A stretch of 64,000 nucleotides of DNA. It comes from a virus. The position numbers and the translations under genes were made by a program. Where the stretch lies: the IMG/VR virus record IMGVR_UViG_3300009314_000009, positions 1-64,000 of that record; one strand, written 5' to 3'. Position 1 is the first letter of the stretch. Every line of letters begins with the position of its first letter. This document shows positions 1-64,000 of this stretch, piece after piece. The notes beneath the pieces are model-generated. The model had not been told where the DNA came from and searched no databases. It saw nothing but the letters and a program-made list of their open reading frames with translations.

Positions 1-4
1 AAGT

Positions 5-352
5 ATGAAATACCAACTGATTAAAATCAATATTGGTGTCCGTGACGACATACCTCAAACTGGTAAAATGTACGCGACTTATTTTTGGAGAATGACTTAT
101 TTTTGGAAAAAAGACTATACACAATTTGTGTATAAAATAATACATGGGGATGAATGTACAGCTTCAGTAGTTAATCGGCTGAAAGGAAAACAATTTAACG
201 GAATACACCTGGATAACCATCAACATGGTCGTGAATTACCTAAATTTGTAACAAATAATATGGAATTTTACGGTGAAGGTACCTTTGACGAGTACAAAGG
301 TGGCTCATACGCAAATATCGACCCGAATAAGGAGGAACAATGTCAACAATAA
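5..352 (+). CDS. hypothetical protein (115 aa)
   Basis: An open frame from an ATG four bases inside the window, so a longer upstream start cannot be excluded. The protein is rich in aromatic residues (Y, F, W), and I recognise no family. Its stop overlaps the start of the next ORF, whose GGAGG site lies inside this gene's last codons; this is typical of translationally coupled phage genes and supports it being real. Function unknown. Confidence 0.55.
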   Translation: MKYQLIKINIGVRDDIPQTGKMYATYFWRMTYFWKKDYTQFVYKIIHGDECTASVVNRLKGKQFNGIHLDNHQHGRELPKFVTNNMEFYGEGTFDEYKGGSYANIDPNKEEQCQQ

Positions 353-519
353 TCGGTTACGATTCTAAAAAGCCCCAACTGGAAGAATGCCCGGAAAAGA
401 TAGCTGGGGCCGGTAGTTGCTTTTGCAAAAATAACTGTAAAAACAATCTGCTGGCAACTGAAGGGGAATTCCACAGTGTGATGGTATGCAGATCTGATAA
501 AGGGGTTTCTCGTGGCTAA
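340..519 (+). CDS. small Cys-containing protein (59 aa)
   Basis: ATG at 340 preceded by a perfect GGAGG at 331-335. The 59-residue product has cysteines at residues 17, 27, 29, 33 and 50, including a C-x-C-x3-C cluster that could bind a metal. It overlaps the end of the preceding gene by 13 nt and the GTG start of the next by 8 nt, forming a tight three-gene run. No family recognised. Confidence 0.6.
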   Translation: MSTIIGYDSKKPQLEECPEKIAGAGSCFCKNNCKNNLLATEGEFHSVMVCRSDKGVSRG

Positions 520-745
520 ATACCATATACCAATACCTTTTGATGAAGTGAAAGAAACTGTGGAAAAATAGCAAGTTCCTAAAAATGTTTATTCTGTTTT
601 ACAAACATACATATGCTGCAATAAGAAAAAGGATTATTGTGGCAGTGGAAACAGATCAAATCTAGCTTGTCGTGATTGTATATTCGGTGGCGATAATTTA
701 ATAAAATTTGCGTATTGGATGAAACGTAATTTTCCCAAAAAATAA
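512..745 (+). pseudogene. Cys-rich ORF interrupted by in-frame TAG
   Basis: GTG start at 512 with AAAGGGG upstream, then 19 codons, then TAG at 569-571. The same frame continues open for 57 more codons to TAA at 743-745. The downstream half has a zinc-finger-like set of cysteines (CC, then C, then C-x2-C) but no ATG, GTG or TTG near its beginning to allow independent translation. This could be a nonsense mutation, readthrough, or a sequencing error. TAG is used as an ordinary stop elsewhere in the window, so genome-wide recoding is not supported. Confidence 0.45.
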
Positions 746-770
746 GGAGCTCTTCAGCTCCTTTCCCTTT
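744..770 (-). terminator. Rho-independent terminator between convergent genes
   Basis: Perfect 8-bp stem (744-751 with 756-763) and a 4-nt loop. On the minus strand it is followed by an A-T6 run. The sigma gene's TGA stop sits in the loop and stem base, so the terminator overlaps the end of the coding sequence. It separates the plus-strand genes from the convergent sigma operon. Confidence 0.7.
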
Positions 771-1533
771 GTAAATGTTTTCTGATTAATCTCAGGCCCC
801 GGTCCCGTGTCTGACAAACACCCTTTGTAGATAACCCAATCAATTTGCTGATGTTATGTGTACTTAAGGGTTGATTTTGATTCAGGCCATACACTAAGTC
901 CAGCACCATCGCTTCTCTCTGCGGCAGCACCTTAAGCCACTTCTTTACATACTTACGGTTACTATTGTCAATCACAATTTCTTCTGGATTATCAGCATTC
1001 ACATCTGCTAAAATGTCATATAGTTTTAAAGGCTTGCCATTTGATCTATCATTTGATCTATTTATTACAGTTTCCATTGAAACACCAGCATTACGCAATC
1101 TATTTGTTGTTTTAAATACTTCTGGTAAAAATTCAACTGTTTTTTCCCGGTAAGCTTTTCGAATAGCCAACAAATGATTCTCAGGCACCCTTATAAAATC
1201 GTCAACGGTGTTTAAAGCTTTGTTCAAATAGGATCTTATCCAGTAGACCGCATAGGTTTGGAATTCTACCCCTTTAGTGTGGTCAAACTTTTCTACAGCC
1301 ACTATGAGCCCTATAATCCCCTCATAGGCCAGATCTACCCGGGGCATATTGTAACCCGCATAACCCAACACTATTTTGTGAACAAATTTGACATTATGTA
1401 ATATCAACAGCTTTCTTGCTTCACGGGAGCCTTTGTGAAAGAGAATGAACAATCGTTTCGTTTGTTCATCAGTCAATACTGGTAAATTGTTTATTTTGTT
1501 ATCAAAGTACGGATCAATTTCGGTGAATTTCAT
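754..1533 (-). CDS. RpoD-like sigma factor A
   Basis: A 259-aa sigma-70 family protein expected to redirect host RNA polymerase to phage promoters. Residues 37-108 match sigma region 2, with the DLAYEGIIGLIVAVEKFD core followed by an aromatic-rich 2.3/2.4 segment ending YWIRSYLNKAL. Residues ~199-255 match region 4 with a helix-turn-helix. Region 1.1 is absent, as in group 2-4 sigmas. The start has AGGAGGAC 3-10 nt upstream and its own class B promoter at 1541-1560. It is a diverged neighbour of the second sigma gene at 1593-2384, so the pair may reflect duplication. No RNA polymerase subunit is in the window. Confidence 0.88.
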   Translation of the reverse strand: MKFTEIDPYFDNKINNLPVLTDEQTKRLFILFHKGSREARKLLILHNVKFVHKIVLGYAGYNMPRVDLAYEGIIGLIVAVEKFDHTKGVEFQTYAVYWIRSYLNKALNTVDDFIRVPENHLLAIRKAYREKTVEFLPEVFKTTNRLRNAGVSMETVINRSNDRSNGKPLKLYDILADVNADNPEEIVIDNSNRKYVKKWLKVLPQREAMVLDLVYGLNQNQPLSTHNISKLIGLSTKGVCQTRDRGLRLIRKHLQRERS

Positions 1534-1540
1534 ATTGTCC

Positions 1541-1560
1541 TCCTGTATTATTATAAAAAG
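1541..1560 (-). promoter_or_regulatory. class B promoter, TTTATAATAAT box
   Basis: Minus-strand CTTTTTATAATAATACAGGA lies directly in front of sigma factor A. The same box recurs upstream of at least six other genes. Transcription would start almost at the ribosome binding site. Confidence 0.55.
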
Positions 1561-1583
1561 AAAAGGGCTGTTTAGGCCCCTTC
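1561..1583 (-). terminator. probable terminator of the upstream sigma gene
   Basis: On the minus strand, AAGGGGCC and GCCCTT arms form a short stem followed by TTTTCTTTTT. The T-run continues straight into the class B promoter, so termination of one sigma gene and initiation of the next are packed into ~40 bp. Confidence 0.5.
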
Positions 1584-1592
1584 AGAGGCTTA

Positions 1593-2384
1593 TCAGACCC
1601 CTTTCGTCATTAATTGACGTAAAGTATACAACCCTGCTTGTTCCAGCTGTCTTACACGTTCCTTTGATAGCTTTAGCACTTCCGCAATAAGCGTTAAAGT
1701 CATTGAACTATTACCATCCAAACCAAATCTAAGCTTTAACACTTTAACTTGCTTGGGCTCCAAATACTTCAATAAATACTTAACACGGTCAGCATCAATA
1801 AATGTTTCTAACTCATGAGTTGCATCGTGTCCAGGATCTATTACAATTTTTTCATAACTGCTGCTTTCATCTCCGTTACTGTCCAATTGGTTATCCAGTG
1901 AAACAATACCCCGCAAAGTTTTATATGACTGCAAATCCTCAGAACATAAATCAGATATATTATCCACTTTATTAATGGACCTGCGCAACTTATCGTACTT
2001 GTTGGAGGGTAGTCTAATCAAATTGTTTTTCTCGTTTAAAGCTTTATTTATGGAAGCCCTTATCCACCATACAGCATAGGAAATGAATTTTAAGCCCCGG
2101 GTATATTCAAACTTTTCTACAGCTTTTGCCATCCCTAAAGCTCCTTCATTAATTCGGTCAACCAGAGGCATATCACATTGTTTATAGTTAATAGCTACTT
2201 TGGCCACGAAACGCATATTGCTATTCATTATTTTTTTACGTGCTTGGAGGTTGCCATGCTCCCTGTACAAACGGAACAAATTCAACTCTTCTTGTCGGGA
2301 AATTGGTTCAGAATGCTTACTATGAAGCTCATCCATATAGCGGGAGGCTTCTTTTAATTGATCTTTGAATATTTCTTCCCACAT
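1593..2384 (-). CDS. RpoD-like sigma factor B
   Basis: A 263-aa sigma-70 family protein. Region 2 spans about residues 48-118 (DRINEGALGMAKAVEKFEYT, then SYAVWWIRASINKAL, the classic 2.3/2.4 melting and -10 recognition segment). A linker carries region 3-like sequence, and region 4 is at ~204-259 (LRFGLDG, then a helix-turn-helix with KLSKERVRQLEQ). It is closer to housekeeping RpoD than sigma factor A. It follows a tiny acidic ORF and has only a weak AGG site, suggesting coupled translation. Likely role: phage-directed middle or late transcription (inference). Confidence 0.92.
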   Translation of the reverse strand: MWEEIFKDQLKEASRYMDELHSKHSEPISRQEELNLFRLYREHGNLQARKKIMNSNMRFVAKVAINYKQCDMPLVDRINEGALGMAKAVEKFEYTRGLKFISYAVWWIRASINKALNEKNNLIRLPSNKYDKLRRSINKVDNISDLCSEDLQSYKTLRGIVSLDNQLDSNGDESSSYEKIVIDPGHDATHELETFIDADRVKYLLKYLEPKQVKVLKLRFGLDGNSSMTLTLIAEVLKLSKERVRQLEQAGLYTLRQLMTKGV

Positions 2385-2393
2385 AATAACCTG

Positions 2394-2501
2394 CTATAGA
2401 AAATTGTCATCATCATCCGTGTACCGATCATCCTCATCATCCGGGTACCAATCATCCTCATCATCCCAATCAATGTCATCTTCCCAATCTTCTTCAGTCA
2501 T
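2394..2501 (-). CDS. 35-aa highly acidic peptide
   Basis: ATG at 2501 with GGAGGAACT directly upstream, overlapping the previous stop as ATGA. About half the residues are Asp or Glu, arranged in D-W/Y-x-D-D-E-D-D repeats with regularly spaced aromatic residues. It ends 9 nt before the sigma factor B start. Its charge pattern resembles DNA mimics or acidic tails that bind basic partners; anti-sigma or co-sigma function is only a guess. Too short for family assignment. Confidence 0.55.
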   Translation of the reverse strand: MTEEDWEDDIDWDDEDDWYPDDEDDRYTDDDDNFL

Positions 2502-2911
2502 AGTTCCTCCTGATCCAGTTCCTCAAGTAAAAGGTCAACTGGGGTTTTCATTTGCGACATTGGTTTCTCATTAACATTTTTACAGAACTGCCTTATTTCA
2601 TTTAGACAATGTTCCAATTCTTCTTCTGGAGTTTGGCTGATATAAACACGTTGCCAATCTATACCAGTATCGTCATTTATATCAATGTTGTCAGTGGTCC
2701 CGCAGAAACCCCCTTCAGTAAACTCAAGCCACTCAGGTAAAAGCTCTAGCTGCCAAGTACCTTCTTGGACAACAAACCACAACACGTAACAATCAATATT
2801 ATTTAAAATTTGTCTCTGGCATTCATGAATAAGATTCATAAGAGCAGCTGATTCATCGAAGCAGTTGACTATCGCCACTGTTGTTTTATAGACTTGTATT
2901 AATTCTGTCAT
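2498..2911 (-). CDS. hypothetical protein (137 aa)
   Basis: I place the start at ATG 2911 because AAAGGAAC lies just upstream. The longer frame from 2947 would run through a 16-bp hairpin. The protein is acidic, with a hydrophobic N-terminal half (residues 1-55) and Glu-rich C-terminus. No family recognised. It is transcribed from the class B promoter at 3001-3018 through an attenuator-like leader, and couples to the acidic 35-aa ORF by an ATGA overlap. Confidence 0.6.
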   Translation of the reverse strand: MTELIQVYKTTVAIVNCFDESAALMNLIHECQRQILNNIDCYVLWFVVQEGTWQLELLPEWLEFTEGGFCGTTDNIDINDDTGIDWQRVYISQTPEEELEHCLNEIRQFCKNVNEKPMSQMKTPVDLLLEELDQEEL

Positions 2912-2925
2912 GTAAGTTCCTTTAA

Positions 2926-2972
2926 AAAAGATCCTTGTTTCAAACAATGCCCTGCAGAAACAAGGATCTTTT
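2926..2972 (-). terminator. strong hairpin with U-run in a 5' leader (attenuator-like)
   Basis: A 16-bp perfect inverted repeat (2926-2941 with 2957-2972) with a 15-nt loop. Read on the minus strand it is followed by CTTTTTT, then immediately by the ribosome binding site of the 137-aa gene. It lies between that gene's promoter and its ORF, so it looks like an intrinsic terminator in the leader. Confidence 0.65.
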
Positions 2973-3000
2973 GCACCTATGGAGAAACTTTTTGCCTCTG

Positions 3001-3018
3001 TACTTATTATAAAAAGTT
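3001..3018 (-). promoter_or_regulatory. class B promoter
   Basis: Minus-strand AACTTTTTATAATAAGTA matches the recurrent box. The downstream leader carries the 2926-2972 hairpin. Confidence 0.55.
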
Positions 3019-3040
3019 ATATATAGATTTCAATAGTAAC

Positions 3041-3328
3041 TTACTTCTTTTTATGGTAATTTTCAATTAATAAACCAGGATCAATCCCATAAAGGGCTTC
3101 TGTAGTGCCCATTAATGACCGTTTACGATTTCCCCCAGTTATTTTGTAAAAATAATCATATAATTGCTTAGCTGCACGATCTACTGTAACACATAAGAAA
3201 TGTTTACCTGGCTCACCAATTAAACCTCCTAAACCACTTGAAACATGTATACGCAAACCGTGTTTATTTTCCCATACAGGTACTCTGCCAAACTTATTCC
3301 ATTTGGTCTTTAATTTCAACCGGCTCAT
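3041..3328 (-). CDS. hypothetical basic protein (95 aa)
   Basis: Start ATG overlaps the preceding stop as TAATG with GGGGAG upstream. The product is basic, with Gly-rich loops (SSGLGGLIGEPGKH) and a YDYFYKITGG segment. No family recognised. It is the last gene of an operon starting at the 4400-4417 promoter. Confidence 0.6.
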   Translation of the reverse strand: MSRLKLKTKWNKFGRVPVWENKHGLRIHVSSGLGGLIGEPGKHFLCVTVDRAAKQLYDYFYKITGGNRKRSLMGTTEALYGIDPGLLIENYHKKK

Positions 3329-4374
3329 TATTTCTCCCCAGCTGATAAATGGTCAATAAGCCAATCACGGAGCTCTTTGGCTTCCTTAAGATCCAAGGTG
3401 CCTTTTTCATTTATTGCAAGCTTTGGACAAGTGCCGCCGCCTTCAAAGTTGAATATACCATCCAAACCAGGTAAATCCAAATAAAGATCTTTCAAATGTT
3501 TGTCAATGTTGCGCTCAATTGAACCTTTTTCCTCTTTTAACTCTTCTACATCCTGTAGCAGTTTCTCAACCTTGGTCACAGGGGCTTTGAGCTCAGGGAT
3601 CTTTTTGTCAGTAGATGAATCCTCGTTAATAGCGAGTATAGGACCGTCTGTGGTGAACTCTGTATACTTGGTGTCTTCAGAACACATTACAAGATCTTTT
3701 AATTTTATACGCAGGTATCCACCATCCTTAAAACGTACACCAGCTTCACCATCTTCCACACCAGCTTCACCATATTCCTTATAAATAGATTCAATCCAAC
3801 CAACAGTAGCTGTATAACGATTCGTAGCACGTTCACTAAATTTATTATCATCACCAGGATACCAAAACACCTTAGCATTTCCAGTAGATCCTTTATATGG
3901 TGGTTGATTGAAATTTGTATGTGGTAAAAAGCTACCTTGTACAGCTAATTGCCTTTTACCCCATTTTGCTATTTCAAACATACTTTCAGGTATAGAATGT
4001 TGGGCTTGCTTAAACTGTCTGCGTACCATCAATCTATTTTGGTTTGCGTTCTGTCCATAAATTACAGCTTCAACAATCCACAAACCTACATATGTTTCAT
4101 CTTTTCCAATGTATTTAACAACTTGTCTTTTTTCAAAACGTAACTGGGGTATCCGTTTAATATTTTTTACAGCTGTCCAACCGTCACCATCACTAAAAGC
4201 TAATTGAATCTGTATGCCTGAAATGGAAAGCACTTTAGCCTTTTCACCAATACGTGTGCACCAACGTTTCTGGTGTATTTCATGTTTAGGAGGTTCATAA
4301 ATAACCTCTTCACCTATTTCCAAAGGTTTTACAGGTTCAACTGACAAGCCTTCAACGCAATCTTTTCTTAACAT
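3328..4374 (-). CDS. SH3/KOW-like repeat protein (348 aa)
   Basis: Two or three short beta-rich modules of the form G-E/D-x-V-x-Y/I at residues ~21-75 and ~81-118 and near 200-230 suggest tandem SH3/KOW-like barrels. A Glu/Lys-rich coiled coil follows at ~265-295. An eight-residue duplication (E-A-G-V-E-D-G) is visible near residue 205. Similar barrel-like modules recur in the proteins at 4774-5424 and 5424-5759. The start has GAGGGAATC upstream and a class B promoter at 4400-4417. Function unknown; the module assignment is weak. Confidence 0.6.
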   Translation of the reverse strand: MLRKDCVEGLSVEPVKPLEIGEEVIYEPPKHEIHQKRWCTRIGEKAKVLSISGIQIQLAFSDGDGWTAVKNIKRIPQLRFEKRQVVKYIGKDETYVGLWIVEAVIYGQNANQNRLMVRRQFKQAQHSIPESMFEIAKWGKRQLAVQGSFLPHTNFNQPPYKGSTGNAKVFWYPGDDNKFSERATNRYTATVGWIESIYKEYGEAGVEDGEAGVRFKDGGYLRIKLKDLVMCSEDTKYTEFTTDGPILAINEDSSTDKKIPELKAPVTKVEKLLQDVEELKEEKGSIERNIDKHLKDLYLDLPGLDGIFNFEGGGTCPKLAINEKGTLDLKEAKELRDWLIDHLSAGEK

Positions 4375-4399
4375 GATTCCCTCTTTACTTTGTGCCTAA

Positions 4400-4417
4400 T
4401 CTTATTATAAAAAGTTT
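4400..4417 (-). promoter_or_regulatory. class B promoter
   Basis: Minus-strand AAACTTTTTATAATAAG, 23 nt upstream of the 348-aa gene's start. Confidence 0.55.
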
Positions 4418-4422
4418 TACTA

Positions 4423-4689
4423 TTAACCCGTGAAAGGGGTGTAATCATCAATAGTACTTGAGCTTTTATCATCGTCGTCAAGGGGACATTCATCTGGGAT
4501 AGGTATTACAAGATCATGGGGAAGAGGTGTAATTGAATCCTCATAACCCTGTACCTGATATGTTCTACCATTGTCAGGGTGACCACAGCCAAACCGGCCC
4601 AAATAGTGAACATCAACAGGCTCCTGGAACAAAGGGCAATGGTTACAGCTGTCAATTATCATCTTTTTGTTTACACGTTTAGTCATCAT
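4423..4689 (-). CDS. small zinc-binding-like protein (88 aa)
   Basis: Contains C-x2-C (CNHC), then a G-C-G-H segment and a late Cys, a spacing that could hold one zinc. The C-terminus is acidic. Start at a double ATG with GGAG upstream; it overlaps the preceding 30-aa ORF by 11 nt. Function unknown. Confidence 0.6.
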   Translation of the reverse strand: MMTKRVNKKMIIDSCNHCPLFQEPVDVHYLGRFGCGHPDNGRTYQVQGYEDSITPLPHDLVIPIPDECPLDDDDKSSSTIDDYTPFTG

Positions 4690-4771
4690 CCAGCTCCGAA
4701 TTTATTTCAGTAAAAGAAAATTCACCATTAGGGTAAAAATGAAAAGCTTGCCAATATTTACGAATAGCCAT
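4679..4771 (-). CDS. small ORF (30 aa)
   Basis: ATG 4771 preceded by GGAGTAAC, 30 codons, stop overlapping the next gene's start region. Aromatic N-terminal half and acidic tail (ELDDD). Kept because of the good ribosome binding site and its fit between two overlapping genes; no similarity recognised. Confidence 0.45.
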   Translation of the reverse strand: MAIRKYWQAFHFYPNGEFSFTEINSELDDD

Positions 4772-4773
4772 TG

Positions 4774-5424
4774 TTACTCCTTATCAAATAAAAGAGGGAA
4801 ATGGGTATCAAGTTCCAACGAATCAATTGCACTTTTGAAACCATTTACATACTCTTGATTACTTGCTATTGCGCTTTTAATCTTTTCAAGTTCTCTTTCC
4901 AGACGCTCTTGTTCATATTGGTGTTCTTGTATAATAGTTTCATACGTTTTTAATACTTCTAAACACTTATGAGCATTGGCAGCTATAGCCTTATATTTCA
5001 TCTTGGCAACAATTTCTGGCTCAATTTCCTTTTTTTCATCTTCAACAGGTATCCCGTTAACTGTTGTTTTTGTTCCAAATAGCTCAGGCTTACAAGTACA
5101 TATACCAGAACACGTTCTACAACCACCCATTGAAGTCAAATCCAGCTCAGGGTCCTTTGGAGCTTTTTCAATCAGTTCCAAATTCTCTAATAAAGGAAAC
5201 CAATGCTTGAATGATTCAGTGTTATATTCAGCAAAACCGGTCCCATTATAATAGGGTCTCACCGTGGCTCTTTGTTTATTGTCATCTGAAATCCTGCGTA
5301 ACTGTTCAGGGCTTGTGAGTACCGTTTCAATAAAAAATTTATCATTTTTATATGTTGTAGCTTCACCAACATACTTCACAAGGTCACCAGGACCAAATTC
5401 ACTATGGCATTCTAACTGATTCAT
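4774..5424 (-). CDS. SH3-like and coiled-coil protein with Cys cluster (216 aa)
   Basis: I choose ATG 5424, which overlaps the previous stop as TAATG with GGGG upstream, over the ATG 12 nt earlier. Residues ~8-70 form a beta-rich module starting GPGDLVKYVGEATTY, like an SH3/KOW barrel. A C-x2-C-x3-C-x-C cluster follows near residue 105, then a ~70-residue Glu/Lys/Gln-rich coiled coil. The domain combination suggests a nucleic-acid or protein scaffold; the function is unknown. Confidence 0.6.
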   Translation of the reverse strand: MNQLECHSEFGPGDLVKYVGEATTYKNDKFFIETVLTSPEQLRRISDDNKQRATVRPYYNGTGFAEYNTESFKHWFPLLENLELIEKAPKDPELDLTSMGGCRTCSGICTCKPELFGTKTTVNGIPVEDEKKEIEPEIVAKMKYKAIAANAHKCLEVLKTYETIIQEHQYEQERLERELEKIKSAIASNQEYVNGFKSAIDSLELDTHFPLLFDKE

Positions 5425-5759
5425 TATAGACCCCATTCAAACAGTTCCATAGCCAACCAATAGGCCCCGAATAAAAAGCAGAGCCCGATGAATAATGAAA
5501 TAGCTATTATTGTAGCAGCAGCTGGGATGGTGCTTGGTTGACGCATTACTTTAAATTCTTCAGACCCTAAAAAGATCACACCTTCCGGATCAAGGGGAAA
5601 ATATCGGCCTTCAGCTCCATGTATTTTGACATGAGCGCCAGAATGACCTAACCCTATAACTTCACCAACAGCCCCTTCACTGGCCCAAGACGGATTGTCA
5701 GAGGCAGCTCTGATAATTCTTATCGTATCCCCTTTTTTAACTTTCTTTGTTCCTATCAT
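5424..5759 (-). CDS. SH3/KOW-like membrane protein (111 aa)
   Basis: ATG 5759 has an excellent GGAGG 6 nt upstream and a class A promoter (5781-5845) just ahead, so this internal start is preferred to the longer frame from 6098. Residues 1-65 are a KOW-like module (KKGDTIRIIR, then GEVIGLGHSGAHVKIHG). Residues ~85-108 are one transmembrane segment. Possibly an inner-membrane protein with a cytoplasmic barrel. Function unknown. Confidence 0.65.
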   Translation of the reverse strand: MIGTKKVKKGDTIRIIRAASDNPSWASEGAVGEVIGLGHSGAHVKIHGAEGRYFPLDPEGVIFLGSEEFKVMRQPSTIPAAATIIAISLFIGLCFLFGAYWLAMELFEWGL

Positions 5760-6098
5760 CTTGTCCTCCTTCGTTCCCTTACTTTCAATATAGATTAAGT
5801 TGTACATGAAACCTAATACTTTTTTAAAAAAGTTACACTTTTTATAAAAAAACTTGTTACTATCATCTCCCCAAGGAAAACCCAGTTCACCCAGTTCATT
5901 TATTTGAATTGTTTCTGGCTCAACTTCTTTGTCCTCGTGAGTCCATTTATGGGTTATAAAGTCATATACTGAGCTACTACACATATGAGTGTGTTTTCCA
6001 CCACCGTCTACATAGATTCTGATTCTACTGATTAACCCTGTGAGCATAGCAAACCGGCCGCAGAGGGGACATTTAGGAGGGCTTTTTTGCTTTTTCAT
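5424..6098 (-). CDS. long ORF reading through a promoter into the SH3-like gene
   Basis: The frame starts at ATG 6098 (AGGAATT upstream) and encodes a zinc-knuckle-like N-terminus (C-x2-C at residues 10-13, more Cys/His near residues 37-41). It then runs without a stop through the class A promoter (translated roughly as KKCNFFKKVLGF) and in frame into the 111-aa SH3-like gene. Either the upstream gene lost its stop when a promoter cassette arrived, or a 224-aa fusion is made as well as the short form. The first ~80 codons look like the original gene. Confidence 0.5.
   Translation of the reverse strand: MKKQKSPPKCPLCGRFAMLTGLISRIRIYVDGGGKHTHMCSSSVYDFITHKWTHEDKEVEPETIQINELGELGFPWGDDSNKFFYKKCNFFKKVLGFMYNLIYIESKGTKEDKMIGTKKVKKGDTIRIIRAASDNPSWASEGAVGEVIGLGHSGAHVKIHGAEGRYFPLDPEGVIFLGSEEFKVMRQPSTIPAAATIIAISLFIGLCFLFGAYWLAMELFEWGL
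5781..5845 (-). promoter_or_regulatory. class A promoter cassette
   Basis: Minus strand: AAAAAGT-GTA-ACTTTTT dyad overlapping an AACTTTTTTAAAAAAGT dyad, then a 27-bp spacer, then TATTGAAAGTAAGG and a GGAGG start region. The same order and spacing occur at 11544-11606 and 61615-61671, and in diverged form at 19113-19167. Confidence 0.6.
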
Positions 6099-6132
6099 AA
6101 TTCCTGCTTTTTTATTCGTTCGGAAAGGTAAT

Positions 6133-6290
6133 CACTTGTAGCATGTTACCGGTCACCACTAACTTTTTTAAAAAAGTTACAAGTACCAATCGGTCACCAC
6201 TGTAGCATGTTATCGGTCACCACTAACTTTTTTAAACTTGTAGCATGTTATCGGTCACCACTAACTTTTTTAAAAAAGTCACAAGTACCA
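6133..6290. repeat. three-copy direct repeat array with dyads
   Basis: Copies begin at 6138, 6202 and 6240. Each has GTAGCATGTTAYCGGTCACC followed by ACTAACTTTTTTAAA. Two copies carry the full AACTTTTTTAAAAAAGT dyad followed by ACAAGTACC, and a partial fourth copy (CGGTCACCAC) lies at 6191-6200. It occupies the 237-bp gap (6099-6335) between two minus-strand genes. It could be an iteron-type origin or an operator array controlling the gene at 6098. Confidence 0.75.
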
Positions 6291-6335
6291 TCAAAACAAG
6301 TCATCCCGTCACAAGGTAACAGGGCTTCAGGGTTG

Positions 6336-6884
6336 TCAGTCATAGTAAACATTATCAGCAAAAGGGGGGCAATAGGGCTTATACTTGCAACGGTATTTAT
6401 CCAAAGGTTGTTCTATAGAGGCTTCAAGGGGCTCTTTTGCAACTTCCTGCGTTTTTTTCTGGCAAACATCATTTCCGGTAAATTTGTTAATTACTTTCAC
6501 TATTTCGTTAGTTAAAGTTTCAATAAGGGTTTCTCTTTTAGCAGTATCTATCCCATAACATATATTATCACTGGAGACAAACGGTTGTGGAGGGGGTGTA
6601 GGAAAACCCTTTATTGGGGGGTTTGGTTTTCTATCGGTTTCTGTTACAGCATCTAAGATTGCGCCAGTATAAGTTAATGTCGATTTATCAGGGCCTACAC
6701 CTATTACTTCAGTTCTATTACCGTTTTCAATAGTTACAGTTACAAATTCATCTCCAAAGCCGTGTTCTTTTAGGAAAGCTTTATTGATATCAACAAGGAG
6801 TTCTTCTGTATCTACAGGAGTGTATATGATGATTTCTTTACCGGGGCCTGTTATAGTTGTTTTTTGGAAAAGATCTTTATTCAT
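6336..6884 (-). CDS. hypothetical protein (182 aa)
   Basis: ATG 6884 with AAGGAGT upstream. The N-terminal half is predicted beta-rich (VTVTIENGNRTEVIGVG). A proline-rich linker follows near residue 90, then a helical segment, and the tail contains four Cys (C-x3-Y-x3-Y-C-P-P pattern). No family recognised. The 6133-6290 repeats lie downstream. Confidence 0.6.
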   Translation of the reverse strand: MNKDLFQKTTITGPGKEIIIYTPVDTEELLVDINKAFLKEHGFGDEFVTVTIENGNRTEVIGVGPDKSTLTYTGAILDAVTETDRKPNPPIKGFPTPPPQPFVSSDNICYGIDTAKRETLIETLTNEIVKVINKFTGNDVCQKKTQEVAKEPLEASIEQPLDKYRCKYKPYCPPFADNVYYD

Positions 6885-6894
6885 GATTTACTCC

Positions 6895-7251
6895 TTATAC
6901 AGGATGATGGGCAACAGGCTCTTTTTCAATGAAGCCAGGGTGTTCATGTTTACCAGTAATTCGCAATTTTATTACAAATCTTTCCGGGAAAGACACATAT
7001 AATACACTTCTTGCAGCCCGGTACCCAACAGAAAGTCCTGTATCACCTACGGTTTGGATAGTAGTTTTACCAGTAGTAGCTTTGCCAATAAGTGTTAATA
7101 CATCAAATTTCTTTTCTTCACCGCAAGTAGCTATTCTGAATATAGTGGGCTGGAGTATAGCATTGATTGTTTTTCGCAACCATATTCTTTTGAGAAAAAA
7201 GAAATAAACAGCTAAAGTAAAGTTTTTCCATTGTTTTTTTATTTTATTCAT
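6895..7251 (-). CDS. hypothetical membrane-associated protein (118 aa)
   Basis: Start placed at ATG 7251, which overlaps the preceding stop region. One hydrophobic stretch lies at residues ~11-27, followed by a beta-rich soluble part. A GKATTGKT string fits the Walker A consensus, but no Walker B or NTPase fold is evident in so short a protein, so I do not call an ATPase. It is coupled to the NlpC/P60 gene and may function with it at the envelope. Confidence 0.5.
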   Translation of the reverse strand: MNKIKKQWKNFTLAVYFFFLKRIWLRKTINAILQPTIFRIATCGEEKKFDVLTLIGKATTGKTTIQTVGDTGLSVGYRAARSVLYVSFPERFVIKLRITGKHEHPGFIEKEPVAHHPV

Positions 7252-7687
7252 TGTATAACCTACGGGCTCCACAATATGTCTTGTTCCAATAATTATCCAA
7301 TCGGCTACGGATCACTCCTTTAGTTGAAGAAGCATGAACAAACACATTATTCCCCATGTATATTCCCACGTGGGTTGGTCGTTTATTTTTACAGAAAAAC
7401 ACCAAGTCACCTTGCAACAATTTGTTTTTATTCACTCTTTCGCCCAATTTATTCAGTTCCTTAACAGAATAAGGGAGCACTACACCGTTCATTTGCTCAA
7501 ATACTTTAACAACCAAACCGCTACAATCAATGCCAGCCCGGGTAATTCCTCCATATTCATATGGTGTTCCTAACCAACTGTTTGTTATATATGCAAGTTT
7601 ATTAGATTTTATCCCTACTATAAATAAAACCAATATACACGCAATAATCATGTAGATTCCCAAATATTTTAAATTATTCAGATTCAT
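7244..7687 (-). CDS. membrane-anchored NlpC/P60 cysteine peptidase
   Basis: A 147-aa protein from ATG 7687 (GAGG upstream, overlapping the previous gene by 14 nt). Residues 8-26 form an N-terminal transmembrane/signal-anchor. The NlpC/P60 domain follows, with catalytic Cys55 in DCSGLV, His106 in HVGIYMG and a third polar residue near His118 (FVHAS). The family cleaves peptide stems of peptidoglycan, so this may be an endolysin exported by signal-arrest or a host-wall remodelling enzyme. It is far from the tail genes, favouring a lysis or early envelope role over a virion one (inference). Confidence 0.85.
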   Translation of the reverse strand: MNLNNLKYLGIYMIIACILVLFIVGIKSNKLAYITNSWLGTPYEYGGITRAGIDCSGLVVKVFEQMNGVVLPYSVKELNKLGERVNKNKLLQGDLVFFCKNKRPTHVGIYMGNNVFVHASSTKGVIRSRLDNYWNKTYCGARRLYNE

Positions 7688-8186
7688 TGTTTTCCTCTTG
7701 TTTTTGTAATAATTCTTTGATTTTTTTCTCATACAGTATCTGGTTCATACGCATGAGGTTTAACAGGATTTGATCAGAACATTCTTCCAATTCCCGGCCA
7801 ATACCTTCTTTATTGCGATAAGCTTGTGAAGCTTCCAAAGCTTCATGTTGTATCCAGCGGTACATCTTATCAGCCGGTATATCTAACCAACCGCCTTTAG
7901 CCATGTTCTTAGGGTCTAAAAACCTGTCTTTCACAAAAGGTATAGCCTCAAAGATAAGATTCCAGAGCTCTTCAAAAGTCCTACGGGTGATTGTTTGATT
8001 TTCATCTATTTTAGTTGAAGTTCTCTCGTATCTGTGATGAACAGCCCCACAGGTACAAACTTTTATTGTAACATCAGGTTCTCTGTCATCAAATTTGCAA
8101 GTTCTTTCACAAAAAGCACAGGTAAAAAATAAATGATTTAAACCTGCGCTGACATTTACCCAATCTTTTGTTATTTTATCGCTCAT
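7674..8186 (-). CDS. zinc-ribbon plus MazG-like pyrophosphohydrolase (170 aa)
   Basis: Residues ~23-50 carry C-x2-C-x3-C and C-x-C pairs typical of a zinc ribbon. The C-terminal helical part holds E-A-L-E, a 16-residue gap, then E-C-S-D, matching the MazG-type E-x2-E(12-28)E-x2-D magnesium-binding pattern. The MazG family hydrolyses (d)NTPs to monophosphates; phage versions may clean the nucleotide pool or lower alarmone levels. The ribbon fused to it is unusual. Start overlaps the previous stop (ATGA). Confidence 0.6.
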   Translation of the reverse strand: MSDKITKDWVNVSAGLNHLFFTCAFCERTCKFDDREPDVTIKVCTCGAVHHRYERTSTKIDENQTITRRTFEELWNLIFEAIPFVKDRFLDPKNMAKGGWLDIPADKMYRWIQHEALEASQAYRNKEGIGRELEECSDQILLNLMRMNQILYEKKIKELLQKQEENNESE

Positions 8187-8440
8187 GATAAATCTCCACC
8201 ATATAAATATACTTTTTGTTTGGGATGTAAGGATAAATCTGCTTTACCCAAAGGTACTTGTAACTCCAAATACTCAACAGTAGGATCAACTGTTGGTAAT
8301 TTTTCAAAAATTTCAATTTCAACTTGTGGATTATCTGGAAAATCAGGGTGCCCGGTAAATTCACCACACACATAAAATCTTATTTGTTTAGCTTCGTCAT
8401 CCTGAAATATCCAATAGTTCCAATTTTCCAAGGTAATCAT
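8183..8440 (-). CDS. hypothetical protein (85 aa)
   Basis: Acidic, beta-rich small protein with AAGGT upstream of ATG 8440, overlapping both neighbours by 4 nt. No family recognised. The tight overlaps show it belongs to the same operon as the MmcB-like and MazG-like genes. Confidence 0.55.
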   Translation of the reverse strand: MITLENWNYWIFQDDEAKQIRFYVCGEFTGHPDFPDNPQVEIEIFEKLPTVDPTVEYLELQVPLGKADLSLHPKQKVYLYGGDLS

Positions 8441-8904
8441 TTGGGACCTTCTTTGTATTTGATAATTTTCTCTTTAAGTCCCCACATACGCATAGACCCT
8501 AATCTAGCAACTTTTAGATGTTCCTCCGGTGTTAACTTTTCAGCTTTGTGGTTAGGTACTGGACTTTTCATAGTGCGCACCTGCCCACTCTTACTCACGA
8601 TTATCAAACCAGCTCTTTCCGGAATGTGTTCCAAGGCAAAATCAGCCAAATCGGAGGGCACTGCAAAGTAAAAGTTTTTTATTCGGGGATCGTCATGTGA
8701 ATGTTTCTTTTTACTTTCTGCTAAAAGGTCGCTTTTAGACACTTTTATTTCAATTTCTGTGACATAACCAGCGGAGGATACAACCATTAAATCGCATTCA
8801 TGTATACCCAATCCCCAACTGATATTAGGCACTATGGTATTAGTGCATATATCCATGTAACGGGCAACTCTTACTTCTATTTCAAGTGTCGTTTTATAAT
8901 CCAT
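8437..8904 (-). CDS. MmcB-like PD-(D/E)XK nuclease-fold protein (155 aa)
   Basis: I prefer ATG 8904 over 8919. The core reads H-E-C-D-L-M-V-V, then G-Y-V-T-E-I-E-I-K-V-S-K-S-D-L, then KKKH. That is the Asp and E-x-K triad of PD-(D/E)XK enzymes, in the arrangement of the MmcB/DUF2204-type DNA repair proteins. Such proteins are thought to act on DNA, possibly in repair or as structure-specific nucleases; no substrate can be assigned here. Confidence 0.6.
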   Translation of the reverse strand: MDYKTTLEIEVRVARYMDICTNTIVPNISWGLGIHECDLMVVSSAGYVTEIEIKVSKSDLLAESKKKHSHDDPRIKNFYFAVPSDLADFALEHIPERAGLIIVSKSGQVRTMKSPVPNHKAEKLTPEEHLKVARLGSMRMWGLKEKIIKYKEGPK

Positions 8905-9050
8905 AAGAAACCATTGCAAGCAATGCCTTGTGTGACATCATACTCAAGGCATAGCGTATTATTTTCAGAATACACAAAAGGCTCAATATCATTAAGGGCT
9001 ATTGTCACCAACATAATGAAGAATAGAGTGAATGCGATTGCATTTTTCAC
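8877..9050 (-). CDS. small membrane protein (57 aa), GTG start
   Basis: GTG 9050 preceded by AAGGAG 8 nt upstream and overlapping the previous stop (GCGTGA). Residues 3-19 form a hydrophobic signal-anchor-like helix, then a short polar domain with two Cys. It overlaps the MmcB-like gene start by 28 nt in another frame. Confidence 0.5.
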   Translation of the reverse strand: MKNAIAFTLFFIMLVTIALNDIEPFVYSENNTLCLEYDVTQGIACNGFLWIIKRHLK

Positions 9051-9406
9051 GCAAAATACTCCTTAAATTTGCTTGCAACTTTCGCTCCTAAACCATGTTT
9101 TTTCGAAGGAAGAAAACATTTTTGTTTGGCTATAAAGGGAAAACTTTTGAGATTAGATACATGCTTGCGTCCAGGTTTTATGCAATGGTGATCGACTTTA
9201 AAAAGATCATCATTGGAAACAATTTCCTGTACAAAACCTCTGCAATTCAAGCAACTTCCCGTATCGTTTGTTGGTCTTGGTTTGCTTTTGAGTTTGATTA
9301 CATTTTTCAGTTCATCATCAGAAGGTATGAAACTGTATAATATGGTGAAAATTACACATACTATTAATATAAATCCACCTACATAGGGGGCTATTGCGTT
9401 AATCAT
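9047..9406 (-). CDS. membrane-anchored Cys/His protein (119 aa)
   Basis: Start at ATG 9406 (GAGG 6 nt upstream) rather than the TTG two codons earlier. Residues 7-27 are a single transmembrane helix. The soluble part has C-x2-C and H-H-C groups that could bind zinc. With the next 57-aa membrane protein it forms a small envelope pair; function unknown. Confidence 0.55.
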   Translation of the reverse strand: MINAIAPYVGGFILIVCVIFTILYSFIPSDDELKNVIKLKSKPRPTNDTGSCLNCRGFVQEIVSNDDLFKVDHHCIKPGRKHVSNLKSFPFIAKQKCFLPSKKHGLGAKVASKFKEYFA

Positions 9407-9408
9407 GA

Positions 9409-9693
9409 TCAACCTCTTTTATTTTTATGATTTTCAATTTCAATTGCACGTTCCACAGCTGGGATACATTCTGTTACATCATTTACAGCTGAACCTTTTC
9501 CTCTGATTCCAGCACACAACAGCTTTTTAATCGCATGTTGTACTGGTGGATTAGTCACGTTAAATGCTTCTAAAACACTGTAAACATCCACATTATTTAA
9601 TGTTTTGCCTTCAGTGTTTCTGATGGTTCTCAGGTATTTATTCCCTGATTTTAAACCTTTTTCAACTTTAGGGGTTTTTCTCGTTCTGCTCAT
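9409..9693 (-). CDS. conserved phage small protein (94 aa)
   Basis: Basic N-terminus, then a helical part containing DVYSVLEAFNVTNPPVQHAI and a paired ECIPAVERAIEIE helix. From memory this matches a short conserved phage protein of unknown function commonly found near DNA-packaging or replication genes. Start overlaps the terminase small-subunit stop with AGGAG upstream. Confidence 0.65.
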   Translation of the reverse strand: MSRTRKTPKVEKGLKSGNKYLRTIRNTEGKTLNNVDVYSVLEAFNVTNPPVQHAIKKLLCAGIRGKGSAVNDVTECIPAVERAIEIENHKNKRG

Positions 9694-10574
9694 CTTTTTT
9701 CTCCTGTTAAAGGGTCCCGGCCCTCAGTTATTGCTGTTAATATTTCCATACCTTCTTGTGCTTTTTGCTTAGTTACATTCACATTGTTATTCTGTGTCAT
9801 GTTAATAGACAAGTTGGTATCATGCCACATACCAGCTATTCTACCAAGCAATTCAATAGCTTTTAGTTTATCGGGTAAATGTATTTTATTCTGTTCAGCA
9901 AAGTCACAAATCACTTTACCGTCAATTTTATCAACAGGAAAAACTTTTATTTTTTTCTCTAATTTCTGGATAACACGTCTTTGTCTTTCAGGTATTAGAT
10001 CCCAAGGCAACAAATCACCTTCACTATCATAAAAAGATGTTACATCAGTCAAAATCAAATCTGTCAAATATTCTATACAAATAGGGAGTACTTCACTTTC
10101 AAAAATCTTGATTTGGAGCAAATTTAGCTGGCGAATGGCATTTCTGATTAATTTTGACCTTAACAAAATAGAAGCTTTTGTAAATGCTTCGCGGTCGGGA
10201 GTGTTTGAACCCCCATATACTTTTCTCCAAGAGGCTGTTTTATTGCGCGTACTGTGGAATTCATGAACAAAAGCTCTGTGATTGGGGTCAACCAATTGAT
10301 CAACCAATAAACTATCGGCTCCTTCAGGAATATCTATTGGTTCCAAATCATCAGTAGTCACCGGATTATCAATAATTTCAAAATCCGGGCTGTCCATATC
10401 TTGATTTTGAGCTTTCTGCAATTCCCAATCAATTTTTTTGCCCGGGGGGTTCTTTTCCCACATCCATAATGTTTTTTTCGACACACCGTACTTCTTTGCA
10501 ATCTCTTTTTTAGGCAATAAACCCAATTTAATCTCAGCCAGAGCTTTGAGAATATGTTCTTTTGAATGAGCCAT
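9690..10574 (-). CDS. terminase small subunit-like protein (294 aa)
   Basis: The real start is probably ATG 10574, because upstream codons of the open frame are low-complexity leader. The N-terminus has a helix-turn-helix (EIAKKYGVSKKTLWMWE). Residues ~95-145 have the TerS pattern of a phenylalanine-valine start, N-K-T-A-S-W, a G-G/Y turn and a long LL-R-S-K helix. The C-terminal half includes DKLKAIELLGRIAGM, seen in many small terminase subunits. It would bind packaging sites and recruit the large subunit, which is not in the window. Confidence 0.7.
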   Translation of the reverse strand: MAHSKEHILKALAEIKLGLLPKKEIAKKYGVSKKTLWMWEKNPPGKKIDWELQKAQNQDMDSPDFEIIDNPVTTDDLEPIDIPEGADSLLVDQLVDPNHRAFVHEFHSTRNKTASWRKVYGGSNTPDREAFTKASILLRSKLIRNAIRQLNLLQIKIFESEVLPICIEYLTDLILTDVTSFYDSEGDLLPWDLIPERQRRVIQKLEKKIKVFPVDKIDGKVICDFAEQNKIHLPDKLKAIELLGRIAGMWHDTNLSINMTQNNNVNVTKQKAQEGMEILTAITEGRDPLTGEKR

Positions 10575-10579
10575 ATACA

Positions 10580-10700
10580 ACAATAATTTAAAGGTTACTT
10601 TTAATATATAATTTTTTAGAAAAAGGTAACGTTTTAAGATTAAAAAGGTAATGTTACACACAAAAAAGTTACTAAAAGTAACCCAATTATTGTTGACGAT
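10580..10700 (-). promoter_or_regulatory. leader with repeated GTTACYTTTTT elements
   Basis: The ~135-bp gap upstream of the terminase gene contains, on the minus strand, four or five copies of a G-T/A-A/T-A-C-Y-T-T-T-T type element, including two nearly exact TACCTTTTT. No clear -10 box is seen. The same core recurs in the 15-bp repeats at 17531-17599 and the palindrome at 39003-39021. Confidence 0.45.
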
Positions 10701-10710
10701 TATAGTTGTA

Positions 10711-10899
10711 TTAATTGCCACGTTTTTTGTTCCGCTTTTCATCACTCTCTTTAATTTTGTCTGAGGCCTCTCGGCAATCTTTGAAGAATCTAAGATGTTT
10801 ATTAATCTTACGGGAGCCTTCTGACCGATCTTTAAAAGGTTTTTGTTTACTGTTCATTCTCTGAGTAGCTTTTTGAATTTTATCAATATTTTTTTTCAT
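10711..10899 (-). CDS. small highly charged basic protein (62 aa)
   Basis: AAGGAGTAAATT precedes ATG 10899. Over half the residues are K, R, E, D or N, with no hydrophobic core, so it is probably helical and nucleic-acid binding. Its leader contains the structured element at 10930-11011. Function unknown. Confidence 0.5.
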   Translation of the reverse strand: MKKNIDKIQKATQRMNSKQKPFKDRSEGSRKINKHLRFFKDCREASDKIKESDEKRNKKRGN

Positions 10900-10929
10900 A
10901 ATTTACTCCTTTTTACATCTTAAGAGATA

Positions 10930-11011
10930 CTCAGCCCCATGTCGGTATGGGATAAGGGGGACAGGGGACCGACTACCATTTTGCCACACACAAACAAAAC
11001 GGGGGGCTGAG
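10930..11011 (-). ncRNA. possible structured leader RNA (C-rich, nested stems)
   Basis: Outer perfect 9-bp stem (10930-10938 with 11003-11011) encloses a 5-bp stem (10941-10945 with 10969-10973). The plus strand carries four G-runs at 10948-10950, 10956-10960, 10964-10967 and 11001-11006. In the plus direction the outer stem is followed by TTATTTTTTT. It lies between the stop at 11012 and the 62-aa gene. It could be an RNA leader, a terminator, or a G-quadruplex-forming site. Confidence 0.45.
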
Positions 11012-11329
11012 TTATTTTTTTACCACTGCTATATCTACATAATAACCTTTACACTGGTCCAATCTTACCACTTCGTGATAATTAGCAATTTGAGTTTCAT
11101 AGGTGTCTGTTCCTTCTATTCGGTACATAATCCAATATTTTTCTTCAGCTTTTTTCTCAAACCATTTACAAAATTTAGCTGCTTGAGAACAATCACATTT
11201 CTTGCGATCTCCACCGGAATGAGGACAATTACACCACTCTTTGGCTACTTCTTCTGGATTCCTTCCTGAAAGTCCTGCAATTTGTTTAAATATTTCTATC
11301 TGGAGTGAATTTTTAGTTACCTTGATCAT
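11012..11329 (-). CDS. Cys-rich hypothetical protein (105 aa)
   Basis: The centre has C-x-C, C-x-C and a further Cys over about 22 residues (CNCPHSGGDRKKCDC), resembling a zinc cluster. N-terminal helix and beta-rich C-terminus. GAGGGAATT upstream of ATG 11329, overlapping the preceding gene by 17 nt. No family recognised. Confidence 0.6.
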   Translation of the reverse strand: MIKVTKNSLQIEIFKQIAGLSGRNPEEVAKEWCNCPHSGGDRKKCDCSQAAKFCKWFEKKAEEKYWIMYRIEGTDTYETQIANYHEVVRLDQCKGYYVDIAVVKK

Positions 11330-11525
11330 AATTCCCTCTTTTATTTGTTATATATTCTCTGGCTGCTTCTTCTGTATCAAAACCAATAAAATTATTAGAA
11401 CCATATAAAGTATTATTTATTTTTTTCTTAATTTCCTTTTTTGAAAGTTGTCCTACAAAGCTATAACTAATTGTAGCAAACTGTGGGTTACTTCTTTCTT
11501 TTACGTAAAATTTTGCTCTTGTCAT
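11313..11525 (-). CDS. small basic protein (70 aa)
   Basis: Begins after GGACAGGAGGACAGG, one of the best ribosome binding sites in the window, and sits directly behind a class A promoter, so it is probably strongly expressed. Basic, with a short DTEEAAREYI helix near the C-terminus. Function unknown. Confidence 0.6.
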   Translation of the reverse strand: MTRAKFYVKERSNPQFATISYSFVGQLSKKEIKKKINNTLYGSNNFIGFDTEEAAREYITNKRGNYDQGN

Positions 11526-11543
11526 CCTGTCCTCCTGTCCCTT

Positions 11544-11606
11544 ACTTATAATATAACTAATTAAAATGTTAAAAGGAGATATTTTTTAAAAAAGTTACAC
11601 TTTTTT
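11544..11606 (-). promoter_or_regulatory. class A promoter cassette
   Basis: Minus strand: AAAAAGTGTAAC, then the TTTTTTAAAAAA dyad, ATCTCCTTTT, a 27-bp spacer, then TATTATAAGTAAGG just before the ribosome binding site. Layout is the same as at 5781-5845 and 61615-61671. Confidence 0.6.
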
Positions 11607-11615
11607 GAATTTTTA

Positions 11616-13034
11616 TTAATCTTCAAAACGACCTATCTCAGTTTCATTTAAAAATTTACTGTCAATATACCAAAGTCCTAAACCTAAAGCATGTAAAACC
11701 ACTGCTTCACTTGTGTTTTCAGTTCCGTCATCTCTTTCAATGCCTTCAAATAATTTAACCCGGGAATAGCAAGCAGCTTTCTCTTTCTCTCCCATAGACA
11801 GCATTATCATTTTACCAACGTTAGGGATCTTTTTATAAGAGCCCCCAAGCCCTCCTATGCCAAATTTTTTACCATTATACGCGTCACGATTCCCTTGCGT
11901 AGGTGCGAACACACAAACATCAAGTTCTTGTGCCCAACCAGCTAAATCTACCCATGTTTGTTCCTCATCTTTATTTTCATTACTGTAGCCCCCAGCAGAA
12001 CGGTGTTTCATTACATCGGGGTTGTCTACTATTATAACATCAGGAACAAAATTCAATTCTTTTTCCAACTGTTGAGTTTTAGTTTTAAGCATTGAAACTG
12101 TAGCTGTTCCCCGGGGGAATGTTACTGTTTTGATTCGGCCCCTATTCTGTAAACGAAGGGCATGAGCTCTTTTCTTTATTCTTTCAGAGTCCGTTATCAT
12201 CTGTTCATCTTTGATTTCTATTTCATCATAGTAAATGCTTCCGTCATCTTCAAAATGGGGCAGCTTATAGGTACCTGGTTCTTTCGGCATAGTGTTTATA
12301 CTTTGCCAGGTTCTCCGTGTAAATTGCCTTTTAGCTATTTCTAAATTAAAATAGAGAATGTTTAAACCTAAACTCAAACAAAAAGCCTGTACGAATATAG
12401 CAAACCAACTTTTACCTGCTTTACTTCCAGCAACCAATCCTACAAGATCACCCCGGAGCCACCAACCCAAAATGTATCCAAGGACCCCGGGAAGTTTAAA
12501 CAATCTTTCTTCTTCAAAATTAAATGAATCACTAGTTTCTTCATGATTAATAAAAGGGTCATAAACATCACATTCGGTTTTTTCTACCCTTTTGAACTTA
12601 GTTAAAATTTCCTCAGCATATTTCAAATCTTTATTCTTAACAGCTTTTTTCATTTCTTCATTCATTTCGGAAAAAGCACGCCAATTAAAATAATTAATTA
12701 TGTTTTCTGAATTATGTTGAGTATTATTTACTTTAAAGTTTTCAGAATCCTCATCAATGTTTTCTAACAAAGTCTGTATATTTTTAGCTTCATCTTCATC
12801 AATTTCATCTTTATACTTTACAAATATACTTGTTATGTCTTTACCTGGAGCTTTGCCCGTAGTATCATAGTATTCTATTATCCATTTGAAAAGGTATTCA
12901 GCATATTTGTTACTTGCCAACTCCGGTTTTAATATGGAACGGCAATTGGATAAAAGATTATCATTAACAATTAATTGATAAATGAATAATCTTTCTTCAT
13001 CAAATTGAGAACCATCATCACGTTCTGTTATCAA
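11616..13034 (-). CDS. replicative DNA helicase, DnaB-like
   Basis: A 472-aa SF4 helicase. Residues ~12-95 resemble the DnaB N-terminal helical domain; Walker A is GSKAGKS at ~203-209, Walker B DVIIVDN at ~332-338, and a Q-G-N motif (APTQGNRD) fits the RecA-fold H4 motif. It would unwind the fork with the primase encoded at 15717-16616. The start is TTG 13034, overlapping the upstream TGA and served by GGAGGTGG 8 nt upstream that also encodes the previous protein's last glycines. A class A promoter lies just downstream. Confidence 0.85.
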   Translation of the reverse strand: MITERDDGSQFDEERLFIYQLIVNDNLLSNCRSILKPELASNKYAEYLFKWIIEYYDTTGKAPGKDITSIFVKYKDEIDEDEAKNIQTLLENIDEDSENFKVNNTQHNSENIINYFNWRAFSEMNEEMKKAVKNKDLKYAEEILTKFKRVEKTECDVYDPFINHEETSDSFNFEEERLFKLPGVLGYILGWWLRGDLVGLVAGSKAGKSWFAIFVQAFCLSLGLNILYFNLEIAKRQFTRRTWQSINTMPKEPGTYKLPHFEDDGSIYYDEIEIKDEQMITDSERIKKRAHALRLQNRGRIKTVTFPRGTATVSMLKTKTQQLEKELNFVPDVIIVDNPDVMKHRSAGGYSNENKDEEQTWVDLAGWAQELDVCVFAPTQGNRDAYNGKKFGIGGLGGSYKKIPNVGKMIMLSMGEKEKAACYSRVKLFEGIERDDGTENTSEAVVLHALGLGLWYIDSKFLNETEIGRFED

Positions 13035-14791
13035 AACATACCACCTTCAGGTTTTTGGGGAGCTCCAGCATATTTGTTAAATAAATTTAAAAGCAAATCA
13101 TTATCATCGCTCACTTCTTTCCCTTCTACAATCTGGTCAACCATCTCCCGTTTAATATCCCAGCTTTCCATAATATCCATATCAACGGTACCTGCAGCCG
13201 GTAAGAAAAAAGAACCAACATTGTGTTCTTGTCCAGGCCTTAATAATCTATCTTCAGCCTGATCACTTTCCATAGGACTTCTGCTTATTTCTGTAAAGCA
13301 ACAAGTATCACAAATATGTTGCATACCATCTAAACCAGTTCCACCTGATTGGATGTTGGCATCAAAAAATAAGCATTCAGGGTCCTCTAAAAATCTTTTG
13401 AAAGCTGCCTGTTTTTTCTTATTGGACATACCTCCATAATACATTACACTTTCTTTTTTATAACATTCATGTATGTATTCTACAACGGCCCTATGCCAAC
13501 TAAATATTACTAATTTTTTCCCCGGGTTAATTTCTTTATAATTATCAATCCATTCAATAACAGATTTCTTTTTAACAGCAAAAGCACTACTCATCAAACT
13601 TTTTATAGCGTTTTGTAATTCAAAAGCTTTCGTGCGGTCTATGTCTTTATGTTCTTCTTTCCAAATAGCAATTTCTTTATTCCAAGCAGCCTGATCTATT
13701 TCCATAGGGACTACAACGCGGGTTTTTCCAGGGAGCTCTTTTAACACGTCTGCTTTACGATACCTGATCATTACATTTTTAACGGCTCTGTGTAATGCTT
13801 TCGGATCTTTACAACCAGGTTGCTCGTGTTCCCCATAACCATTAGCTTCAATGTTACAATATTTATCTTGGAATCTTTTAAGTTTTGGAAATCGGTCTTT
13901 ATCCACTAGATGTAAAGGCAACCAAAATTGACTTGGTTTCGTTTTGATAGGTGTTCCCGAAAGAGGTATAAAATTGGGAATTGATTCAGCAATTTCTTTC
14001 AAGGCTTTGCCCCTCATTGATTCTATGTTATTACAGAATTGAATTTCATCCCCAATTGAAGTTTTAAAACCAGCCCGTTTTATAAAATGGAACCAAGAAT
14101 TAGGTTGAACAACTTTTACTTTTTTAGGTTGAAGAACTCCATATTTTTTATGATACTTTGTTTCAGTTTTAGTAAAAGCCAATACATCCCAATTCACTAC
14201 ATAGGAAATGTCTTGTTCAAGTGGGTACCCTTTTTGACCGTCTAATATTTTAACAGGTCTTCCAACCCACTCTTTCCAATATTCTGCCCATTGAAGTTTA
14301 AGGTTAGCAGGGCACATTATAATAGCTGGTTGATGTTCTCTTCGCATGTGGCAAAATAAAGCTGCTATAACAGATTTACCTAAAGCCATATCTAAACCAA
14401 GTATACCACGACCACCGCGCCAAACCAAAAATTGAAGGCATTCATATTGATAATCCCAAGGCTTCAAACCGTTGACCCCGGCTATTTCACCTAAATCTAT
14501 TTGCAACCAGGGTTTGCCTTCAATATTATCATCAAATTCAGGCCCATCACCTTCTATCTCAAAAGCATATAAAGGTGTGTCAATTAATTCACGGTTTTCT
14601 GGTATGTCAGGACATTCCCAAAAATAACCATCTGGATCCCATCTCCATTTTAGATTGGTTCCAGATGGACGTAATTTTTCATTTTTGTTTCTTCTTCTAA
14701 TATCATCAACCATTCCCCCGTCATAAGGAGAAAACAGTTGGAGCATTCCATCAACTTCCCGTGCATATCTGTCATTCAAATCAATCGGCAT
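13031..14791 (-). CDS. SNF2-family helicase/translocase (586 aa)
   Basis: Motif I is LDMALGKS at ~133-140, motif Ia CPANLKLQW at ~160-168, motif II DEIQ at 248-251, motif III PLSGTP near 275, and motifs V/VI TGLDG and QAEDRLLRPGQ in the C-terminal RecA domain. This resembles SMARCAL1/HepA-type annealing or fork-remodelling helicases widespread in large phages. Motif II has Gln in place of the usual His. The C-terminus ends GGMF, a tail shared with three other proteins here. Lies in a cluster with DnaB-like helicase, methyltransferase and primase. Confidence 0.88.
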   Translation of the reverse strand: MPIDLNDRYAREVDGMLQLFSPYDGGMVDDIRRRNKNEKLRPSGTNLKWRWDPDGYFWECPDIPENRELIDTPLYAFEIEGDGPEFDDNIEGKPWLQIDLGEIAGVNGLKPWDYQYECLQFLVWRGGRGILGLDMALGKSVIAALFCHMRREHQPAIIMCPANLKLQWAEYWKEWVGRPVKILDGQKGYPLEQDISYVVNWDVLAFTKTETKYHKKYGVLQPKKVKVVQPNSWFHFIKRAGFKTSIGDEIQFCNNIESMRGKALKEIAESIPNFIPLSGTPIKTKPSQFWLPLHLVDKDRFPKLKRFQDKYCNIEANGYGEHEQPGCKDPKALHRAVKNVMIRYRKADVLKELPGKTRVVVPMEIDQAAWNKEIAIWKEEHKDIDRTKAFELQNAIKSLMSSAFAVKKKSVIEWIDNYKEINPGKKLVIFSWHRAVVEYIHECYKKESVMYYGGMSNKKKQAAFKRFLEDPECLFFDANIQSGGTGLDGMQHICDTCCFTEISRSPMESDQAEDRLLRPGQEHNVGSFFLPAAGTVDMDIMESWDIKREMVDQIVEGKEVSDDNDLLLNLFNKYAGAPQKPEGGMF

Positions 14792-15098
14792 CTAATCCTT
14801 TATACATCAAAATCAATCTTTGTTGGGCTGCTTCTATTTTATTATAATAAGTTTCAACAGTTTTCTGTTTTGCTTTTTCTTCCGATAATTTATTCAATTC
14901 TTCATTATACACATAACGCACTAAATTGGCTGATTCTGTATCATTAAACTTTTGGCAGTCTTCTATTAATGTTTTCATGTATGTTGTGTCTTGTTCTAGT
15001 TCAAACACAGAAGCTGACACAGAATTTAAATCAGATCCAATTGAACCCCGTTTAGTATTCAACCAATTGATATGATTAATTATTTCATCTTTATTCAT
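14781..15098 (-). CDS. coiled-coil protein (105 aa)
   Basis: Almost entirely helical with heptad-like spacing and many K, E and Q residues, and no cysteines outside one at residue ~48. It overlaps the helicase gene by 11 nt and the methyltransferase by 8 nt, so translation is coupled. It might be an accessory subunit of one of them; no direct evidence. Confidence 0.6.
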   Translation of the reverse strand: MNKDEIINHINWLNTKRGSIGSDLNSVSASVFELEQDTTYMKTLIEDCQKFNDTESANLVRYVYNEELNKLSEEKAKQKTVETYYNKIEAAQQRLILMYKGLDAD

Positions 15099-15720
15099 CT
15101 TCTACCTGCTTCATGTTTTCAAAAATCAAAAAATAACAATGATATTTTCTCGCGTGAATTTGATTTTTTTGATTAGGTGAAACCATTCGGCTTTTTGCTA
15201 ACAATATAAACATATCTTTCAAGTAAAAATTCAAATTTTCAGCCTGATTTATTATTTTTACATGACTCCAATATTGCTTCCTAGACGAAACTACATCTTG
15301 GCATTTCACTATTAATTTACCTTTTTGCTTTAAAACTCTGGAAAATTCCTCTAAACATTCATTATACCAAAATAATAGATCTTTCATTGATGGGAATTCA
15401 CCAAATCTGTTTGCAATTAATCCTTGAGATTCTTTTCTACGGCCCCCTATAAAAGGGGGATCGAACATTAATCTTTCTATAGAATTATTTTCAAGATATT
15501 CCAATTTATTGGCGTTCGATTTTATTACATCAAATCTTTGAGGGAATAAATCTGATTTAAAAACAGGCTCTTCCACACAACTTCTTTTGTAAAAAGAACC
15601 TATACTAAAAGTAGGGTCACAATCAATTCTTTTACCTTCTAAATGTAAACTAATTATGTTTCTTATCATTTCGCCTTCATCATATCCTATTGATTTTATA
15701 GGATCAAAAAATAAACTCAT
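15091..15720 (-). CDS. SAM-dependent DNA methyltransferase (209 aa)
   Basis: Catalytic motif IV is DPPF (RLMFDPPFIGG) near residue 85-90. An upstream D-P-T-F-S-I-G-S-F segment is motif I/X-like, and KGKLIVKCQDV is a typical core strand of N6-adenine or N4-cytosine methyltransferases. The small size implies little or no target-recognition domain. It likely methylates phage DNA, for example to evade restriction; specificity unknown. Co-operonic with primase and helicases. Confidence 0.75.
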   Translation of the reverse strand: MSLFFDPIKSIGYDEGEMIRNIISLHLEGKRIDCDPTFSIGSFYKRSCVEEPVFKSDLFPQRFDVIKSNANKLEYLENNSIERLMFDPPFIGGRRKESQGLIANRFGEFPSMKDLLFWYNECLEEFSRVLKQKGKLIVKCQDVVSSRKQYWSHVKIINQAENLNFYLKDMFILLAKSRMVSPNQKNQIHARKYHCYFLIFENMKQVEDE

Positions 15721-16616
15721 CTTATACCTGCTTCATGTTTTAAAATTCTACAATCTACAAACCCCAATTCATCAGGGTCCCCTCCATCCCAACGAATGCG
15801 CTCAGCAGCCACTCCCATAGAACGAAACTCAGCTACATGCTTTCCAGCTTTATCCCAGGCTTTCTGGTCAGTAGGGTCAAACATAAATATTATTTTACGA
15901 AAGCTGTTTGCCAACTTGTGTATTTGTGAATCGGTAAGAGCTGATCCAAAACCGGTACCAACACCCTTGCCCATACGATAAACGTCAAAAGCTCCTTCAA
16001 CTATACCACAAGTATCTCCTGTCCAATCATCTAAACCAAATATGATATCTTTATAATGGACTAAAGATTCTTCAGGAGTTGCTGAACGATATCTAAATTT
16101 ATTGTTGTCTGTTATGTCCCTGGCTTGAAAACTAACTACTCTATGGTTGTAAGTTATTGGCAAAACAATCCTATTTTCCCAATCAGGCCCGTCCATAACT
16201 GTAGTAAAATGTAAATCATATTTTTGGCTTAAAAATTCAGGATTGTAACCCCTGCCCAAAAGATAATCATTGTGCCTTTCTCTTGCCTCACGGGTACCGG
16301 GTATTGTCATCATTTTAGCATTTTGTCGTTTTTCTTTGTAAATTCTGGAATGACCATAACCCCCATAACCTTGAAGGAGTCCACGGGCTTCCCTTTTGCT
16401 GACTTCTAATAATTCAGCTATAACTTCAACAGAAGAAATCCCACCACAGGACCAACAATTGTAACCACCTCTTTTTAAATCGAAACCCCCAAAATAATCA
16501 CGGTCACCACCTTTGTGGTTATGTTTAAAAGGGCAACAGATATTAATCCACCTTGAACTTTTTTGACGGTATTGGATCCTGAAATCCTTTAAAAATTTAA
16601 CAACGTCCCAAACCAT
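15717..16616 (-). CDS. DNA primase, DnaG-like (zinc finger plus TOPRIM)
   Basis: Residues 27-57 form a CHC2-type zinc finger (C-C-P-F-K-H-N-H, then C-W-S-C). Residues ~145-190 match the RNA polymerase basic core region (NRIVLPI, then FQARDIT), and the TOPRIM has GIVEGAFD at 204-211, FMFDPTD at ~244-250 and GDPDEL near 279. At 299 aa it lacks a separate helicase-binding domain. It would lay primers for the Pol A-type polymerase. GGAGG lies inside the preceding 33-aa ORF. Confidence 0.9.
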   Translation of the reverse strand: MVWDVVKFLKDFRIQYRQKSSRWINICCPFKHNHKGGDRDYFGGFDLKRGGYNCWSCGGISSVEVIAELLEVSKREARGLLQGYGGYGHSRIYKEKRQNAKMMTIPGTREARERHNDYLLGRGYNPEFLSQKYDLHFTTVMDGPDWENRIVLPITYNHRVVSFQARDITDNNKFRYRSATPEESLVHYKDIIFGLDDWTGDTCGIVEGAFDVYRMGKGVGTGFGSALTDSQIHKLANSFRKIIFMFDPTDQKAWDKAGKHVAEFRSMGVAAERIRWDGGDPDELGFVDCRILKHEAGIR

Positions 16617-16718
16617 TTATATACCAAGCCCTCCTTGATATATGTGTTGACTTTCCAACCAACTATCTTTCTCGATTTCTTTTAAATGATTTTTTATGTA
16701 ATCATCGCTAAAAATCAT
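16617..16718 (-). CDS. small ORF (33 aa) ahead of primase
   Basis: ATG 16718 overlaps the upstream stop as ATGA. Its TAA abuts the primase ATG, and its last codons carry the primase GGAGG site. Charged N-terminal helix, otherwise featureless. It may serve mainly to couple translation. Confidence 0.5.
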   Translation of the reverse strand: MIFSDDYIKNHLKEIEKDSWLESQHIYQGGLGI

Positions 16719-16918
16719 ACTTCAATTTTCCATTCTTTGGTATAATTTCTGAGCCATTGTAATTTGGATATAGCATTATCACCTGGCATATAAAAAATCT
16801 CAGGTATACCGTGACCTTGTTGAATACATTTAAAACGTAAATCACGCAAAATTTCACTAGCTTTAACTTCAGCTGTTTGGCTCATTACTTCCGCAAATTT
16901 AAAAAAATTTGATTTCAT
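16715..16918 (-). CDS. hypothetical protein (67 aa)
   Basis: AGGAGGACAAGT upstream of ATG 16918 and a class B promoter 15-30 nt further up, so this is the first gene of the primase/helicase operon. Mixed helical protein with no recognised family. Confidence 0.6.
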   Translation of the reverse strand: MKSNFFKFAEVMSQTAEVKASEILRDLRFKCIQQGHGIPEIFYMPGDNAISKLQWLRNYTKEWKIEV

Positions 16919-16932
16919 ACTTGTCCTCCTGT

Positions 16933-16950
16933 ATTTATTATAAAAAGTTC
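16933..16950 (-). promoter_or_regulatory. class B promoter
   Basis: Minus-strand GTGAACTTTTTATAATAAAT. It begins in the last codons of the GIY-YIG gene and directs the operon from 16918 downward. It also contains the AAAAAGTG/AACTTTTT half of the class A dyad. Confidence 0.55.
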
Positions 16951-17524
16951 ACTTTTTAAACACAAATTCCTTTTCAAATACTTGCTTAGATTTTTTTATT
17001 TGAGCGTTTTTTATCATTTTATTAATAAATTTATTTTTAGTTTTTTTCTTCATTCTGCCATTTTCCAAATCTTCTAATTGATCAAATAAATTATTAGCTC
17101 TCAAATATTGTTTTAACTTGCGCAAAGGGTCTTTTCTGATTTGAACCTTTTTAATTTCTTTATCTTTATGTATTTCAAAATTTTTCATCTCAGCTTTCAA
17201 TTTTAAGTAAGCCTTATGTTTGCCAGCAAATTTTAAATATTTAAGTGTTTTCTGTCCGTCACCTCCCAAAATCATATTTAAAACATTAGGATTTTCTAAA
17301 AATTTACGATCTACAATTGCTGCTTCGTAAGCATAAGCTTCAACTGATGTTTTAAATGTTGCTAAAATTTCTTTTTTAAATTTACTTGGAGCATATCGTT
17401 GTTGCAGATCTTTAATTAACAAACCACTACCCAAGCAGCCATCTTTCATGTTATTCGTGGAATATTTGCCCACATAAAATTGCCCAGTAGGCACAAAAAT
17501 AACCTTGTATACCATGTGAATCAT
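16949..17524 (-). CDS. GIY-YIG homing-endonuclease-like protein
   Basis: The nuclease domain begins almost at the proposed start: VYKVIFVPTGQFYVGKYS carries the degenerate GIY and YVG strands, followed by DGCLGSG, an A-Y-E-A catalytic-glutamate helix and an N-V-L-N-x5-G-G signature. The C-terminal ~90 residues are very basic and probably bind DNA. I set the start at ATG 17524. The open frame extends to 17608, but that extension only translates 15-bp tandem repeats as KKVTG units. Likely a selfish free-standing endonuclease beside a non-coding region. Confidence 0.75.
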   Translation of the reverse strand: MIHMVYKVIFVPTGQFYVGKYSTNNMKDGCLGSGLLIKDLQQRYAPSKFKKEILATFKTSVEAYAYEAAIVDRKFLENPNVLNMILGGDGQKTLKYLKFAGKHKAYLKLKAEMKNFEIHKDKEIKKVQIRKDPLRKLKQYLRANNLFDQLEDLENGRMKKKTKNKFINKMIKNAQIKKSKQVFEKEFVFKK

Positions 17525-17530
17525 TTCAAT

Positions 17531-17599
17531 ACCTGTTACCTTTTTACCTGTTACCTTTTTACCTGTTACCTTTTTACTTGTTACCTTTTTACTTGTTAT
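17531..17599. repeat. 15-bp tandem repeat, 4.6 copies
   Basis: Units ACCTGTTACCTTTTT at 17531, 17546 and 17561, then ACTTGTTACCTTTTT at 17576 and a partial copy from 17591. It lies immediately upstream of the GIY-YIG start. The core TTACCTTTTT matches elements upstream of the terminase gene. Confidence 0.85.
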
Positions 17600-18196
17600 C
17601 GCAGTCACTGGGCAGCATAGTTTCCCTAGACCTGTTGCGGTATAGGGAATATGACGCAGTGTACTGTTTCACATTATGTTCTGAATTGATTGGATATACC
17701 GCGAGCCTTTTTACACACTTCACACTCTACAATTCAGCCTATCCAAATAAATCTGGAATGGGGTCGTGTTGCTGAAATTTCGACAGATAAACTTTTACAT
17801 AAATGTACTTCAAGCCTTCAGCGCAAGTATCGGGGGCCTGTCTGAAACTGCTCCCCCATGAGCTATTGAACAAAGTTTAAGATCCAATAACCCACAAATT
17901 ACTATTCAAGCCCCTTTCAGTTGCCTTCAGAGGTTGTAATTCAATTGAAACTGGTATTTCAGGCCCCAGTTTTTAATAGGCGTATAGCGTGCAATCTGGC
18001 TATCGGTGGAATAAAAAGAGCTGTCACGGGTTTCGTTTCAGTTCTTTCTTCTTCTCGTTCCCTATGCTTATTTTTCCTAATGAAGGGGTGGAGATCACCC
18101 CGGAACAAAAAGAAAAAAGTAAGCATTATTGCCGGTAGCTACTCCGACTGCTTATATATATTATATAAATTTATTTACAAAAGTAGCAATTTTTTA
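17600..18196. other. ~600-bp non-coding, hairpin-rich region (candidate large ncRNA)
   Basis: No credible gene on either strand; the few open frames lack ribosome binding sites and recognisable sequence. It contains several strong inverted repeats: 17602-17610 with 17657-17666 enclosing 17622-17628 with 17643-17649; TTGGATA 17690-17696 with 17740-17746; GAATTG 17683-17688 with 17730-17735, which crosses the previous pair; GGGGG/CCCCC near 17832-17857; 17948-17954 with 17966-17972; and GGGGTG/CACCCC at 18084-18100. This density in an otherwise gapless genome suggests a structured RNA or an origin. Confidence 0.5.
17948..17975 (+). terminator. terminator-like hairpin, plus strand
   Basis: Seven-bp stem AAACTGG/CCAGTTT with an 11-nt loop followed by TTTTT. 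No plus-strand gene precedes it, so if active it would end an RNA made from the non-coding region. Confidence 0.4.
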
Positions 18197-18271
18197 TTAC
18201 ATATCTCTTAATTTGTAAAAAGCTTTGAGTTTTTTGCCTGTTTCACTTGATTTTTTAACTTTGTGATACAT
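18197..18271 (-). CDS. 24-aa basic peptide ORF
   Basis: ATG 18271 with AGGAGGG 4 nt upstream, just after the sigma-like gene stop. Lys-rich (MYHKVKKSS start). Retained only because of the strong ribosome binding site; it may be a leader peptide. Confidence 0.35.
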   Translation of the reverse strand: MYHKVKKSSETGKKLKAFYKLRDM

Positions 18272-18279
18272 GTTCCCTC

Positions 18280-18894
18280 CTACAATTTATTATACGAATA
18301 ACAAAGTGCTACTGGGTCCTGTTCTGCGTCAAATTTTTCATAAATAAAATAACGCAAATCTCCAAGAGCTCTTTGGAGTCTCTTTTTGTCCCAGCCCCAT
18401 TCGCTAACTATGTTGAGTAAGTTATCAATAGTGAGCCGCAATTGACGACCTAAAGCTGTTACAAGGTTCCCCGATACTATAACACTGTATATTTTTTTAG
18501 CATCTTCTGACAGCTCCGAATAGGCTATATTCAAATCTATGTTTTCTGCGTTGTCAAAAGCTTCCCCGCGATCTTCCTGGCTTGCGTGACCATCATGGAG
18601 TCCAGATCCTGAGTCTTTACTGCGGTCATCCCTTACCAATTTGAATTTATATGCCTTATCTTGAAATTTATACCAGTAACGGTAATGTAATTTTTTCAAG
18701 TGGGTCCAAAGAACAGTTCCAAAATTAGCACCTTTTTCTGGATCAAAAACTTCCAAAGCTTCGTAAAAAATTAAAGAGCCCTCTTGGAAAAGATCTTCAT
18801 ATTGATCGGCTGGTGCTTTCAATGTATGTATGGCTTTATGTATCATATTTTTATAACATTTGCCGCCATATGTATATGGTTTCTGTTTATTCAC
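18280..18894 (-). CDS. third sigma-factor-like protein (204 aa)
   Basis: GTG 18894 has GGAGG 5 nt upstream and overlaps the preceding stop, so it is preferred to the ATG at 18924. Residues ~28-75 resemble sigma region 2 (EDLFQEGSLIFYEALEVFDP, then an FGTVLWTHLKKLHYRY helix). The C-terminal half is helical and weakly like region 4. Spacing is closer to ECF or phage sigma proteins such as T4 gp55-type factors than to RpoD. Transcribed from a class A-like promoter with the zinc-ribbon gene. Confidence 0.65.
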   Translation of the reverse strand: MNKQKPYTYGGKCYKNMIHKAIHTLKAPADQYEDLFQEGSLIFYEALEVFDPEKGANFGTVLWTHLKKLHYRYWYKFQDKAYKFKLVRDDRSKDSGSGLHDGHASQEDRGEAFDNAENIDLNIAYSELSEDAKKIYSVIVSGNLVTALGRQLRLTIDNLLNIVSEWGWDKKRLQRALGDLRYFIYEKFDAEQDPVALCYSYNKL

Positions 18895-19090
18895 TAGAAC
18901 CTCCACAATCAGTACAAAGATCACTTACGAGGTACGGTCCATTTTCTGCAAATACGAGGTGCGGTCCATTTTCTGATTTGCAACAATCACAGATTTCTTC
19001 ACCGCAACAATCGCAAAACTTTATAGAACCTGGTGTAACTTCAGATCCACAACCACTACAGAATTCATTTTTGTCTATTTGTACGTCCAT
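18887..19090 (-). CDS. multi-zinc-ribbon protein (67 aa)
   Basis: ATG 19090 with AAGGAGGAC upstream is preferred to the ATG at 19120. Four C-x2-C motifs could form two zinc ribbons. A 9-residue internal duplication (ENGPHLV/ENGPYLV) corresponds to a 27-bp tandem repeat at 18927-18975. It may be a small transcription accessory factor coupled to the sigma-like protein (inference). Confidence 0.6.
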   Translation of the reverse strand: MDVQIDKNEFCSGCGSEVTPGSIKFCDCCGEEICDCCKSENGPHLVFAENGPYLVSDLCTDCGGSSE

Positions 19091-19112
19091 TTTGTCCTCC
19101 TTATTTATCCTT

Positions 19113-19167
19113 ATTTTCAATATAGATAAATAAAAAATAAAAAGGAGATATTTCTTAAAAAATATAA
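19113..19167 (-). promoter_or_regulatory. class A-like promoter (diverged dyad)
   Basis: Minus strand: ATATTTTTTAAGAAATATCTCC, 27 bp in, then TATTGAAAATAAGG. The ATCTCCTTTT stretch after the dyad is shared with 11544-11606. The 100-bp gap 19091-19192 holds nothing else. Confidence 0.5.
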
Positions 19168-19192
19168 CTATTTACTTAAATTTTTAGTTATT

Positions 19193-19831
19193 TTAATGAT
19201 TTTCAACTATATTACCAATTGCGTCAATATAGTAATGACCTGATTTTTCTAATTTGGGTAAAATTTCTTGCTTCCATGTGTCATGATCTTTGGCTTTTAA
19301 TAAAAGTTCTTCAGGTGTTTGTTTATACTTATATACTTTTTGTAATTTTGAAAATTTATCATCAGATTTTAACCAAAACCAGAATAAAGATCGACAGTGA
19401 TTGTTTTGAAACTTGTTGTCTTCATGTAAAAAATCCATCAAAGTCAAACGTTTTTGCGGCCATACACCTATTAATTCTTGATTTAGACGGGCTTTTGTGT
19501 ATCTATTGCATTGGTGAGCTATGCAATCCCATATTGAATTGTTTGATACAATGATATTTCTATCATTTTTATTGTGTAATTTAGTATCATCCATAATAAA
19601 ATTCACAATAAAGGTACCTTTCACTATTTCATTAATTGCTTGTTTTAAATTATTTAACCATTTTGAATTTTTATTCAAAACCTTTGAAAAAGGCAAATTA
19701 TCAGGATCTAAATCAAAATCTTTCGCATTTTCTTTCCAAAGTTTATTACATTTGTCTACTATGATTTTTGAATTGTTGTAAATTTCTTCAAGGTTACCAC
19801 TAGTTTCAATTTCATCAAACAAATTAGACAT
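19193..19831 (-). CDS. hypothetical protein (212 aa)
   Basis: Lys/Asn-rich, largely helical. A central IWDCIAHQCNRY segment followed by FLHEDNKFQNNHCR has paired Cys/His, but no standard zinc finger or nuclease motif. First minus-strand gene of the divergent region, with a class B box 22 nt upstream. No family recognised. Confidence 0.6.
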   Translation of the reverse strand: MSNLFDEIETSGNLEEIYNNSKIIVDKCNKLWKENAKDFDLDPDNLPFSKVLNKNSKWLNNLKQAINEIVKGTFIVNFIMDDTKLHNKNDRNIIVSNNSIWDCIAHQCNRYTKARLNQELIGVWPQKRLTLMDFLHEDNKFQNNHCRSLFWFWLKSDDKFSKLQKVYKYKQTPEELLLKAKDHDTWKQEILPKLEKSGHYYIDAIGNIVENH

Positions 19832-19852
19832 AAATACCTCTTTTGCGTTACA

Positions 19853-19865
19853 TTTATTATAAATA
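19853..19865 (-). promoter_or_regulatory. class B promoter, minus side of divergent pair
   Basis: Minus-strand CTATTTATAATAAATG upstream of the 212-aa gene. Confidence 0.5.
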
Positions 19866-19886
19866 GTTGGGAGATTACTTTGTAAT

Positions 19887-19901
19887 GTTTTATAATAAGA
19901 T
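19887..19901 (+). promoter_or_regulatory. class B promoter, plus side of divergent pair
   Basis: GTTTTATAATAAGATTATAAG, about 50 nt upstream of the first radical SAM gene. It would drive the long plus-strand replication operon. Confidence 0.55.
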
Positions 19902-19951
19902 TATAAGCATGAAACAATAATTCAAAATGGGATCATTGTGAAGTACATAAT

Positions 19952-21013
19952 ATGAGAGAATTTAAAACCCCTATAAGTTTACGTGGCGATCATTATTATT
20001 GCCCACTCAGTCTCCAAATAGATAGTTATTGGAACTGTGAACCGGGTTGCATCTCTTGTTATCTTCGGAAAATGAACAGAACCTGGGGACAAGAACAACG
20101 TGTAACTGATCCTGAAAATGTAAGGAAAAAACTCACCAGTGGTATGAACAGCAAAAACCCAAAGACACCATTGGCTCACGCCCTCAAAAATAAAAATACT
20201 ATAAGATTGGGCAATAAAACTGATCCTTTTCAAAACATAGAAAAAACAAAAAGGATTAGCAGCAGAATAATTGGAGTTATGGAAGATCTTGATTGGAGTT
20301 ATGTTGTACAAACTAAATATGTTGCTAATGTAGTGCCTGTTTTCCATAAAATAAAAGTAGGTACATTAATGCCTATAGTTTCCCCGGGGCTTGAGATGGA
20401 TTGGGAATTGTTTGAAAAATGTAAAACAACCAACCCTATAGACCGTTTGAGACTTCTTAACGTGTTTAACCGTGAACACGATATTCAAGGTGGTGTTAAT
20501 GGTGAGCCTTTTATTCCTGGGTATCATTCTGAAAGAGATTTTGAACAAACTTTAAAATTATTGAAAACATATAATATTAAATCATACAACACTTATCATC
20601 TTCATTTTAATGATTTAGTTGCTAAAAATTTCCATGAAGCTGGTTTAGATATTGAATTAATATGGAAAATGAACCAAGATGAGAATTGGAAACCTATTCT
20701 ACAAAATCTTATTGACCTTGCTAAAAAATATGATATAATATTGGGTTGTCCGGATTTCGTCAACAGTGGTTTGTACCAAGAAAAAACAAATACTTGTTGC
20801 GGTTTAAATGTACCTAACCCAACCAAGTTCACTATGATTGAATGGAAGAAAAAGATGCTGTGGGAAGGTAAAACAGCACAACAGGCCATAGATGAAACTT
20901 GGGATGGGGTAGGGGATAGGCAAGAAGCTCTTGACATTTTAACTAATAAACAAAAAGATATGTATACAATTAAAGATATTGAAATCGAAACAAAGAAAGG
21001 TGGTCTGTTTTGA
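19952..21013 (+). CDS. radical SAM protein 1, spore photoproduct lyase-like (353 aa)
   Basis: The CEPGCISC string at about residues 29-36 is the C-x3-C-x2-C cluster binding [4Fe-4S]-SAM. It is followed by GNKTDPFQ and a T-K-Y strand, the pattern of the SplB/COG1533 radical SAM family, whose best-known member repairs spore photoproduct in DNA. A late double Cys (NTCCGLNVPNP) may be catalytic or bind metal. Ends KKGGLF, a tail shared with several replication proteins. No strong ribosome binding site before ATG 19952. Operonic with a methyltransferase and a second radical SAM protein. DNA repair or base modification are both possible. Confidence 0.78.
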   Translation: MREFKTPISLRGDHYYCPLSLQIDSYWNCEPGCISCYLRKMNRTWGQEQRVTDPENVRKKLTSGMNSKNPKTPLAHALKNKNTIRLGNKTDPFQNIEKTKRISSRIIGVMEDLDWSYVVQTKYVANVVPVFHKIKVGTLMPIVSPGLEMDWELFEKCKTTNPIDRLRLLNVFNREHDIQGGVNGEPFIPGYHSERDFEQTLKLLKTYNIKSYNTYHLHFNDLVAKNFHEAGLDIELIWKMNQDENWKPILQNLIDLAKKYDIILGCPDFVNSGLYQEKTNTCCGLNVPNPTKFTMIEWKKKMLWEGKTAQQAIDETWDGVGDRQEALDILTNKQKDMYTIKDIEIETKKGGLF

Positions 21014-21636
21014 AAAATGATAAAAACTACAAAGATGTGCTGAAAGTTTCCAAAAGAGGCTCAGATTGGAATTCACAAAAAGCAATTTTTGAAAAAATAT
21101 TCAAAGCAATCAAAGATGGAAGTGGAGCTCTTGGTACATTTTTAGATCTCACTTGTGGTGTTGGTGCAATATTTAAAAAACTTGTAGATGATTTTCAGTT
21201 CAAAAAATGGATTGGGCTTGAAATAAGCGAATGTTGTTTGGAAGAATGGGAACTTTTAAAAGAAAAATACAAAGATCAAGTTGAAATTGAAACTTTATTA
21301 ATGAGTTGTTTTGATTATCGTAGTGAAGATCCAATACAAATTGCTTATTTATCTTTCAACACTTTCTCGTTGCACAAAAAACACGAAGAAACTTGGAGCA
21401 AAATTGAAACATTTTTAAAAAATAATGATATTGAACATTTTGTATTCGCTGACACTGCTTCAATGTGGTTCAAAATACGTGGTCACGGTGGTCCATATGA
21501 TGTTGAAGATTGGGATGAGTACGTTGAGAAAATGGAAGATACCTTATCAGAAATAACAAATCACTCGTATGAACTACAATTAGCTGAAAGATTCAGTTCT
21601 AAAAAATGTGCTATCTTTCATTTCAAAAAGGTTTAA
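21010..21636 (+). CDS. class I SAM-dependent methyltransferase (208 aa)
   Basis: Motif I is FLDLTCGVGAIFKKL near residues 44-58 and the next strand W-I-G-L-E-I-S carries the acidic motif II residue. No DPPY/NPPY is seen, so it is not an obvious adenine methyltransferase; the substrate is unknown. The TTG start at 21010 overlaps the radical SAM stop (TTTTGA) with AAAGGTGG upstream. Placement between two radical SAM genes suggests a shared pathway. Confidence 0.65.
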   Translation: MKNDKNYKDVLKVSKRGSDWNSQKAIFEKIFKAIKDGSGALGTFLDLTCGVGAIFKKLVDDFQFKKWIGLEISECCLEEWELLKEKYKDQVEIETLLMSCFDYRSEDPIQIAYLSFNTFSLHKKHEETWSKIETFLKNNDIEHFVFADTASMWFKIRGHGGPYDVEDWDEYVEKMEDTLSEITNHSYELQLAERFSSKKCAIFHFKKV

Positions 21637-21637
21637 T

Positions 21638-23041
21638 ATGAATTACTGGGATTACAGAAAAAAAGCTATTAAACTTGCCCCCCGCATGACTACTCTTTCA
21701 GGTAAAGGGGAAGGGTTCAAAATGAAAGAAAAGGGCAGGAAAAGCAATTATCACCAATACTCTATTAAAGAAAGAACCAATGTGAAAATGGAACGTTTGT
21801 TAGATACTGAAACAATTGGTTCTTTCGCTGAAGTCTCTCTCCGTGCCCAAAGCTGTCCCATGCCTCTTAACATAGATGTATGGGACGGCTTGACTTGTCC
21901 AATGGGTTGTAAATACTGTTTTGCTGATTATTTCAGACACAGCCTTTACACTTCTTTTTTTGACAACGGGAAAACTTTAGGGTTAAGAAGTTGCAACGCA
22001 AATGATTATAAAAATCGGCTTGATGAATTATTCAAGCACCGTGGTGAAAAAACTTCTTGGGATAAGAATGAATTGGTCAACGCTATACGGCTTCAAATAC
22101 CTATTCGGTTGGGAATACGTTTTGAAGATTTCCCTCCAATAGAACGTGAAAAAGGTGTTGCATTACAATTACTGGATTATTTGGCTGATAACAAATACCC
22201 ATTAATGATCAACACCAAATCAGTTATCCCGGGTGAAGATAAATATTTGAATGCTCTTGCCAGAAATCCGGCAGGGACTGCGATTCACTACACTCTAATA
22301 AGTAGTGATGACACGTTTCTCCGGAAAATAGAGCCCGGGGCACCTACGTTCAAACAACGGCTCAATTCAATGAAAAGACTGGCTGAAGCCGGTGTAAGGG
22401 TCGTGGCTCGTATAGAACCATGGATGTTTTTATTAAATGATAGCAAGGATATGGTTGATCATTACATAGGAGAACTCAAAGCTGCTGGGGTCCGGCATAT
22501 GACTTTTGACAGTTACAGCTACTCAGCAAATTCAAAGGGGCTTGAAACTAATTTCAGAAATTTAGGCATTGATTTCAGAAGGATGTTTTTGATTAGCTCC
22601 GATAGCCAGTGGCTCAGCAGCTTACTTTTAGGTAAATTTATCCAATATTTCCGGGATAATGGGATGGAGTGTTCCACTTTTGACCAAGGCAATGCCCCGG
22701 ATAATGACGACATGATTTGTTGTTCTGTGGGGGATAAGTTTGAAGATTATGGATTCAATTGGGGGTCCGGAGTAACCGCAATAAAATTTATACAATCACG
22801 GGGAATGACCCCAACTACATGGGGGCACTTTATTAAATGGATTGAGGAAAAAGGTGGATTTTTATCCAAACAACTCCATGATGATGTCAAATTGCTTTGG
22901 AATGGGCGAGGTGATGGAGCGTGGCCTATTTATTGGAGTTGGGGATTGGAAGCTATTGGTCAAAACTCTGAAGGCACTATTTGGAGATTTAACCGTGAAC
23001 ATGATTTTAGAGAAGAATACTGGAGGCAATTATGCGATTAA
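21638..23041 (+). CDS. radical SAM protein 2, SplB/COG1533-like (467 aa)
   Basis: Start at ATG 21638 (AAAAAGG upstream) rather than 21608. The cluster is LTCPMGCKYCFAD around residue 92-104, C-x3-C-x2-C. Downstream are the family's P-L-M-I-N-T-K-S strand and KIEPGAPTFKQRLNSMKRLA, followed by V-V-A-R-I-E-P, typical of SPL-like TIM barrels. The C-terminal ~150 residues (NDDMICCSVGD onward) look like a separate domain. It is clearly paralogous in fold to radical SAM protein 1 but not a simple duplicate. Substrate unknown. Confidence 0.8.
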   Translation: MNYWDYRKKAIKLAPRMTTLSGKGEGFKMKEKGRKSNYHQYSIKERTNVKMERLLDTETIGSFAEVSLRAQSCPMPLNIDVWDGLTCPMGCKYCFADYFRHSLYTSFFDNGKTLGLRSCNANDYKNRLDELFKHRGEKTSWDKNELVNAIRLQIPIRLGIRFEDFPPIEREKGVALQLLDYLADNKYPLMINTKSVIPGEDKYLNALARNPAGTAIHYTLISSDDTFLRKIEPGAPTFKQRLNSMKRLAEAGVRVVARIEPWMFLLNDSKDMVDHYIGELKAAGVRHMTFDSYSYSANSKGLETNFRNLGIDFRRMFLISSDSQWLSSLLLGKFIQYFRDNGMECSTFDQGNAPDNDDMICCSVGDKFEDYGFNWGSGVTAIKFIQSRGMTPTTWGHFIKWIEEKGGFLSKQLHDDVKLLWNGRGDGAWPIYWSWGLEAIGQNSEGTIWRFNREHDFREEYWRQLCD

Positions 23042-23724
23042 CCGAAACAACTGAATGCGTTGTAGCTCAAGCGGTAGCCTTGACGCAAAACGGTAAAATG
23101 AAAAACACAGTTCATATCAAAGACAAAGATATTTTAATTATGAATTTGGATGACACTATTGTAACACGTAATAAAGTTACGCAAGAATTCAATAATGAAA
23201 TAAGCTTTTTTGCCAATGATTATGAAAGTCCTGAATTAGAGGTTCGGAACGGTCAAGTTGTATTTAAAAAATGTGTAGGTGGTTACAAACGCGAAAAAAT
23301 TTGTCCAGCTCCTAAAAACAAATACATAGATGTGAGGGAAATACTGGACAATCATGAACCTGTTAAAGATTATCCGGTAACATTAAAAGATGATGTGCTG
23401 TCTTTATTAGAAGATGGTTTGAGTCATATTGAATTCCACAATGTTGATGGTTATCTCAAAATACTTCAAAAAGACATTTATTCAGGCCAAAAAATAGAAG
23501 TTGAGAAAATACAAGAGGGTATGTTTCCAGAAACCTGCAAGATGCCAGAAAATTTGCCTATTGGATTGAGAACAGTTGATTTTAAAGCTCTTTTCAGTTT
23601 TCAATCGCAGTTGACTTTTTACTTCCAGGATAAAAATTACATCTATTTTAAAAATGGTGAAGGTGATTTTGAAGGAATTATATCAACTTGCATTTATGAT
23701 GAAATAGGGTACATTGAAAAATAA
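23032..23724 (+). CDS. hypothetical beta-rich protein (230 aa)
   Basis: ATG 23032 has GGAGG upstream and overlaps the radical SAM 2 stop by 10 nt. Beta-rich, with repeats of hydrophobic-strand and turn patterns. The last ~50 residues (FKALFSFQSQLTFYFQDKNYIYF) loosely recall sliding-clamp domain strands, but I cannot assign a family. Its position inside the radical SAM cluster suggests a substrate-binding or accessory role. Confidence 0.55.
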   Translation: MRLTETTECVVAQAVALTQNGKMKNTVHIKDKDILIMNLDDTIVTRNKVTQEFNNEISFFANDYESPELEVRNGQVVFKKCVGGYKREKICPAPKNKYIDVREILDNHEPVKDYPVTLKDDVLSLLEDGLSHIEFHNVDGYLKILQKDIYSGQKIEVEKIQEGMFPETCKMPENLPIGLRTVDFKALFSFQSQLTFYFQDKNYIYFKNGEGDFEGIISTCIYDEIGYIEK

Positions 23725-23742
23725 ACAACGGGAGAATGTGGT

Positions 23743-23904
23743 ATGGGCGGTAAAAGTAGAAAAACGGGAGGGGTTAGCAAATCCCTTATAGACCGGATAA
23801 AAGCCGGTAAAGCTTCGAAAGATCGAAAAGACACCAGTAAACCTGTTGCTAAAAAATCGTGTGGAGCGCAGCCTAAAAACCCTAAAAAAGGTGGGTTGTT
23901 TTGA
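23743..23904 (+). CDS. 53-aa basic peptide ending GGLF
   Basis: ATG 23743 with GGGAG 8 nt upstream. Very Lys-rich and probably disordered, with one Cys and a GGLF C-terminus identical to that of radical SAM protein 1. Its last codons form the GGTGG site for the next gene, whose TTG overlaps the TGA. Possibly a clamp-tethered basic peptide (speculative). Confidence 0.5.
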   Translation: MGGKSRKTGGVSKSLIDRIKAGKASKDRKDTSKPVAKKSCGAQPKNPKKGGLF

Positions 23905-24563
23905 ATATGATTTATCCCGAATATTCAGAAATGTTGGAGCAATTGGAAAAAGAACCAAACTTTTTCCTATCTTCCGAATATTGGGAAAGAGCCGGTTGGT
24001 ATGACAGTAGTTGTGATGAAGTTTCTTTTGTTGGAGCTCCTTTGTTGGAAAGATTTTTTGATCACCAGTTTATTTATGAACCAATAAATCCTGATAATAT
24101 TGATGAATTTTTATCAGGAAAACAAATGAAATCAGTTAGAAAGCAATATAATAAATATCGCGATATTTTGACACCTTTCTATAATACTCAAGATGACCCA
24201 GAAGATCTTTTGATGAAGTGGGTTGGTGAGCGCGATTTATATGACCCCGATGTGTTTGTGAATTACGTTTTTCATGGTGATAACCGTATATTTATTAAAA
24301 ATCAAAAAGGTGAATTGGTAGCTCTTTTAATTTGGGATTACAATTACAAATTCATAAATTTTCGTTATTGTCTAGTAGATCCTGATTACAAAGGTTTATC
24401 TGATTATTGCAGAGTACTGTTCAGACAATTAATGTATTTACGATTCCCAACCAAATTAATAAATGATGGGGGGAGTTTAGGCAGTCCAACCTTGTATACG
24501 TACAAGCAAAAGCTTAAACCCTTAAAAGTTGATCTTTTATACTACAAATCAAATAAGGATTAA
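23901..24563 (+). CDS. GNAT/DUF2156-like acyltransferase (220 aa)
   Basis: Start TTG 23901 (overlapping TGA) or ATG 23907. The C-terminal half reads [17 protein letters not shown], then [10 protein letters not shown], then I-N-D-G-G-S-L-G-S and Y-K-Q-K-L-K-P. This is the pattern of GNAT-fold proteins of the DUF2156/aminoacyl-transferase-like type. It could attach an acyl or aminoacyl group to a small molecule, peptide or modified base. Lies directly before thymidylate synthase. Confidence 0.55.
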
Positions 24564-24565
24564 AC

Positions 24566-25384
24566 ATGCGTGAATATTTGCGATTGTTGAAAAAAATCAA
24601 AAACGAAGGGATTCAAAAAGGTGACCGTACCGGTACTGGTACAATAAGCCTTTTTGGAGAACAAATGCGATTTGACCTTTCAAAAGGTTTTCCTTTAGTG
24701 ACAACTAAAAAGACGTTTCTGAAGGGTATTATCCATGAATTAATATGGTTGCTTTCCGGAGATACTAATATTAAATACCTTACGGATAACGGAGTTCATA
24801 TTTGGGATGAATGGGCTGATGAAAATGGTGATCTAGGTCCTGTTTATGGACACCAATGGCGTAAATGGGGATCATTTGATTCAAAACACCCAGAGTATTT
24901 GGCCAGTGAAGGGCTTGATCAAATAACTAATGTTATTGAACGCATTAAAACAAATCCTAATTGCCGTAGATTGATCGTAACTGCTTGGAATCCTGTTGAA
25001 ATCTATCAAATGGCTTTACCACCTTGCCACATGTTCTTCCAATTTTATGTAGTAAACGGAAAACTCAGTTGCCAAATGTACCAACGTTCAGCTGATATGT
25101 TCTTGGGGGTGCCTTTTAATATTGCGGCTTACGCCTTATTGACAATGATGGTTGCCCAAGTCTGTGATTTAGAACCCGGTGAATTTATTCACGTGATAGG
25201 TGATGCTCATGTTTATAACAATCATTTGGAACAGATTGATGAACAATTAAAACGGGAGCCCCGTGAATTACCTACAATGTTAATGAATCGAAAGGTGAAA
25301 AACATTTTTGATTTCAAATATGAAGATTTTTCTTTGATTGGGTACAACCCACATCCAGCTATTAAAGGTAAAGTTTCTGTATAA
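24566..25384 (+). CDS. thyA: thymidylate synthase ThyA
   Basis: A 272-aa protein that aligns in mind over its full length with bacterial ThyA. It has the catalytic Cys in [10 protein letters not shown], the R-R-L-I-V-T-A-W-N folate/dUMP strand, [17 protein letters not shown] with the Asn that selects dUMP over dCMP, and the HVYNNH loop. The tryptophans that shield the active site in true methylating enzymes (HIWDEW) are kept, favouring dTMP synthesis over hydroxymethylation. AAGGA precedes ATG 24566. It supplies dTMP for phage replication. Confidence 0.95.
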
Positions 25385-25411
25385 ATTTAACTGAATAAAA
25401 AAGGAGTAATA

Positions 25412-26539
25412 ATGATTATACAAAAAGAAATCCTTGCCAATGCCATTAAAAGAATTATGCCAGGCATAGGCAAAGATAAAACAGCCCTACAGGGTATGGA
25501 CACCATTATAATTGATAAAGGTGGTCTTCATACTTTTAATGGGACCATTTGTGCCACGGTACCTATGGATACAGAAGGTATCAAAGGAGCAATAAAAGGC
25601 GAGAAATTTTTCAAGCTTGTCCAAAAATACAAAGCTGAAGAAGTAACCCTTGAGCATACAGAAAAAGGTTTATCTATCAAATGTGGTAAAAATAAATCAA
25701 CTCTGGCTTGGGTGACTGACGTAAAAACTCCGGAATTTATAGAAGAACTTCACAATGTTAAGCCGTCAGTTGAGCTGCCTGACGATTTTCAAGAGGCTTT
25801 ACGTTTGTGTGATATACCTACCAACCCAAAAGATTATGCTGGGACCTTTGTTCAAGGAAACTTAATGATGAGTACTGATCAAAATCGTTCCAACATTTTT
25901 ACCTTTAAAGAAGGTATTAAAGATGAAGATGGTGAGGATGCTATGTTTTGGGTTAGTCTTCAAAATGGGAATCAACTGTTAAAACTTGATGACAAATTCA
26001 CTCATTACACTACCAAAGAAAAATTGAAAGATGGTGCTGAAAGAAAAGGTGTTTGGATACATTTCTTGACTTCTGAAGGTACTGTTTTCAGTTGTACTCT
26101 TCTTAACATGGAAACCGTTGAGCCTATTATCAGCCATATGAAACGTTTTAATTCAATGGAAAAAGAAGATGGTGCTGTTGAAGGTACTTTGCCAGAAGGA
26201 TTCAAAGAAGTTGTTCAACGTGTTGGATCTCTCAGTGCGCGTTCTGAATCAAAAGCTCTTGAATATGTAAAATTAACTTTTACGCAAGCAGCTTTAATAG
26301 TGAGTTCAGCAAGTAGTGCAGGAAGTTCTGTTGAAGAATTGGAATGGGATATTAAAGTGCCTGAAGATTCACAAGCCAGTTATTTATACCCAGTACCTTT
26401 TTTACTGGATATTTATAACAAAGCAAAAGATTTCTGGATGAAAGATATGTCTGGTGGCCAAGGTGTCAACATAACAACTTTGATATTTAATTCTGGTGGT
26501 TATAAACATCTGGTGAGTAATTTAACTGATCCAGATTAA
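25412..26539 (+). CDS. DnaN-like sliding clamp (375 aa)
   Basis: Length and the threefold pattern of clamp half-domains match the bacterial beta clamp: repeated short-helix/strand units, with an N-terminal ILANAIKRIMPGIG helix and C-terminal YLYPVPFLLDIYNKA helix. There are no catalytic motifs. AAAGGAG precedes ATG 25412. It sits between thymidylate synthase and the polymerase, as expected for replisome genes. Assignment rests on fold pattern and context, not an obvious signature. Confidence 0.65.
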   Translation: MIIQKEILANAIKRIMPGIGKDKTALQGMDTIIIDKGGLHTFNGTICATVPMDTEGIKGAIKGEKFFKLVQKYKAEEVTLEHTEKGLSIKCGKNKSTLAWVTDVKTPEFIEELHNVKPSVELPDDFQEALRLCDIPTNPKDYAGTFVQGNLMMSTDQNRSNIFTFKEGIKDEDGEDAMFWVSLQNGNQLLKLDDKFTHYTTKEKLKDGAERKGVWIHFLTSEGTVFSCTLLNMETVEPIISHMKRFNSMEKEDGAVEGTLPEGFKEVVQRVGSLSARSESKALEYVKLTFTQAALIVSSASSAGSSVEELEWDIKVPEDSQASYLYPVPFLLDIYNKAKDFWMKDMSGGQGVNITTLIFNSGGYKHLVSNLTDPD

Positions 26540-26556
26540 AAACCAATTTCTACATT

Positions 26557-26612
26557 TATCGCTATAAATAGTATATTTGATAACTCTTATACACTATTTA
26601 TAGTATATTTGT
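26557..26612. promoter_or_regulatory. operator-like repeats upstream of DNA polymerase
   Basis: CTATAAATAG at 26562-26571 is the exact inverse complement of CTATTTATAG at 26594-26603, and ATAGTATATTTG is repeated at 26568-26579 and 26600-26611. The 93-bp gap ahead of the polymerase is otherwise empty. Likely a promoter with a two-site operator. Confidence 0.55.
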
Positions 26613-26632
26613 AAAATACAAAAGGATTTTTC

Positions 26633-29230
26633 ATGTCTCTTTTTTCGGTCCCTTCTGACAATAAACCGACCAAAGGTAAAAAAGTCAAACAAGGTTGTGA
26701 GGGCTGTGATCTTCAATATATAGCTAGAAATCCCAAAATGCCAATATATGGAGAAGGGAAAAAAGAGATATTAATTGTAACAGATACTCTTTCTGAGGAT
26801 GATGATTTTGAAGGACACCCTTTAAGCGATGAATATGGCGATCTTCTAAAGTATGAATTAAGAAAATACAATGTACATTTATTTAAAGATTGTTGGGTAA
26901 CAAGTGCTATACGTTGTTCGTGTGAAGCAGCTAATAGTAATGATAAATTGATTGATCAATGTGGTAAACAAGTTTTAACTGATATACGCAAGTTAAAGCC
27001 TAAAGTTGTAATATTATTGGGAAGGGCTGCTGTAAAAGCAGTAATTAATTCAAGACTTACCGGCAGATTAGCTGGGACTGATTACATAAGTTTTTATGGG
27101 GACATGATACCAGATCAACAACTAAAAACATATTTATGCCCAACTTACCATCCAAAAGAAATCAAAAAAACTGAAAGTAAATATGATAAAAAACCTGACG
27201 TTATTTATTTAAAAAATTGGCGTGATAATTTAGAAGCAGCTTGTAAAAAAGCTACTGATAAAAAATATGAATTTCCTGATTATGAAAAATTAAGAGAGAA
27301 AAAACGCATTATATGGGATGTAGATAGTGCAATTAAATTCCTTGAAACAATGAAAGATGTTTGGGAAAAAGGTCAGGAAGATATAGCCCACGATTATGAA
27401 ACAAGTGGTTTAAAAAATCAAGCTGCTGGTCATTTCATAGAATGTGTTTCTATTGCTGATAAACGTGAATCAGTTTGTATGCCTTTCTTCCGGAAAAATA
27501 AAATATTTTGTAAAGCTTATGAAGCAATAATGGTTTCTAGAAAAATTGGAAAAGTAGCTCATAACAATTGTTATGAGGATAGCTGGACATATAATAAGGC
27601 TCACCATGAAACCATGCCTAAATACAAAACTGCCGGTTGGAGGTGGGACACCTTATTGGGTTGGCACTGTATCCATAATCAAAAACCTACTGGACAAAAA
27701 TATTTAGTTTATCGAAATTATGGCATAATAAATTATGATGAACATATTAGTAAATTTTTAGGATCAAATGATGAAGACAACAAAAACTCTTTTAATACAG
27801 TACATAAAGCCCCAAAACAAGAGCTTTACGATTATTGCGCTGAAGATTCTCTATTTTGTTTTAAATTATACCAGGACCAAAAAGCTTGGTTTGAAAAACA
27901 TCCACATCTTTTAGATGGTTTTTTATTCCTGCTTGAAGGTCAAATGTCTTTAAGCAGTTTACATATTAACGGACAAGGTTTTGATATTGAAAGAGCTATT
28001 GAAGCCAAAGTTTCATTAGAACAAGAAATTAAACAGAAAATACTTGAATTAAGAACTTCTGAATGGGGAGAAGGTTGGGATGGCAAAACTGGAGGGGATA
28101 ACGTATATAATCATATATACAAAACTTTAGGTTTGAAAAACATAGATGAGAAGAAAACTGGAGCTGGCAAAGATGCTCTTGATGAAGATGTTATGGAAAA
28201 AATGGATCATCCTTTTACTGATTCAATTCTAGAAATAAAGAAACTGGAAAAAGTTTTAAGTACTTACATGGAAGGGTACCTGCGCGAAACTGTTGACGGT
28301 TTTGTTCATTCTTTCTTCCGACTTTTGACCAAAACATTAAGAAGCAACAGTGATAGCCCTAATGCTCAGAATATACCCAAACGAAATAAAAAAGTTAAAA
28401 AGATTTTACGCAGTTGTTTTGTTCCACGTCCTGACAGCAGAATTATGGAATGGGATTACAAAGCATTGGAAACTATAATAGCAGCTTGTAATTATCCAGA
28501 CCCTAATTGGATTGAATATGTTTCAGATTTAAGTTCAGATATGCACTGGGATTGGACCTACAAAATGTTTGAATTTACTGATGATTTTGTTGATATTTTA
28601 ATTGAAGAAGACATCAAAGATGACATAAGAAGTTGGGTGAAAAATGGCGCGGTTTTCCCCGGCATATACGGTTCAAGTTATGTAGCTATATCATCAAGCC
28701 TTTACAAAATAATGAAAAGAATACCAACTATGTGGGATTATTTTGGGGAAAAAGGTTGGCATGATTATAAGAAATTCAAAAATCACTTAAAGGCCATGTA
28801 TGAATGGTATTGGACTGAATGGTTCCCAACTTATAAAGAACTGAGGGAGGAAGATTACAAAAAGTATTTAAAAGATGGTTACACAGACACCTTAAATGGT
28901 TTCCGCTATCAAGGCCCTATGTCCTACACTGAATTTTGTAACTGGAAAACCCAGGGACCTGCTAGTCATATAAAATTATGGACTTTGAAAGAAACTGAAA
29001 AGGAAATCGAAGAAGAGCAAATGGAATCTAAACTAATATGTGAAGTTCATGACGCTATTGTGGGTGATGTAGTAAATGGAGAAGAAACGGAAATGAGCAG
29101 ATTGATCAATCATATAGGTACTGTTTCAGTGAGAGAGCATTGGACATGGATAATAGTTCCCTTGGTGATTGATGGAGAGCAATCAAAAGTAAACGGCAAC
29201 TGGGCAGAAATGGAGAAATTTAAATTATGA
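26633..29230 (+). CDS. family A DNA polymerase with N-terminal UDG-like domain (865 aa)
   Basis: Residues ~20-200 resemble [4Fe-4S] uracil-DNA glycosylase family 4: Cys pair C-E-G-C at 22-25, two more Cys around 95-110, a P-x-V-V-I-L-L-G strand and YHP at 172-174. The glycosylase active-site segment is degenerate (TLSEDDDFEGHP). A DEDD 3'-5' exonuclease follows (DYE at 254-256, HNNCYED, YCAED). The Pol A domain has motif A WDYKALE near 607, motif B R-x3-K-x6-P-G-I-Y-G near 670-680 and motif C VHDA near 805, where the usual Glu after HD is Ala. It is the phage replicative polymerase. Confidence 0.9.
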   Translation: MSLFSVPSDNKPTKGKKVKQGCEGCDLQYIARNPKMPIYGEGKKEILIVTDTLSEDDDFEGHPLSDEYGDLLKYELRKYNVHLFKDCWVTSAIRCSCEAANSNDKLIDQCGKQVLTDIRKLKPKVVILLGRAAVKAVINSRLTGRLAGTDYISFYGDMIPDQQLKTYLCPTYHPKEIKKTESKYDKKPDVIYLKNWRDNLEAACKKATDKKYEFPDYEKLREKKRIIWDVDSAIKFLETMKDVWEKGQEDIAHDYETSGLKNQAAGHFIECVSIADKRESVCMPFFRKNKIFCKAYEAIMVSRKIGKVAHNNCYEDSWTYNKAHHETMPKYKTAGWRWDTLLGWHCIHNQKPTGQKYLVYRNYGIINYDEHISKFLGSNDEDNKNSFNTVHKAPKQELYDYCAEDSLFCFKLYQDQKAWFEKHPHLLDGFLFLLEGQMSLSSLHINGQGFDIERAIEAKVSLEQEIKQKILELRTSEWGEGWDGKTGGDNVYNHIYKTLGLKNIDEKKTGAGKDALDEDVMEKMDHPFTDSILEIKKLEKVLSTYMEGYLRETVDGFVHSFFRLLTKTLRSNSDSPNAQNIPKRNKKVKKILRSCFVPRPDSRIMEWDYKALETIIAACNYPDPNWIEYVSDLSSDMHWDWTYKMFEFTDDFVDILIEEDIKDDIRSWVKNGAVFPGIYGSSYVAISSSLYKIMKRIPTMWDYFGEKGWHDYKKFKNHLKAMYEWYWTEWFPTYKELREEDYKKYLKDGYTDTLNGFRYQGPMSYTEFCNWKTQGPASHIKLWTLKETEKEIEEEQMESKLICEVHDAIVGDVVNGEETEMSRLINHIGTVSVREHWTWIIVPLVIDGEQSKVNGNWAEMEKFKL

Positions 29231-29733
29231 ATATCGTAAAATTTTTAAATAAAGAAGAGTTGGAAGAGCAAAAAGATAAAAGCGAACCACTTAAAAGATG
29301 GAAAAAGGCTGTTTTACCTAATAATGAATTAATTGAAGAATTCACACATCAAAATTTTAAATTCTTTTTGCGTAAATTCAAAGACCACACATATATGGTA
29401 TATGAAAAAACATCAGGAATGTCAATAGGTACTTACCACAATGACAGGGAATCTTGTATGAAAACTCAAAAAGTTTTTATTGATCAAAAAATCGAACAAG
29501 GTATTCTTCCGCAAACTGTAAAAAATAGAATTAAAGAACGGGGATTTATCAACGGGGATGAAAATGATTTACCTTTTTCTTTGGAAGAAGAAGAAAAAAT
29601 TGAAGCTTCACAAACTGATCTTTTTATAATAAATAAAGAACAAAAGCCTTCCAATGAGAAAAAAGCTGAACAAACAGTAAAGGTGTTGACTAAAAAGTCT
29701 ACAACACAGAGTACCGGTGGAGGGCTTTTCTGA
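29227..29733 (+). CDS. hypothetical protein with clamp-binding-like motif (168 aa)
   Basis: Overlaps the polymerase stop as ATGA. The N-terminal part is mixed alpha/beta; the C-terminal ~60 residues are Lys/Glu/Thr-rich and probably disordered. It contains QTDLF, a good fit to the bacterial beta-clamp consensus Q-x-[SD]-L-F, and ends GGGLF. With a DnaN-like clamp encoded two genes upstream, a replisome-tethered accessory protein is plausible (inference). Confidence 0.6.
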   Translation: MNIVKFLNKEELEEQKDKSEPLKRWKKAVLPNNELIEEFTHQNFKFFLRKFKDHTYMVYEKTSGMSIGTYHNDRESCMKTQKVFIDQKIEQGILPQTVKNRIKERGFINGDENDLPFSLEEEEKIEASQTDLFIINKEQKPSNEKKAEQTVKVLTKKSTTQSTGGGLF

Positions 29734-29891
29734 TGAACCATAGGCACTTAGATGAAAAAGATAGGGTGCGGTGTGAAGTTTGGACCAGGGTGATGGGTTA
29801 CCATAGACCTGTAAGAAACTTTAACAAAGGAAAAAGAGCTGAATTTGTGGAAAGGAACACATTTAAGGAGCCTAAAAATGAGCAAAGTTAG
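29733..29891 (+). CDS. NrdD C-terminal-like mini-protein (52 aa)
   Basis: ATG overlaps the upstream TGA (TGATG), with GGTGGAGGG as ribosome binding site. The segment R-C-E-V-W-T-R-V-M-G-Y-H-R-P-V followed by F-N-K-G-K-R-A-E-F resembles, from memory, the C-terminal end of anaerobic ribonucleotide reductases and short stand-alone relatives. The catalytic NrdD body and glycyl radical are absent in this window, so function is unclear; it could be a truncated remnant or a regulator. Confidence 0.5.
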   Translation: MNHRHLDEKDRVRCEVWTRVMGYHRPVRNFNKGKRAEFVERNTFKEPKNEQS

Positions 29892-30252
29892 TGTTGAAGA
29901 AGTTTTTAGATGGGGAAAAACTCCTACAAATCCTGATTTAATTCATTTGATTAAACATCCAAAAGACCACAAAAGAAAAGTGCGTTGTATATTACAAAAT
30001 CAAGAGCTCTTTTTTAATATAGGGGATTTTTTAAAACCTTTCAAAGCTCCAGTTTATCAAATAGCTATTAATGTTTGTTTACCTTCTGAACATAGAAATT
30101 TGTCTCAAATATGGATGGCTAAAAGAGCTTGGGAAGCTATTTCAGAAAAAGTTAAGAAAAAATTATCAATAAATCAACTAAAAAAGGAAATCAAAAAAGG
30201 TGTAACTGAAGGCACCTTGTTCCCCGATTTAGAAGATGAGGAAAAGGAGTAA
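29878..30252 (+). CDS. hypothetical protein (124 aa)
   Basis: Start at ATG 29878 with AAGGAG 8 nt upstream. Basic; a beta-rich N-terminal half and Lys-rich helical C-terminus ending in an acidic tail. No family recognised. It overlaps the end of the NrdD-like ORF by 14 nt, as part of the replication operon. Confidence 0.6.
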   Translation: MSKVSVEEVFRWGKTPTNPDLIHLIKHPKDHKRKVRCILQNQELFFNIGDFLKPFKAPVYQIAINVCLPSEHRNLSQIWMAKRAWEAISEKVKKKLSINQLKKEIKKGVTEGTLFPDLEDEEKE

Positions 30253-30255
30253 ATT

Positions 30256-30450
30256 ATGAATAACAGTTTAACTGGTTCTCTTTTGGCCCAAGGCTACAGA
30301 GATTTATTATTGGGCAAATGTAATCAAATTTTTATGCCCAAAAGGAGTCAAGTTGTAAAAAATAAACAGCTCCAAAATCGTAAAAAAAGTAAATCTAAAA
30401 ATAAAAAAGTAACCTCAGTCACTTATCAAAAAAGATCGGCCTGGTATTAA
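30256..30450 (+). CDS. small very basic protein (64 aa)
   Basis: AAAAGGAGT precedes ATG 30256. A hydrophobic first third followed by a Lys/Arg/Gln/Ser stretch typical of nucleic-acid-binding tails. Function unknown. Confidence 0.55.
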   Translation: MNNSLTGSLLAQGYRDLLLGKCNQIFMPKRSQVVKNKQLQNRKKSKSKNKKVTSVTYQKRSAWY

Positions 30451-30460
30451 GGAGTCAATT

Positions 30461-30700
30461 ATGCCGAAACCATTAAATGAAGCCATATCCGTAAAGGAAG
30501 CCAAAGACATTGCTTTTGAGTACAATTATCCTCAAGTGTTGATTTTTGCTGTAGATCCTGAAACAGGTCGCCAACATTTAACTACTTACGGCAAAGGCGA
30601 AAAAAATGCTGAAAAAGCCAAACAAGCTGGCGAATATTTAAAAGATGCAATGGGTTGGGTTCCCAAAAAAGCTCCCTCAGAAGAGGAAAAGGAGAAATAA
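30461..30700 (+). CDS. conserved small phage protein (79 aa)
   Basis: The pattern EYNYPQVLIFAVDPETGRQH, then T-T-Y-G-K-G and a helix ending G-W, matches from memory a short conserved protein found in many phages and bacteria, without known function. AAGGAG precedes ATG. It ends next to the clamp loader gene. Confidence 0.6.
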   Translation: MPKPLNEAISVKEAKDIAFEYNYPQVLIFAVDPETGRQHLTTYGKGEKNAEKAKQAGEYLKDAMGWVPKKAPSEEEKEK

Positions 30701-31663
30701 ATGGCTGATTCATTCGGTTATCATAAAATGTTTCGCCCCGATGATTGGCGTGAAATAAGAGGAAATCAAGCTGCTGCTGAAAGTTTTCGACAATTGCTTG
30801 ATAAAAAAGACGGCCCCCGGGTATACCTTATAACAGGCCCCAGTGGGTGTGGCAAAACAACAATGGCTCGTATAGCTGCTAATCACCTTGAATGTTCCGG
30901 TATGAATCTGAATGAATACAATGCTGCTAAAGATCGTGGTATTGATTTAGTACGTCATATTGAAGAGGAAGTAAGATTTGCTGTCCAAGGAGTTCGCTGC
31001 TGGTTACTTGACGAAGCTCACCGATTAACTACGCAAGCTCAGGAAGCTTTTTTGAAAACTTTGGAAGATGGTCCCAGCACTGATTATTTCTTCATTTGTA
31101 CGACAAATCCGGAAGTGTTTAAATCAACTTTCTTGCGACGTTGTACAAAGATAATAATAAAACCTTTAGACGATAGGGATGTGGCCGATTTGCTGGAAGA
31201 AATAGTGGATGAAGAAAGGCTTGATGTATCAGATGAAGTTGTTGATAGAATTGTAGATGTTGCCCAAGGGTCCCCGGCTATAGCTTTAAGTGCTTTACAA
31301 ACTATAGCTGATTTGTCTGAAAAATTGGCTTTGGAAAAACTTAAAGATGACAGCAATTTGGCCGTTTTAGACACTCAATCTAAAGAAATGGGAGAGCTAA
31401 TCAAAACAGTATTCTGGGGCAAAACCAGTATAAGTGCTGTTATGAAAATCATAGCCACTATGAAAAAAGGCGATAAGGAAAACCCAGAAAGCATTCGTTT
31501 GGCCTTAGTTAATTGTGCTGGCAATAATCTTTTAGCCGGTGGAAAAAATGTAACTGAACGAAGTTTAGAAGTGTTAGACCATTTATGTGATGGAACATCA
31601 TTTTATAATAAAAGCCAAGCCTGGGCTACACTGGTATATAAATTACATGAAGTATATTCTTAA
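30701..31663 (+). CDS. AAA+ clamp loader subunit (320 aa)
   Basis: Walker A GPSGCGKT at 46-53, Walker B LLDEAH at 103-108, sensor-1 strand F-F-I-C-T-T-N near 130-136 and the S/T-x-L-R-R-C arginine-finger motif near 143-148 identify an RFC-small/DnaX-like loader. It would open the DnaN-like clamp. Only one loader gene is visible, suggesting a homo-oligomer or use of a host subunit. A terminator follows at 31687-31715. Confidence 0.9.
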   Translation: MADSFGYHKMFRPDDWREIRGNQAAAESFRQLLDKKDGPRVYLITGPSGCGKTTMARIAANHLECSGMNLNEYNAAKDRGIDLVRHIEEEVRFAVQGVRCWLLDEAHRLTTQAQEAFLKTLEDGPSTDYFFICTTNPEVFKSTFLRRCTKIIIKPLDDRDVADLLEEIVDEERLDVSDEVVDRIVDVAQGSPAIALSALQTIADLSEKLALEKLKDDSNLAVLDTQSKEMGELIKTVFWGKTSISAVMKIIATMKKGDKENPESIRLALVNCAGNNLLAGGKNVTERSLEVLDHLCDGTSFYNKSQAWATLVYKLHEVYS

Positions 31664-31686
31664 AATATTTTTTAAAAAATATAGCG

Positions 31687-31717
31687 AAAAAGGGGTCACT
31701 TTGTCCCCTTTCTTTTT
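31687..31717 (+). terminator. Rho-independent terminator after clamp loader
   Basis: AAGGGG (31690-31695) pairs with CCCCTT (31705-31710), followed by TCTTTTT, which runs straight into the next promoter. An ATATTTTTTAAAAAATAT palindrome precedes it at 31665-31682. Confidence 0.7.
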
Positions 31718-31728
31718 ATAATAAGTTT
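31712..31728 (+). promoter_or_regulatory. class B promoter
   Basis: CTTTTTATAATAAGTTT, 18 nt upstream of the 246-aa gene, shares its T-run with the preceding terminator. Confidence 0.55.
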
Positions 31729-31745
31729 AGAGCAAAAGGATTAAA

Positions 31746-32486
31746 ATGTCAGATCAACAAGTAACAGTAAGCACAGTCAGATATTTGAGTCAAGATCGCG
31801 TAATTGACCGTGGTAATCTTCATAAAATGGAAGAAGAACACCACAGTAAAAACGGGTATTGGGTTGAACTGAATACCCAGGCAAAAGAAGAAGTCCACTG
31901 GCTCAAAAATAAACTGAAAAAGAAAAGATCTGAAAAAAGATTAGAGATTATAAGAGAATGCAAACCCTCATTGGATCCAAAAGAATTGCCGGAAACCCTT
32001 AAAAGTTATTTAGATGTTAAAGCCCATCACAGAAACATTTCAAGTAAACTTGAAGCAAAAAAAGCTGAAGCCCGTTTGAACGCAATGTCATATCCTATGA
32101 AAACAGCTACTGGCAAAGCAAAAGATCCTACATCTGCTGAAATTGATGCACGTATTAAATCTGATGGTGATGTTATTACTTTAACTGAACAATTTAATGA
32201 AGCTTCAACTGAATTGGAAATTTTAGAGGCCAAAGGCTATCAAAATGTTAAAAATAAAGAACCTACTGTTGATGACATTAATGCGATGATTGATAATGAT
32301 GAGGCAATATCTAAATTAACTGAGGAATTATTAGAAGCTGAAGCAGCTCAAATAAAATACCAGGCTGCCGTGGATGAAATGCGCGGTGTTAAACAATCAA
32401 TAAGTAATTTAATCACCCTATGGTGTAATCATTATTGGGATGACCCTAAAGCTGTAGTACAACAACGTAAATTGGAACAGGAGTAA
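31746..32486 (+). CDS. coiled-coil hypothetical protein (246 aa)
   Basis: Long helical segments rich in K, E, A and Q with two repeated E-I-D-A-R-I-K/D-D-I-N-A-M-I-D type units around residues 135 and 178. AAAAGGA precedes ATG 31746. It is cotranscribed with the ssDNA-binding protein, so it may be a replication mediator; no motif proves it. Confidence 0.6.
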   Translation: MSDQQVTVSTVRYLSQDRVIDRGNLHKMEEEHHSKNGYWVELNTQAKEEVHWLKNKLKKKRSEKRLEIIRECKPSLDPKELPETLKSYLDVKAHHRNISSKLEAKKAEARLNAMSYPMKTATGKAKDPTSAEIDARIKSDGDVITLTEQFNEASTELEILEAKGYQNVKNKEPTVDDINAMIDNDEAISKLTEELLEAEAAQIKYQAAVDEMRGVKQSISNLITLWCNHYWDDPKAVVQQRKLEQE

Positions 32487-32489
32487 AAA

Positions 32490-33632
32490 ATGGCTCGTAA
32501 GTTAAGTGAAAAAAGAAGAAAAAGAAGTGAAGAAGCAGCCGGTGCTACCAGTATGGGAGGAAGTACTGGCGGTTATTATGCTTTGAATGGGATATCACAC
32601 CCCCGATTTGAAATACAACAAGGGGAAAATATTGTTGATGTTATCCCTTACGTTATCAAAAACAAAAATCACCCGCATATACTTCGGGATGATAATGACC
32701 TTGGTGAAATTGAAGCTAATTTGGATATAAATGTACACCCTAGAATTGGGGAAGATAAAGTGTATTTTGTTTGTCCAGAAAAAGCTGGATTGCGTCCTAA
32801 ATGTTTTCTATGTGAAACTATGTGGGAACATTGGCGTGAAGCTGGTGGAAAATCTTCCAGTGATACTCATCCCCGTTATAAAGCATTTCAGGCTTTAAAA
32901 GATAGCCGCAGATGGTTCCTTTTTGTTCGTCCACGAACAGGACCCCAAAAAGGTATGATTTGTTTTTGGGATGCTCCTTATTCAGGCAAAAAAGCTGCTT
33001 GGGGTGAACAAGTTGATAATAAAATCAAATTTAAAAAGAAAAAAGGAATAACAATTGATTATGTATCTACTGATATGGATGGTTGTTCTATTTCTTTCGA
33101 TGCTTCAAAAGGTGAAAATGACAATTGGTTTGAGTACCAAGAGTTTGAATTTGTGGACAGAGAAACACCTGTCACAGATGATGATGTTGATTCTCTTCCT
33201 GATTTATCTGAATTCATGGTAATTTGTAGCAATGAGGAAATGAAAGCTTATTACCTTGATGGCAAATTGCCGGATGCTTATAAAAATAAAAAAGGTACAT
33301 CTGCTGAAGAAACCACTGCGGAAACGTCTGAAGAAACCACTGCGGAAACGTCTGAAGATTCAACTGAATCAGCTGGAGCTCCCCCCGCATTAAGAGCTCC
33401 ACGGGAGGACAAACCAGACCCGGAGCCAGAAACACAGACTGCATCTGTACCGGAATCTGCACCTGCGGAAGAACCTGCGAAGGACAAACCAGAAGATGTA
33501 CCCGTAACTTCTTCTGATTCAGGAGAGTGTCCTGAAGGCCGTGAATTTGGTCCCGGGTATCGCGGTTGTACAAACAAAAAAACCTGTCCTAATGTAGATG
33601 CTTGTTACAAAGCAAAAAGAGCAGCAAAATAA
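32490..33632 (+). CDS. zinc-containing ssDNA-binding protein-like (380 aa)
   Basis: A basic N-terminus (residues 1-15), then an OB-fold-like body with a zinc-site candidate C-P-E-x7-K-C-F-L-C. Many aromatic residues follow, then an acidic low-complexity tail (EETTAETSE repeated, a 24-bp DNA duplication). This is the architecture of T4 gp32-type SSBs. Unusually, the acidic tail ends in a basic Cys cluster (C-x5-C-x5-C-Y-K) that is also present in the protein at 61939-62601. Neighbouring RecA, RuvC and clamp loader fit. Confidence 0.65.
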   Translation: MARKLSEKRRKRSEEAAGATSMGGSTGGYYALNGISHPRFEIQQGENIVDVIPYVIKNKNHPHILRDDNDLGEIEANLDINVHPRIGEDKVYFVCPEKAGLRPKCFLCETMWEHWREAGGKSSSDTHPRYKAFQALKDSRRWFLFVRPRTGPQKGMICFWDAPYSGKKAAWGEQVDNKIKFKKKKGITIDYVSTDMDGCSISFDASKGENDNWFEYQEFEFVDRETPVTDDDVDSLPDLSEFMVICSNEEMKAYYLDGKLPDAYKNKKGTSAEETTAETSEETTAETSEDSTESAGAPPALRAPREDKPDPEPETQTASVPESAPAEEPAKDKPEDVPVTSSDSGECPEGREFGPGYRGCTNKKTCPNVDACYKAKRAAK

Positions 33633-33644
33633 AATAGGTTCTTT

Positions 33645-34061
33645 ATGTATCAATCTAATGAAATCAAAACCAGTGACTTCCATCAAATGATGGAGGCTGC
33701 TGGTATTGGTTGTTATGAATCTACTATAAGGCATTTTCTACAACAATATCCAGAATTGGGCAAGATAGAAAATAAGGGTGGACCAGGAAGTCGTAAATAC
33801 ATTTATCACAAAGATAAAGCAGAAGAATTTATCAAATTTCGAAATAACACTCATGAAAAATGGTATAGTTTAATTAATCTTTGCAGAGAAACCAATTCAA
33901 CCAAATTACCTTATGAAAAATGGAGAAGGAAATTTCAATACAATCTTGTGTATAAATTGGGTATTGTGCCTGTTAAAATTTATGGTTTTGCTTACGTACC
34001 ACGGGAAAAAGTTAAATGGATTAAACAAAAATTAAATCCTATCAGGAGTAACATCAAATGA
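33645..34061 (+). CDS. hypothetical basic protein (138 aa)
   Basis: Two helical parts; residues ~7-55 resemble a winged-helix-like DNA-binding layout (TSDFHQMMEAAG, then RHFLQQYPELGK and a GSRKYIY wing). Basic overall. Overlaps the RecA-like gene start by 4 nt. Function not recognised; may act with RecA. Confidence 0.55.
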   Translation: MYQSNEIKTSDFHQMMEAAGIGCYESTIRHFLQQYPELGKIENKGGPGSRKYIYHKDKAEEFIKFRNNTHEKWYSLINLCRETNSTKLPYEKWRRKFQYNLVYKLGIVPVKIYGFAYVPREKVKWIKQKLNPIRSNIK

Positions 34062-35218
34062 CAAAGAAAAATGAAAAGAAAGCTCAATTGGATGACATTG
34101 ATGAAGTGTATGAAGATGACACCTTTCTACACTTGTACAAAGTTCATGACCCGTGGGGCCGTATGCGTACTGGATGTTTGCTTCATGATCTACAAGCTGG
34201 GGGCAGCAAAGGTATTTTAGGGTATCCTTTAGGTTGGATGGTTAATTTTGTTGGGGGCAGTTCTTCTGGGAAAACTTTAGCAGCCCATGAATTAACCGGT
34301 TATGAATATAATCAAGATAAAAAAATGAAACCTTGTTACATACCTACAGAATATGGAGACAGTTTTGATACTGAAAAAATGTATGGTTTTGATGCCACTA
34401 TAGATCCTGAAGACATTCCAAAAACTGTTCAGGAAGCTGACGCATTTATGACACAACATGTACACTCTTTGGCTGATCCTAATAAAAAAGAAAATGTATC
34501 AAAAAATGTGATCATTCTCGATTCTTTAGATGGTTTGCGTTCTAATCAAACCATTGATATGCAAGATGAAAGAGTGGATCAATACAGAAAAGGAAAAGAA
34601 GTAAAAGACAAAGGAAGTTATCAAGCACAAAAAGCTTGTTTTTTATCACAACATTTTTTCCCTAATCAAGCTTGTAATTTACGACACAAAAAAGCTTCTT
34701 TGATTATTATTTCCCAAGTCAGAGATAATATGAGTGTTACGTCTTTTGAAACAGAAAAACGTAATGGTGGCAGAGCCATGGATTTTTATTGCCATACTGT
34801 ACAATGGTTTTACCAAGTACAAAAACTTTACGCAACAGGGAAAGCTGAAAAAGAAGGCAGAGCAGCCGGGGCTATAATGAGGGTAAAAAACAAAAAATCA
34901 AAAACTCCAAGGCCTGGCAGAATCATTAACATACTTCTATATTTTAATTTTGGAGTAGATGATGTTGGAACCAGTTTGTTATTTCTTTATGATCTTCTTA
35001 CTGAAAAAGGTAGAATGACTTGTAAAAATTATGATATAGAATGGGATGGGGAAGAAACAACATTTCTTGATTTGCGTGATCGCATTTATGGAGAATGTCA
35101 AAATGGTAATTATGCAAACCGGAAAAAACTTGATCAATTAGTTATTGAGAAATGGGAAGATGCTGAGCAAAACAGTATTAAGTTTACTCCCGGTGGTGGC
35201 TCTTTTTCAAAATATTGA
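34058..35218 (+). CDS. RecA/UvsX-like recombinase (386 aa)
   Basis: Walker A GGSSSGKT at ~66-73, Walker B VIILDSLD at 151-158, and the L2-proximal region with SLIIISQVRDN (sensor Gln) identify a RecA-fold strand-exchange protein. The spacing and R-N-G-G-R-A-M-D-F segment recall UvsX. It would drive recombination-dependent replication and repair with the SSB, RuvC and SbcCD proteins of this operon. Confidence 0.85.
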   Translation: MTKKNEKKAQLDDIDEVYEDDTFLHLYKVHDPWGRMRTGCLLHDLQAGGSKGILGYPLGWMVNFVGGSSSGKTLAAHELTGYEYNQDKKMKPCYIPTEYGDSFDTEKMYGFDATIDPEDIPKTVQEADAFMTQHVHSLADPNKKENVSKNVIILDSLDGLRSNQTIDMQDERVDQYRKGKEVKDKGSYQAQKACFLSQHFFPNQACNLRHKKASLIIISQVRDNMSVTSFETEKRNGGRAMDFYCHTVQWFYQVQKLYATGKAEKEGRAAGAIMRVKNKKSKTPRPGRIINILLYFNFGVDDVGTSLLFLYDLLTEKGRMTCKNYDIEWDGEETTFLDLRDRIYGECQNGNYANRKKLDQLVIEKWEDAEQNSIKFTPGGGSFSKY

Positions 35219-35224
35219 GGATGT

Positions 35225-35708
35225 TATGCGTATTTTAGGTGTTGATTATGGTACTAATGGAGCTTTTGCTTTAATAGATACTGAAACTGAGGAACATGAA
35301 ATTTGGGATATGCCGTTGGAAGATGGTGAAATTGATGTTGTAAAAGTTGGTGAAATCCTTGATAAAAGAGATTGGTGCCTTGATGTTATTTGGATTGAAC
35401 ATGTAATTGCCAATGGGCCCAACGCTGGTAAAAAAGGTTTACTTAAACAAGGTAAAAATATTGGCAAAGCTGAAGCCATGTTAATTTTATTTTCCAATAA
35501 GTATAATTGGCCTATGAAAGATGTAAGTGGTCAACGTTGGACAAGATTCCAAGGGCTCTGGGGCAAAGATAAAAAGAATCACGTGCTAAAAGCAATTGAA
35601 AAATATCCTATGTTAAAATCATTGATGTACGGGCCTAAAGGAGGTCCAAAAGATGGGAGAGCTGACGCACTTTTAATAGCTGATTACGGGAGATATAACA
35701 ATGAGTAA
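35225..35708 (+). CDS. RuvC-like Holliday junction resolvase (160 aa)
   Basis: Start at ATG 35225 (GAGGATGTT upstream) instead of the longer frame. It has the RNase H-fold acidic residues Asp7 (GVDYGTNGA), Glu58 (WIEHV) and a C-terminal D-G-R-A-D-A helix near 143-147, the order of RuvC and related phage resolvases. It should resolve branched DNA before packaging. Confidence 0.85.
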
Positions 35709-35886
35709 TCCAACTGAATACGATAAATGTCTAAGATGTGGGAGACCTCTTAAAACAAAGGAAAGTCGCGTACACGGTTATGGCGCTGTTTGTCTGAAAA
35801 AAAGACAAGAACTTGAAATTACCCCAGGCACTCAATTGAATAATACTTTTGAGGACGGATCTGAAAAGGAGGTTCCCAATGAATAA
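35701..35886 (+). CDS. small zinc-finger protein, DUF6011-like (61 aa)
   Basis: C-L-R-C-G-R-P-L, then S-R-V-H-G-Y-G-A-V-C: a treble-clef-like small zinc finger seen widely in phage and actinobacterial proteins. Overlaps the resolvase stop by 8 nt. Probable nucleic-acid binder. Confidence 0.65.
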   Translation: MSNPTEYDKCLRCGRPLKTKESRVHGYGAVCLKKRQELEITPGTQLNNTFEDGSEKEVPNE

Positions 35887-35989
35887 AGGTGAATTTAAGA
35901 TTCTTTTATTTTCTTTAATTGGTGATGATTTCAATTATAAAAACGTCACCAAAGCATTTGGTACTCACTATAGAAAAAGGTTCTCATAA
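35879..35989 (+). CDS. small ORF (36 aa)
   Basis: ATG 35879 with AAGGAGG upstream; its TAA overlaps the next ATG (TAATG). Mixed sequence ending in basic residues, no family. Kept for its ribosome binding site and tight coupling on both sides. Confidence 0.5.
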   Translation: MNKGEFKILLFSLIGDDFNYKNVTKAFGTHYRKRFS

Positions 35990-37239
35990 TGAATAACACC
36001 GGCCCTATTTTATCAGCGCGGGGTATAAACCTAAAATCTTGGGAAGATATTGAACTCAATTTCCATCCTGGGATTAATATGTTGACAGGCCACAGTCGTG
36101 CAGGTAAAACCAATTTCTGTAGAGGTATGCGTGTAATAAATGAAAATCGACCTGAAGGCACTAATTACATAAGTTTTTGGGCTGTAGAAAAAACTAAATC
36201 AGGAACTGATAAAATAGTTGATAGGTTTTCTTTTAAAACCGTTTTGACTGAAGGATCAATAGAACGTTCCCGGGGACCTAAAGGAGCCAAAGACAATTTA
36301 TTTATAGTTAATGATGTACCTTTAAAAGCTGTGGGAAAAGGTGTTCCTGAAGAGGTTACACAACTACTTAATATGAATGAAGTCAATTTTGGAACTCAAC
36401 ATGGTGAACCTTTTTTATTGAGACCAGATGGCAAAGGTGGAGCTGAAGCAGCCAGATTTTTAAATAAATTAGTTGATTTTTCAGCAGCCGATGAAGCTTT
36501 ACAAAGAGTTGATTTGTTATCAAAACAATCTAAAAAAGAAAGGGACCGATTCAAAGCAAACACAAAAGATCTTGAAGAAAAAATGGAAAAATTCAAAGAT
36601 TTAGAACTTTTACAGGAGCTGGTGGAAGATGCAACAGATTTGGAACAAGACATTGATGATATTGGTGCTGAGTTGGTGGGTATTTGTAAGTTACGTGATT
36701 CGTTTCATAAACTTATGGAAGATTTTCTTTATTACCCCAATACAGATTATTTGGAAGAACTTTTGGATGAAGGTGAGAGAATTGGACCGCAAATTGAAAA
36801 TCTTGGAAAAGAAATCAGGGATTTATCAAAAGCACAAGAAACTGTAAAACGCTGTAGCCGTTTTCTTGCAAACACTAAAGACATTGAGAAAGCTCAGGAG
36901 CTCTTAAGAACAGTTGAAAGTTTGAACAGAGGGATCGAAGCTTTGGGAAGTGAGATCAACACTTTAGAGGGGCTTAAAATCAAATTTAATAAATGTTCTG
37001 AAAAATTAAATAATTTTCCAGATTTAGAAGAAGTTGAAGAGCTCTTGGATGATGTAGAAGAAATCACAGATGAAATAAAAGAGTTAGAAAGTGGAATTGA
37101 AAATCTTGAACAAAGTCAAACTAAATTGGAAGATTTAGCAGAAAAATTACTTTTTTTAGATCGTGATTTGGAAATAGCTGAAGAGGAACTTGGCACTATT
37201 TGTCCTCATTGTAACGGCACTGGGAGGATATCAAAATGA
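35989..37239 (+). CDS. SbcC/Rad50-like ATPase, N-terminal half (416 aa)
   Basis: P-loop GHSRAGKT at 34-41 within the typical INMLTG strand, then a Q-loop region, a long coiled coil (~165-400) and a terminal C-P-H-C at 405-408, the zinc-hook signature of SbcC/Rad50. The protein stops right at the hook. The returning coiled coil, ABC signature and Walker B are on the separate gene at 39309-39941. SbcD follows directly, overlapping by 4 nt. Expected role: DNA-end processing. Confidence 0.82.
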   Translation: MNNTGPILSARGINLKSWEDIELNFHPGINMLTGHSRAGKTNFCRGMRVINENRPEGTNYISFWAVEKTKSGTDKIVDRFSFKTVLTEGSIERSRGPKGAKDNLFIVNDVPLKAVGKGVPEEVTQLLNMNEVNFGTQHGEPFLLRPDGKGGAEAARFLNKLVDFSAADEALQRVDLLSKQSKKERDRFKANTKDLEEKMEKFKDLELLQELVEDATDLEQDIDDIGAELVGICKLRDSFHKLMEDFLYYPNTDYLEELLDEGERIGPQIENLGKEIRDLSKAQETVKRCSRFLANTKDIEKAQELLRTVESLNRGIEALGSEINTLEGLKIKFNKCSEKLNNFPDLEEVEELLDDVEEITDEIKELESGIENLEQSQTKLEDLAEKLLFLDRDLEIAEEELGTICPHCNGTGRISK

Positions 37240-38123
37240 AAATACTTAACGTTTCAGATATACATTTAGGTTGGTCTAAACCCAGATGCCGACAAGATCC
37301 TGATTGGGTAGAATCTCAACAAAACATAGTTGATTTTGTAGTTAAAACGGCTATTGAAGAAAAAGTTGATTACATTATAGACAACGGTGACACTTTTGAT
37401 GTGCCAGTGCAACCTCTTGCCGTGATCAATATAATACCAAATGCTTTGGAAAGATACAAATCAGATATAAATTGGATTTGTATGCCAGGCAACCACTCTT
37501 TACAGTATCACCAACCTAAAAATATGCCTAAATCAGCACTTTCTACTTTGGGTCATTGTAAAAAAGTAACAATGCTCAAATGTAATGAAGAATTTGAAGC
37601 TGAATTTATGGACATACCTATAGTTCACCGCCTTATTTTTCCTAATTTGGAATCGGTGCCCTTTTATGTTAAAGATAAAGGTGAAGGGTGTTATGAGTAT
37701 GCTGAATTGTTATTAGATCGGTACCCTTGCCATGATTTAATATTGACCGGAGATTATCACCACAGCTTCCATTTTGAAAAAGATGGGAGACACGTTGTAA
37801 ATCCCGGTTGTGCTAATATTCAAGATGCTAAAATGATTGAATACCACCCCAAATTAGCTATAATTGATTATAATCCTGGGAAAAAGGTGGGAGTTGATTG
37901 GATAGCTATTCCTGACAATATTGAATTAACTAGTAATGAGCATATATTAAAAGTTGCTAAAAGTGAAGCTAATATTGATGGTTTTTTAGAAAAATTGGAA
38001 GAGGCTAAAGAATTTACACTTGATTTTTGGGTAGATGTAGAAAATTATATGGAAGAAAATAACATACTACAAGATGAAAAAGATTTTGTTTTAAATGAAG
38101 TAAAACCACAAAAAGAAACATAG
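37236..38123 (+). CDS. SbcD/Mre11-like nuclease (295 aa)
   Basis: Calcineurin-like phosphoesterase motifs in order: D-x-H (8, 10), N-G-D-x2-D (50-55), G-N-H (85-87), and G-D-Y-H-H near 188 replacing the usual G-H-x-H. It forms the nuclease partner of the split SbcC. An ATGA overlap couples it to SbcC-N. The short C-terminal region probably binds SbcC. Confidence 0.88.
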   Translation: MKILNVSDIHLGWSKPRCRQDPDWVESQQNIVDFVVKTAIEEKVDYIIDNGDTFDVPVQPLAVINIIPNALERYKSDINWICMPGNHSLQYHQPKNMPKSALSTLGHCKKVTMLKCNEEFEAEFMDIPIVHRLIFPNLESVPFYVKDKGEGCYEYAELLLDRYPCHDLILTGDYHHSFHFEKDGRHVVNPGCANIQDAKMIEYHPKLAIIDYNPGKKVGVDWIAIPDNIELTSNEHILKVAKSEANIDGFLEKLEEAKEFTLDFWVDVENYMEENNILQDEKDFVLNEVKPQKET

Positions 38124-38131
38124 AGGTACTT

Positions 38132-38386
38132 ATGTCTGATCAAAATGAAATTACTATCCGAAGAAAAAAAGTGGATAGCATAAAAGAGGAAAAAATCAAA
38201 ACACAGGCTGAATTTGACCAGGTAGTGGAAAGCCTCAAAGAAAATCATAATATTTCTCCTGAATGTATTGAAGAAGAGGTTGAAAAAATTATACCTGAGA
38301 AAAAAGCTCAAAAAGAAAAACTGAGCAAACAACGCGATGAAATCCTTGATGATGTTGATGAAATTCTCAGAAAGGCAGAAGCATAA
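38132..38386 (+). CDS. coiled-coil protein (84 aa)
   Basis: Nearly all helical, K/E-rich with heptad spacing and one Cys. It lies between SbcD and the distant SbcC half, so it may extend or bridge the SbcC coiled coil; this is inference from position only. Confidence 0.55.
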   Translation: MSDQNEITIRRKKVDSIKEEKIKTQAEFDQVVESLKENHNISPECIEEEVEKIIPEKKAQKEKLSKQRDEILDDVDEILRKAEA

Positions 38387-38994
38387 TGAAAAAATTCAGT
38401 GAAGAACAAAAAAAGGATCTGAAAAAGATAAAAACGGAATTGTATTCATTATTCCCTGAAAAAGACAAAAAGAATTTTATTAAACATCTTAATAATGAAG
38501 ATTTGCTTCATTACTTGGAAAAACATGTAATACCTGTTTTATTTGGATCTTTTGAAAACACAAGAGCCTCTATTGTCAATCTGTTAATTTTGGTAGCTAA
38601 TCTGCTTCAAAGGGATAAATATCTTGCTTATATCCAAGCCATGGATGATATACCTGCTTTTATTGATAGTTATCAGCCTTCATTTATACCAGATTGCCCT
38701 TGTCATAGAATCAAAGAAATGAAAGGCAAAGTTGAGGTAAAAGCATGTTTTTATAATGGAGGAAAACCCGGGAGCTGTAACAAGGCTGCTTGTCCAATGC
38801 CCAATGATGAAAGGCCAGAACCTTTACAAAAAATTGATTGTCCTGTTTGTGAGGGTGATCTCAAAAAAACATGTAGTATTTGTTTTAATCTGGGTACTGT
38901 AGAAAAAGGCAAAATATGCCCCACGTGTGAAGGTAATCCTATTGAATGTGAAACTTGCGGGAATAGCCGCATAAACCCAGAATGGCAGGAATAA
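38386..38994 (+). CDS. zinc-ribbon protein, DnaJ-like Cys repeats (202 aa)
   Basis: Helical N-terminal ~110 residues, then C-x-C, C-x9-C and C-x4-C groups and four C-x2-C motifs (CPVC, CSIC, CPTC, CETC) as in DnaJ zinc fingers. There is no J domain. Possibly a redox- or zinc-dependent scaffold in the SbcCD operon. Confidence 0.6.
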   Translation: MKKFSEEQKKDLKKIKTELYSLFPEKDKKNFIKHLNNEDLLHYLEKHVIPVLFGSFENTRASIVNLLILVANLLQRDKYLAYIQAMDDIPAFIDSYQPSFIPDCPCHRIKEMKGKVEVKACFYNGGKPGSCNKAACPMPNDERPEPLQKIDCPVCEGDLKKTCSICFNLGTVEKGKICPTCEGNPIECETCGNSRINPEWQE

Positions 38995-39002
38995 AGTAAT
39001 TA

Positions 39003-39021
39003 ATTACCTTTTAAAGGTAAT
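39003..39021. promoter_or_regulatory. perfect palindrome TTACCTTTTAAAGGTAA
   Basis: Lies in the 40-bp gap before the KTSC gene. Half-site TTACCTTTT matches the repeats at 10580-10700 and 17531-17599, suggesting one DNA-binding protein acts at all three. Confidence 0.5.
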
Positions 39022-39034
39022 AAAAGGAACTATC

Positions 39035-39316
39035 ATGGAATTATCAGAAATTTTTCAAGGATTTGCTTATCAAAAAGTTGAAAACTCATCAAATGTCAAA
39101 GCTTATGGTTATGATATTTTCAAAGAGATTTTAAGAGTTCAATTTAAAGATGGCTCTGTTTATAATTACAATGAATTGCCTGTTTCTGTAGCTAAAGCTA
39201 TTCAAATGGCACATAAAACTGGAAAATCAGTAGGTAGTTTTTTACATCAAAAAGTTTATCCATTTTCAAAAGGTGTTAAAGTGTCCTCTAAAGAACCCGG
39301 GGGTGGCAATGGATAG
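39035..39316 (+). CDS. KTSC-domain protein (93 aa)
   Basis: KAYGYDIFKEILRVQFKDGS, then YNYNELPVSV and a helix before S-V-G-S-F-L, matches the KTSC domain, a small fold often linked to RecA-related or nucleic-acid proteins. Ends G-G-G-N-G; those codons provide the ribosome binding site for the SbcC C-half gene. Confidence 0.75.
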   Translation: MELSEIFQGFAYQKVENSSNVKAYGYDIFKEILRVQFKDGSVYNYNELPVSVAKAIQMAHKTGKSVGSFLHQKVYPFSKGVKVSSKEPGGGNG

Positions 39317-39941
39317 CCGGTTGGTAAATGCGCAAAAAGTGTTACAAAAGCGCATAGGACGTAAGGAAGAACTTGAACAGCAGCTTGTAGATGAAAGAGC
39401 TCGTTTTGAAAAACAAGAAAAACGTGTTGCCATGATCGAAAGATGTGCTGCCATGTTACAGCAAATTGCCACTGATATGAATAATGAAGTGTCCATATCT
39501 TTGACTGATATTACACAGGCTATGGTTGATAGTGTTTTCCCCGGGGAATACAAAGTCAAAATGGATTTCAATATAAAAGCTGGCAGAACCCACGTGGATA
39601 TTTATTTGGATATGGATGGTACAAAAATATATCCATTAGATGATGATGGTGGTGGAGTTAGTAATATGATGGAATTAGGCCTCAGATTAGCAGCTTTAAA
39701 ATTAGGAAAATCACGCAGAACACTTGTATTAGATCAACCTTTTAAGGATCTATCTGTTGAATATCTTCCTTTAGCTGGTAAGATATTGAGAAAAATCAGT
39801 AAAGATTTGAAATTGCAAATGATTATAATAAATCATATAGAAGCTTTAATGGGGATAGCTGACCGTACATTTCAATTTAGAAAAGATTTAACAACTAAAA
39901 GATCACAAGTAAAAGTTGTCAATCATGAACACCCAGAATAA
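39309..39941 (+). CDS. SbcC/Rad50-like ATPase, C-terminal half (210 aa)
   Basis: ATG 39309 with GGGGGTGG upstream is preferred to 39273. A short returning coiled coil (residues 5-60) is followed by the ABC signature region D-G-G-G-V-S-N (113-119), Walker B TLVLDQPF (138-145, Gln where Glu is usual) and H-loop IINH (173-176). It complements the N-half at 35989-37239, so the ATPase is assembled from two chains. Confidence 0.8.
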   Translation: MDSRLVNAQKVLQKRIGRKEELEQQLVDERARFEKQEKRVAMIERCAAMLQQIATDMNNEVSISLTDITQAMVDSVFPGEYKVKMDFNIKAGRTHVDIYLDMDGTKIYPLDDDGGGVSNMMELGLRLAALKLGKSRRTLVLDQPFKDLSVEYLPLAGKILRKISKDLKLQMIIINHIEALMGIADRTFQFRKDLTTKRSQVKVVNHEHPE

Positions 39942-39952
39942 AAGGAGACATA

Positions 39953-40201
39953 ATGTCAGAGGAAGTTAAAAAAGAATTGGATGAAGAAAAAAAAGAACAA
40001 GAAACAGTTCCAATAAAACTTGAGGAATTTGTAGTATTGCCCTTGGATTTTTTTAATTCAATTTTTGAATACTTACAAACCAAACCAGTAAATGAAACCC
40101 GACATATGGTGAACGCTTTAGATCCTCAATTAGGTAATATAGCAAAACCTTTGAAATTGGTTTTAGATCAGATAGCCCTGGAACAAAACAATGAGGTATA
40201 A
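39953..40201 (+). CDS. hypothetical acidic protein (82 aa)
   Basis: AAAAGGAGAC upstream of ATG 39953. Lys/Glu-rich N-terminal helix, then a hydrophobic helical part. No family recognised. It abuts the next gene without a gap. Confidence 0.55.
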   Translation: MSEEVKKELDEEKKEQETVPIKLEEFVVLPLDFFNSIFEYLQTKPVNETRHMVNALDPQLGNIAKPLKLVLDQIALEQNNEV

Positions 40202-40558
40202 ATGAAAAAACTGTTAATTTTCCTGCTTTTGGGAATCCTGGTTGGTATTGGCCTTGGAAACCCTAAAACGGATTATGAAAAAAATGCTGCCAGCTCAGAA
40301 TATGTAACACCATCTCTCACATATTCTGATCAGGAAATTGCCACAATTGATTCTGTGAGCAATGATATTATGATAAAAGCAGAGATTGATGAACAACACG
40401 CTCCTGCAATTGAGAACACCTCTATTATCTTTTTAAAAGGTAGGTGTTATCAAGGTAAAAAACAATGTATAGCAGTGCTATTGGCACAAGGAGGTGGATA
40501 CTTATATCCATACAGTAGGTCTAATGATTCTCTGTCTGTGATAAGACCCACTACTTGA
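40202..40558 (+). CDS. exported hypothetical protein (118 aa)
   Basis: Residues 1-19 are a signal peptide or anchor (MKK, then a Leu/Ile/Gly core). The mature part is short and polar with Cys residues near 83 and 89. Last plus-strand gene of the replication block; a non-coding segment and a bidirectional terminator follow. Possible periplasmic or superinfection role; not recognisable. Confidence 0.55.
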   Translation: MKKLLIFLLLGILVGIGLGNPKTDYEKNAASSEYVTPSLTYSDQEIATIDSVSNDIMIKAEIDEQHAPAIENTSIIFLKGRCYQGKKQCIAVLLAQGGGYLYPYSRSNDSLSVIRPTT

Positions 40559-40568
40559 AAGTGTATGG

Positions 40569-40651
40569 CTACTGTGCGAAATGGATTTAATTGGTTAATG
40601 TAAGTTCGAATCTTGCCGGGGGAAGGTCCCCTGAAATCTAACAAACAGTAG
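40569..40651 (+). ncRNA. tRNA-like fold candidate (T-arm-like hairpin)
   Basis: GTAAG-TTCGAAT-CTTGC (40600-40616) is a 5-bp stem with a canonical T-loop sequence. A second stem of exactly 7 bp (40617-40623 with 40627-40633) abuts it. CTACTGT at 40569-40575 is complementary to ACAGTAG at 40645-40651. An AATTGGTTAA D-loop-like string lies just before. The parts do not assemble into a normal tRNA cloverleaf. It could be a tRNA remnant, a tRNA-mimic RNA, or an att-like core. Confidence 0.35.
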
Positions 40652-40700
40652 AATGATGAATTATCTCTTACCACGTAAATTTTTAAACCCAATAACATTT

Positions 40701-40729
40701 AAAAAGAGCCCACAAAGGAGCTCTTTTTT
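40701..40729. terminator. bidirectional terminator between convergent operons
   Basis: AAAAAGAGC (40701-40709) pairs with GCTCTTTTT (40720-40728), with T-runs on both strands. It separates the replication operon from the morphogenesis/lysis operon. Confidence 0.8.
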
Positions 40730-40748
40730 ATTTTGTATAAATTTAAAA

Positions 40749-41039
40749 TTATTGGATTTTGGCATCGAATCTTTTATTAATATGGAAAAACCGGTTATCA
40801 ATTCGGCTCATTGCCTCAAAATGTGTTTCACTTTTAAGGTAATTTTCCAGAATATGATCGTGATCAGTTTTATGTATGATTTCTTGTTTCTTAACCATGT
40901 TTCTGGTTTCTTCCCGGTACTCTTTCTGGGTCATCAAAATATAAGCAGAGAATGAACTAGAAATGGTGATTAAAAGAGTACAAAGCCCCCCGATTATCCA
41001 ACCAGCTATTTTCAATTGATTAACTCTTTGCCTTGTCAC
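40749..41039 (-). CDS. single-TM membrane protein, holin-like (96 aa)
   Basis: GTG 41039 with AGGAGAT upstream. One transmembrane segment at residues ~9-33 followed by a charged, helical, His-rich tail; similar in layout to XhlA-type holin partners or tail-tip membrane proteins. As the last gene of the structural operon it may belong to lysis, but no endolysin is adjacent. Confidence 0.5.
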   Translation of the reverse strand: MTRQRVNQLKIAGWIIGGLCTLLITISSSFSAYILMTQKEYREETRNMVKKQEIIHKTDHDHILENYLKSETHFEAMSRIDNRFFHINKRFDAKIQ

Positions 41040-41128
41040 ACTATCTCCTGAGCTGCTTCCAGTACTGGTGACATATCATCTATCACAAATTCACTATGAC
41101 CATCTGCAACATATTTGAAACCTTCCTA

Positions 41129-42523
41129 TTATACAATAATATCTTCAACAAGATAGACTGTGGGCCATACTCCGATATATGGGAAAACCGCCCCTGTTGG
41201 TAATGCGTCTGTTAAAACAAATTCAACACCATTAGTTGCTATAAATTTATTCCCGTTAGGATCTGATTGAGTCCATAACCGAACATCCATGTTCACAAAA
41301 GCTAATTCATCTGTATCAAAATCACTGTACATAAACCACGAATAATCACATGGGATATTGAAAGATGCGGGACCCCTTGCGCCTAAAAATATTTCATCTA
41401 CCGTACAAGCTCCACCTAATATTGTTGAGTCCTCTTGGCTTGTTCCGTTTACAGTTAATTTTAAAAGGCTTGAGCTAACTTCTACTGTATAAAATAAATC
41501 CACTCCTGTTGATACTGATAAAACCGGAGTCACTGCTTTACTATTATTAGCATCATCATCCCAAAAAACTTGCAAGTTGCCAGAATTAAATAATAGTCTT
41601 AAACTTGTTGCACCTATCCCTGAATTACCAATATCAAATACAGCATCAAACCCACCCGCTGAAGAATCAAGATTTACCAACCCTTTAAAATATCTAGTTT
41701 TACCGTCTGCTAAATTAGTAGATGTTAAACCGGTTGCTTTTATAATATCATTTCTTAACCTGGTTCGTCCTGTTTTTGGTGATTCCACAAGATCATCACT
41801 GTCTGAAGGTGTGTAATTTGGATATTGAAGAGTTGTTGGTGAAGAGTCTGTTGCCGCGAGATATCTATACTTATCACTTAAAAAGGTTGCGCCTTTATCA
41901 GTGTTGCTTAAGAAATTCCAAAAACCTAATTGATCACTATCACAATTATGTAATAGGAAATCTGGATGTGTTGTTTCGCCTATACTTGTGCCAATTGTTA
42001 ATACGTCGAAAGTTGTTCCTGTAAAATCTATAGTTTCATCGTCTGTTGTGTCAATACCATCTATCGTTGCATATATTTTATTATTAGCAGAATCAATTCT
42101 AAATCCATATACTTTGTTTTCACCAGCCACAAAACTTCCAGTAAAATCAGAAGTTTTTGTACCTGTTAATGCTGATCCTGCTTGTATCCTCCATCTGTTT
42201 CCAGATGCTCGATACATTCCTCGTAGGAATCTTGTTTCTGGATTAGCGCTATCATAAAATGCAAAAAATCTATCATTGTTTGATACATTAAGTGCTTTTA
42301 TTTTTATATTGAAATTATCATCAACAGCAGGGTCATAGCTTATATTTTCATTTTTTAATAAATCTACTGGTGTTGTGCTATCAAAATTAAGAGGTGCTAA
42401 TGTGTCAACTGTCACTTTTGTTCCATCACTATAAAGAGCATAACTCATAACAGCTTTTGCTATCCAAAAGCCTTGCCAAAAGCCTTGCCATGCATCTTGA
42501 TAAAAACTTTGCCAAAAAGCCAT
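41129..42523 (-). CDS. tail fibre/receptor-binding-like protein (464 aa)
   Basis: The N-terminus repeats W-Q-x-F/A-W/Y short units (residues 4-20), probably a trimer attachment helix. The body has two beta-sandwich domains of concanavalin A/laminin-G type (KVYGFRIDSANNKIYATIDG; LFYTVEVSSSLLKLTVNG). Such lectin-like modules bind sugars. It ends TAATAG at 41129-41134 region, after which the frame stays open for 24 codons. It lies downstream of the large S74 fibre gene. Confidence 0.6.
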   Translation of the reverse strand: MAFWQSFYQDAWQGFWQGFWIAKAVMSYALYSDGTKVTVDTLAPLNFDSTTPVDLLKNENISYDPAVDDNFNIKIKALNVSNNDRFFAFYDSANPETRFLRGMYRASGNRWRIQAGSALTGTKTSDFTGSFVAGENKVYGFRIDSANNKIYATIDGIDTTDDETIDFTGTTFDVLTIGTSIGETTHPDFLLHNCDSDQLGFWNFLSNTDKGATFLSDKYRYLAATDSSPTTLQYPNYTPSDSDDLVESPKTGRTRLRNDIIKATGLTSTNLADGKTRYFKGLVNLDSSAGGFDAVFDIGNSGIGATSLRLLFNSGNLQVFWDDDANNSKAVTPVLSVSTGVDLFYTVEVSSSLLKLTVNGTSQEDSTILGGACTVDEIFLGARGPASFNIPCDYSWFMYSDFDTDELAFVNMDVRLWTQSDPNGNKFIATNGVEFVLTDALPTGAVFPYIGVWPTVYLVEDIIV

Positions 42524-42859
42524 TTAAGATAAAACTCCATTTACAAATGCTACAGCATTTGAAGTAGTTGCAATTAATCTAAAAGCACAACCAGTGAAAA
42601 TAGTATCTTGGGTACGCTCTGAAACATCACCAGCATCCCAATCTACTGCGTCAATTGAATCAGCTTCAGCTGCTTCGATATCCAAAGTGGCTTGGATTTT
42701 TGCGGTTCCTCCGCTCCCGGGAACAACTTCTACAGCAGTCACTACAACTCCTGAGGGCATTAAAAACCAATCAGATGGAGTACCTGCTACAGCAGTAATT
42801 TTTTTTCTAACATCAGTTTTGTTGCCGTCTGGTGTTGTTAATCTTACTAATGTTGACAT
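42524..42859 (-). CDS. small virion-like beta protein (111 aa)
   Basis: Gly/Ala/Val/Thr-rich, beta-strand pattern without motifs, preceded by AAGGAGAATATC. Located between two fibre genes, so probably a fibre-associated or decoration protein. The 68-bp gap upstream (42860-42927) holds AAAAAGTTAC and a TTGATACATATAAGG stretch that may be a promoter. Confidence 0.5.
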   Translation of the reverse strand: MSTLVRLTTPDGNKTDVRKKITAVAGTPSDWFLMPSGVVVTAVEVVPGSGGTAKIQATLDIEAAEADSIDAVDWDAGDVSERTQDTIFTGCAFRLIATTSNAVAFVNGVLS

Positions 42860-42927
42860 GATATTCTCCTTATATGTATCAAATATATAATTTTTTACTT
42901 TTTTCTTTTAGTTTAACCTGTAACTTT

Positions 42928-45492
42928 TTAAGCATTTTCCAATGCTTCAAGTCTCATTTTTAATTTTTTAATTTCTTCATTTTGAGCATATACAATATTG
43001 TTAATATGGTTCGCTTCAGGATCACCATTAGGATCGTATGTTGCAAAATTAGGCTCAACTAATGCTATATCCTCAGCAATGGGACCGTGACCCAGTTCAC
43101 CAGGTATTAATTCACCATCTTCATCATATGCTTTCATATTAAATGTTTTCAGCTCAATATTATAGATCTTGGAAGTATCCATTTCAAGTGGACGTTCATC
43201 CATTTTATGTTTGCGGGATGAAGTAGATCTAGTCAAATCACCACCGGCACCAATAACCAGATTTGCGGCAGTTGCAGTTGTAAATCCGTAAGTGGCTGGT
43301 AAAAATACACGCCCATTACCTCTGACTTCTAAGCCCGATATTGCACCCGCATTTCCATATACACGCATCGCATAATATGATTGACTTGCGGAAGCTATTT
43401 GCGCATATAAACCATTACCTGTTGTATTTGTATTATTAACAGCCATTACTTGAGCACCTGATAAATTCACTGAATGTAGCAGGTATCCGTTAGCATTTAA
43501 TGTTGTGCGTATTATTCCATTCGTTGCAAAATTTATTGGTGTATTCTCATAATTCCATAGAATAGCATTATTAGTGTCATCATAACCTACCAAAAACCCA
43601 TTACTGTTTCCCGTACCCGTTGCGGCATCTTGATAGACGGTATAAGCTCCTGTTGAACCATACACAACACTATTAAGCCCTGTGAGAGTAGGGGCTGTTG
43701 CAGTCCCTACTAATAAACGTCCATCCTGAGTTAACCTCATTCTTTCAGTTAATGTAGCTGAATTACCATCAGTTCCTGCAGCAGTAGTGGTATTAAAGCT
43801 TACAACACCATTTGCTTGTGTCACAGCTGAGCCATATCCAGAATCAGATCCTAAAAATTTCCAAGCACCATCAAAATAAAGATGGTTTGAAAGTATCGAA
43901 GATGAAGCAACCGCAGAACCCCATAAAGAGGTATCACGACCTATTTGTAAAGCTCTATAATTACTATCCCAAGTTTTAGGGGAAGTATTCCCAATAGACA
44001 ACACACCATCTAATGATAAACGCATTCTTTCAGTAGGGGTGTATATTGTATCAGCAGTGCCAGAAACATCAGAAAGCCATCTATGATCTCCTGCCCCTTG
44101 TATGTAGATAGAAGCTTCATCTGTGTATTTACGTTTGAAATCTCCGTCATAATAAAAATTTTGGCCAATATAAAATGAATTAGCAGCACCACTTGGGTTA
44201 TTCCCCATCATAGTACCAGCACCAGCCATATCCATTCCAAAAAATGAACCTGAGTAAGCTTTAGGAGTTATGCCATTGAAAGACATATGTCCAGCAGCAC
44301 TTATCAATATTCTAGAAAGATTATTGGTCCCAATACGTAAACCTAAGTTTTCAGTGTTCCATAATAAAGTTTCACCTGTTGAACTTATTCCAACTAAGGA
44401 ACCATTCCCATCACCTGTCCCCGTAGCTGTATTTTGACAATTCAAATAAGAAGCACTAGCCCCTCCGTATAACACTTGCCTAACTTCATCACTACTTGGT
44501 GCAACGGTGGTGCCAACAAGTAACTTGCCATCATCAGTTAACCTCATTCTTTCAGTGGGTGTGAAACCTATCCCAGCTGTGACACCTGTATCACTTAACC
44601 AAGAATGTACCCCACCTGCTAAAGCATAGAATCCACAATCACCTGAATTTTTAGGCTTGAAAGCCCCATCATAATAAACATTATTGGTAAAATAAGTTTC
44701 AATTGCACCAGCAACACTATTTTCAGAAGCAATCGCACCAGCAACACCAACTTCAATAGCATTCCAACCAGAATCCCATGCTTGTGGATTAGTCGCTAAA
44801 CCTAAATTACCAGATGAATCAAGAATCATTCTTTGAGTAGGAGTGAATCCAATATCGGCTGTGCCAGAAATATCACTGTACCATCTGTGGACACCGTCCT
44901 TTTGTGTACACATAGAAGTTTCGTCAGTTACTTTGCGTTTATAAGATCCATCATAATAAACATTTTGGCCCAAGTATAAAGTTGATCCTGCTGATTCTGC
45001 TTTAGTAGTAAATAATGAAGCAGTACCACCCACATCAACCCCAAACAATGAAGAATCCCATGATTCAGCAGTTCTTCCTAAACCTAAATTACCATTCTGA
45101 TTGTAACAAACATGACGAGCTCCAATCATATTTGTTCCGTCAGAAAGTATGGTCACGCTGTTTCCAGATAATACTGTGGCAATAGTGCTTCCAGCCAATG
45201 TTACTACACCACTTCCACTATTTATTATATTAACACTTCTACCAGAATTTAATTTGTTACTTAAAGTAAGAGTAAAAGTACCATTAACAATTATGTTCAA
45301 ATCACCACCATAGGTGGCAAGATCAATGGTGTCTGCTCCTGTTTTAAATAAATATTTAGGCATTAAACCATCTTCAACATTCATCCAAAAATCAGCACCA
45401 ATCCCTGAACCTCTTACAAGATAAACCGCATCACCTTCTTGACTTTCAGTGGCTTGCGTAAACTCCTTGATTCTTGTTTCGTCATTAGCCAT
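42928..45492 (-). CDS. tail fibre with C-terminal S74 intramolecular chaperone (854 aa)
   Basis: Residues ~90-720 contain repeated units: N-L-G-L/S-I-G, W-D-S, a glycine-rich turn, Y-Y-D-G-x-[FY]-K, then T-E-R-M-R-L with D/Q-D-G-x-L-L-V-G-T. This is typical of trimeric beta-helical fibres. The last ~100 residues match the Peptidase_S74 autochaperone (SSRKHKMD with the Ser/Lys pair, F-N-M-K, G-P-I-A-E-D, then a coiled-coil I-K-K-L-K-M-R-L-E-A-L). The chaperone is normally cleaved after trimerisation. GGAGG precedes ATG 45492. Confidence 0.85.
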   Translation of the reverse strand: MANDETRIKEFTQATESQEGDAVYLVRGSGIGADFWMNVEDGLMPKYLFKTGADTIDLATYGGDLNIIVNGTFTLTLSNKLNSGRSVNIINSGSGVVTLAGSTIATVLSGNSVTILSDGTNMIGARHVCYNQNGNLGLGRTAESWDSSLFGVDVGGTASLFTTKAESAGSTLYLGQNVYYDGSYKRKVTDETSMCTQKDGVHRWYSDISGTADIGFTPTQRMILDSSGNLGLATNPQAWDSGWNAIEVGVAGAIASENSVAGAIETYFTNNVYYDGAFKPKNSGDCGFYALAGGVHSWLSDTGVTAGIGFTPTERMRLTDDGKLLVGTTVAPSSDEVRQVLYGGASASYLNCQNTATGTGDGNGSLVGISSTGETLLWNTENLGLRIGTNNLSRILISAAGHMSFNGITPKAYSGSFFGMDMAGAGTMMGNNPSGAANSFYIGQNFYYDGDFKRKYTDEASIYIQGAGDHRWLSDVSGTADTIYTPTERMRLSLDGVLSIGNTSPKTWDSNYRALQIGRDTSLWGSAVASSSILSNHLYFDGAWKFLGSDSGYGSAVTQANGVVSFNTTTAAGTDGNSATLTERMRLTQDGRLLVGTATAPTLTGLNSVVYGSTGAYTVYQDAATGTGNSNGFLVGYDDTNNAILWNYENTPINFATNGIIRTTLNANGYLLHSVNLSGAQVMAVNNTNTTGNGLYAQIASASQSYYAMRVYGNAGAISGLEVRGNGRVFLPATYGFTTATAANLVIGAGGDLTRSTSSRKHKMDERPLEMDTSKIYNIELKTFNMKAYDEDGELIPGELGHGPIAEDIALVEPNFATYDPNGDPEANHINNIVYAQNEEIKKLKMRLEALENA

Positions 45493-45493
45493 T

Positions 45494-46030
45494 TTAGCCT
45501 CCTATTCCAATAATTTTTTTACCGGATTCACTTATAATTTTTTTACCAGCAGGATCTTCTTGTATTAAAAAAGATCCTAAATAAGCTTTCACACCACCCA
45601 CACTTATTTCTTCTAATTGTTCTACAGTCACGTCCGCATCAGTTATAGCTACATAGGCTGCGGGTTCTCCTGCGTCCCATAAGCCATGTATAGTAGCAAC
45701 TGTAGCTGCAAATTTATCTAAAAGAGCCCCTTTTAATTGGGTTGTAGTACCACTTTGAGACGCATTGGTAGCAGCTTTAACTTCTGTACGCAATTCATCG
45801 TCAGTTTTAGTTCCCCTAGCTACATCCCACTTTTTACCCAATATAGTTAATTGATTATTAACTGCATCGTCAACCCAAAACCCGTCTTTTATTTCAAAAT
45901 TTACACCTTGTGAATCATTAAAAACCCGACCAATTACTTTAGCTACAGTTTCAAAATTAGGTTTTCGAAACTGGCTTGATAAAGTATCTTTTGCCAGTTC
46001 CTCGTTATCAAATTCTTCCAATTCAGCCAT
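45494..46030 (-). CDS. baseplate/tail-tip protein following gpJ (178 aa)
   Basis: It directly follows the baseplate J gene with a TAATG overlap, the place of P2 gpI or Mu gp48. It has a DUF2612-like pattern, with a helical N-terminus, LTILGKKWDVARG, then a helical and beta C-terminus ending in two GKKII repeats. Probably the baseplate-to-fibre connector. Confidence 0.55.
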   Translation of the reverse strand: MAELEEFDNEELAKDTLSSQFRKPNFETVAKVIGRVFNDSQGVNFEIKDGFWVDDAVNNQLTILGKKWDVARGTKTDDELRTEVKAATNASQSGTTTQLKGALLDKFAATVATIHGLWDAGEPAAYVAITDADVTVEQLEEISVGGVKAYLGSFLIQEDPAGKKIISESGKKIIGIGG

Positions 46031-47481
46031 TATGTACTCACTATAAAAACACGATCAGTCGCGAAATCACCAATCTCACTAGTGCCAATTGTTAATGTAT
46101 CTGTTTCCACCCATGAAGGAGTGTCTGCAGGGGCATCTGTTAAAGCATATTCAATTTTAGTCAATATACTACCGGGTACCTCATAAAAAGGTAGTGTCAA
46201 TTCAGTTTTTACAATATCATCCCCAAGATCATATCTTGGTTGACAATAATCAACAGTTGCCTGTTTGATTCTGGTATCCCCATCAGCCGGGTAACTTCCT
46301 TCAGGATTGTCTGTGCGGGTAAAACGCACATGAACATATTTAGGATCTGGACGGCTGAAAGGTATTATAAACTCTTGTCCATCAATAGGATCAACAGCTG
46401 TTCCCGAATACCCCCCACGGCCAAAATATTCAATACCGCCTCCGATAGCATCATATATAGCTTGAGCAATTTCATCTTCATCTCCACCTCCAACAACAGT
46501 TTCAACTGATTTAGCATTTTGCCCACCAACCACGCCCATAGTTCTATTACTTACTGCAGAAACTGAAGTAACATTATCTACTGTTCCAACTAATGTTTCA
46601 ATAGCTACTTCAGTGGCTAAACCTTTAACCAATTCAGCCCTTCTTCGAATTAATAATTCAGTGTCAGTTTCTTCTTCTTCCCCTGTAGTACCTGGATCAG
46701 GGTTTGTGATTTCTTTCCAACCTGAAACACTAGTTAAAATAACAGATAAAGAAGTGGCTGGACAAGAAAGAGCTCCTGCAATATTAGCAATAAAATTCCC
46801 GGGGGACCATAATTCATCGAGTGTAAAAGTAACTGACCAACTGGCGTTCATATCAATATCACCGTCAATAGTCAATGTAGTGTCTCCAGTACGCACCCCG
46901 TTTATATCCGAAGGAAAAGCGGCAATTATAGCATCAATAGCATCTGTTTGATCTTCTCCAACACCAGTAGTATGTGTATAAGGAGTTCCATTGATAGTCA
47001 CAGTATACGTGTGGCCAGCTCCTGAATTTTCATCAGCTTCCAAAACTAATCTGCGACAAAGCGTTTTGGTGATAGTTACTTCTTCAGTTAAAGCATATTC
47101 AAGATCAGCAGGTGGTAAATAGTCAGGGGCTTGGGTGACTTTGGAATCTATAGGCACGATGGTTCCTTCATCTCCACGCAACAACGCATTGTCAACCTGA
47201 GTAAAAGTGGCATCACGCCTATATGTTCCTGTTTCAGCAGAAAGTTTGGTGGCAGAATTTCCTGTGGCATTATCAGGATCTTTTGCCAAATAAACTTCTT
47301 CCTGCACATCATCGTTTGTACTAGCCAAACGTGCTAATATGGTAGCAATCTGTCCCCAAGCCCCGGTAGGGTCTAAATCAACATCATCGCCTTCTTCTTC
47401 TTTTATATATCCTTCAATTAAAGTGAGCCATTCTTCAAAGCTCAACTTTTGATACCCATCATCAGTTAAAGTACCCATCAT
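46030..47481 (-). CDS. baseplate J/gp47-like wedge protein (483 aa)
   Basis: Residues ~10-80 match the gpJ family start (LSFEEWLTLIEGYI, then L-D-P-T-G-A-W-G-Q-I-A). These are followed by E-T-G-T-Y-R-R-D-A and a C-terminal domain with long loops. A beta insertion near residues ~150-215 (YTVTINGTPYTH, then a helix and LTIDG) resembles modules in the sheath and head proteins. It forms the outer wedge of the baseplate. Confidence 0.85.
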   Translation of the reverse strand: MMGTLTDDGYQKLSFEEWLTLIEGYIKEEEGDDVDLDPTGAWGQIATILARLASTNDDVQEEVYLAKDPDNATGNSATKLSAETGTYRRDATFTQVDNALLRGDEGTIVPIDSKVTQAPDYLPPADLEYALTEEVTITKTLCRRLVLEADENSGAGHTYTVTINGTPYTHTTGVGEDQTDAIDAIIAAFPSDINGVRTGDTTLTIDGDIDMNASWSVTFTLDELWSPGNFIANIAGALSCPATSLSVILTSVSGWKEITNPDPGTTGEEEETDTELLIRRRAELVKGLATEVAIETLVGTVDNVTSVSAVSNRTMGVVGGQNAKSVETVVGGGDEDEIAQAIYDAIGGGIEYFGRGGYSGTAVDPIDGQEFIIPFSRPDPKYVHVRFTRTDNPEGSYPADGDTRIKQATVDYCQPRYDLGDDIVKTELTLPFYEVPGSILTKIEYALTDAPADTPSWVETDTLTIGTSEIGDFATDRVFIVST

Positions 47482-47849
47482 GACTCCTGTGGGAAAACAA
47501 AAGTGGCAGGAAAAAGATCAGAACCAGCTTTTATTTCCGTTGTTACAATTAATTTTCTCTCATGAGATTCACCTATGTATTCTGTTTCAAATTTTGTAAT
47601 GGTTTCTACAAAAGGTCTGTTTAAAATAGCTTGTTTCAATATGGCTATTTTAAAATCAAGATCAATATTTTTTTTCACCATTATTTGAACCCAGGCAATA
47701 CCTTGTTCATCATCTAAATAAATCTCAGTTTTATTAGTCTGTAAATAACTATTAATATTTTGTGCAAAAGCTTCTGAATCAATAACTTTCGGGAAGTTAC
47801 CCGCTTGTTTCAAAAGATCTCCATCAGCTCCTATTGCTATATTTTTCAT
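47478..47849 (-). CDS. gpW/gp25-like baseplate protein (123 aa)
   Basis: Small protein ahead of gpJ containing Q-N-I-N-S-Y-L-Q-T-N-K-T-E-I-Y-L-D-D-E-Q-G, a layout like the gpW/gp25/DUF2634 family that stabilises the sheath-baseplate junction. Start region AAGGTT upstream; overlaps gpJ by 4 nt. Confidence 0.7.
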   Translation of the reverse strand: MKNIAIGADGDLLKQAGNFPKVIDSEAFAQNINSYLQTNKTEIYLDDEQGIAWVQIMVKKNIDLDFKIAILKQAILNRPFVETITKFETEYIGESHERKLIVTTEIKAGSDLFPATFVFPQES

Positions 47850-47851
47850 AA

Positions 47852-48604
47852 TTAACCTTTAATCACGGGGTTCCCAGAAACAATTTGGCCCCCAGTTAAT
47901 GGGATAGGAGCACCCACATATGCCGGTGGGTTTCCTGAAGGCAAAAAAGCTCCTGAAGCTAACATAGCTGCTGCTATAGCATTCACGTCAATAATAGATA
48001 AAGTGGTGGTCACGGGATCTGTAACCCTAGCCACATCCAAACTGCCTCCATTTAAAACAACATTTGATCCATCTATTTCTATAGTAGCAGAACCATTATC
48101 AAAAGTTATTTTTCCAGATGAATCAATTGTAATGGTCCCTGAATTATTAGTGATTATAATATTACCATCTTTATCTATAGATATTTTGGGAGCGCCACTC
48201 AAATCAATACCATCTGGTAACAATCCTCCTAAAACTATAGCATTGGTCAATTGGTGATCACTTAAATCATCAGGAGAAGAGATTGTTGAGCCGTCACTGG
48301 CTTTCCATTCGCCAATACCATAATCAGTAAAACCTACAAGCACATCATCCCCGGGTTGGTATTCAATATCTAAAACGCAACTCAGGCCTCCCATAAAAAC
48401 TACAGGTACATCCGAAATAGTTTTCAATTCAATTTCCTGACCTTTAAAAGTGATATATTTAACCAAAGGAGTTATCTCAGCGCGTTTATTGTTTTTATCA
48501 TAACTTTCAATTTTAGCAGGAGTGCAACAATGAACGTCATGAAGCATTCTGCGAACTACTTCAGGAATGACTTGTGCCATAGTTTCCATTTCTTTTCCAG
48601 ACAT
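47852..48604 (-). CDS. baseplate spike, gpV/gp45-like (250 aa)
   Basis: The N-terminal half is an OB-like domain (AEITPLVKYITFKG, then DVPVVF and QPGDDVLVGF as in Gp138/gp45 N-domains). Residues ~140-180 have short alternating I-x-I/D-x-G strands of a triple-stranded beta helix. The C-terminus is Gly/Pro-rich. It forms the membrane-piercing spike at the tail tip. AGGAG precedes ATG. Confidence 0.75.
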   Translation of the reverse strand: MSGKEMETMAQVIPEVVRRMLHDVHCCTPAKIESYDKNNKRAEITPLVKYITFKGQEIELKTISDVPVVFMGGLSCVLDIEYQPGDDVLVGFTDYGIGEWKASDGSTISSPDDLSDHQLTNAIVLGGLLPDGIDLSGAPKISIDKDGNIIITNNSGTITIDSSGKITFDNGSATIEIDGSNVVLNGGSLDVARVTDPVTTTLSIIDVNAIAAAMLASGAFLPSGNPPAYVGAPIPLTGGQIVSGNPVIKG

Positions 48605-48605
48605 G

Positions 48606-49463
48606 TCACACTCCTATTGCTTCACCACGGACCACATATGGTGTTGTTCCATAATTAGCCCCGGTAAAAGTACATTTATCCACTACGTACAACCCGTTTA
48701 TATCTCTCTTGTTATCTACGTTTACAAATTTATTAGGGATAATCTGTGGGTTTAAAATTGATTTAAAAACAATCTTTCTGCTAAGTTTTTTCTCTTCTTT
48801 TTTTCCTTTATTTTTAGTTGAAACTAATTTAGAAGCGGTTAACAATCCGGTTTCTGGACGTAAATCAGTTGTAGTAACTTCCTGAGGGTTGGCTTCACTT
48901 GAAATGATTAAAGAATCATTATCAATAAAAATGATCAAACCTTCTTTTTCCACAATCTCTTTACAATATCGTAAAGCTTGTTTTGGGGTACCGGTAAAAA
49001 CATAACCATTTTTCAAAGTAATACCAGTTACATTTTCAATACCGTATAAAGCCAATCCCATCACATTTGCTATTTCTTGAATAGGTCCTGATATTCCTGT
49101 GTTGGGTCCGTAAGCAAGTGAAACTGTTACTGATTTTAAATCTATTGAAGAACTTTGAAGGCTATTTGATTCTATATCTACATATGTATCATAACCATTA
49201 TAACCGGGAACTGCTGAAGTGATTTGCCCAATATAAATAACACCGGTGCCTTCATCTTCATAACCAGCCTCTAAAACTATGCTTTTGCCTTTTTTTAAAA
49301 TATTGTTGGTAGTATTTTTGGTCACATTAAAAATACGTATTTTGGCTTTATTAGATTTGAATTGACGATCACGGGTAACTTCAAAACGTAAATGTAAAGC
49401 ACTTATTTCTAAAGCTTCGATTAAATCACCGGCCTTCAATATGATCTTTTTCTTATAAGCCAA
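48606..49463 (-). CDS. baseplate hub protein, gp27/gpD-like (285 aa)
   Basis: Starts at TTG 49463, overlapping the previous stop, with GGGAG upstream. The N-terminal strands L-R-F-E-V-T-R and K-I-R-I-F-N-V, followed by G-Y-E-D-E-G-T-G-V-I-Y-I-G-Q-I, are characteristic of hub proteins (Mu gp44/T4 gp27 tube-like domains). It adapts the sixfold tube to the threefold spike. Confidence 0.7.
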   Translation of the reverse strand: MAYKKKIILKAGDLIEALEISALHLRFEVTRDRQFKSNKAKIRIFNVTKNTTNNILKKGKSIVLEAGYEDEGTGVIYIGQITSAVPGYNGYDTYVDIESNSLQSSSIDLKSVTVSLAYGPNTGISGPIQEIANVMGLALYGIENVTGITLKNGYVFTGTPKQALRYCKEIVEKEGLIIFIDNDSLIISSEANPQEVTTTDLRPETGLLTASKLVSTKNKGKKEEKKLSRKIVFKSILNPQIIPNKFVNVDNKRDINGLYVVDKCTFTGANYGTTPYVVRGEAIGV

Positions 49464-49803
49464 CGTTGGTCTCCCAATTGTTATATTCTTCCTCAGTTAT
49501 ATAAAGAAGGTCCCACCCTTTTCCAAAATTATCATAAGTTATTTCATCACCAATTTCTTTATCAGTTTTCCAAATAATTAAAGCACCTTTCAAACTGGTA
49601 GGTATATTTTCAGTAAGTGGGTACCCGGGGACCCCTTTTATACCAGTAGCTCTTTTGCCAGTATCAGGTTCCAAATATTCATTAATCATCCAAAATTCAG
49701 TCAAAGTGTTCCAAATAAAACGCAAATTAATACGGATATCCTCAACCAAAAAATTGATTGAGAAATCTGAACTCACATCTGGAAAAACTGAGATTTTTTC
49801 CAT
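49453..49803 (-). CDS. baseplate protein, DUF6983-like (116 aa)
   Basis: Compact beta protein with LRFIWNTLTEFWMINEY, VPGYPLTE and GALIIWKTDKEIGD, then Y-D-N-F-G-K-G-W-D-L. This matches from memory a small conserved baseplate/tail protein between the Dit-like and hub genes of Mu-type myophages. Starts immediately after the previous gene. Confidence 0.6.
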   Translation of the reverse strand: MEKISVFPDVSSDFSINFLVEDIRINLRFIWNTLTEFWMINEYLEPDTGKRATGIKGVPGYPLTENIPTSLKGALIIWKTDKEIGDEITYDNFGKGWDLLYITEEEYNNWETNVGL

Positions 49804-50456
49804 TATGGACCCCCAAAAGATTTGAGTGGCGCTCCCAAATATTCAGGGAATGAAAATGCACTTAATACTCTTCCAGGTCTCTGTTCTCCTGCATTTGCAT
49901 TGGGACTTACTCTTTGTTTATCTTTATCTTTTTTTAAATCTTTGGTTTTTGGTCTTTTTATTTGGGTTGCTTCAATATTAACTTCTTTCAATTGAACTGT
50001 CCGAAACTCTTGGAAATTTATCATGAATCCCTGAGCTTCCCCGGTCTTACCATCTCTTTTAGCTTCTACACTAGTGATTATGTAATTTTCATAATATTTC
50101 AAAGTTGTTACAATATTAACCGGCTCCGCATTATCTTTATAATATTCAAGCTCATCAAAAACTTCCTGAGCACTATTGCTGAAAAGCTCCCCTCTTTGTA
50201 ATCCAAAATTAGTTATGTAACCTTCAATTGAACCTTTTCGTATTTTTTGTTGTATATGATCAGTAAAAGGGCTGCCATCTTCAACAGGATGAGTTGTTGC
50301 TTTAATCTCCCATTTATGTTTTTCTGCTAAAAGAAGATCAAACATAATAATGATATCACCGGTTTCTGAACTATCTATTGTCATAGCCCGATTACGCCCC
50401 AAAAACATTGCGGCATTTGTAGTAAAACTCTCATATCTTCCCGGCACTACAGGCAT
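49803..50456 (-). CDS. Dit-like baseplate/tail protein (217 aa)
   Basis: The N-terminal half contains T-T-H-P-V-E-D-G-S-P-F-T-D-H-I, then I-E-G-Y-I-T-N, the signature of Dit-like N-terminal domains in phages with DUF3383 sheaths. The C-terminal 60 residues are Lys/Pro-rich and flexible. It links the tube to the hub. Follows the tape measure gene by direct abutment. Confidence 0.65.
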   Translation of the reverse strand: MPVVPGRYESFTTNAAMFLGRNRAMTIDSSETGDIIIMFDLLLAEKHKWEIKATTHPVEDGSPFTDHIQQKIRKGSIEGYITNFGLQRGELFSNSAQEVFDELEYYKDNAEPVNIVTTLKYYENYIITSVEAKRDGKTGEAQGFMINFQEFRTVQLKEVNIEATQIKRPKTKDLKKDKDKQRVSPNANAGEQRPGRVLSAFSFPEYLGAPLKSFGGP

Positions 50457-52654
50457 CAGTCAAACTCCCTTATAAGATCACGAAGTTGTTCTGCGGTTCC
50501 TTCAGCAATTTCAGTACTTATTTCCAGTGGCGGGGTATCTGCTGGAGCTCCATCTAAATTAACTTCAGCTTTGATTTCTCCTATTTGTATGATAGGAGCT
50601 GGTTTGGGTCCTCCAAAAGGATTAACCCCGGGCAATGAACCTCCTGGTATAGCTGGTAAAGGTTGTCTAGCTTGTTCAACAAGTTTGTCATAATCAATCC
50701 TTTTTAAAGCTTCAGGCATTTTATCCAGTATCTCAGGTATTGGGGCTAAAGTGTCTTGGACCGCAGTTTTAAGAGTATCAGCCATTTTAAAAATTGGATC
50801 TAAACTACCTCCTCCAAAACCTCCAGCTGTAAGCCCACCGCCTCCAGGTAGTTGTCGTGAGAGTTTTCGAACATCTATTTTTTCGGGTTCTGCTTTTGGT
50901 AAAAAGCCCCTTATTAAACGTACAATTATGCTTTTATTAGCCATTTCATCAAGTTTTTTGCTTAAGGCTTCAGTGGCTTTCGGGAGATCGAACCAGAAAA
51001 CATTGAGCAATATATCAATTACACCCAATAGAGGGTCTAAGTCTCTGAGTATCCCAGAAGCCCATTTGTCAAAAGACTCGGCCAACATTTCAAATTTATC
51101 TAACCATCCTGTCATAGGACCTTTGTCCACGTCTGAGGCTGCATCGAATAATCTACCAATACCATTAAGCACCCTTTCTATAATAGTTGTAAAAGGATTC
51201 AAAAAGATGCCGGCTATTTTAACTAATTTGCTGCCAGTGTTAGCCACTATTTTTAAAGCCCCTCCCACAACAGAAGACATAATCCTAATACCTTTTGTTA
51301 TTATCGATACCATGAATCCGAGTGGGCTTAATAACACACCTAAACCTTTTACTAAAGGAGGCAAAACATTTACCGCAGTAGCTACTATATCAGTCAAAAT
51401 ATTACCAAGCCCAGAATCTTTAACAAAGCTTACCATTGCTGTTTCCATCTTGGAAGCAAAAAGAGCCATTCGACCAGATAAACCTTGAAAAGCAACATCT
51501 GCAGCTTGTTCAGCTACACCACTGCTTTCTCTAATATTTTTTAAATTTTCATCCAATTCGCTCGACATTTGTACTAAAGCCAAAAGAGCTCTTTTACCCC
51601 GGGAAGCTTGGGCAAAACCGTCTTGAGTGAAAGCAAACATGTCCTCTTTAGACAATTCGGATAAAGTTTTAACTAAACCTTCAAAATCTGTAAATTCCCC
51701 TGTAGCTGTGTTCATAAAACGTTCTAAATCAATATTGATATCTTTTAAAGCTTTTTTAAATTTAGTGCGTTTGGATTCTGCTAAAAGATTACGGAATAAA
51801 GTTCCACCTAATTCCCTTTTTAGCCCAGCTTTTGCTAGTATACCTAGTGAGGCAGCCACTTGTGCAATATCCAATCCACTTTGTTTTGCTTCGGTACCTA
51901 CTGTAGCAAAACCACTACCCATACCTGCAACAGTTTGTGTCGTCAATGTAGCACTTTTAACAAGTACATCATTAATATGCGTTAAATCTTTAACAGCTAA
52001 ACCTTGAGCACTCATTATATCAGTAGCAATATCAGCTGCCCTCCCAAGGTCCATATTAGCAGCTGCGGCAAGTTGTAGTGTGCCCGGGAGAGCTCCAATC
52101 ACTTCGTCAACTTCTAAACCAGCTTGGGCCAGGAATTTTTCAGCTTCAGCTGCTTGTGAAATGGTAAAAATACTGGCTTCACCGGCCTTGAGGGCAGCTT
52201 CTTCCAATTTTTCCATATTATCAGACGTGGCTAATGTAACCCGCTGTACACTTTTCATACCTTTTTCAAATTCAAGGTATTTTTGAACGGCAGTGGTTAA
52301 AGCTTGAACAGCTTTAACCACTCCATAAATAGCAACACCCGCTGCTATTGCTGTAGGTGTTATTCCTCCCAAAAATTGACCAATAATAGGTATTTGTTGC
52401 GCCATGGAGCGTAACGGCCCCAAAATATTGCCAAATGAAGTTTCCATTCGGGTATTGAAAGCATTCATTTTATCGGTTACACGTCCCAAACCAGTTCCAA
52501 TTTTTTCCTTGGTTTTTTGCGCGAATTTACGATATTTGGCGTCAAGTTTTTCAAGGGCTTGTTTGCCTTTGTTTATTTTCTTGTTCCATTTATCTAATTT
52601 GGCTTCATCAACCTGAATCCCAAATTTTGTTAGTAGTTCGCGAATTACTGGCAT
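50456..52654 (-). CDS. tape measure protein, TP901-type (732 aa)
   Basis: Residues ~120-350 match the TP901-1 core: MEKLEEAALKAGEAS, then AAEAEKFLAQAG, D-I-M-S-A-Q-G-L and F-A-T-V-G-T-E-A-K. Hydrophobic segments at ~410-480 resemble membrane-inserting parts. The end is Gly/Pro-rich. The size predicts a fairly short tail of around 100 nm by the usual length rule. No peptidase motif seen. Confidence 0.9.
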   Translation of the reverse strand: MPVIRELLTKFGIQVDEAKLDKWNKKINKGKQALEKLDAKYRKFAQKTKEKIGTGLGRVTDKMNAFNTRMETSFGNILGPLRSMAQQIPIIGQFLGGITPTAIAAGVAIYGVVKAVQALTTAVQKYLEFEKGMKSVQRVTLATSDNMEKLEEAALKAGEASIFTISQAAEAEKFLAQAGLEVDEVIGALPGTLQLAAAANMDLGRAADIATDIMSAQGLAVKDLTHINDVLVKSATLTTQTVAGMGSGFATVGTEAKQSGLDIAQVAASLGILAKAGLKRELGGTLFRNLLAESKRTKFKKALKDINIDLERFMNTATGEFTDFEGLVKTLSELSKEDMFAFTQDGFAQASRGKRALLALVQMSSELDENLKNIRESSGVAEQAADVAFQGLSGRMALFASKMETAMVSFVKDSGLGNILTDIVATAVNVLPPLVKGLGVLLSPLGFMVSIITKGIRIMSSVVGGALKIVANTGSKLVKIAGIFLNPFTTIIERVLNGIGRLFDAASDVDKGPMTGWLDKFEMLAESFDKWASGILRDLDPLLGVIDILLNVFWFDLPKATEALSKKLDEMANKSIIVRLIRGFLPKAEPEKIDVRKLSRQLPGGGGLTAGGFGGGSLDPIFKMADTLKTAVQDTLAPIPEILDKMPEALKRIDYDKLVEQARQPLPAIPGGSLPGVNPFGGPKPAPIIQIGEIKAEVNLDGAPADTPPLEISTEIAEGTAEQLRDLIREFD

Positions 52655-52960
52655 TTATCTACCTTGTATTGCTGCGTTTATAGTTTCTCTCAGTTTTCTT
52701 TCATCTTCCTTGAAAGCTTTTTTACCTTCATCGGCTAATTTGACGGCTTCATCCATATCCAACAAGGAATTTATTTTGAGTAATTCTGGAAAGGTTATTG
52801 TGTTGTAATCTGCCAGGGTGACTTTGCCAGCTTTATAAGCTCTCCAGAATGGCCACTCAATTTTCATTTCCTCATTTAATTCGCCAATATCACCTAATTC
52901 CTCTAATCTTCGTTTTCTGTCGTCGATTCCTCGCTCAATGTATTTATTGTCTGAAGCCAT
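52655..52960 (-). CDS. tail assembly chaperone C-part (gpGT-like, 101 aa)
   Basis: Highly charged helical protein just before the tape measure gene, overlapping the upstream chaperone ORF by 58 nt in the -1 frame. This is the classical place of a programmed -1 frameshift pair. No canonical X-XXY-YYZ heptamer is seen in the overlap (an A4 run near 52914 is the only candidate), and the ATG at 52960 has a weak GGT site, so reinitiation is possible. Confidence 0.6.
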   Translation of the reverse strand: MASDNKYIERGIDDRKRRLEELGDIGELNEEMKIEWPFWRAYKAGKVTLADYNTITFPELLKINSLLDMDEAVKLADEGKKAFKEDERKLRETINAAIQGR

Positions 52961-53469
52961 TGACCAAAATCGCCTGTCACCCGTCTCAAGAAAGGGAAAC
53001 GATTAAAACGCATAACCTCCAACATAAGCACAAAGATAGCATCAGGCATAATACCTGAAAAAGCCTGATCATAAGTATCGGCATCAACCACTTTAACTGG
53101 GGCTGATTTAGGTTGCATTACATCCATACCTTTAAACATTACCAATACCAAATCTACAAATTCTTCTACAGACATTGATTTTGATAAATCCTGTAAAGAT
53201 TCTGTGAGAGCTTTAATAAAAGGTTGAACTTCAGAAATATCTAAAGTCAATAAAGATTTTAGATCAAATTTTTCACCAGTAACCCACATACCTTTTTCTT
53301 TAAGCATTTGTATAATTGTAAACCCTATTTGAACAGGTCCATTTAATACAGAGGATGCTGGTGAAGTTAATTTCCAAGCACAACGTAAAACATCTGTGCC
53401 TTTCATAGGAAAGAATTGGAAGGTTGTCCCCTCCAATTCTACCGAATGAACTTTATCATCTAATGCCAT
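52903..53469 (-). CDS. tail assembly chaperone N-part (gpG-like, 188 aa)
   Basis: A 188-aa helical protein between tube and tape measure, positionally the tail chaperone. It starts with a small beta segment (SVELEGTTFQFFPM) as in other sheath-phage chaperones. The last 20 codons overlap the 101-aa ORF. Confidence 0.6.
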   Translation of the reverse strand: MALDDKVHSVELEGTTFQFFPMKGTDVLRCAWKLTSPASSVLNGPVQIGFTIIQMLKEKGMWVTGEKFDLKSLLTLDISEVQPFIKALTESLQDLSKSMSVEEFVDLVLVMFKGMDVMQPKSAPVKVVDADTYDQAFSGIMPDAIFVLMLEVMRFNRFPFLRRVTGDFGQWLQTINTLSEESTTENED

Positions 53470-53491
53470 AATTCCCTACCTTTATTTATTT

Positions 53492-53926
53492 TTACAGCAC
53501 TGTACCACCTAAAAAGGTTGCAGCTGGTCCGGTGTCAAACACCCAAACATTTGCATCTGCTTCTCTTTTTAAACTAGCATCAGCCATTTTAATTATCCAA
53601 GCATGAAGACAAGTAACCAATGAAAGCCCATTAAGGTCTTTGGAAAGCCATGGAAGCTTATTTACATTGGTTAGAGCATCTACATTATGAAGCCCGGACA
53701 AAATGTCATTCAACGGATTGGTTTTAAGAAGATTTACTGTAATCAATTTGTGATGATTATTTAGATTGGCTCTTTCCCGTGTACCGTCCACACCGGTTTT
53801 AGAACCAAACATATCATCTGGGCTCACAATTGAAATACCTTCTTCATCAACTCCTGTAAAAGTTATACCACCCCAGGTGTGTACCCAACTTTTAAAATCG
53901 TATGTATTTACTACTGGATTAATCAT
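53492..53926 (-). CDS. tail tube protein, DUF3277-like (144 aa)
   Basis: Beta-rich with Y-D-F-K-S-W-V-H-T-W-G-G-I-T-F-T-G-V-D-E-G-I-S-type opening, then D-G-T-R-E-R-A-N and NLLKTNPLNDILSGL, matching the DUF3277 tube family. Located directly after the sheath gene. AAGGAGTATG precedes ATG 53926. Confidence 0.75.
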   Translation of the reverse strand: MINPVVNTYDFKSWVHTWGGITFTGVDEEGISIVSPDDMFGSKTGVDGTRERANLNNHHKLITVNLLKTNPLNDILSGLHNVDALTNVNKLPWLSKDLNGLSLVTCLHAWIIKMADASLKREADANVWVFDTGPAATFLGGTVL

Positions 53927-53938
53927 TTTTCATACTCC

Positions 53939-55438
53939 TTATGCGTATGTTACACCCTGGATAACCCATTCTTCAAAAGCTCCTTGAAGTCGGGCACTCC
54001 ATTCTATTTTATCCAATTTACGGGCAGCGCGGTTAGTTTCGCTAATTTCAGTAATATCTGGAATTGTTATTGAAATAGTATCACTATCAATGAACCATAC
54101 AGAGGCTTCACTCAATGCGGCACGTAATTCGTTTTCACTTGTAGCTATACCAGGATTGTTTGCTGGCACTTTGCGTTCACCGGCACTACTTCTGGTTGCC
54201 AAGCCCCATAACTTGGTTTGAATAAGATCATTTAACCAATCGGTACCCCGTACAACATCAAGAGGGGTTCCATCAGTCATACGACCTTTGTACAACACAT
54301 TTATGCCTTTAATGCGTGTGTAAATGTTACCGCTTCTTGGAGTAGCTCCTTGGGGATCAAAAACAAAATCCAAAATGGTTTCATTTGCTTCAATCGGGGT
54401 GACTCCGGTAATAGTTTTATATGCGAAAGTCTGGGAAGCAGGTTGAAAAGGAAATCCTTCAGCCAGAGCTCCTACAGCAAACCATTCACATGCAGCAGGA
54501 GTAATATGCTGGGCATCTTGTTCCTGTGGGTTATACATAATTATGGTACGTTTAAGTGCCAGATTACCAAAGTAAGTGAATAGATCATCAGTACCTGGGG
54601 TACTACCTGCGTCATAACCTAATACCACTGTACCGGCTGCTAAATTGAATAAAGTAGCCACTGTAATATCAGTACCACCTCCAGAAGGAGCTGTGATTGT
54701 AATTGAGCTGGTTGAATCTACGGTATCTGAAGCAATTTTTAACCGAGTACCTACCACTGTACAAGTTGCTCCGGTAAGAGCAGTATCAATCACTGTAGCC
54801 ACTTCAGACAAAGTAGTTACTGGTGTACTAAAATCAAGTGCGGTGATTTGAACAGCAGCAGCTCCATCAATACTTATACCAAAAGCTCCATCAGAAACGG
54901 CTGCCCAAGCAGCAATAGTTCCTGCGGTTCCCCCAATAGTATAACCAGCTGAAGCAACACGGGTATAATTAATACAACCTTCATCCGCAGTTGCGTGAGC
55001 AAAAATACGGCTTTTGGTTTCTACCCATCCAGCAATAGCTTGTAAATTTGTTTTTCTTGTAGATGTGGTCCAATCTGATTCTTCTACAATTGTTAAACCA
55101 TACCAACCCGAATATTCATCATGAATAGCGGTAAGGGCTTCAGGCCATCCGGCATCCCCTGAATCTTTTCTTCCTAAAACAAATTGTCCAGGGTTTGGAT
55201 TCTGAGCAAAAAGACGTTTAGCAGCAGCATAAACATCACTGTCAGATCCCCATCCATCAGTTACCACTGCGTCAAGACTGGCATATGAACGGTGTCTGGA
55301 TTCATTGTTAAGGAATGGTACTGTGGTGTCAAACTCGTCAAATTCTTTGACAAGCATAACGATCCCAAAACCTGCAGCAGCAGGAAAAGTCAAATCACCT
55401 GTGATGGTGCTCTGAATTATTTTGTCGATCATTGCCAT
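53939..55438 (-). CDS. contractile tail sheath, DUF3383-like (499 aa)
   Basis: Starts IDKIIQSTITGDL, has the F-G-I-V-M-L-V, Y-A-S-L-D-A-V and Q-F-V-L-G-R-K strands of DUF3383 sheaths, and ends with a conserved R-L-Q-G-A-F-E-E-W-V-I-Q-G strand-exchange tail. A beta module near ~180-270 (F-G-I-S-I-D-G-A-A, then a helix and L-K-I-A-S) interrupts the core and is shared with other virion proteins here. CAGGAGAATG upstream. Shows this is a myovirus. Confidence 0.9.
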   Translation of the reverse strand: MAMIDKIIQSTITGDLTFPAAAGFGIVMLVKEFDEFDTTVPFLNNESRHRSYASLDAVVTDGWGSDSDVYAAAKRLFAQNPNPGQFVLGRKDSGDAGWPEALTAIHDEYSGWYGLTIVEESDWTTSTRKTNLQAIAGWVETKSRIFAHATADEGCINYTRVASAGYTIGGTAGTIAAWAAVSDGAFGISIDGAAAVQITALDFSTPVTTLSEVATVIDTALTGATCTVVGTRLKIASDTVDSTSSITITAPSGGGTDITVATLFNLAAGTVVLGYDAGSTPGTDDLFTYFGNLALKRTIIMYNPQEQDAQHITPAACEWFAVGALAEGFPFQPASQTFAYKTITGVTPIEANETILDFVFDPQGATPRSGNIYTRIKGINVLYKGRMTDGTPLDVVRGTDWLNDLIQTKLWGLATRSSAGERKVPANNPGIATSENELRAALSEASVWFIDSDTISITIPDITEISETNRAARKLDKIEWSARLQGAFEEWVIQGVTYA

Positions 55439-55452
55439 GTTTCATTCTCCTG

Positions 55453-56055
55453 TTATTGTTGTTCTGTGTCAAAAGTGCCTGAAATTATAGTAGCAACGGA
55501 AGCGTTCTGAATACCAAAACTGCCAGAAATGCTTGCTATAAAATCTTGTTGGAAGGTTATACCATCCATAACACCTAAATTAACCGTCATCATGCTTTCT
55601 TCGTAATAGGTGTTGTCTACTTTGAAAGGTACCGACATGATACCACCTTCAAAACCTCTCAAAGCCATACTTTTACTTTTGAACAAACTTTTAACAGCAT
55701 GATGTGTCCAAGTTTTTTTAAGTATAGCCAATAATTTACCATCTCCATTTACTTCCCTGATCTCAACTAAAGCCTTATTATCAGTAATATGAGTATCATT
55801 GCTATAAGTTGACTCAGTTTCCGGCTTATCGAAATCATAATCAGTATCAACCCCCAATTCAATAGAATCAAGGCCGTTTTGCTTTTGTTCTGTAGGAGCG
55901 TAACCAATTACAATATGTTTATTTTCATTGGTTCCTTCAGAAGTATGACTTCTTTCAATTTTTATATCAAGAGAAGCTGGTAAAATGGTATCTGTGTTCA
56001 AAACAAGATCCACCCAATCATGTAAAACATTTTTAATTTCTTCTATACTGGTCAT
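55453..56055 (-). CDS. tail terminator/neck protein (200 aa)
   Basis: Between head-tail adaptor genes and the sheath, this is the position of the tail terminator (LIC_12616/gp12-like neck family). The opening M-T-S-I-E-E-I-K-N-V-L-H-D-W-V helix and a C-terminal G-S-F-G-I-Q-N-A-S strand support it weakly. Confidence 0.55.
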   Translation of the reverse strand: MTSIEEIKNVLHDWVDLVLNTDTILPASLDIKIERSHTSEGTNENKHIVIGYAPTEQKQNGLDSIELGVDTDYDFDKPETESTYSNDTHITDNKALVEIREVNGDGKLLAILKKTWTHHAVKSLFKSKSMALRGFEGGIMSVPFKVDNTYYEESMMTVNLGVMDGITFQQDFIASISGSFGIQNASVATIISGTFDTEQQ

Positions 56056-56408
56056 AAACCCACCGCTTTATTTGTTCTAGGGCTGGCCAGATATTTGTAA
56101 TGGTGTAAAGCTTTAAAAGGACCTTTAGCAGTATTTGGTAATTTCACTAAACATTCGTACCAATCATCCTCAAATAGTACATAAGTGCTTGTTACTTCTG
56201 ATTTTTTAGTGTTCAGTGGAATATTACTATAAACTTTTACAGTTCCCGCACCCCAGTTGCCTTCCGGAGCCAAGGCCAGGTCCTTACCTGTGGCCGGTTG
56301 TACATCACCTTTAAAAGTGGTTTGTACCCAATTTTTAGTGGTATCCAGTTTCACTTTGGTCACTGTATAATCTCTGCGCTGGTATGTTTCTTTATATAAC
56401 AAAGCCAT
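56052..56408 (-). CDS. head-tail connector-like protein (118 aa)
   Basis: Start at ATG 56408 overlapping the previous stop (TAATG) with GAGG upstream. Small beta protein (YTVTKVKLDTTKNWVQTTF) in the connector gene order. Probable head-closure or minor tail protein; no motif decides it. Confidence 0.5.
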   Translation of the reverse strand: MALLYKETYQRRDYTVTKVKLDTTKNWVQTTFKGDVQPATGKDLALAPEGNWGAGTVKVYSNIPLNTKKSEVTSTYVLFEDDWYECLVKLPNTAKGPFKALHHYKYLASPRTNKAVGL

Positions 56409-56881
56409 TAGCGCAACCTCTTCCAAGTAATAGCCCCACGCAAATTACCAGTGTCTACAAGTGGGATAGAATTTGGTGTTACTTTTTTACCACTGGGGCG
56501 TTTTTTGTAATTTGCACTTAATTTCTTGAATTTGAATTTAGTGAAAGCTTCTTTCAGAGCTCCTTCATAAAAGTTCCCTAAAAGAGCCATAGCAACTTCG
56601 GGGCGCATCCCGCCCATCATAACTTCTGCGGAAAGTTTAACAATTAATTTACGCATTTTAGCTTCGTTGGCGCGAAAAGTTCTGCCATGAACAGGTCGCG
56701 CTGGTATATTCATTTTTTTACTACCAAGCTCATGAGTGGCCATTAATTCAGCTAAATCAATTTCACCATCTTCAGTTTTTCCAGAATCTGAAAAATGACC
56801 AATACCAATAACAACAGTATCAAGCTTTTTAATATTGTTCATTATTTTGTTATAAAGCTTTTTTTTATCTCTTACACTCAT
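56408..56881 (-). CDS. tail completion/virion morphogenesis protein (157 aa)
   Basis: N-terminal helices and a basic centre, then a C-terminal I-P-L-V-D-T-G-N-L-R motif, the P-L-x-D-T-G-x-L-R hallmark of gpS/HK97 gp10-like tail completion proteins. ATGA overlap with the previous gene. Confidence 0.65.
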   Translation of the reverse strand: MSVRDKKKLYNKIMNNIKKLDTVVIGIGHFSDSGKTEDGEIDLAELMATHELGSKKMNIPARPVHGRTFRANEAKMRKLIVKLSAEVMMGGMRPEVAMALLGNFYEGALKEAFTKFKFKKLSANYKKRPSGKKVTPNSIPLVDTGNLRGAITWKRLR

Positions 56882-57549
56882 AAAGACATACTCCCAGTAC
56901 TCATCATACCAAAATTGGAGGTGCTTTTGAGCGATATCAAAGACACACCATAACGGGTTCTTGATAAATCGGCTTTTACTTCAGACCATTTATTATTTAT
57001 GTCTGAAGTGGCTCCATAAGTGATAGCCAGATCACCTTGTTTCACAGCTTTTACAGAACCGTTACCGACACTCGCGGTGTCATTTATATCTTCTGTAACC
57101 TGGGCATCTAAAGTCATTAAATGAGCAGTTCTAAGGGCCAGAGCATAATCATAATTACCTCTGAACCAAACAGAACTGATTAAAGTTTTAGCAAGAGCCA
57201 AAAAGGCATCCCGCAAAAAGGTATCTACTTCACCAATTGTCACAACAGCTTGCGAAGCACCACCAGTTACAGTGGCGCTTAGTAAGATTTCAAGACGTAC
57301 GGTGGTTACAGTTATCACCAATCCAGAACGCTCCGCAGATCCAACATAAGGGAGCGCAATTAGATTAGTAACAAGTTGATCCAAAGTGTCATCGGAGCTT
57401 CCAGAATAAGTGGCAGCAGCAGTTTGCCCGTTTACTGTAACTGAAATAACATTACCTGTTATTAAAGCAGTATCTAAACTGAGCCAGTTGGTTCTTACGT
57501 TAAACTGTGGCGCAATTAATTGTAAACGTTCAGTTGCTGTAGCCATCAT
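56878..57549 (-). CDS. head-tail connector, DUF4054-like, with beta insertion (223 aa)
   Basis: N- and C-terminal parts are helical as in DUF4054 adaptors (A-L-R-T-A-H-L-M-T-L helix, a G-D-L-A-I-T-Y region). Residues ~28-105 form an inserted beta module starting NVISVTVNGQTAAA, followed by a L-D-Q-L-V-T-N-L helix and L-V-I-T-V. The same kind of module is in three other virion proteins. Confidence 0.6.
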   Translation of the reverse strand: MMATATERLQLIAPQFNVRTNWLSLDTALITGNVISVTVNGQTAAATYSGSSDDTLDQLVTNLIALPYVGSAERSGLVITVTTVRLEILLSATVTGGASQAVVTIGEVDTFLRDAFLALAKTLISSVWFRGNYDYALALRTAHLMTLDAQVTEDINDTASVGNGSVKAVKQGDLAITYGATSDINNKWSEVKADLSRTRYGVSLISLKSTSNFGMMSTGSMSL

Positions 57550-57556
57550 TTATCCT

Positions 57557-58186
57557 TTAGTCATCCAAATCGCTTTTGGGACCTTTGTAATCATTAATAG
57601 CTTTTTCCTGTTCAAATACCAAAGCTTTGTAAGAATCTTTTTTGAGATTCTTTTTCCAGCTTTTAAGAGTATCAGGGTTGAAGGTATCTTTAATGATTTC
57701 TTCAACCTGTTCGGCATCCAATGATTCCAATTTCTTAATAGAAATTTTCACATTGGGTCTGCCTCCCATACTCTTCATATAAGCAGCATATGCTTTTAAT
57801 CTGACATCTTCATCAGAAGCCTTTACGCGGAATACACGCAAATTACCGGCAACTTTTTGAACATCTTCAGAAAGAGTAACTAAATAATGACCACCTGCTT
57901 CAGGTTTTATACCTAATTCCCCGGGAGCAATAGCATCGCAAAATTCATCCAAAGACAAATATTTAGAAAGCTCCTGAGTTGTGGGCTCTTTTATTTCTTT
58001 CACGTTCACTTCTTCCAGCACTCGTTTTCGTATGTAATACTGAACAACTGCTAGTTTCCGCAAACTTTCCCAAACTTCAACTGGGAGCTCGTTATGTCCC
58101 GCATAAAGTTTGTACTCTTTCTTTTTATGGGAAAGGCCAATCAGGCCGTTCCCTTTTTTTCTGTTTATGATTATTATATTATCCAT
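57557..58186 (-). CDS. hypothetical head-region protein (209 aa)
   Basis: Mixed protein; residues 1-35 are beta-rich, the rest helical and charged. It follows the major capsid gene, where a head-completion or head-tail joining factor would be expected. AAAGGATGG upstream of the ATG. No family recognised. Confidence 0.55.
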   Translation of the reverse strand: MDNIIIINRKKGNGLIGLSHKKKEYKLYAGHNELPVEVWESLRKLAVVQYYIRKRVLEEVNVKEIKEPTTQELSKYLSLDEFCDAIAPGELGIKPEAGGHYLVTLSEDVQKVAGNLRVFRVKASDEDVRLKAYAAYMKSMGGRPNVKISIKKLESLDAEQVEEIIKDTFNPDTLKSWKKNLKKDSYKALVFEQEKAINDYKGPKSDLDD

Positions 58187-58231
58187 TTTAATGCCATCCT
58201 TTCTGTTAAATCCCTACCTCTTTAACAAATG

Positions 58232-59254
58232 TTAAATGCCTGAAGCTTTAACAACTGATTGAGGATAATAAACAACTACACCACCAGTACGTGAAATTTG
58301 AGTTACAACGTACTCCATGTTTTTGTATTCCTGAGGCATGGTCATCATAGGTACAGGACGATATTGAGCCACATTACGTGAATTTTTCACATAACCCATC
58401 ATCATGTCTGCACCACCGGTTCCAGCTTCTTTAAGCTCATCCAGCCAATCAATAGATACTTCTGGGTGAGTTTTCTTAAAGAATTCAAGAACAGTAACAT
58501 CAGAAGCTGTACTGTTTTGTTTCTCAGAAATCAATTCAAACTGGTCAATAGGCATAAGAACTTGGTTAACAACTCTTTTGCCTCTGGTAGTGGTTTTGAC
58601 CAAACGTACCAGGCTATTGAGATCCAAAAGGATTTCAGCTGAAGTTTTGGTACTGAATTCAGTAGCAGCAGCAGCTCCATTTGGGACAATATATTCAAGA
58701 ATACCAGGATAATCGAAAAAGCCCTGAAGGTTGTCTTCAGCAGAACCAAACCAAGCAGCCCGGTCCAAACGTTGAGCAATTGCTTCAGTAGCAGTTTCAG
58801 CGCGTTTGCTCTGTAGATTGAAGTTTGCTCTTTGAGCTCTTGCGATCTCAAAAATATTATAACCATAAGCAGCTGCCACAGTTTTAATATTCACGGTAAC
58901 TTCTTCACCCAGAACGTCAACACGTGGTATATCAGTTGCGAAATCTGAAATTATTTTCGCATAACCACGTTTGCTGAATTTACGATAAGTGATTGTTTCA
59001 ACACCAAGGTCTCCCTCAGTATCTACAGGCAAAAACTTATCAGCTTTCAACTCATGATATTCATAATCAAAAGTTTCGGATTTTATAAGCTCCAATTGGC
59101 GCTTAAAGAACACTTGCCCCTGGCTATCAAGAACCAGGTTTTGTGTACTTTCATCTTGTCGGATCACTCCCTCAAAAGCAGCAGCATCAAAGTTGAGATT
59201 TACTTTCATGTTACTCAGATATTCGGGAACTGCATCCAGTTTCATTCCTTTCAT
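58232..59254 (-). CDS. major capsid protein, DUF2184-like (340 aa)
   Basis: ATG 59254 with AAGGAGGG 6 nt upstream is preferred to the start at 59290. The body has HK97-fold family features of DUF2184 capsids: VFFKRQLELIKSETFDYEY near the start, GEEVTVNIKTVAAAYGYNIFEI, G-S-A-E-D-N-L-Q-G-F-F-D-Y, and a late P-M-M-T-M-P-Q-E-Y. Flanked by a decoration protein and the protease/scaffold. Confidence 0.8.
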   Translation of the reverse strand: MKGMKLDAVPEYLSNMKVNLNFDAAAFEGVIRQDESTQNLVLDSQGQVFFKRQLELIKSETFDYEYHELKADKFLPVDTEGDLGVETITYRKFSKRGYAKIISDFATDIPRVDVLGEEVTVNIKTVAAAYGYNIFEIARAQRANFNLQSKRAETATEAIAQRLDRAAWFGSAEDNLQGFFDYPGILEYIVPNGAAAATEFSTKTSAEILLDLNSLVRLVKTTTRGKRVVNQVLMPIDQFELISEKQNSTASDVTVLEFFKKTHPEVSIDWLDELKEAGTGGADMMMGYVKNSRNVAQYRPVPMMTMPQEYKNMEYVVTQISRTGGVVVYYPQSVVKASGI

Positions 59255-59267
59255 TTTCAATCCCTCC

Positions 59268-60044
59268 TTAAGCGATTGGTGTTGCGCCACCCTGGAGGTG
59301 AACTACAAACAAAGTTGATGAATCAGGCACAGACTCTTTAAATACAGCCTGTATTGCTACTGCGTTACTTGATGTGTCATTACTGGTAAATTTACCAACT
59401 CCAACAACACTCACAAGAACCTTACAAATAGTATTGGCATCTGGTGCTGTATCGTCAGTTTCTATTACTATATCACCCAGACTCATAAGAGAAGCAACTT
59501 CAGCAGGAGCGTAAGAAGCATCATCATAAGTAGGTGATTGTGTTTCTTTTTGGAGGCCAATAGCTGGCCCAACCATAATAAGATCACCAGAAACGGCTGC
59601 TGTACCGGGAGTAATAGTTGCTTGTGAAGCACCTAAAGTAATAACACCTGTAGCAGTAATAGCAGCTGCTTTAGTTGTTATGGTTAGAACCAGTGTTGCA
59701 ACACTTGCTGAATAAATAGCATCAGCAGCATTCAGCTGATCCACCAAATTATCCAAAGTAGTTGGAGAATCAGTGTCCCAGGTTTCAGCATACGCTACAC
59801 CATTAATGGTCAAAGTAATTACATTATCTTCAACCAGCACCCCATCCAAAGTAAGGGTATTAGTATCAGCCACAGGCAAAAGCACATTGTGATCATCGCC
59901 TTTATAGGCAAAAGCCATTCGGCCAAATGGTATATCATTAACACCAATCACCGTTCTGCTTATATTCTCTTTGGGACCGTTACCAAAAGGCATACCAGCT
60001 CTGGCTGCCTCAATATAGCCCCATTCACCGCGTGGAATAGCCAT
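59268..60044 (-). CDS. structural cement/head decoration protein (258 aa)
   Basis: The N-terminus (GEWGYIEAARAGMPFGNG) and C-terminus resemble head decoration proteins found between protease and capsid genes in Mu-like phages. A central insertion (~75-145: NVITLTINGVAYAE, then L-D-N-L-V-D-Q-L helix, L-V-L-T-I) is the repeated beta module. Binds the capsid surface (inference). Confidence 0.6.
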   Translation of the reverse strand: MAIPRGEWGYIEAARAGMPFGNGPKENISRTVIGVNDIPFGRMAFAYKGDDHNVLLPVADTNTLTLDGVLVEDNVITLTINGVAYAETWDTDSPTTLDNLVDQLNAADAIYSASVATLVLTITTKAAAITATGVITLGASQATITPGTAAVSGDLIMVGPAIGLQKETQSPTYDDASYAPAEVASLMSLGDIVIETDDTAPDANTICKVLVSVVGVGKFTSNDTSSNAVAIQAVFKESVPDSSTLFVVHLQGGATPIA

Positions 60045-61411
60045 TATTTGTCTCCTTTATATTTGTTTCTGAGCTTTACATCAAGCTTTTGCTCAGGGGT
60101 TTTTTCGGGTTCTTTGCCGTCAGCTTTCGGGGCTGGCTCGGTTTTAAGTTTAGTGGCATTTTTCTTGTCGGCTTTTTGGAGCCCGTCAAGTTTTTTAACT
60201 GCCATTTCAAACGCACCTTCAATAAAAGCATCACTTTTGCCTTCCAGATCTTCTTTGGCGCTAGAATCTAAAGCAATAATTACTGCTTTTTTCTTGTCCA
60301 ATTCTGAAGCACTGGCATCAACTTTAGCTTCTGATTGTTCAATTGCGTCATCAAGCTTTTTAGCTTCTGCTACATAAGCTTCAATGTCATCTTTTGAAAC
60401 ACTATTATCAAGCTTGCCATTTAGCTCTTCAATAGTTTTTTCTGCCTGGTCGAATTTACCTTGCAGAGTTTCACTTTCTTTCTGTGCTGTATCCAATGCT
60501 TCATCTGCTGTCTGCTTAGCAGATTCAGCTTTTTCAGCACGGTCCACAGCGGCATCAAGATGTTCGAAAAGTTTGTCATCACCATCAAGGGTGATTCCAT
60601 CAATTTTACGTTCCATCCTCTTTCCTCCTGTGTCTTTTTTGGTTTTACTGGTTGATTTACGTTTATGTTTTGCGCACCCGTCTTTTCCTTCATCTTTGTC
60701 AGGGTCCTCAGTTATTTCAATTAACATCATAACACCGTCCATTTTCAAAACAGCGTCATCTCCTGCGCGGCCTTCGTCAACAATAGCCAAATGATTATAA
60801 CGGATATTGGTCTGTATTGCGTCATAACGCACACCACCCCAAACACCAGGCCGTTCCACTACATCTGTGGTATATCCGCAAGATAAACCGCGTTTTCCAC
60901 CTTCCACATCAGACACGGTATCTTTTTGTTGGATAGATAAAGGTACTGAAACAAATCCGTGCAACTGGTCCTGTACAACGTTTTCTCCTAAATTACCAAC
61001 ACTATATTTATCCCGATTATCAGCAGTAACCCGCTCTGTAGGATGATTATTAGTAAGTGGAGCCATTTTCAATGTTGCTAGGCTGTCAGGGTGAAAAACG
61101 TGCTCTGGGGCTCTGAGTTCTTTTCTGATTGAACCATCTTCCCTTCTATAAGAGAAAACCCCAATGGTAGTGGCCACGGCCCGGCCCACCAAAAAGCCAT
61201 CATCATTTTTCTTTAAAGGAGTATAATCAAACTTTTTCCATTCATTTGAATAGTCTTCAAACCATTCACCTTCCTGGCCATCATTAACTATACCACCTAT
61301 AAGGTCTACCCGATCTACATTATCTGTACGAAATTTGGAATCAGCACTATCTGTGCGAAAAGACGATGTAACAATAAGTTCTTCATCAAATAATGAATTT
61401 AATTTAGCCAT
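60044..61411 (-). CDS. DUF2213 prohead protease fused to scaffold (455 aa)
   Basis: ATG 61411 with GAGGTG upstream is preferred to the longer frame. Residues ~50-240 match DUF2213: G-R-A-V-A-T-T-I-G-V-F-S-Y, P-L-T-N-N-H-P, G-F-V-S-V-P-L, G-L-S-C-G-Y-T, then Y-N-H-L-A-I-V-D-E-G-R-A-G. A ~190-residue coiled-coil/Lys-rich part follows, typical of scaffolding domains. It would direct prohead assembly and cleavage. Confidence 0.75.
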   Translation of the reverse strand: MAKLNSLFDEELIVTSSFRTDSADSKFRTDNVDRVDLIGGIVNDGQEGEWFEDYSNEWKKFDYTPLKKNDDGFLVGRAVATTIGVFSYRREDGSIRKELRAPEHVFHPDSLATLKMAPLTNNHPTERVTADNRDKYSVGNLGENVVQDQLHGFVSVPLSIQQKDTVSDVEGGKRGLSCGYTTDVVERPGVWGGVRYDAIQTNIRYNHLAIVDEGRAGDDAVLKMDGVMMLIEITEDPDKDEGKDGCAKHKRKSTSKTKKDTGGKRMERKIDGITLDGDDKLFEHLDAAVDRAEKAESAKQTADEALDTAQKESETLQGKFDQAEKTIEELNGKLDNSVSKDDIEAYVAEAKKLDDAIEQSEAKVDASASELDKKKAVIIALDSSAKEDLEGKSDAFIEGAFEMAVKKLDGLQKADKKNATKLKTEPAPKADGKEPEKTPEQKLDVKLRNKYKGDK

Positions 61412-61502
61412 TACGCACCTCATTTTTATTAATGACAGGTTTTTCTTTTGGCTTTTCCGTTTTTGGCAGAACCCTGCTGTCAGCAGTTTTGAATTCTTTC
61501 AC
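61404..61502 (-). CDS. small ORF ahead of protease/scaffold (32 aa)
   Basis: GTG 61502 with CGGAG 5 nt upstream; Lys/Pro-rich. Its stop lies within the start of the DUF2213 gene, so it could couple translation. Low confidence. Confidence 0.35.
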   Translation of the reverse strand: MKEFKTADSRVLPKTEKPKEKPVINKNEVRNG

Positions 61503-61520
61503 CACAACTCCGGATGTTTA

Positions 61521-61569
61521 GTAAAAGTTTATATATCAAAATTAATTTTAATAGTTTGTAAACTTTTAC
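61521..61569. repeat. inverted repeat GTAAAAGTTT/AAACTTTTAC
   Basis: Perfect 10-bp arms (61521-61530, 61560-61569) with a 29-nt A/T-rich spacer in the ~190-bp gap between the head operon and the plus-strand island. Operator, or terminator for the minus-strand portal-side transcript. Confidence 0.5.
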
Positions 61570-61614
61570 TATTTAAAAGGAGGTATCAGTTGATTATTGA
61601 TTTTTTTAACAAAA

Positions 61615-61671
61615 AGTGTAACTTTTTTAAAAAAGTATTAGGTTTTAATGAAAAACTGTTTATATTATAAC
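61615..61671 (+). promoter_or_regulatory. class A promoter cassette of the plus-strand island
   Basis: AAAAAGTGTAACTTTTTTAAA dyads, ATTAGGTTT, then TATTATAA at 61662-61669, matching the spacing of the minus-strand copies. A TTG ORF of 26 codons with AGGAGG upstream (61591-61671) reads through it as KKCNFFKKVLGF, the peptide also seen at 5424-6098. Confidence 0.6.
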
Positions 61672-61692
61672 CAATAGCAAAAGGAGAACAAT

Positions 61693-61932
61693 ATGCAATT
61701 ATTACTGTTGATACTTGTATCATTATTAGCTGCTTGTACTGTAGCCGAAATCAATAACGCAGGGGAGAATTACCCAGAGCCTTTTGGAGAATGCCCTGAG
61801 TTGGAAAATTACCCAGGAATACTTTATGACAGTATATATGTTACAGACACACTTTTTGTGCTAGATAGTGTATTTGTAACAGATACCATTTTCCAAACTG
61901 ATACTATCATTCAGTATGTTAGGATAAGATAG
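61693..61932 (+). CDS. outer-membrane-type lipoprotein (79 aa)
   Basis: AAAAGGAGAAC precedes ATG. Signal peptide with lipobox L-A-A-C (Cys15). The mature part ends with repeated V-T-D-T-L/I-F strands, a pattern of surface lipoproteins in the Bacteroidetes/Fibrobacter group. Possible roles are superinfection exclusion, Rz1-like spanin, or host-cell surface change. First gene of a plus-strand island inside the minus-strand head operon. Confidence 0.7.
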   Translation: MQLLLLILVSLLAACTVAEINNAGENYPEPFGECPELENYPGILYDSIYVTDTLFVLDSVFVTDTIFQTDTIIQYVRIR

Positions 61933-61938
61933 GGTATT

Positions 61939-62601
61939 ATGAAAAAACATTATATCTGTGACGATTTCGATGAAGATTGCTTGGATATGACAACTAAACA
62001 AGCTGAAGGTTGTTTTAAGGGTTGTGCTGGTGGTTTAGATCCTTGTGAAGGTTATTGCCCTATTTATGGAGATACTAGGAAAAAACCTGACAATACTGGG
62101 AAAAATTTTGATATGGTTATTATTGATGATCCAGTTGACATTGATAAACCTCGCACAATGCCCGGAGAGAAAACAAGCAAAACTTGGAAAGAAAAAACAG
62201 GTGATGAAGTTATCAATGATTTGAATAATTTCATTAGCGAAATGTTAAATCAATCAAAGATTCCTAAAATACCCGTATGCCCACACAAAAAGATGATGGG
62301 AGTAGACTACAAAGATTGTAATGATAAAAAATCTTGTCCTTTCGTAACTGATTGCTACAAAGAATGGGGTATAAGGAAAATTGATATTGATGCTAAGTCA
62401 ACCAAAAACATCAATGACATCATTCAAGTTGAAATTAAAATTAGAGAAAATAAAACAGATAAATTATCTGATTTTATAAAAAATTTGAACAATCATGACG
62501 AACCCCGTAAATGCCTTGCTTGTGGCAAAATAACTATGAAACAAGGTTTTGAATGTCCCCATTGTGGTGGATATCTTTCTGATTATGATGAGGATGATTA
62601 A
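61939..62601 (+). CDS. multi-Cys zinc-binding protein (220 aa)
   Basis: N-terminal CxxC-like clusters, a middle cluster C-N-D-K-K-S-C-P-F-V-x2-C-Y-K that closely matches the C-terminal cluster of the SSB-like protein at 32490-33632, and a C-terminal zinc ribbon (C-x2-C, C-x2-C: CLACG, CPHCG). Acidic tail. Second gene of the island; it overlaps the end of the convergent gpF-like gene by 4 nt. Confidence 0.6.
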   Translation: MKKHYICDDFDEDCLDMTTKQAEGCFKGCAGGLDPCEGYCPIYGDTRKKPDNTGKNFDMVIIDDPVDIDKPRTMPGEKTSKTWKEKTGDEVINDLNNFISEMLNQSKIPKIPVCPHKKMMGVDYKDCNDKKSCPFVTDCYKEWGIRKIDIDAKSTKNINDIIQVEIKIRENKTDKLSDFIKNLNNHDEPRKCLACGKITMKQGFECPHCGGYLSDYDEDD

Positions 62602-63617
62602 GCAACCTGTAAATGGGGGCTGCGGTCGATATGTTTATCCGCGGCTGTCAGGAGCTCCCGGAAAATAGGTATGCCAGTACATCTACATTGTACGGCCCAA
62701 CCCACTTGCAAAGGTTCTTCTTTTCCTTTTTTCTTGCGCCAGGTTTTGCCTCCGTCATCAGATATCAGCTCTTTTTTGTCCCATCGCGCAGTTTTGCCAT
62801 TCATAACGTGATGGCTGGGTTTAGCTTTTGGGTATTTGCCTTTGGGATTCCCTCGCACCCTTTCATCACCGGCTGTCAACCATTTATACAGGTTCAAACC
62901 GGCTTCACCCATTCTCCTTTCCGAAAGGCTGCTGTTCAACTTGGCAGTCTGATCCCTAGCAATCAAATTAGCCCGTGTCATGGGCATATTCATAGTGGTA
63001 ACTAAATTATTACGTGTATTAGTCCACAGCAGCCCCTGTTCCACACCGTTACGTACAATCTGTGTGGTACTATAAATGAAGGTTTTTGTTACATTGGTCC
63101 AAAGTTCTTCATTACGCTCAATCCAGCTATTAAGTACATCATCCAACCAAGGTTCAGTAGGTAAAAGAAAAGCCGTAGCAGCATCAGCTCCTAATACGGC
63201 CCCGGTAAATTTACCCCATTGACTCACATTAAAATTGTCAATTCCGGATGCTTTCTTTAATAGGTATGCTGTGCGGTAATCTTCAACGTCACCAAATATT
63301 TCTTCCTGGACTGAATTTATAAATGTTACAAGGTTCTTTAGGTCCCCTGGGTAATCATCTTGTTTCTCTTCCGCATCCTGCCTGTAATCCTTTAACCATT
63401 GATCATATTGAGGCTCAACAAATTCCAAAAAGCCATCAATCATTACTTTGTAGTATTTTCGCAGTGTTCTCGCATAATCTAATTCAGCAGCACGGGGAAA
63501 TAACCAAGGGATATTGTAAATGCCGTCTCGTGTGTGCTTACGCCTCCAGGCTGGCATTTTAGCCCTGTGGCGCACCAAAGGGTCAAACAAATAACTTTCT
63601 TCAGGGTTTACAGCCAT
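62598..63617 (-). CDS. Mu gpF-like head morphogenesis protein (339 aa)
   Basis: The C-terminal half carries the PF04233-type pattern: A-R-D-Q-T-A-K-L-N, then L-Y-K-W-L-T-A-G-D-E-R-V-R, H-H-V-M-N-G-K, and G-W-A-V-Q-C-R-C. These proteins sit at the portal vertex and may enter the host with the DNA. Follows the portal gene with a TAATG overlap, as in Mu-like head operons. Confidence 0.85.
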   Translation of the reverse strand: MAVNPEESYLFDPLVRHRAKMPAWRRKHTRDGIYNIPWLFPRAAELDYARTLRKYYKVMIDGFLEFVEPQYDQWLKDYRQDAEEKQDDYPGDLKNLVTFINSVQEEIFGDVEDYRTAYLLKKASGIDNFNVSQWGKFTGAVLGADAATAFLLPTEPWLDDVLNSWIERNEELWTNVTKTFIYSTTQIVRNGVEQGLLWTNTRNNLVTTMNMPMTRANLIARDQTAKLNSSLSERRMGEAGLNLYKWLTAGDERVRGNPKGKYPKAKPSHHVMNGKTARWDKKELISDDGGKTWRKKKGKEEPLQVGWAVQCRCTGIPIFRELLTAADKHIDRSPHLQVA

Positions 63618-64000
63618 TATGAATTGGTCATCCTTGAAATTTGTTCATCGGTAAAATAACCACTTGCTTTTAAAGCTTCCACGCGGTCATTCTTAGAAAT
63701 TTCATTAAATTCCGGTTTGTCCAAAGCTTCAATGATTTCATCCAGTTTCTCTTCCAATTTTTCATCAAATTTTGATTGATTAAAGCCTTGAATGGTTTCC
63801 AAATACTCAGCCACATCTTCAGCTGTAGCTTCTTCACCTTCTTCCTCACCTTCGGTACCGGGTTCACCAACGGGGCCTTTTCCAGAAATCTCTGTATTAA
63901 AACTCCATTCACCGTTACCATAACGGCTTTGTCTTACTTCTTCAGGGAACAGAGCTGGCACATCCACGGTATGTATTTTATCAATCTCAGCTTGGAGTTT
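63617..64000 (-). CDS. portal protein C-terminus (partial, DUF1073-like)
   Basis: The frame is open to the window edge (no stop between 64000 and the GTG at 63967), so this is the 3' end of a longer gene. The visible 127 codons contain a L-Q-A-E-I-D-K-I-H-T-V-D helix, A-L-F-P-E-E-V-R, and an acidic low-complexity tail before a helical end, resembling DUF1073/Mu-type portal C-termini. Position directly before gpF supports portal. The bulk of the gene is outside the window. Confidence 0.6.
   Translation of the reverse strand, partial: KLQAEIDKIHTVDVPALFPEEVRQSRYGNGEWSFNTEISGKGPVGEPGTEGEEEGEEATAEDVAEYLETIQGFNQSKFDEKLEEKLDEIIEALDKPEFNEISKNDRVEALKASGYFTDEQISRMTNS

Follow-up and report, generated by a model that had tools for sequence, protein, structure and literature searches.

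The locus and its counterparts in related phages

The window, by which we mean the whole 64.0-kb stretch of DNA analyzed out of a 68.0-kb virus record, has its largest true gene gap at 17608-18280 (672 bp in a crude ORF layout), among minus-strand genes that continue as far as about 19.8 kb. A longer gap, 35218-35989, appears in the list limited to ORFs of at least 100 aa, and a 187-aa ORF takes up part of it. The first-pass annotation described the region as gene-free, which is correct in that it is the largest true gap but not at its margins, as a GIY-YIG ORF occupies the left edge with its N-terminus and the minus strand carries a 24-codon ORF at 18271-18197. Most of the gap is occupied by a conserved structured RNA of about 543 nt (17615-18157, minus strand; ends approximate), delimited by synteny, a consensus fold and compensatory changes and extending from helix P1 to just after helix P12. 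The G+C content is 0.42 in the RNA region versus 0.36 in its surroundings in the window, and the RNA sits inside a cluster of phage regulation and replication genes.

The 24-codon ORF (translation MYHKVKKSSETGKKLKAFYKLRDM) is a remnant of a gene that encodes 181-182 aa in related phages; it keeps a good ribosome-binding site and ends just short of the promoter-like site of the RNA. Directly after the RNA is a 660-bp ORF for a GIY-YIG-type homing endonuclease (16949-17608, minus strand; phrog_314, E 9.6e-21), the true start of which is probably near 17530, with its repeat-rich N-terminus forming the left edge of the gap. At the start of this ORF, 17530-17604 is built of 15-bp units (TACCTGTTACCTTTT), four to five in tandem; read on the minus strand these repeat AAAAGGTAACAGGTA, so instead of encoding protein the stretch may be a leader with reiterated ribosome-binding sequence.

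A search with the primase led to two IMG/VR phages, L002 (65% identical) and L003 (63% identical), that share the gene order sigma factor, a 181-182-aa gene, a gap of 600-700 nt, a 69-70-aa gene, primase, and helicase. Their gaps align with that of the window, and the syntenic homologous stretches (L002:4831-5382 and L003:4431-4980) are 552 and 550 nt long, compared to 543 nt in the window. The window has retained the RNA although both neighboring genes have changed. Sequence, position, strand, and pairing are all conserved.

The endonuclease gene raises the question of a self-splicing intron, or the remnant of one, carried together with its homing endonuclease. This origin is very improbable: models of group I and group II introns gave no match even at E <= 10, and in both relatives the endonuclease is absent from the corresponding place and the flanking genes are complete, without a split frame, which argues against an intron.

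In the phage, plasmid, IMG/VR and prokaryote collections we found no further homolog beyond L002 and L003. Searches with blastn against phages and against plasmids returned no real homolog; DNA motif scans of IMG/VR recovered L002 and L003 plus 15 contigs without homology to the RNA; and scanning 84,980 prokaryote genomes twice gave 0 and 13 matches, approximately the number estimated by chance, with no homology past the motif by blastn or by model. With three members found, the RNA is rare in the collections searched. In a more distant phage with a 34%-identical primase (L008), ORFs tile the region before the primase and no RNA is found there; directly before that primase is a 345-aa ORF (1606-2643) with a GIY-YIG-like beginning.

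Conserved helices and strand asymmetry

Folded as a single sequence, the minus strand of 17580-18200 reaches -179 kcal/mol (z -6.35 relative to dinucleotide shuffles), while the plus strand reaches -154 (z -1.25). The inverted-repeat stems that had been proposed from the window sequence are therefore real, and the minus strand is now favored where the earlier proposal had named no strand. Single folds prefer the sense strand in all three phages, albeit weakly in the two relatives, whose folds are just mildly more stable than shuffles (z -2.3 and -1.5). In a scan of the genome by 300-nt windows the region ranks high in folding without being unique; consequently, energy alone is no proof of structure, whereas comparison with the relatives is. 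The strongest local fold of the scan is elsewhere, at 57501-57800, where it spans the junction of two minus-strand genes, with z of about -6 on one strand and about -5 on the other.

The comparison of the three phages provides this proof in several forms. RNAalifold applied to the three-way alignment gives -309 on the sense strand, compared with -238.5 +/- 7.4 in column shuffles preserving gaps and conservation (z -9.5); on the antisense strand the value is -277 (z -5.7). An unsupervised search for helices of five pairs, present in all three phages and with at least two double changes, returned 46, against 5-18 in shuffles. By hand, after the data had been seen and from an alignment of three sequences, we curated 13 helices (P1-P12 plus P5a) comprising 76 pairs, of which 26 show double compensatory changes and 38 are invariant, with eight nonstandard cells. 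P8 and P9, which are uncertain in register, contribute 10 of the 26 double changes; without them the count is 16 of 66 pairs. The compensatory changes among relatives that the first-pass annotation had looked to as a check are thus present.

The helices are organized around a strongly conserved core. The 5' domain (18120-18154) is composed of P1 (18154-18149 with 18125-18120) and P2 (18148-18144 with 18135-18131) and is supported by covariation: in a sub-alignment analyzed with a counting tool, 6 of 11 pairs change on both sides, compared to 0-2 in slid versions. P3 (18085-18101) is a G+C-rich hairpin with one compensatory pair, the others being invariant. The core itself (P4-P7; 17821-17986) contains P4 (17972-17966 with 17954-17948), P5, P6 (17893-17885 with 17868-17860), and P7 (17857-17853 with 17836-17832). 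The same counting procedure found changes on both sides in 5 of 29 core pairs (0-1 in slid versions), and a covariance model of the core built from L002 and L003 only assigned the window copy 130.4 bits, a score much of which comes from primary sequence, with no nonstandard pair flagged. The variable helices P8 and P9 (17742-17822) retain their stems while the sequence differs in each phage; in L002 and L003 a GCAA tetraloop caps P9, as read from the sequences. In the 3' domain (17625-17737), formed by P10 (17737-17730 with 17688-17681) and P12 (17646-17640 with 17631-17625), the counting tool found double changes in two of the eight P10 pairs, with every cell paired, in an alignment that places P12 wrongly in L003. 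P11 exists in L002 and L003 only, with covariation between the two; the window lacks it. A possible long-range contact pairs GCAACC, ahead of P5, with GGUUGU in the loop of P10; both relatives have it in full and the window in part. All helices that the window has are on its minus strand.

The region was also considered as a candidate protein-coding sequence. Translated comparisons with tblastx matched on both strands and in several frames, substitutions in the core are without a three-base rhythm, and the three phages share no frame, so a protein reading was dropped.

The same data bear on whether the inverted repeats act as DNA, in a replication origin or a packaging site, as the gene-free character of the region, its position adjoining the primase and helicase genes and its proximity to the cumulative GC-skew minimum (about 18-20 kb) might suggest. 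GC skew tracks gene direction here, however, and wobble pairs exceed A-C mismatches in the curated helices, as expected for RNA. Pairing is strand-asymmetric both in the single folds and in the consensus fold and there is no direct-repeat array inside the conserved part, which together argue against an origin; we regard a DNA element as improbable. The features of a large structured phage noncoding RNA are present instead: the region is noncoding, several hundred nucleotides long, and conserved in structure by compensatory changes. The first-pass annotation's suggestion of such an RNA is borne out by synteny, covariation, strand asymmetry, and the absence of a conserved reading frame.

Relation to known large RNAs

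Few large phage RNAs are known; those with solved structures are RNA-only cages, the purpose of which is open (PMC12286853). Among them, GOLLD and ROOL are found in phages or prophages, often near tRNA islands, and form RNA nanocages (PMC12286853). A scan of the window, L002, and L003 with 4227 Rfam families, at gathering and permissive thresholds, gave no credible match, nor did the covariance models of GOLLD, ROOL and OLE match the window or its relatives at either threshold. No tRNA is found within the window or in the 17-18 kb around either relative. The comparison with GOLLD and ROOL made in the first-pass annotation is apt as to kind, but the lack of a covariance-model match and of nearby tRNAs indicates that the RNA belongs to neither family.

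The RNA resembles ROOL in being a large, multi-helix RNA from phages and prophages with no known function (PMC12286853); it differs in having no Rfam match, no tRNAs in the window and, by model search, no ROOL nucleotide motifs. Like GOLLD, a large phage or prophage RNA, it combines a strongly conserved domain with variable parts (PMC12286853). GOLLD, however, is often longer than 800 nt and near tRNAs, whereas this RNA is about 540 nt, without tRNAs and without a model match, and its conservation peaks in a central domain, not in the 3' region. OLE is similar in length (~600 nt), with an intricate secondary structure and highly conserved stretches, but it comes from bacteria, namely Gram-positive extremophiles and anaerobes, where it functions in a protein complex (PMC9723947), and its model finds no match here. 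Most likely the RNA represents a new family within the large phage-RNA kind. That this unrelated family would, as a large ornate RNA, work during infection as an RNA-only or RNA-protein assembly is a more tentative suggestion, to which we give somewhat less than an even chance.

Promoter-like sites and the proposed mode of action

A sigma-70-like promoter sequence, TTGCTA-18-TATAAT (18160-18189, minus strand; 10 of 12 consensus positions), ends 6 nt before P1. In the same place L003 has GTAACA-17-TATACT and L002 has TATATT, the latter with no -35 match. Because promoter-like sites are about as frequent in these regions as chance predicts, it is their shared position that provides support. We found no intrinsic terminator 3' of the RNA. 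The hairpin at 17948-17975, previously proposed as terminator-like, is helix P4, the stem of which (17948-17972) is identical in all three phages, and was dropped as a terminator candidate; P4 has a T-run after it only when the plus strand is read, the strand opposite the RNA, and so probably does not terminate transcription of the RNA.

Since the RNA is always upstream of, and on the same strand as, the 69-aa and primase genes, it could alternatively be a cis-regulatory leader (5' UTR) of very large size whose folding controls the downstream 69-aa protein, primase, and helicase genes. At about 540 nt, such a leader would be of unusual length. Moreover, in all three phages the 69-aa gene (its window version encodes 67 aa) is preceded by its own conserved promoter-like motif, CTTTTTATAATA (16936-16947, minus strand), and in the window this gene is separated from the RNA by the 660-bp endonuclease ORF. 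The separate motif and the intervening gene argue against a cis leader, which we consider unlikely, though less so than a DNA element or an intron.

We instead favor, with reasonable confidence, a stand-alone, noncoding, multidomain RNA of about 540 nt that would be produced from its own sigma-70-type promoter on the minus strand and would be trans-acting or serve as a scaffold. Predicted transcription starts from the promoter at 18189-18160, and the RNA would then adopt a fold of about twelve conserved helices arranged around the core P4-P7; we infer both that it is transcribed and where exactly it ends. Trans action is likewise inferred: by analogy with other large phage RNAs, the folded molecule would most likely be a protein-binding scaffold or a self-assembling RNA. 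An independent family in another setting, without tRNAs and beside sigma factor and primase genes, would offer a separate test of the purpose of large phage RNAs, and a defined molecule of about 540 nt lends itself to in vitro synthesis and probing.

The motif CTTTTTATAATA is not confined to this locus. Allowing up to two mismatches, it occurs 71 times in the window versus 31 expected, and there are six exact copies, at 1549-1560, 3005-3016, 4403-4414, and 16936-16947 on the minus strand and at 29620-29631 and 31712-31723 on the plus strand. Those at 4414, 1560, 16947, and 31712 are 15-45 nt ahead of a start codon, and a hairpin-like stretch precedes the copies at 1560 and 31712. In the relatives the motif is found before the 69-aa gene of both L002 and L003 and also before the helicase gene of L003. 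The motif resembles a phage promoter consisting of a -10 element only, which the sigma-like protein encoded by the phage itself (18283-18924) may recognize.
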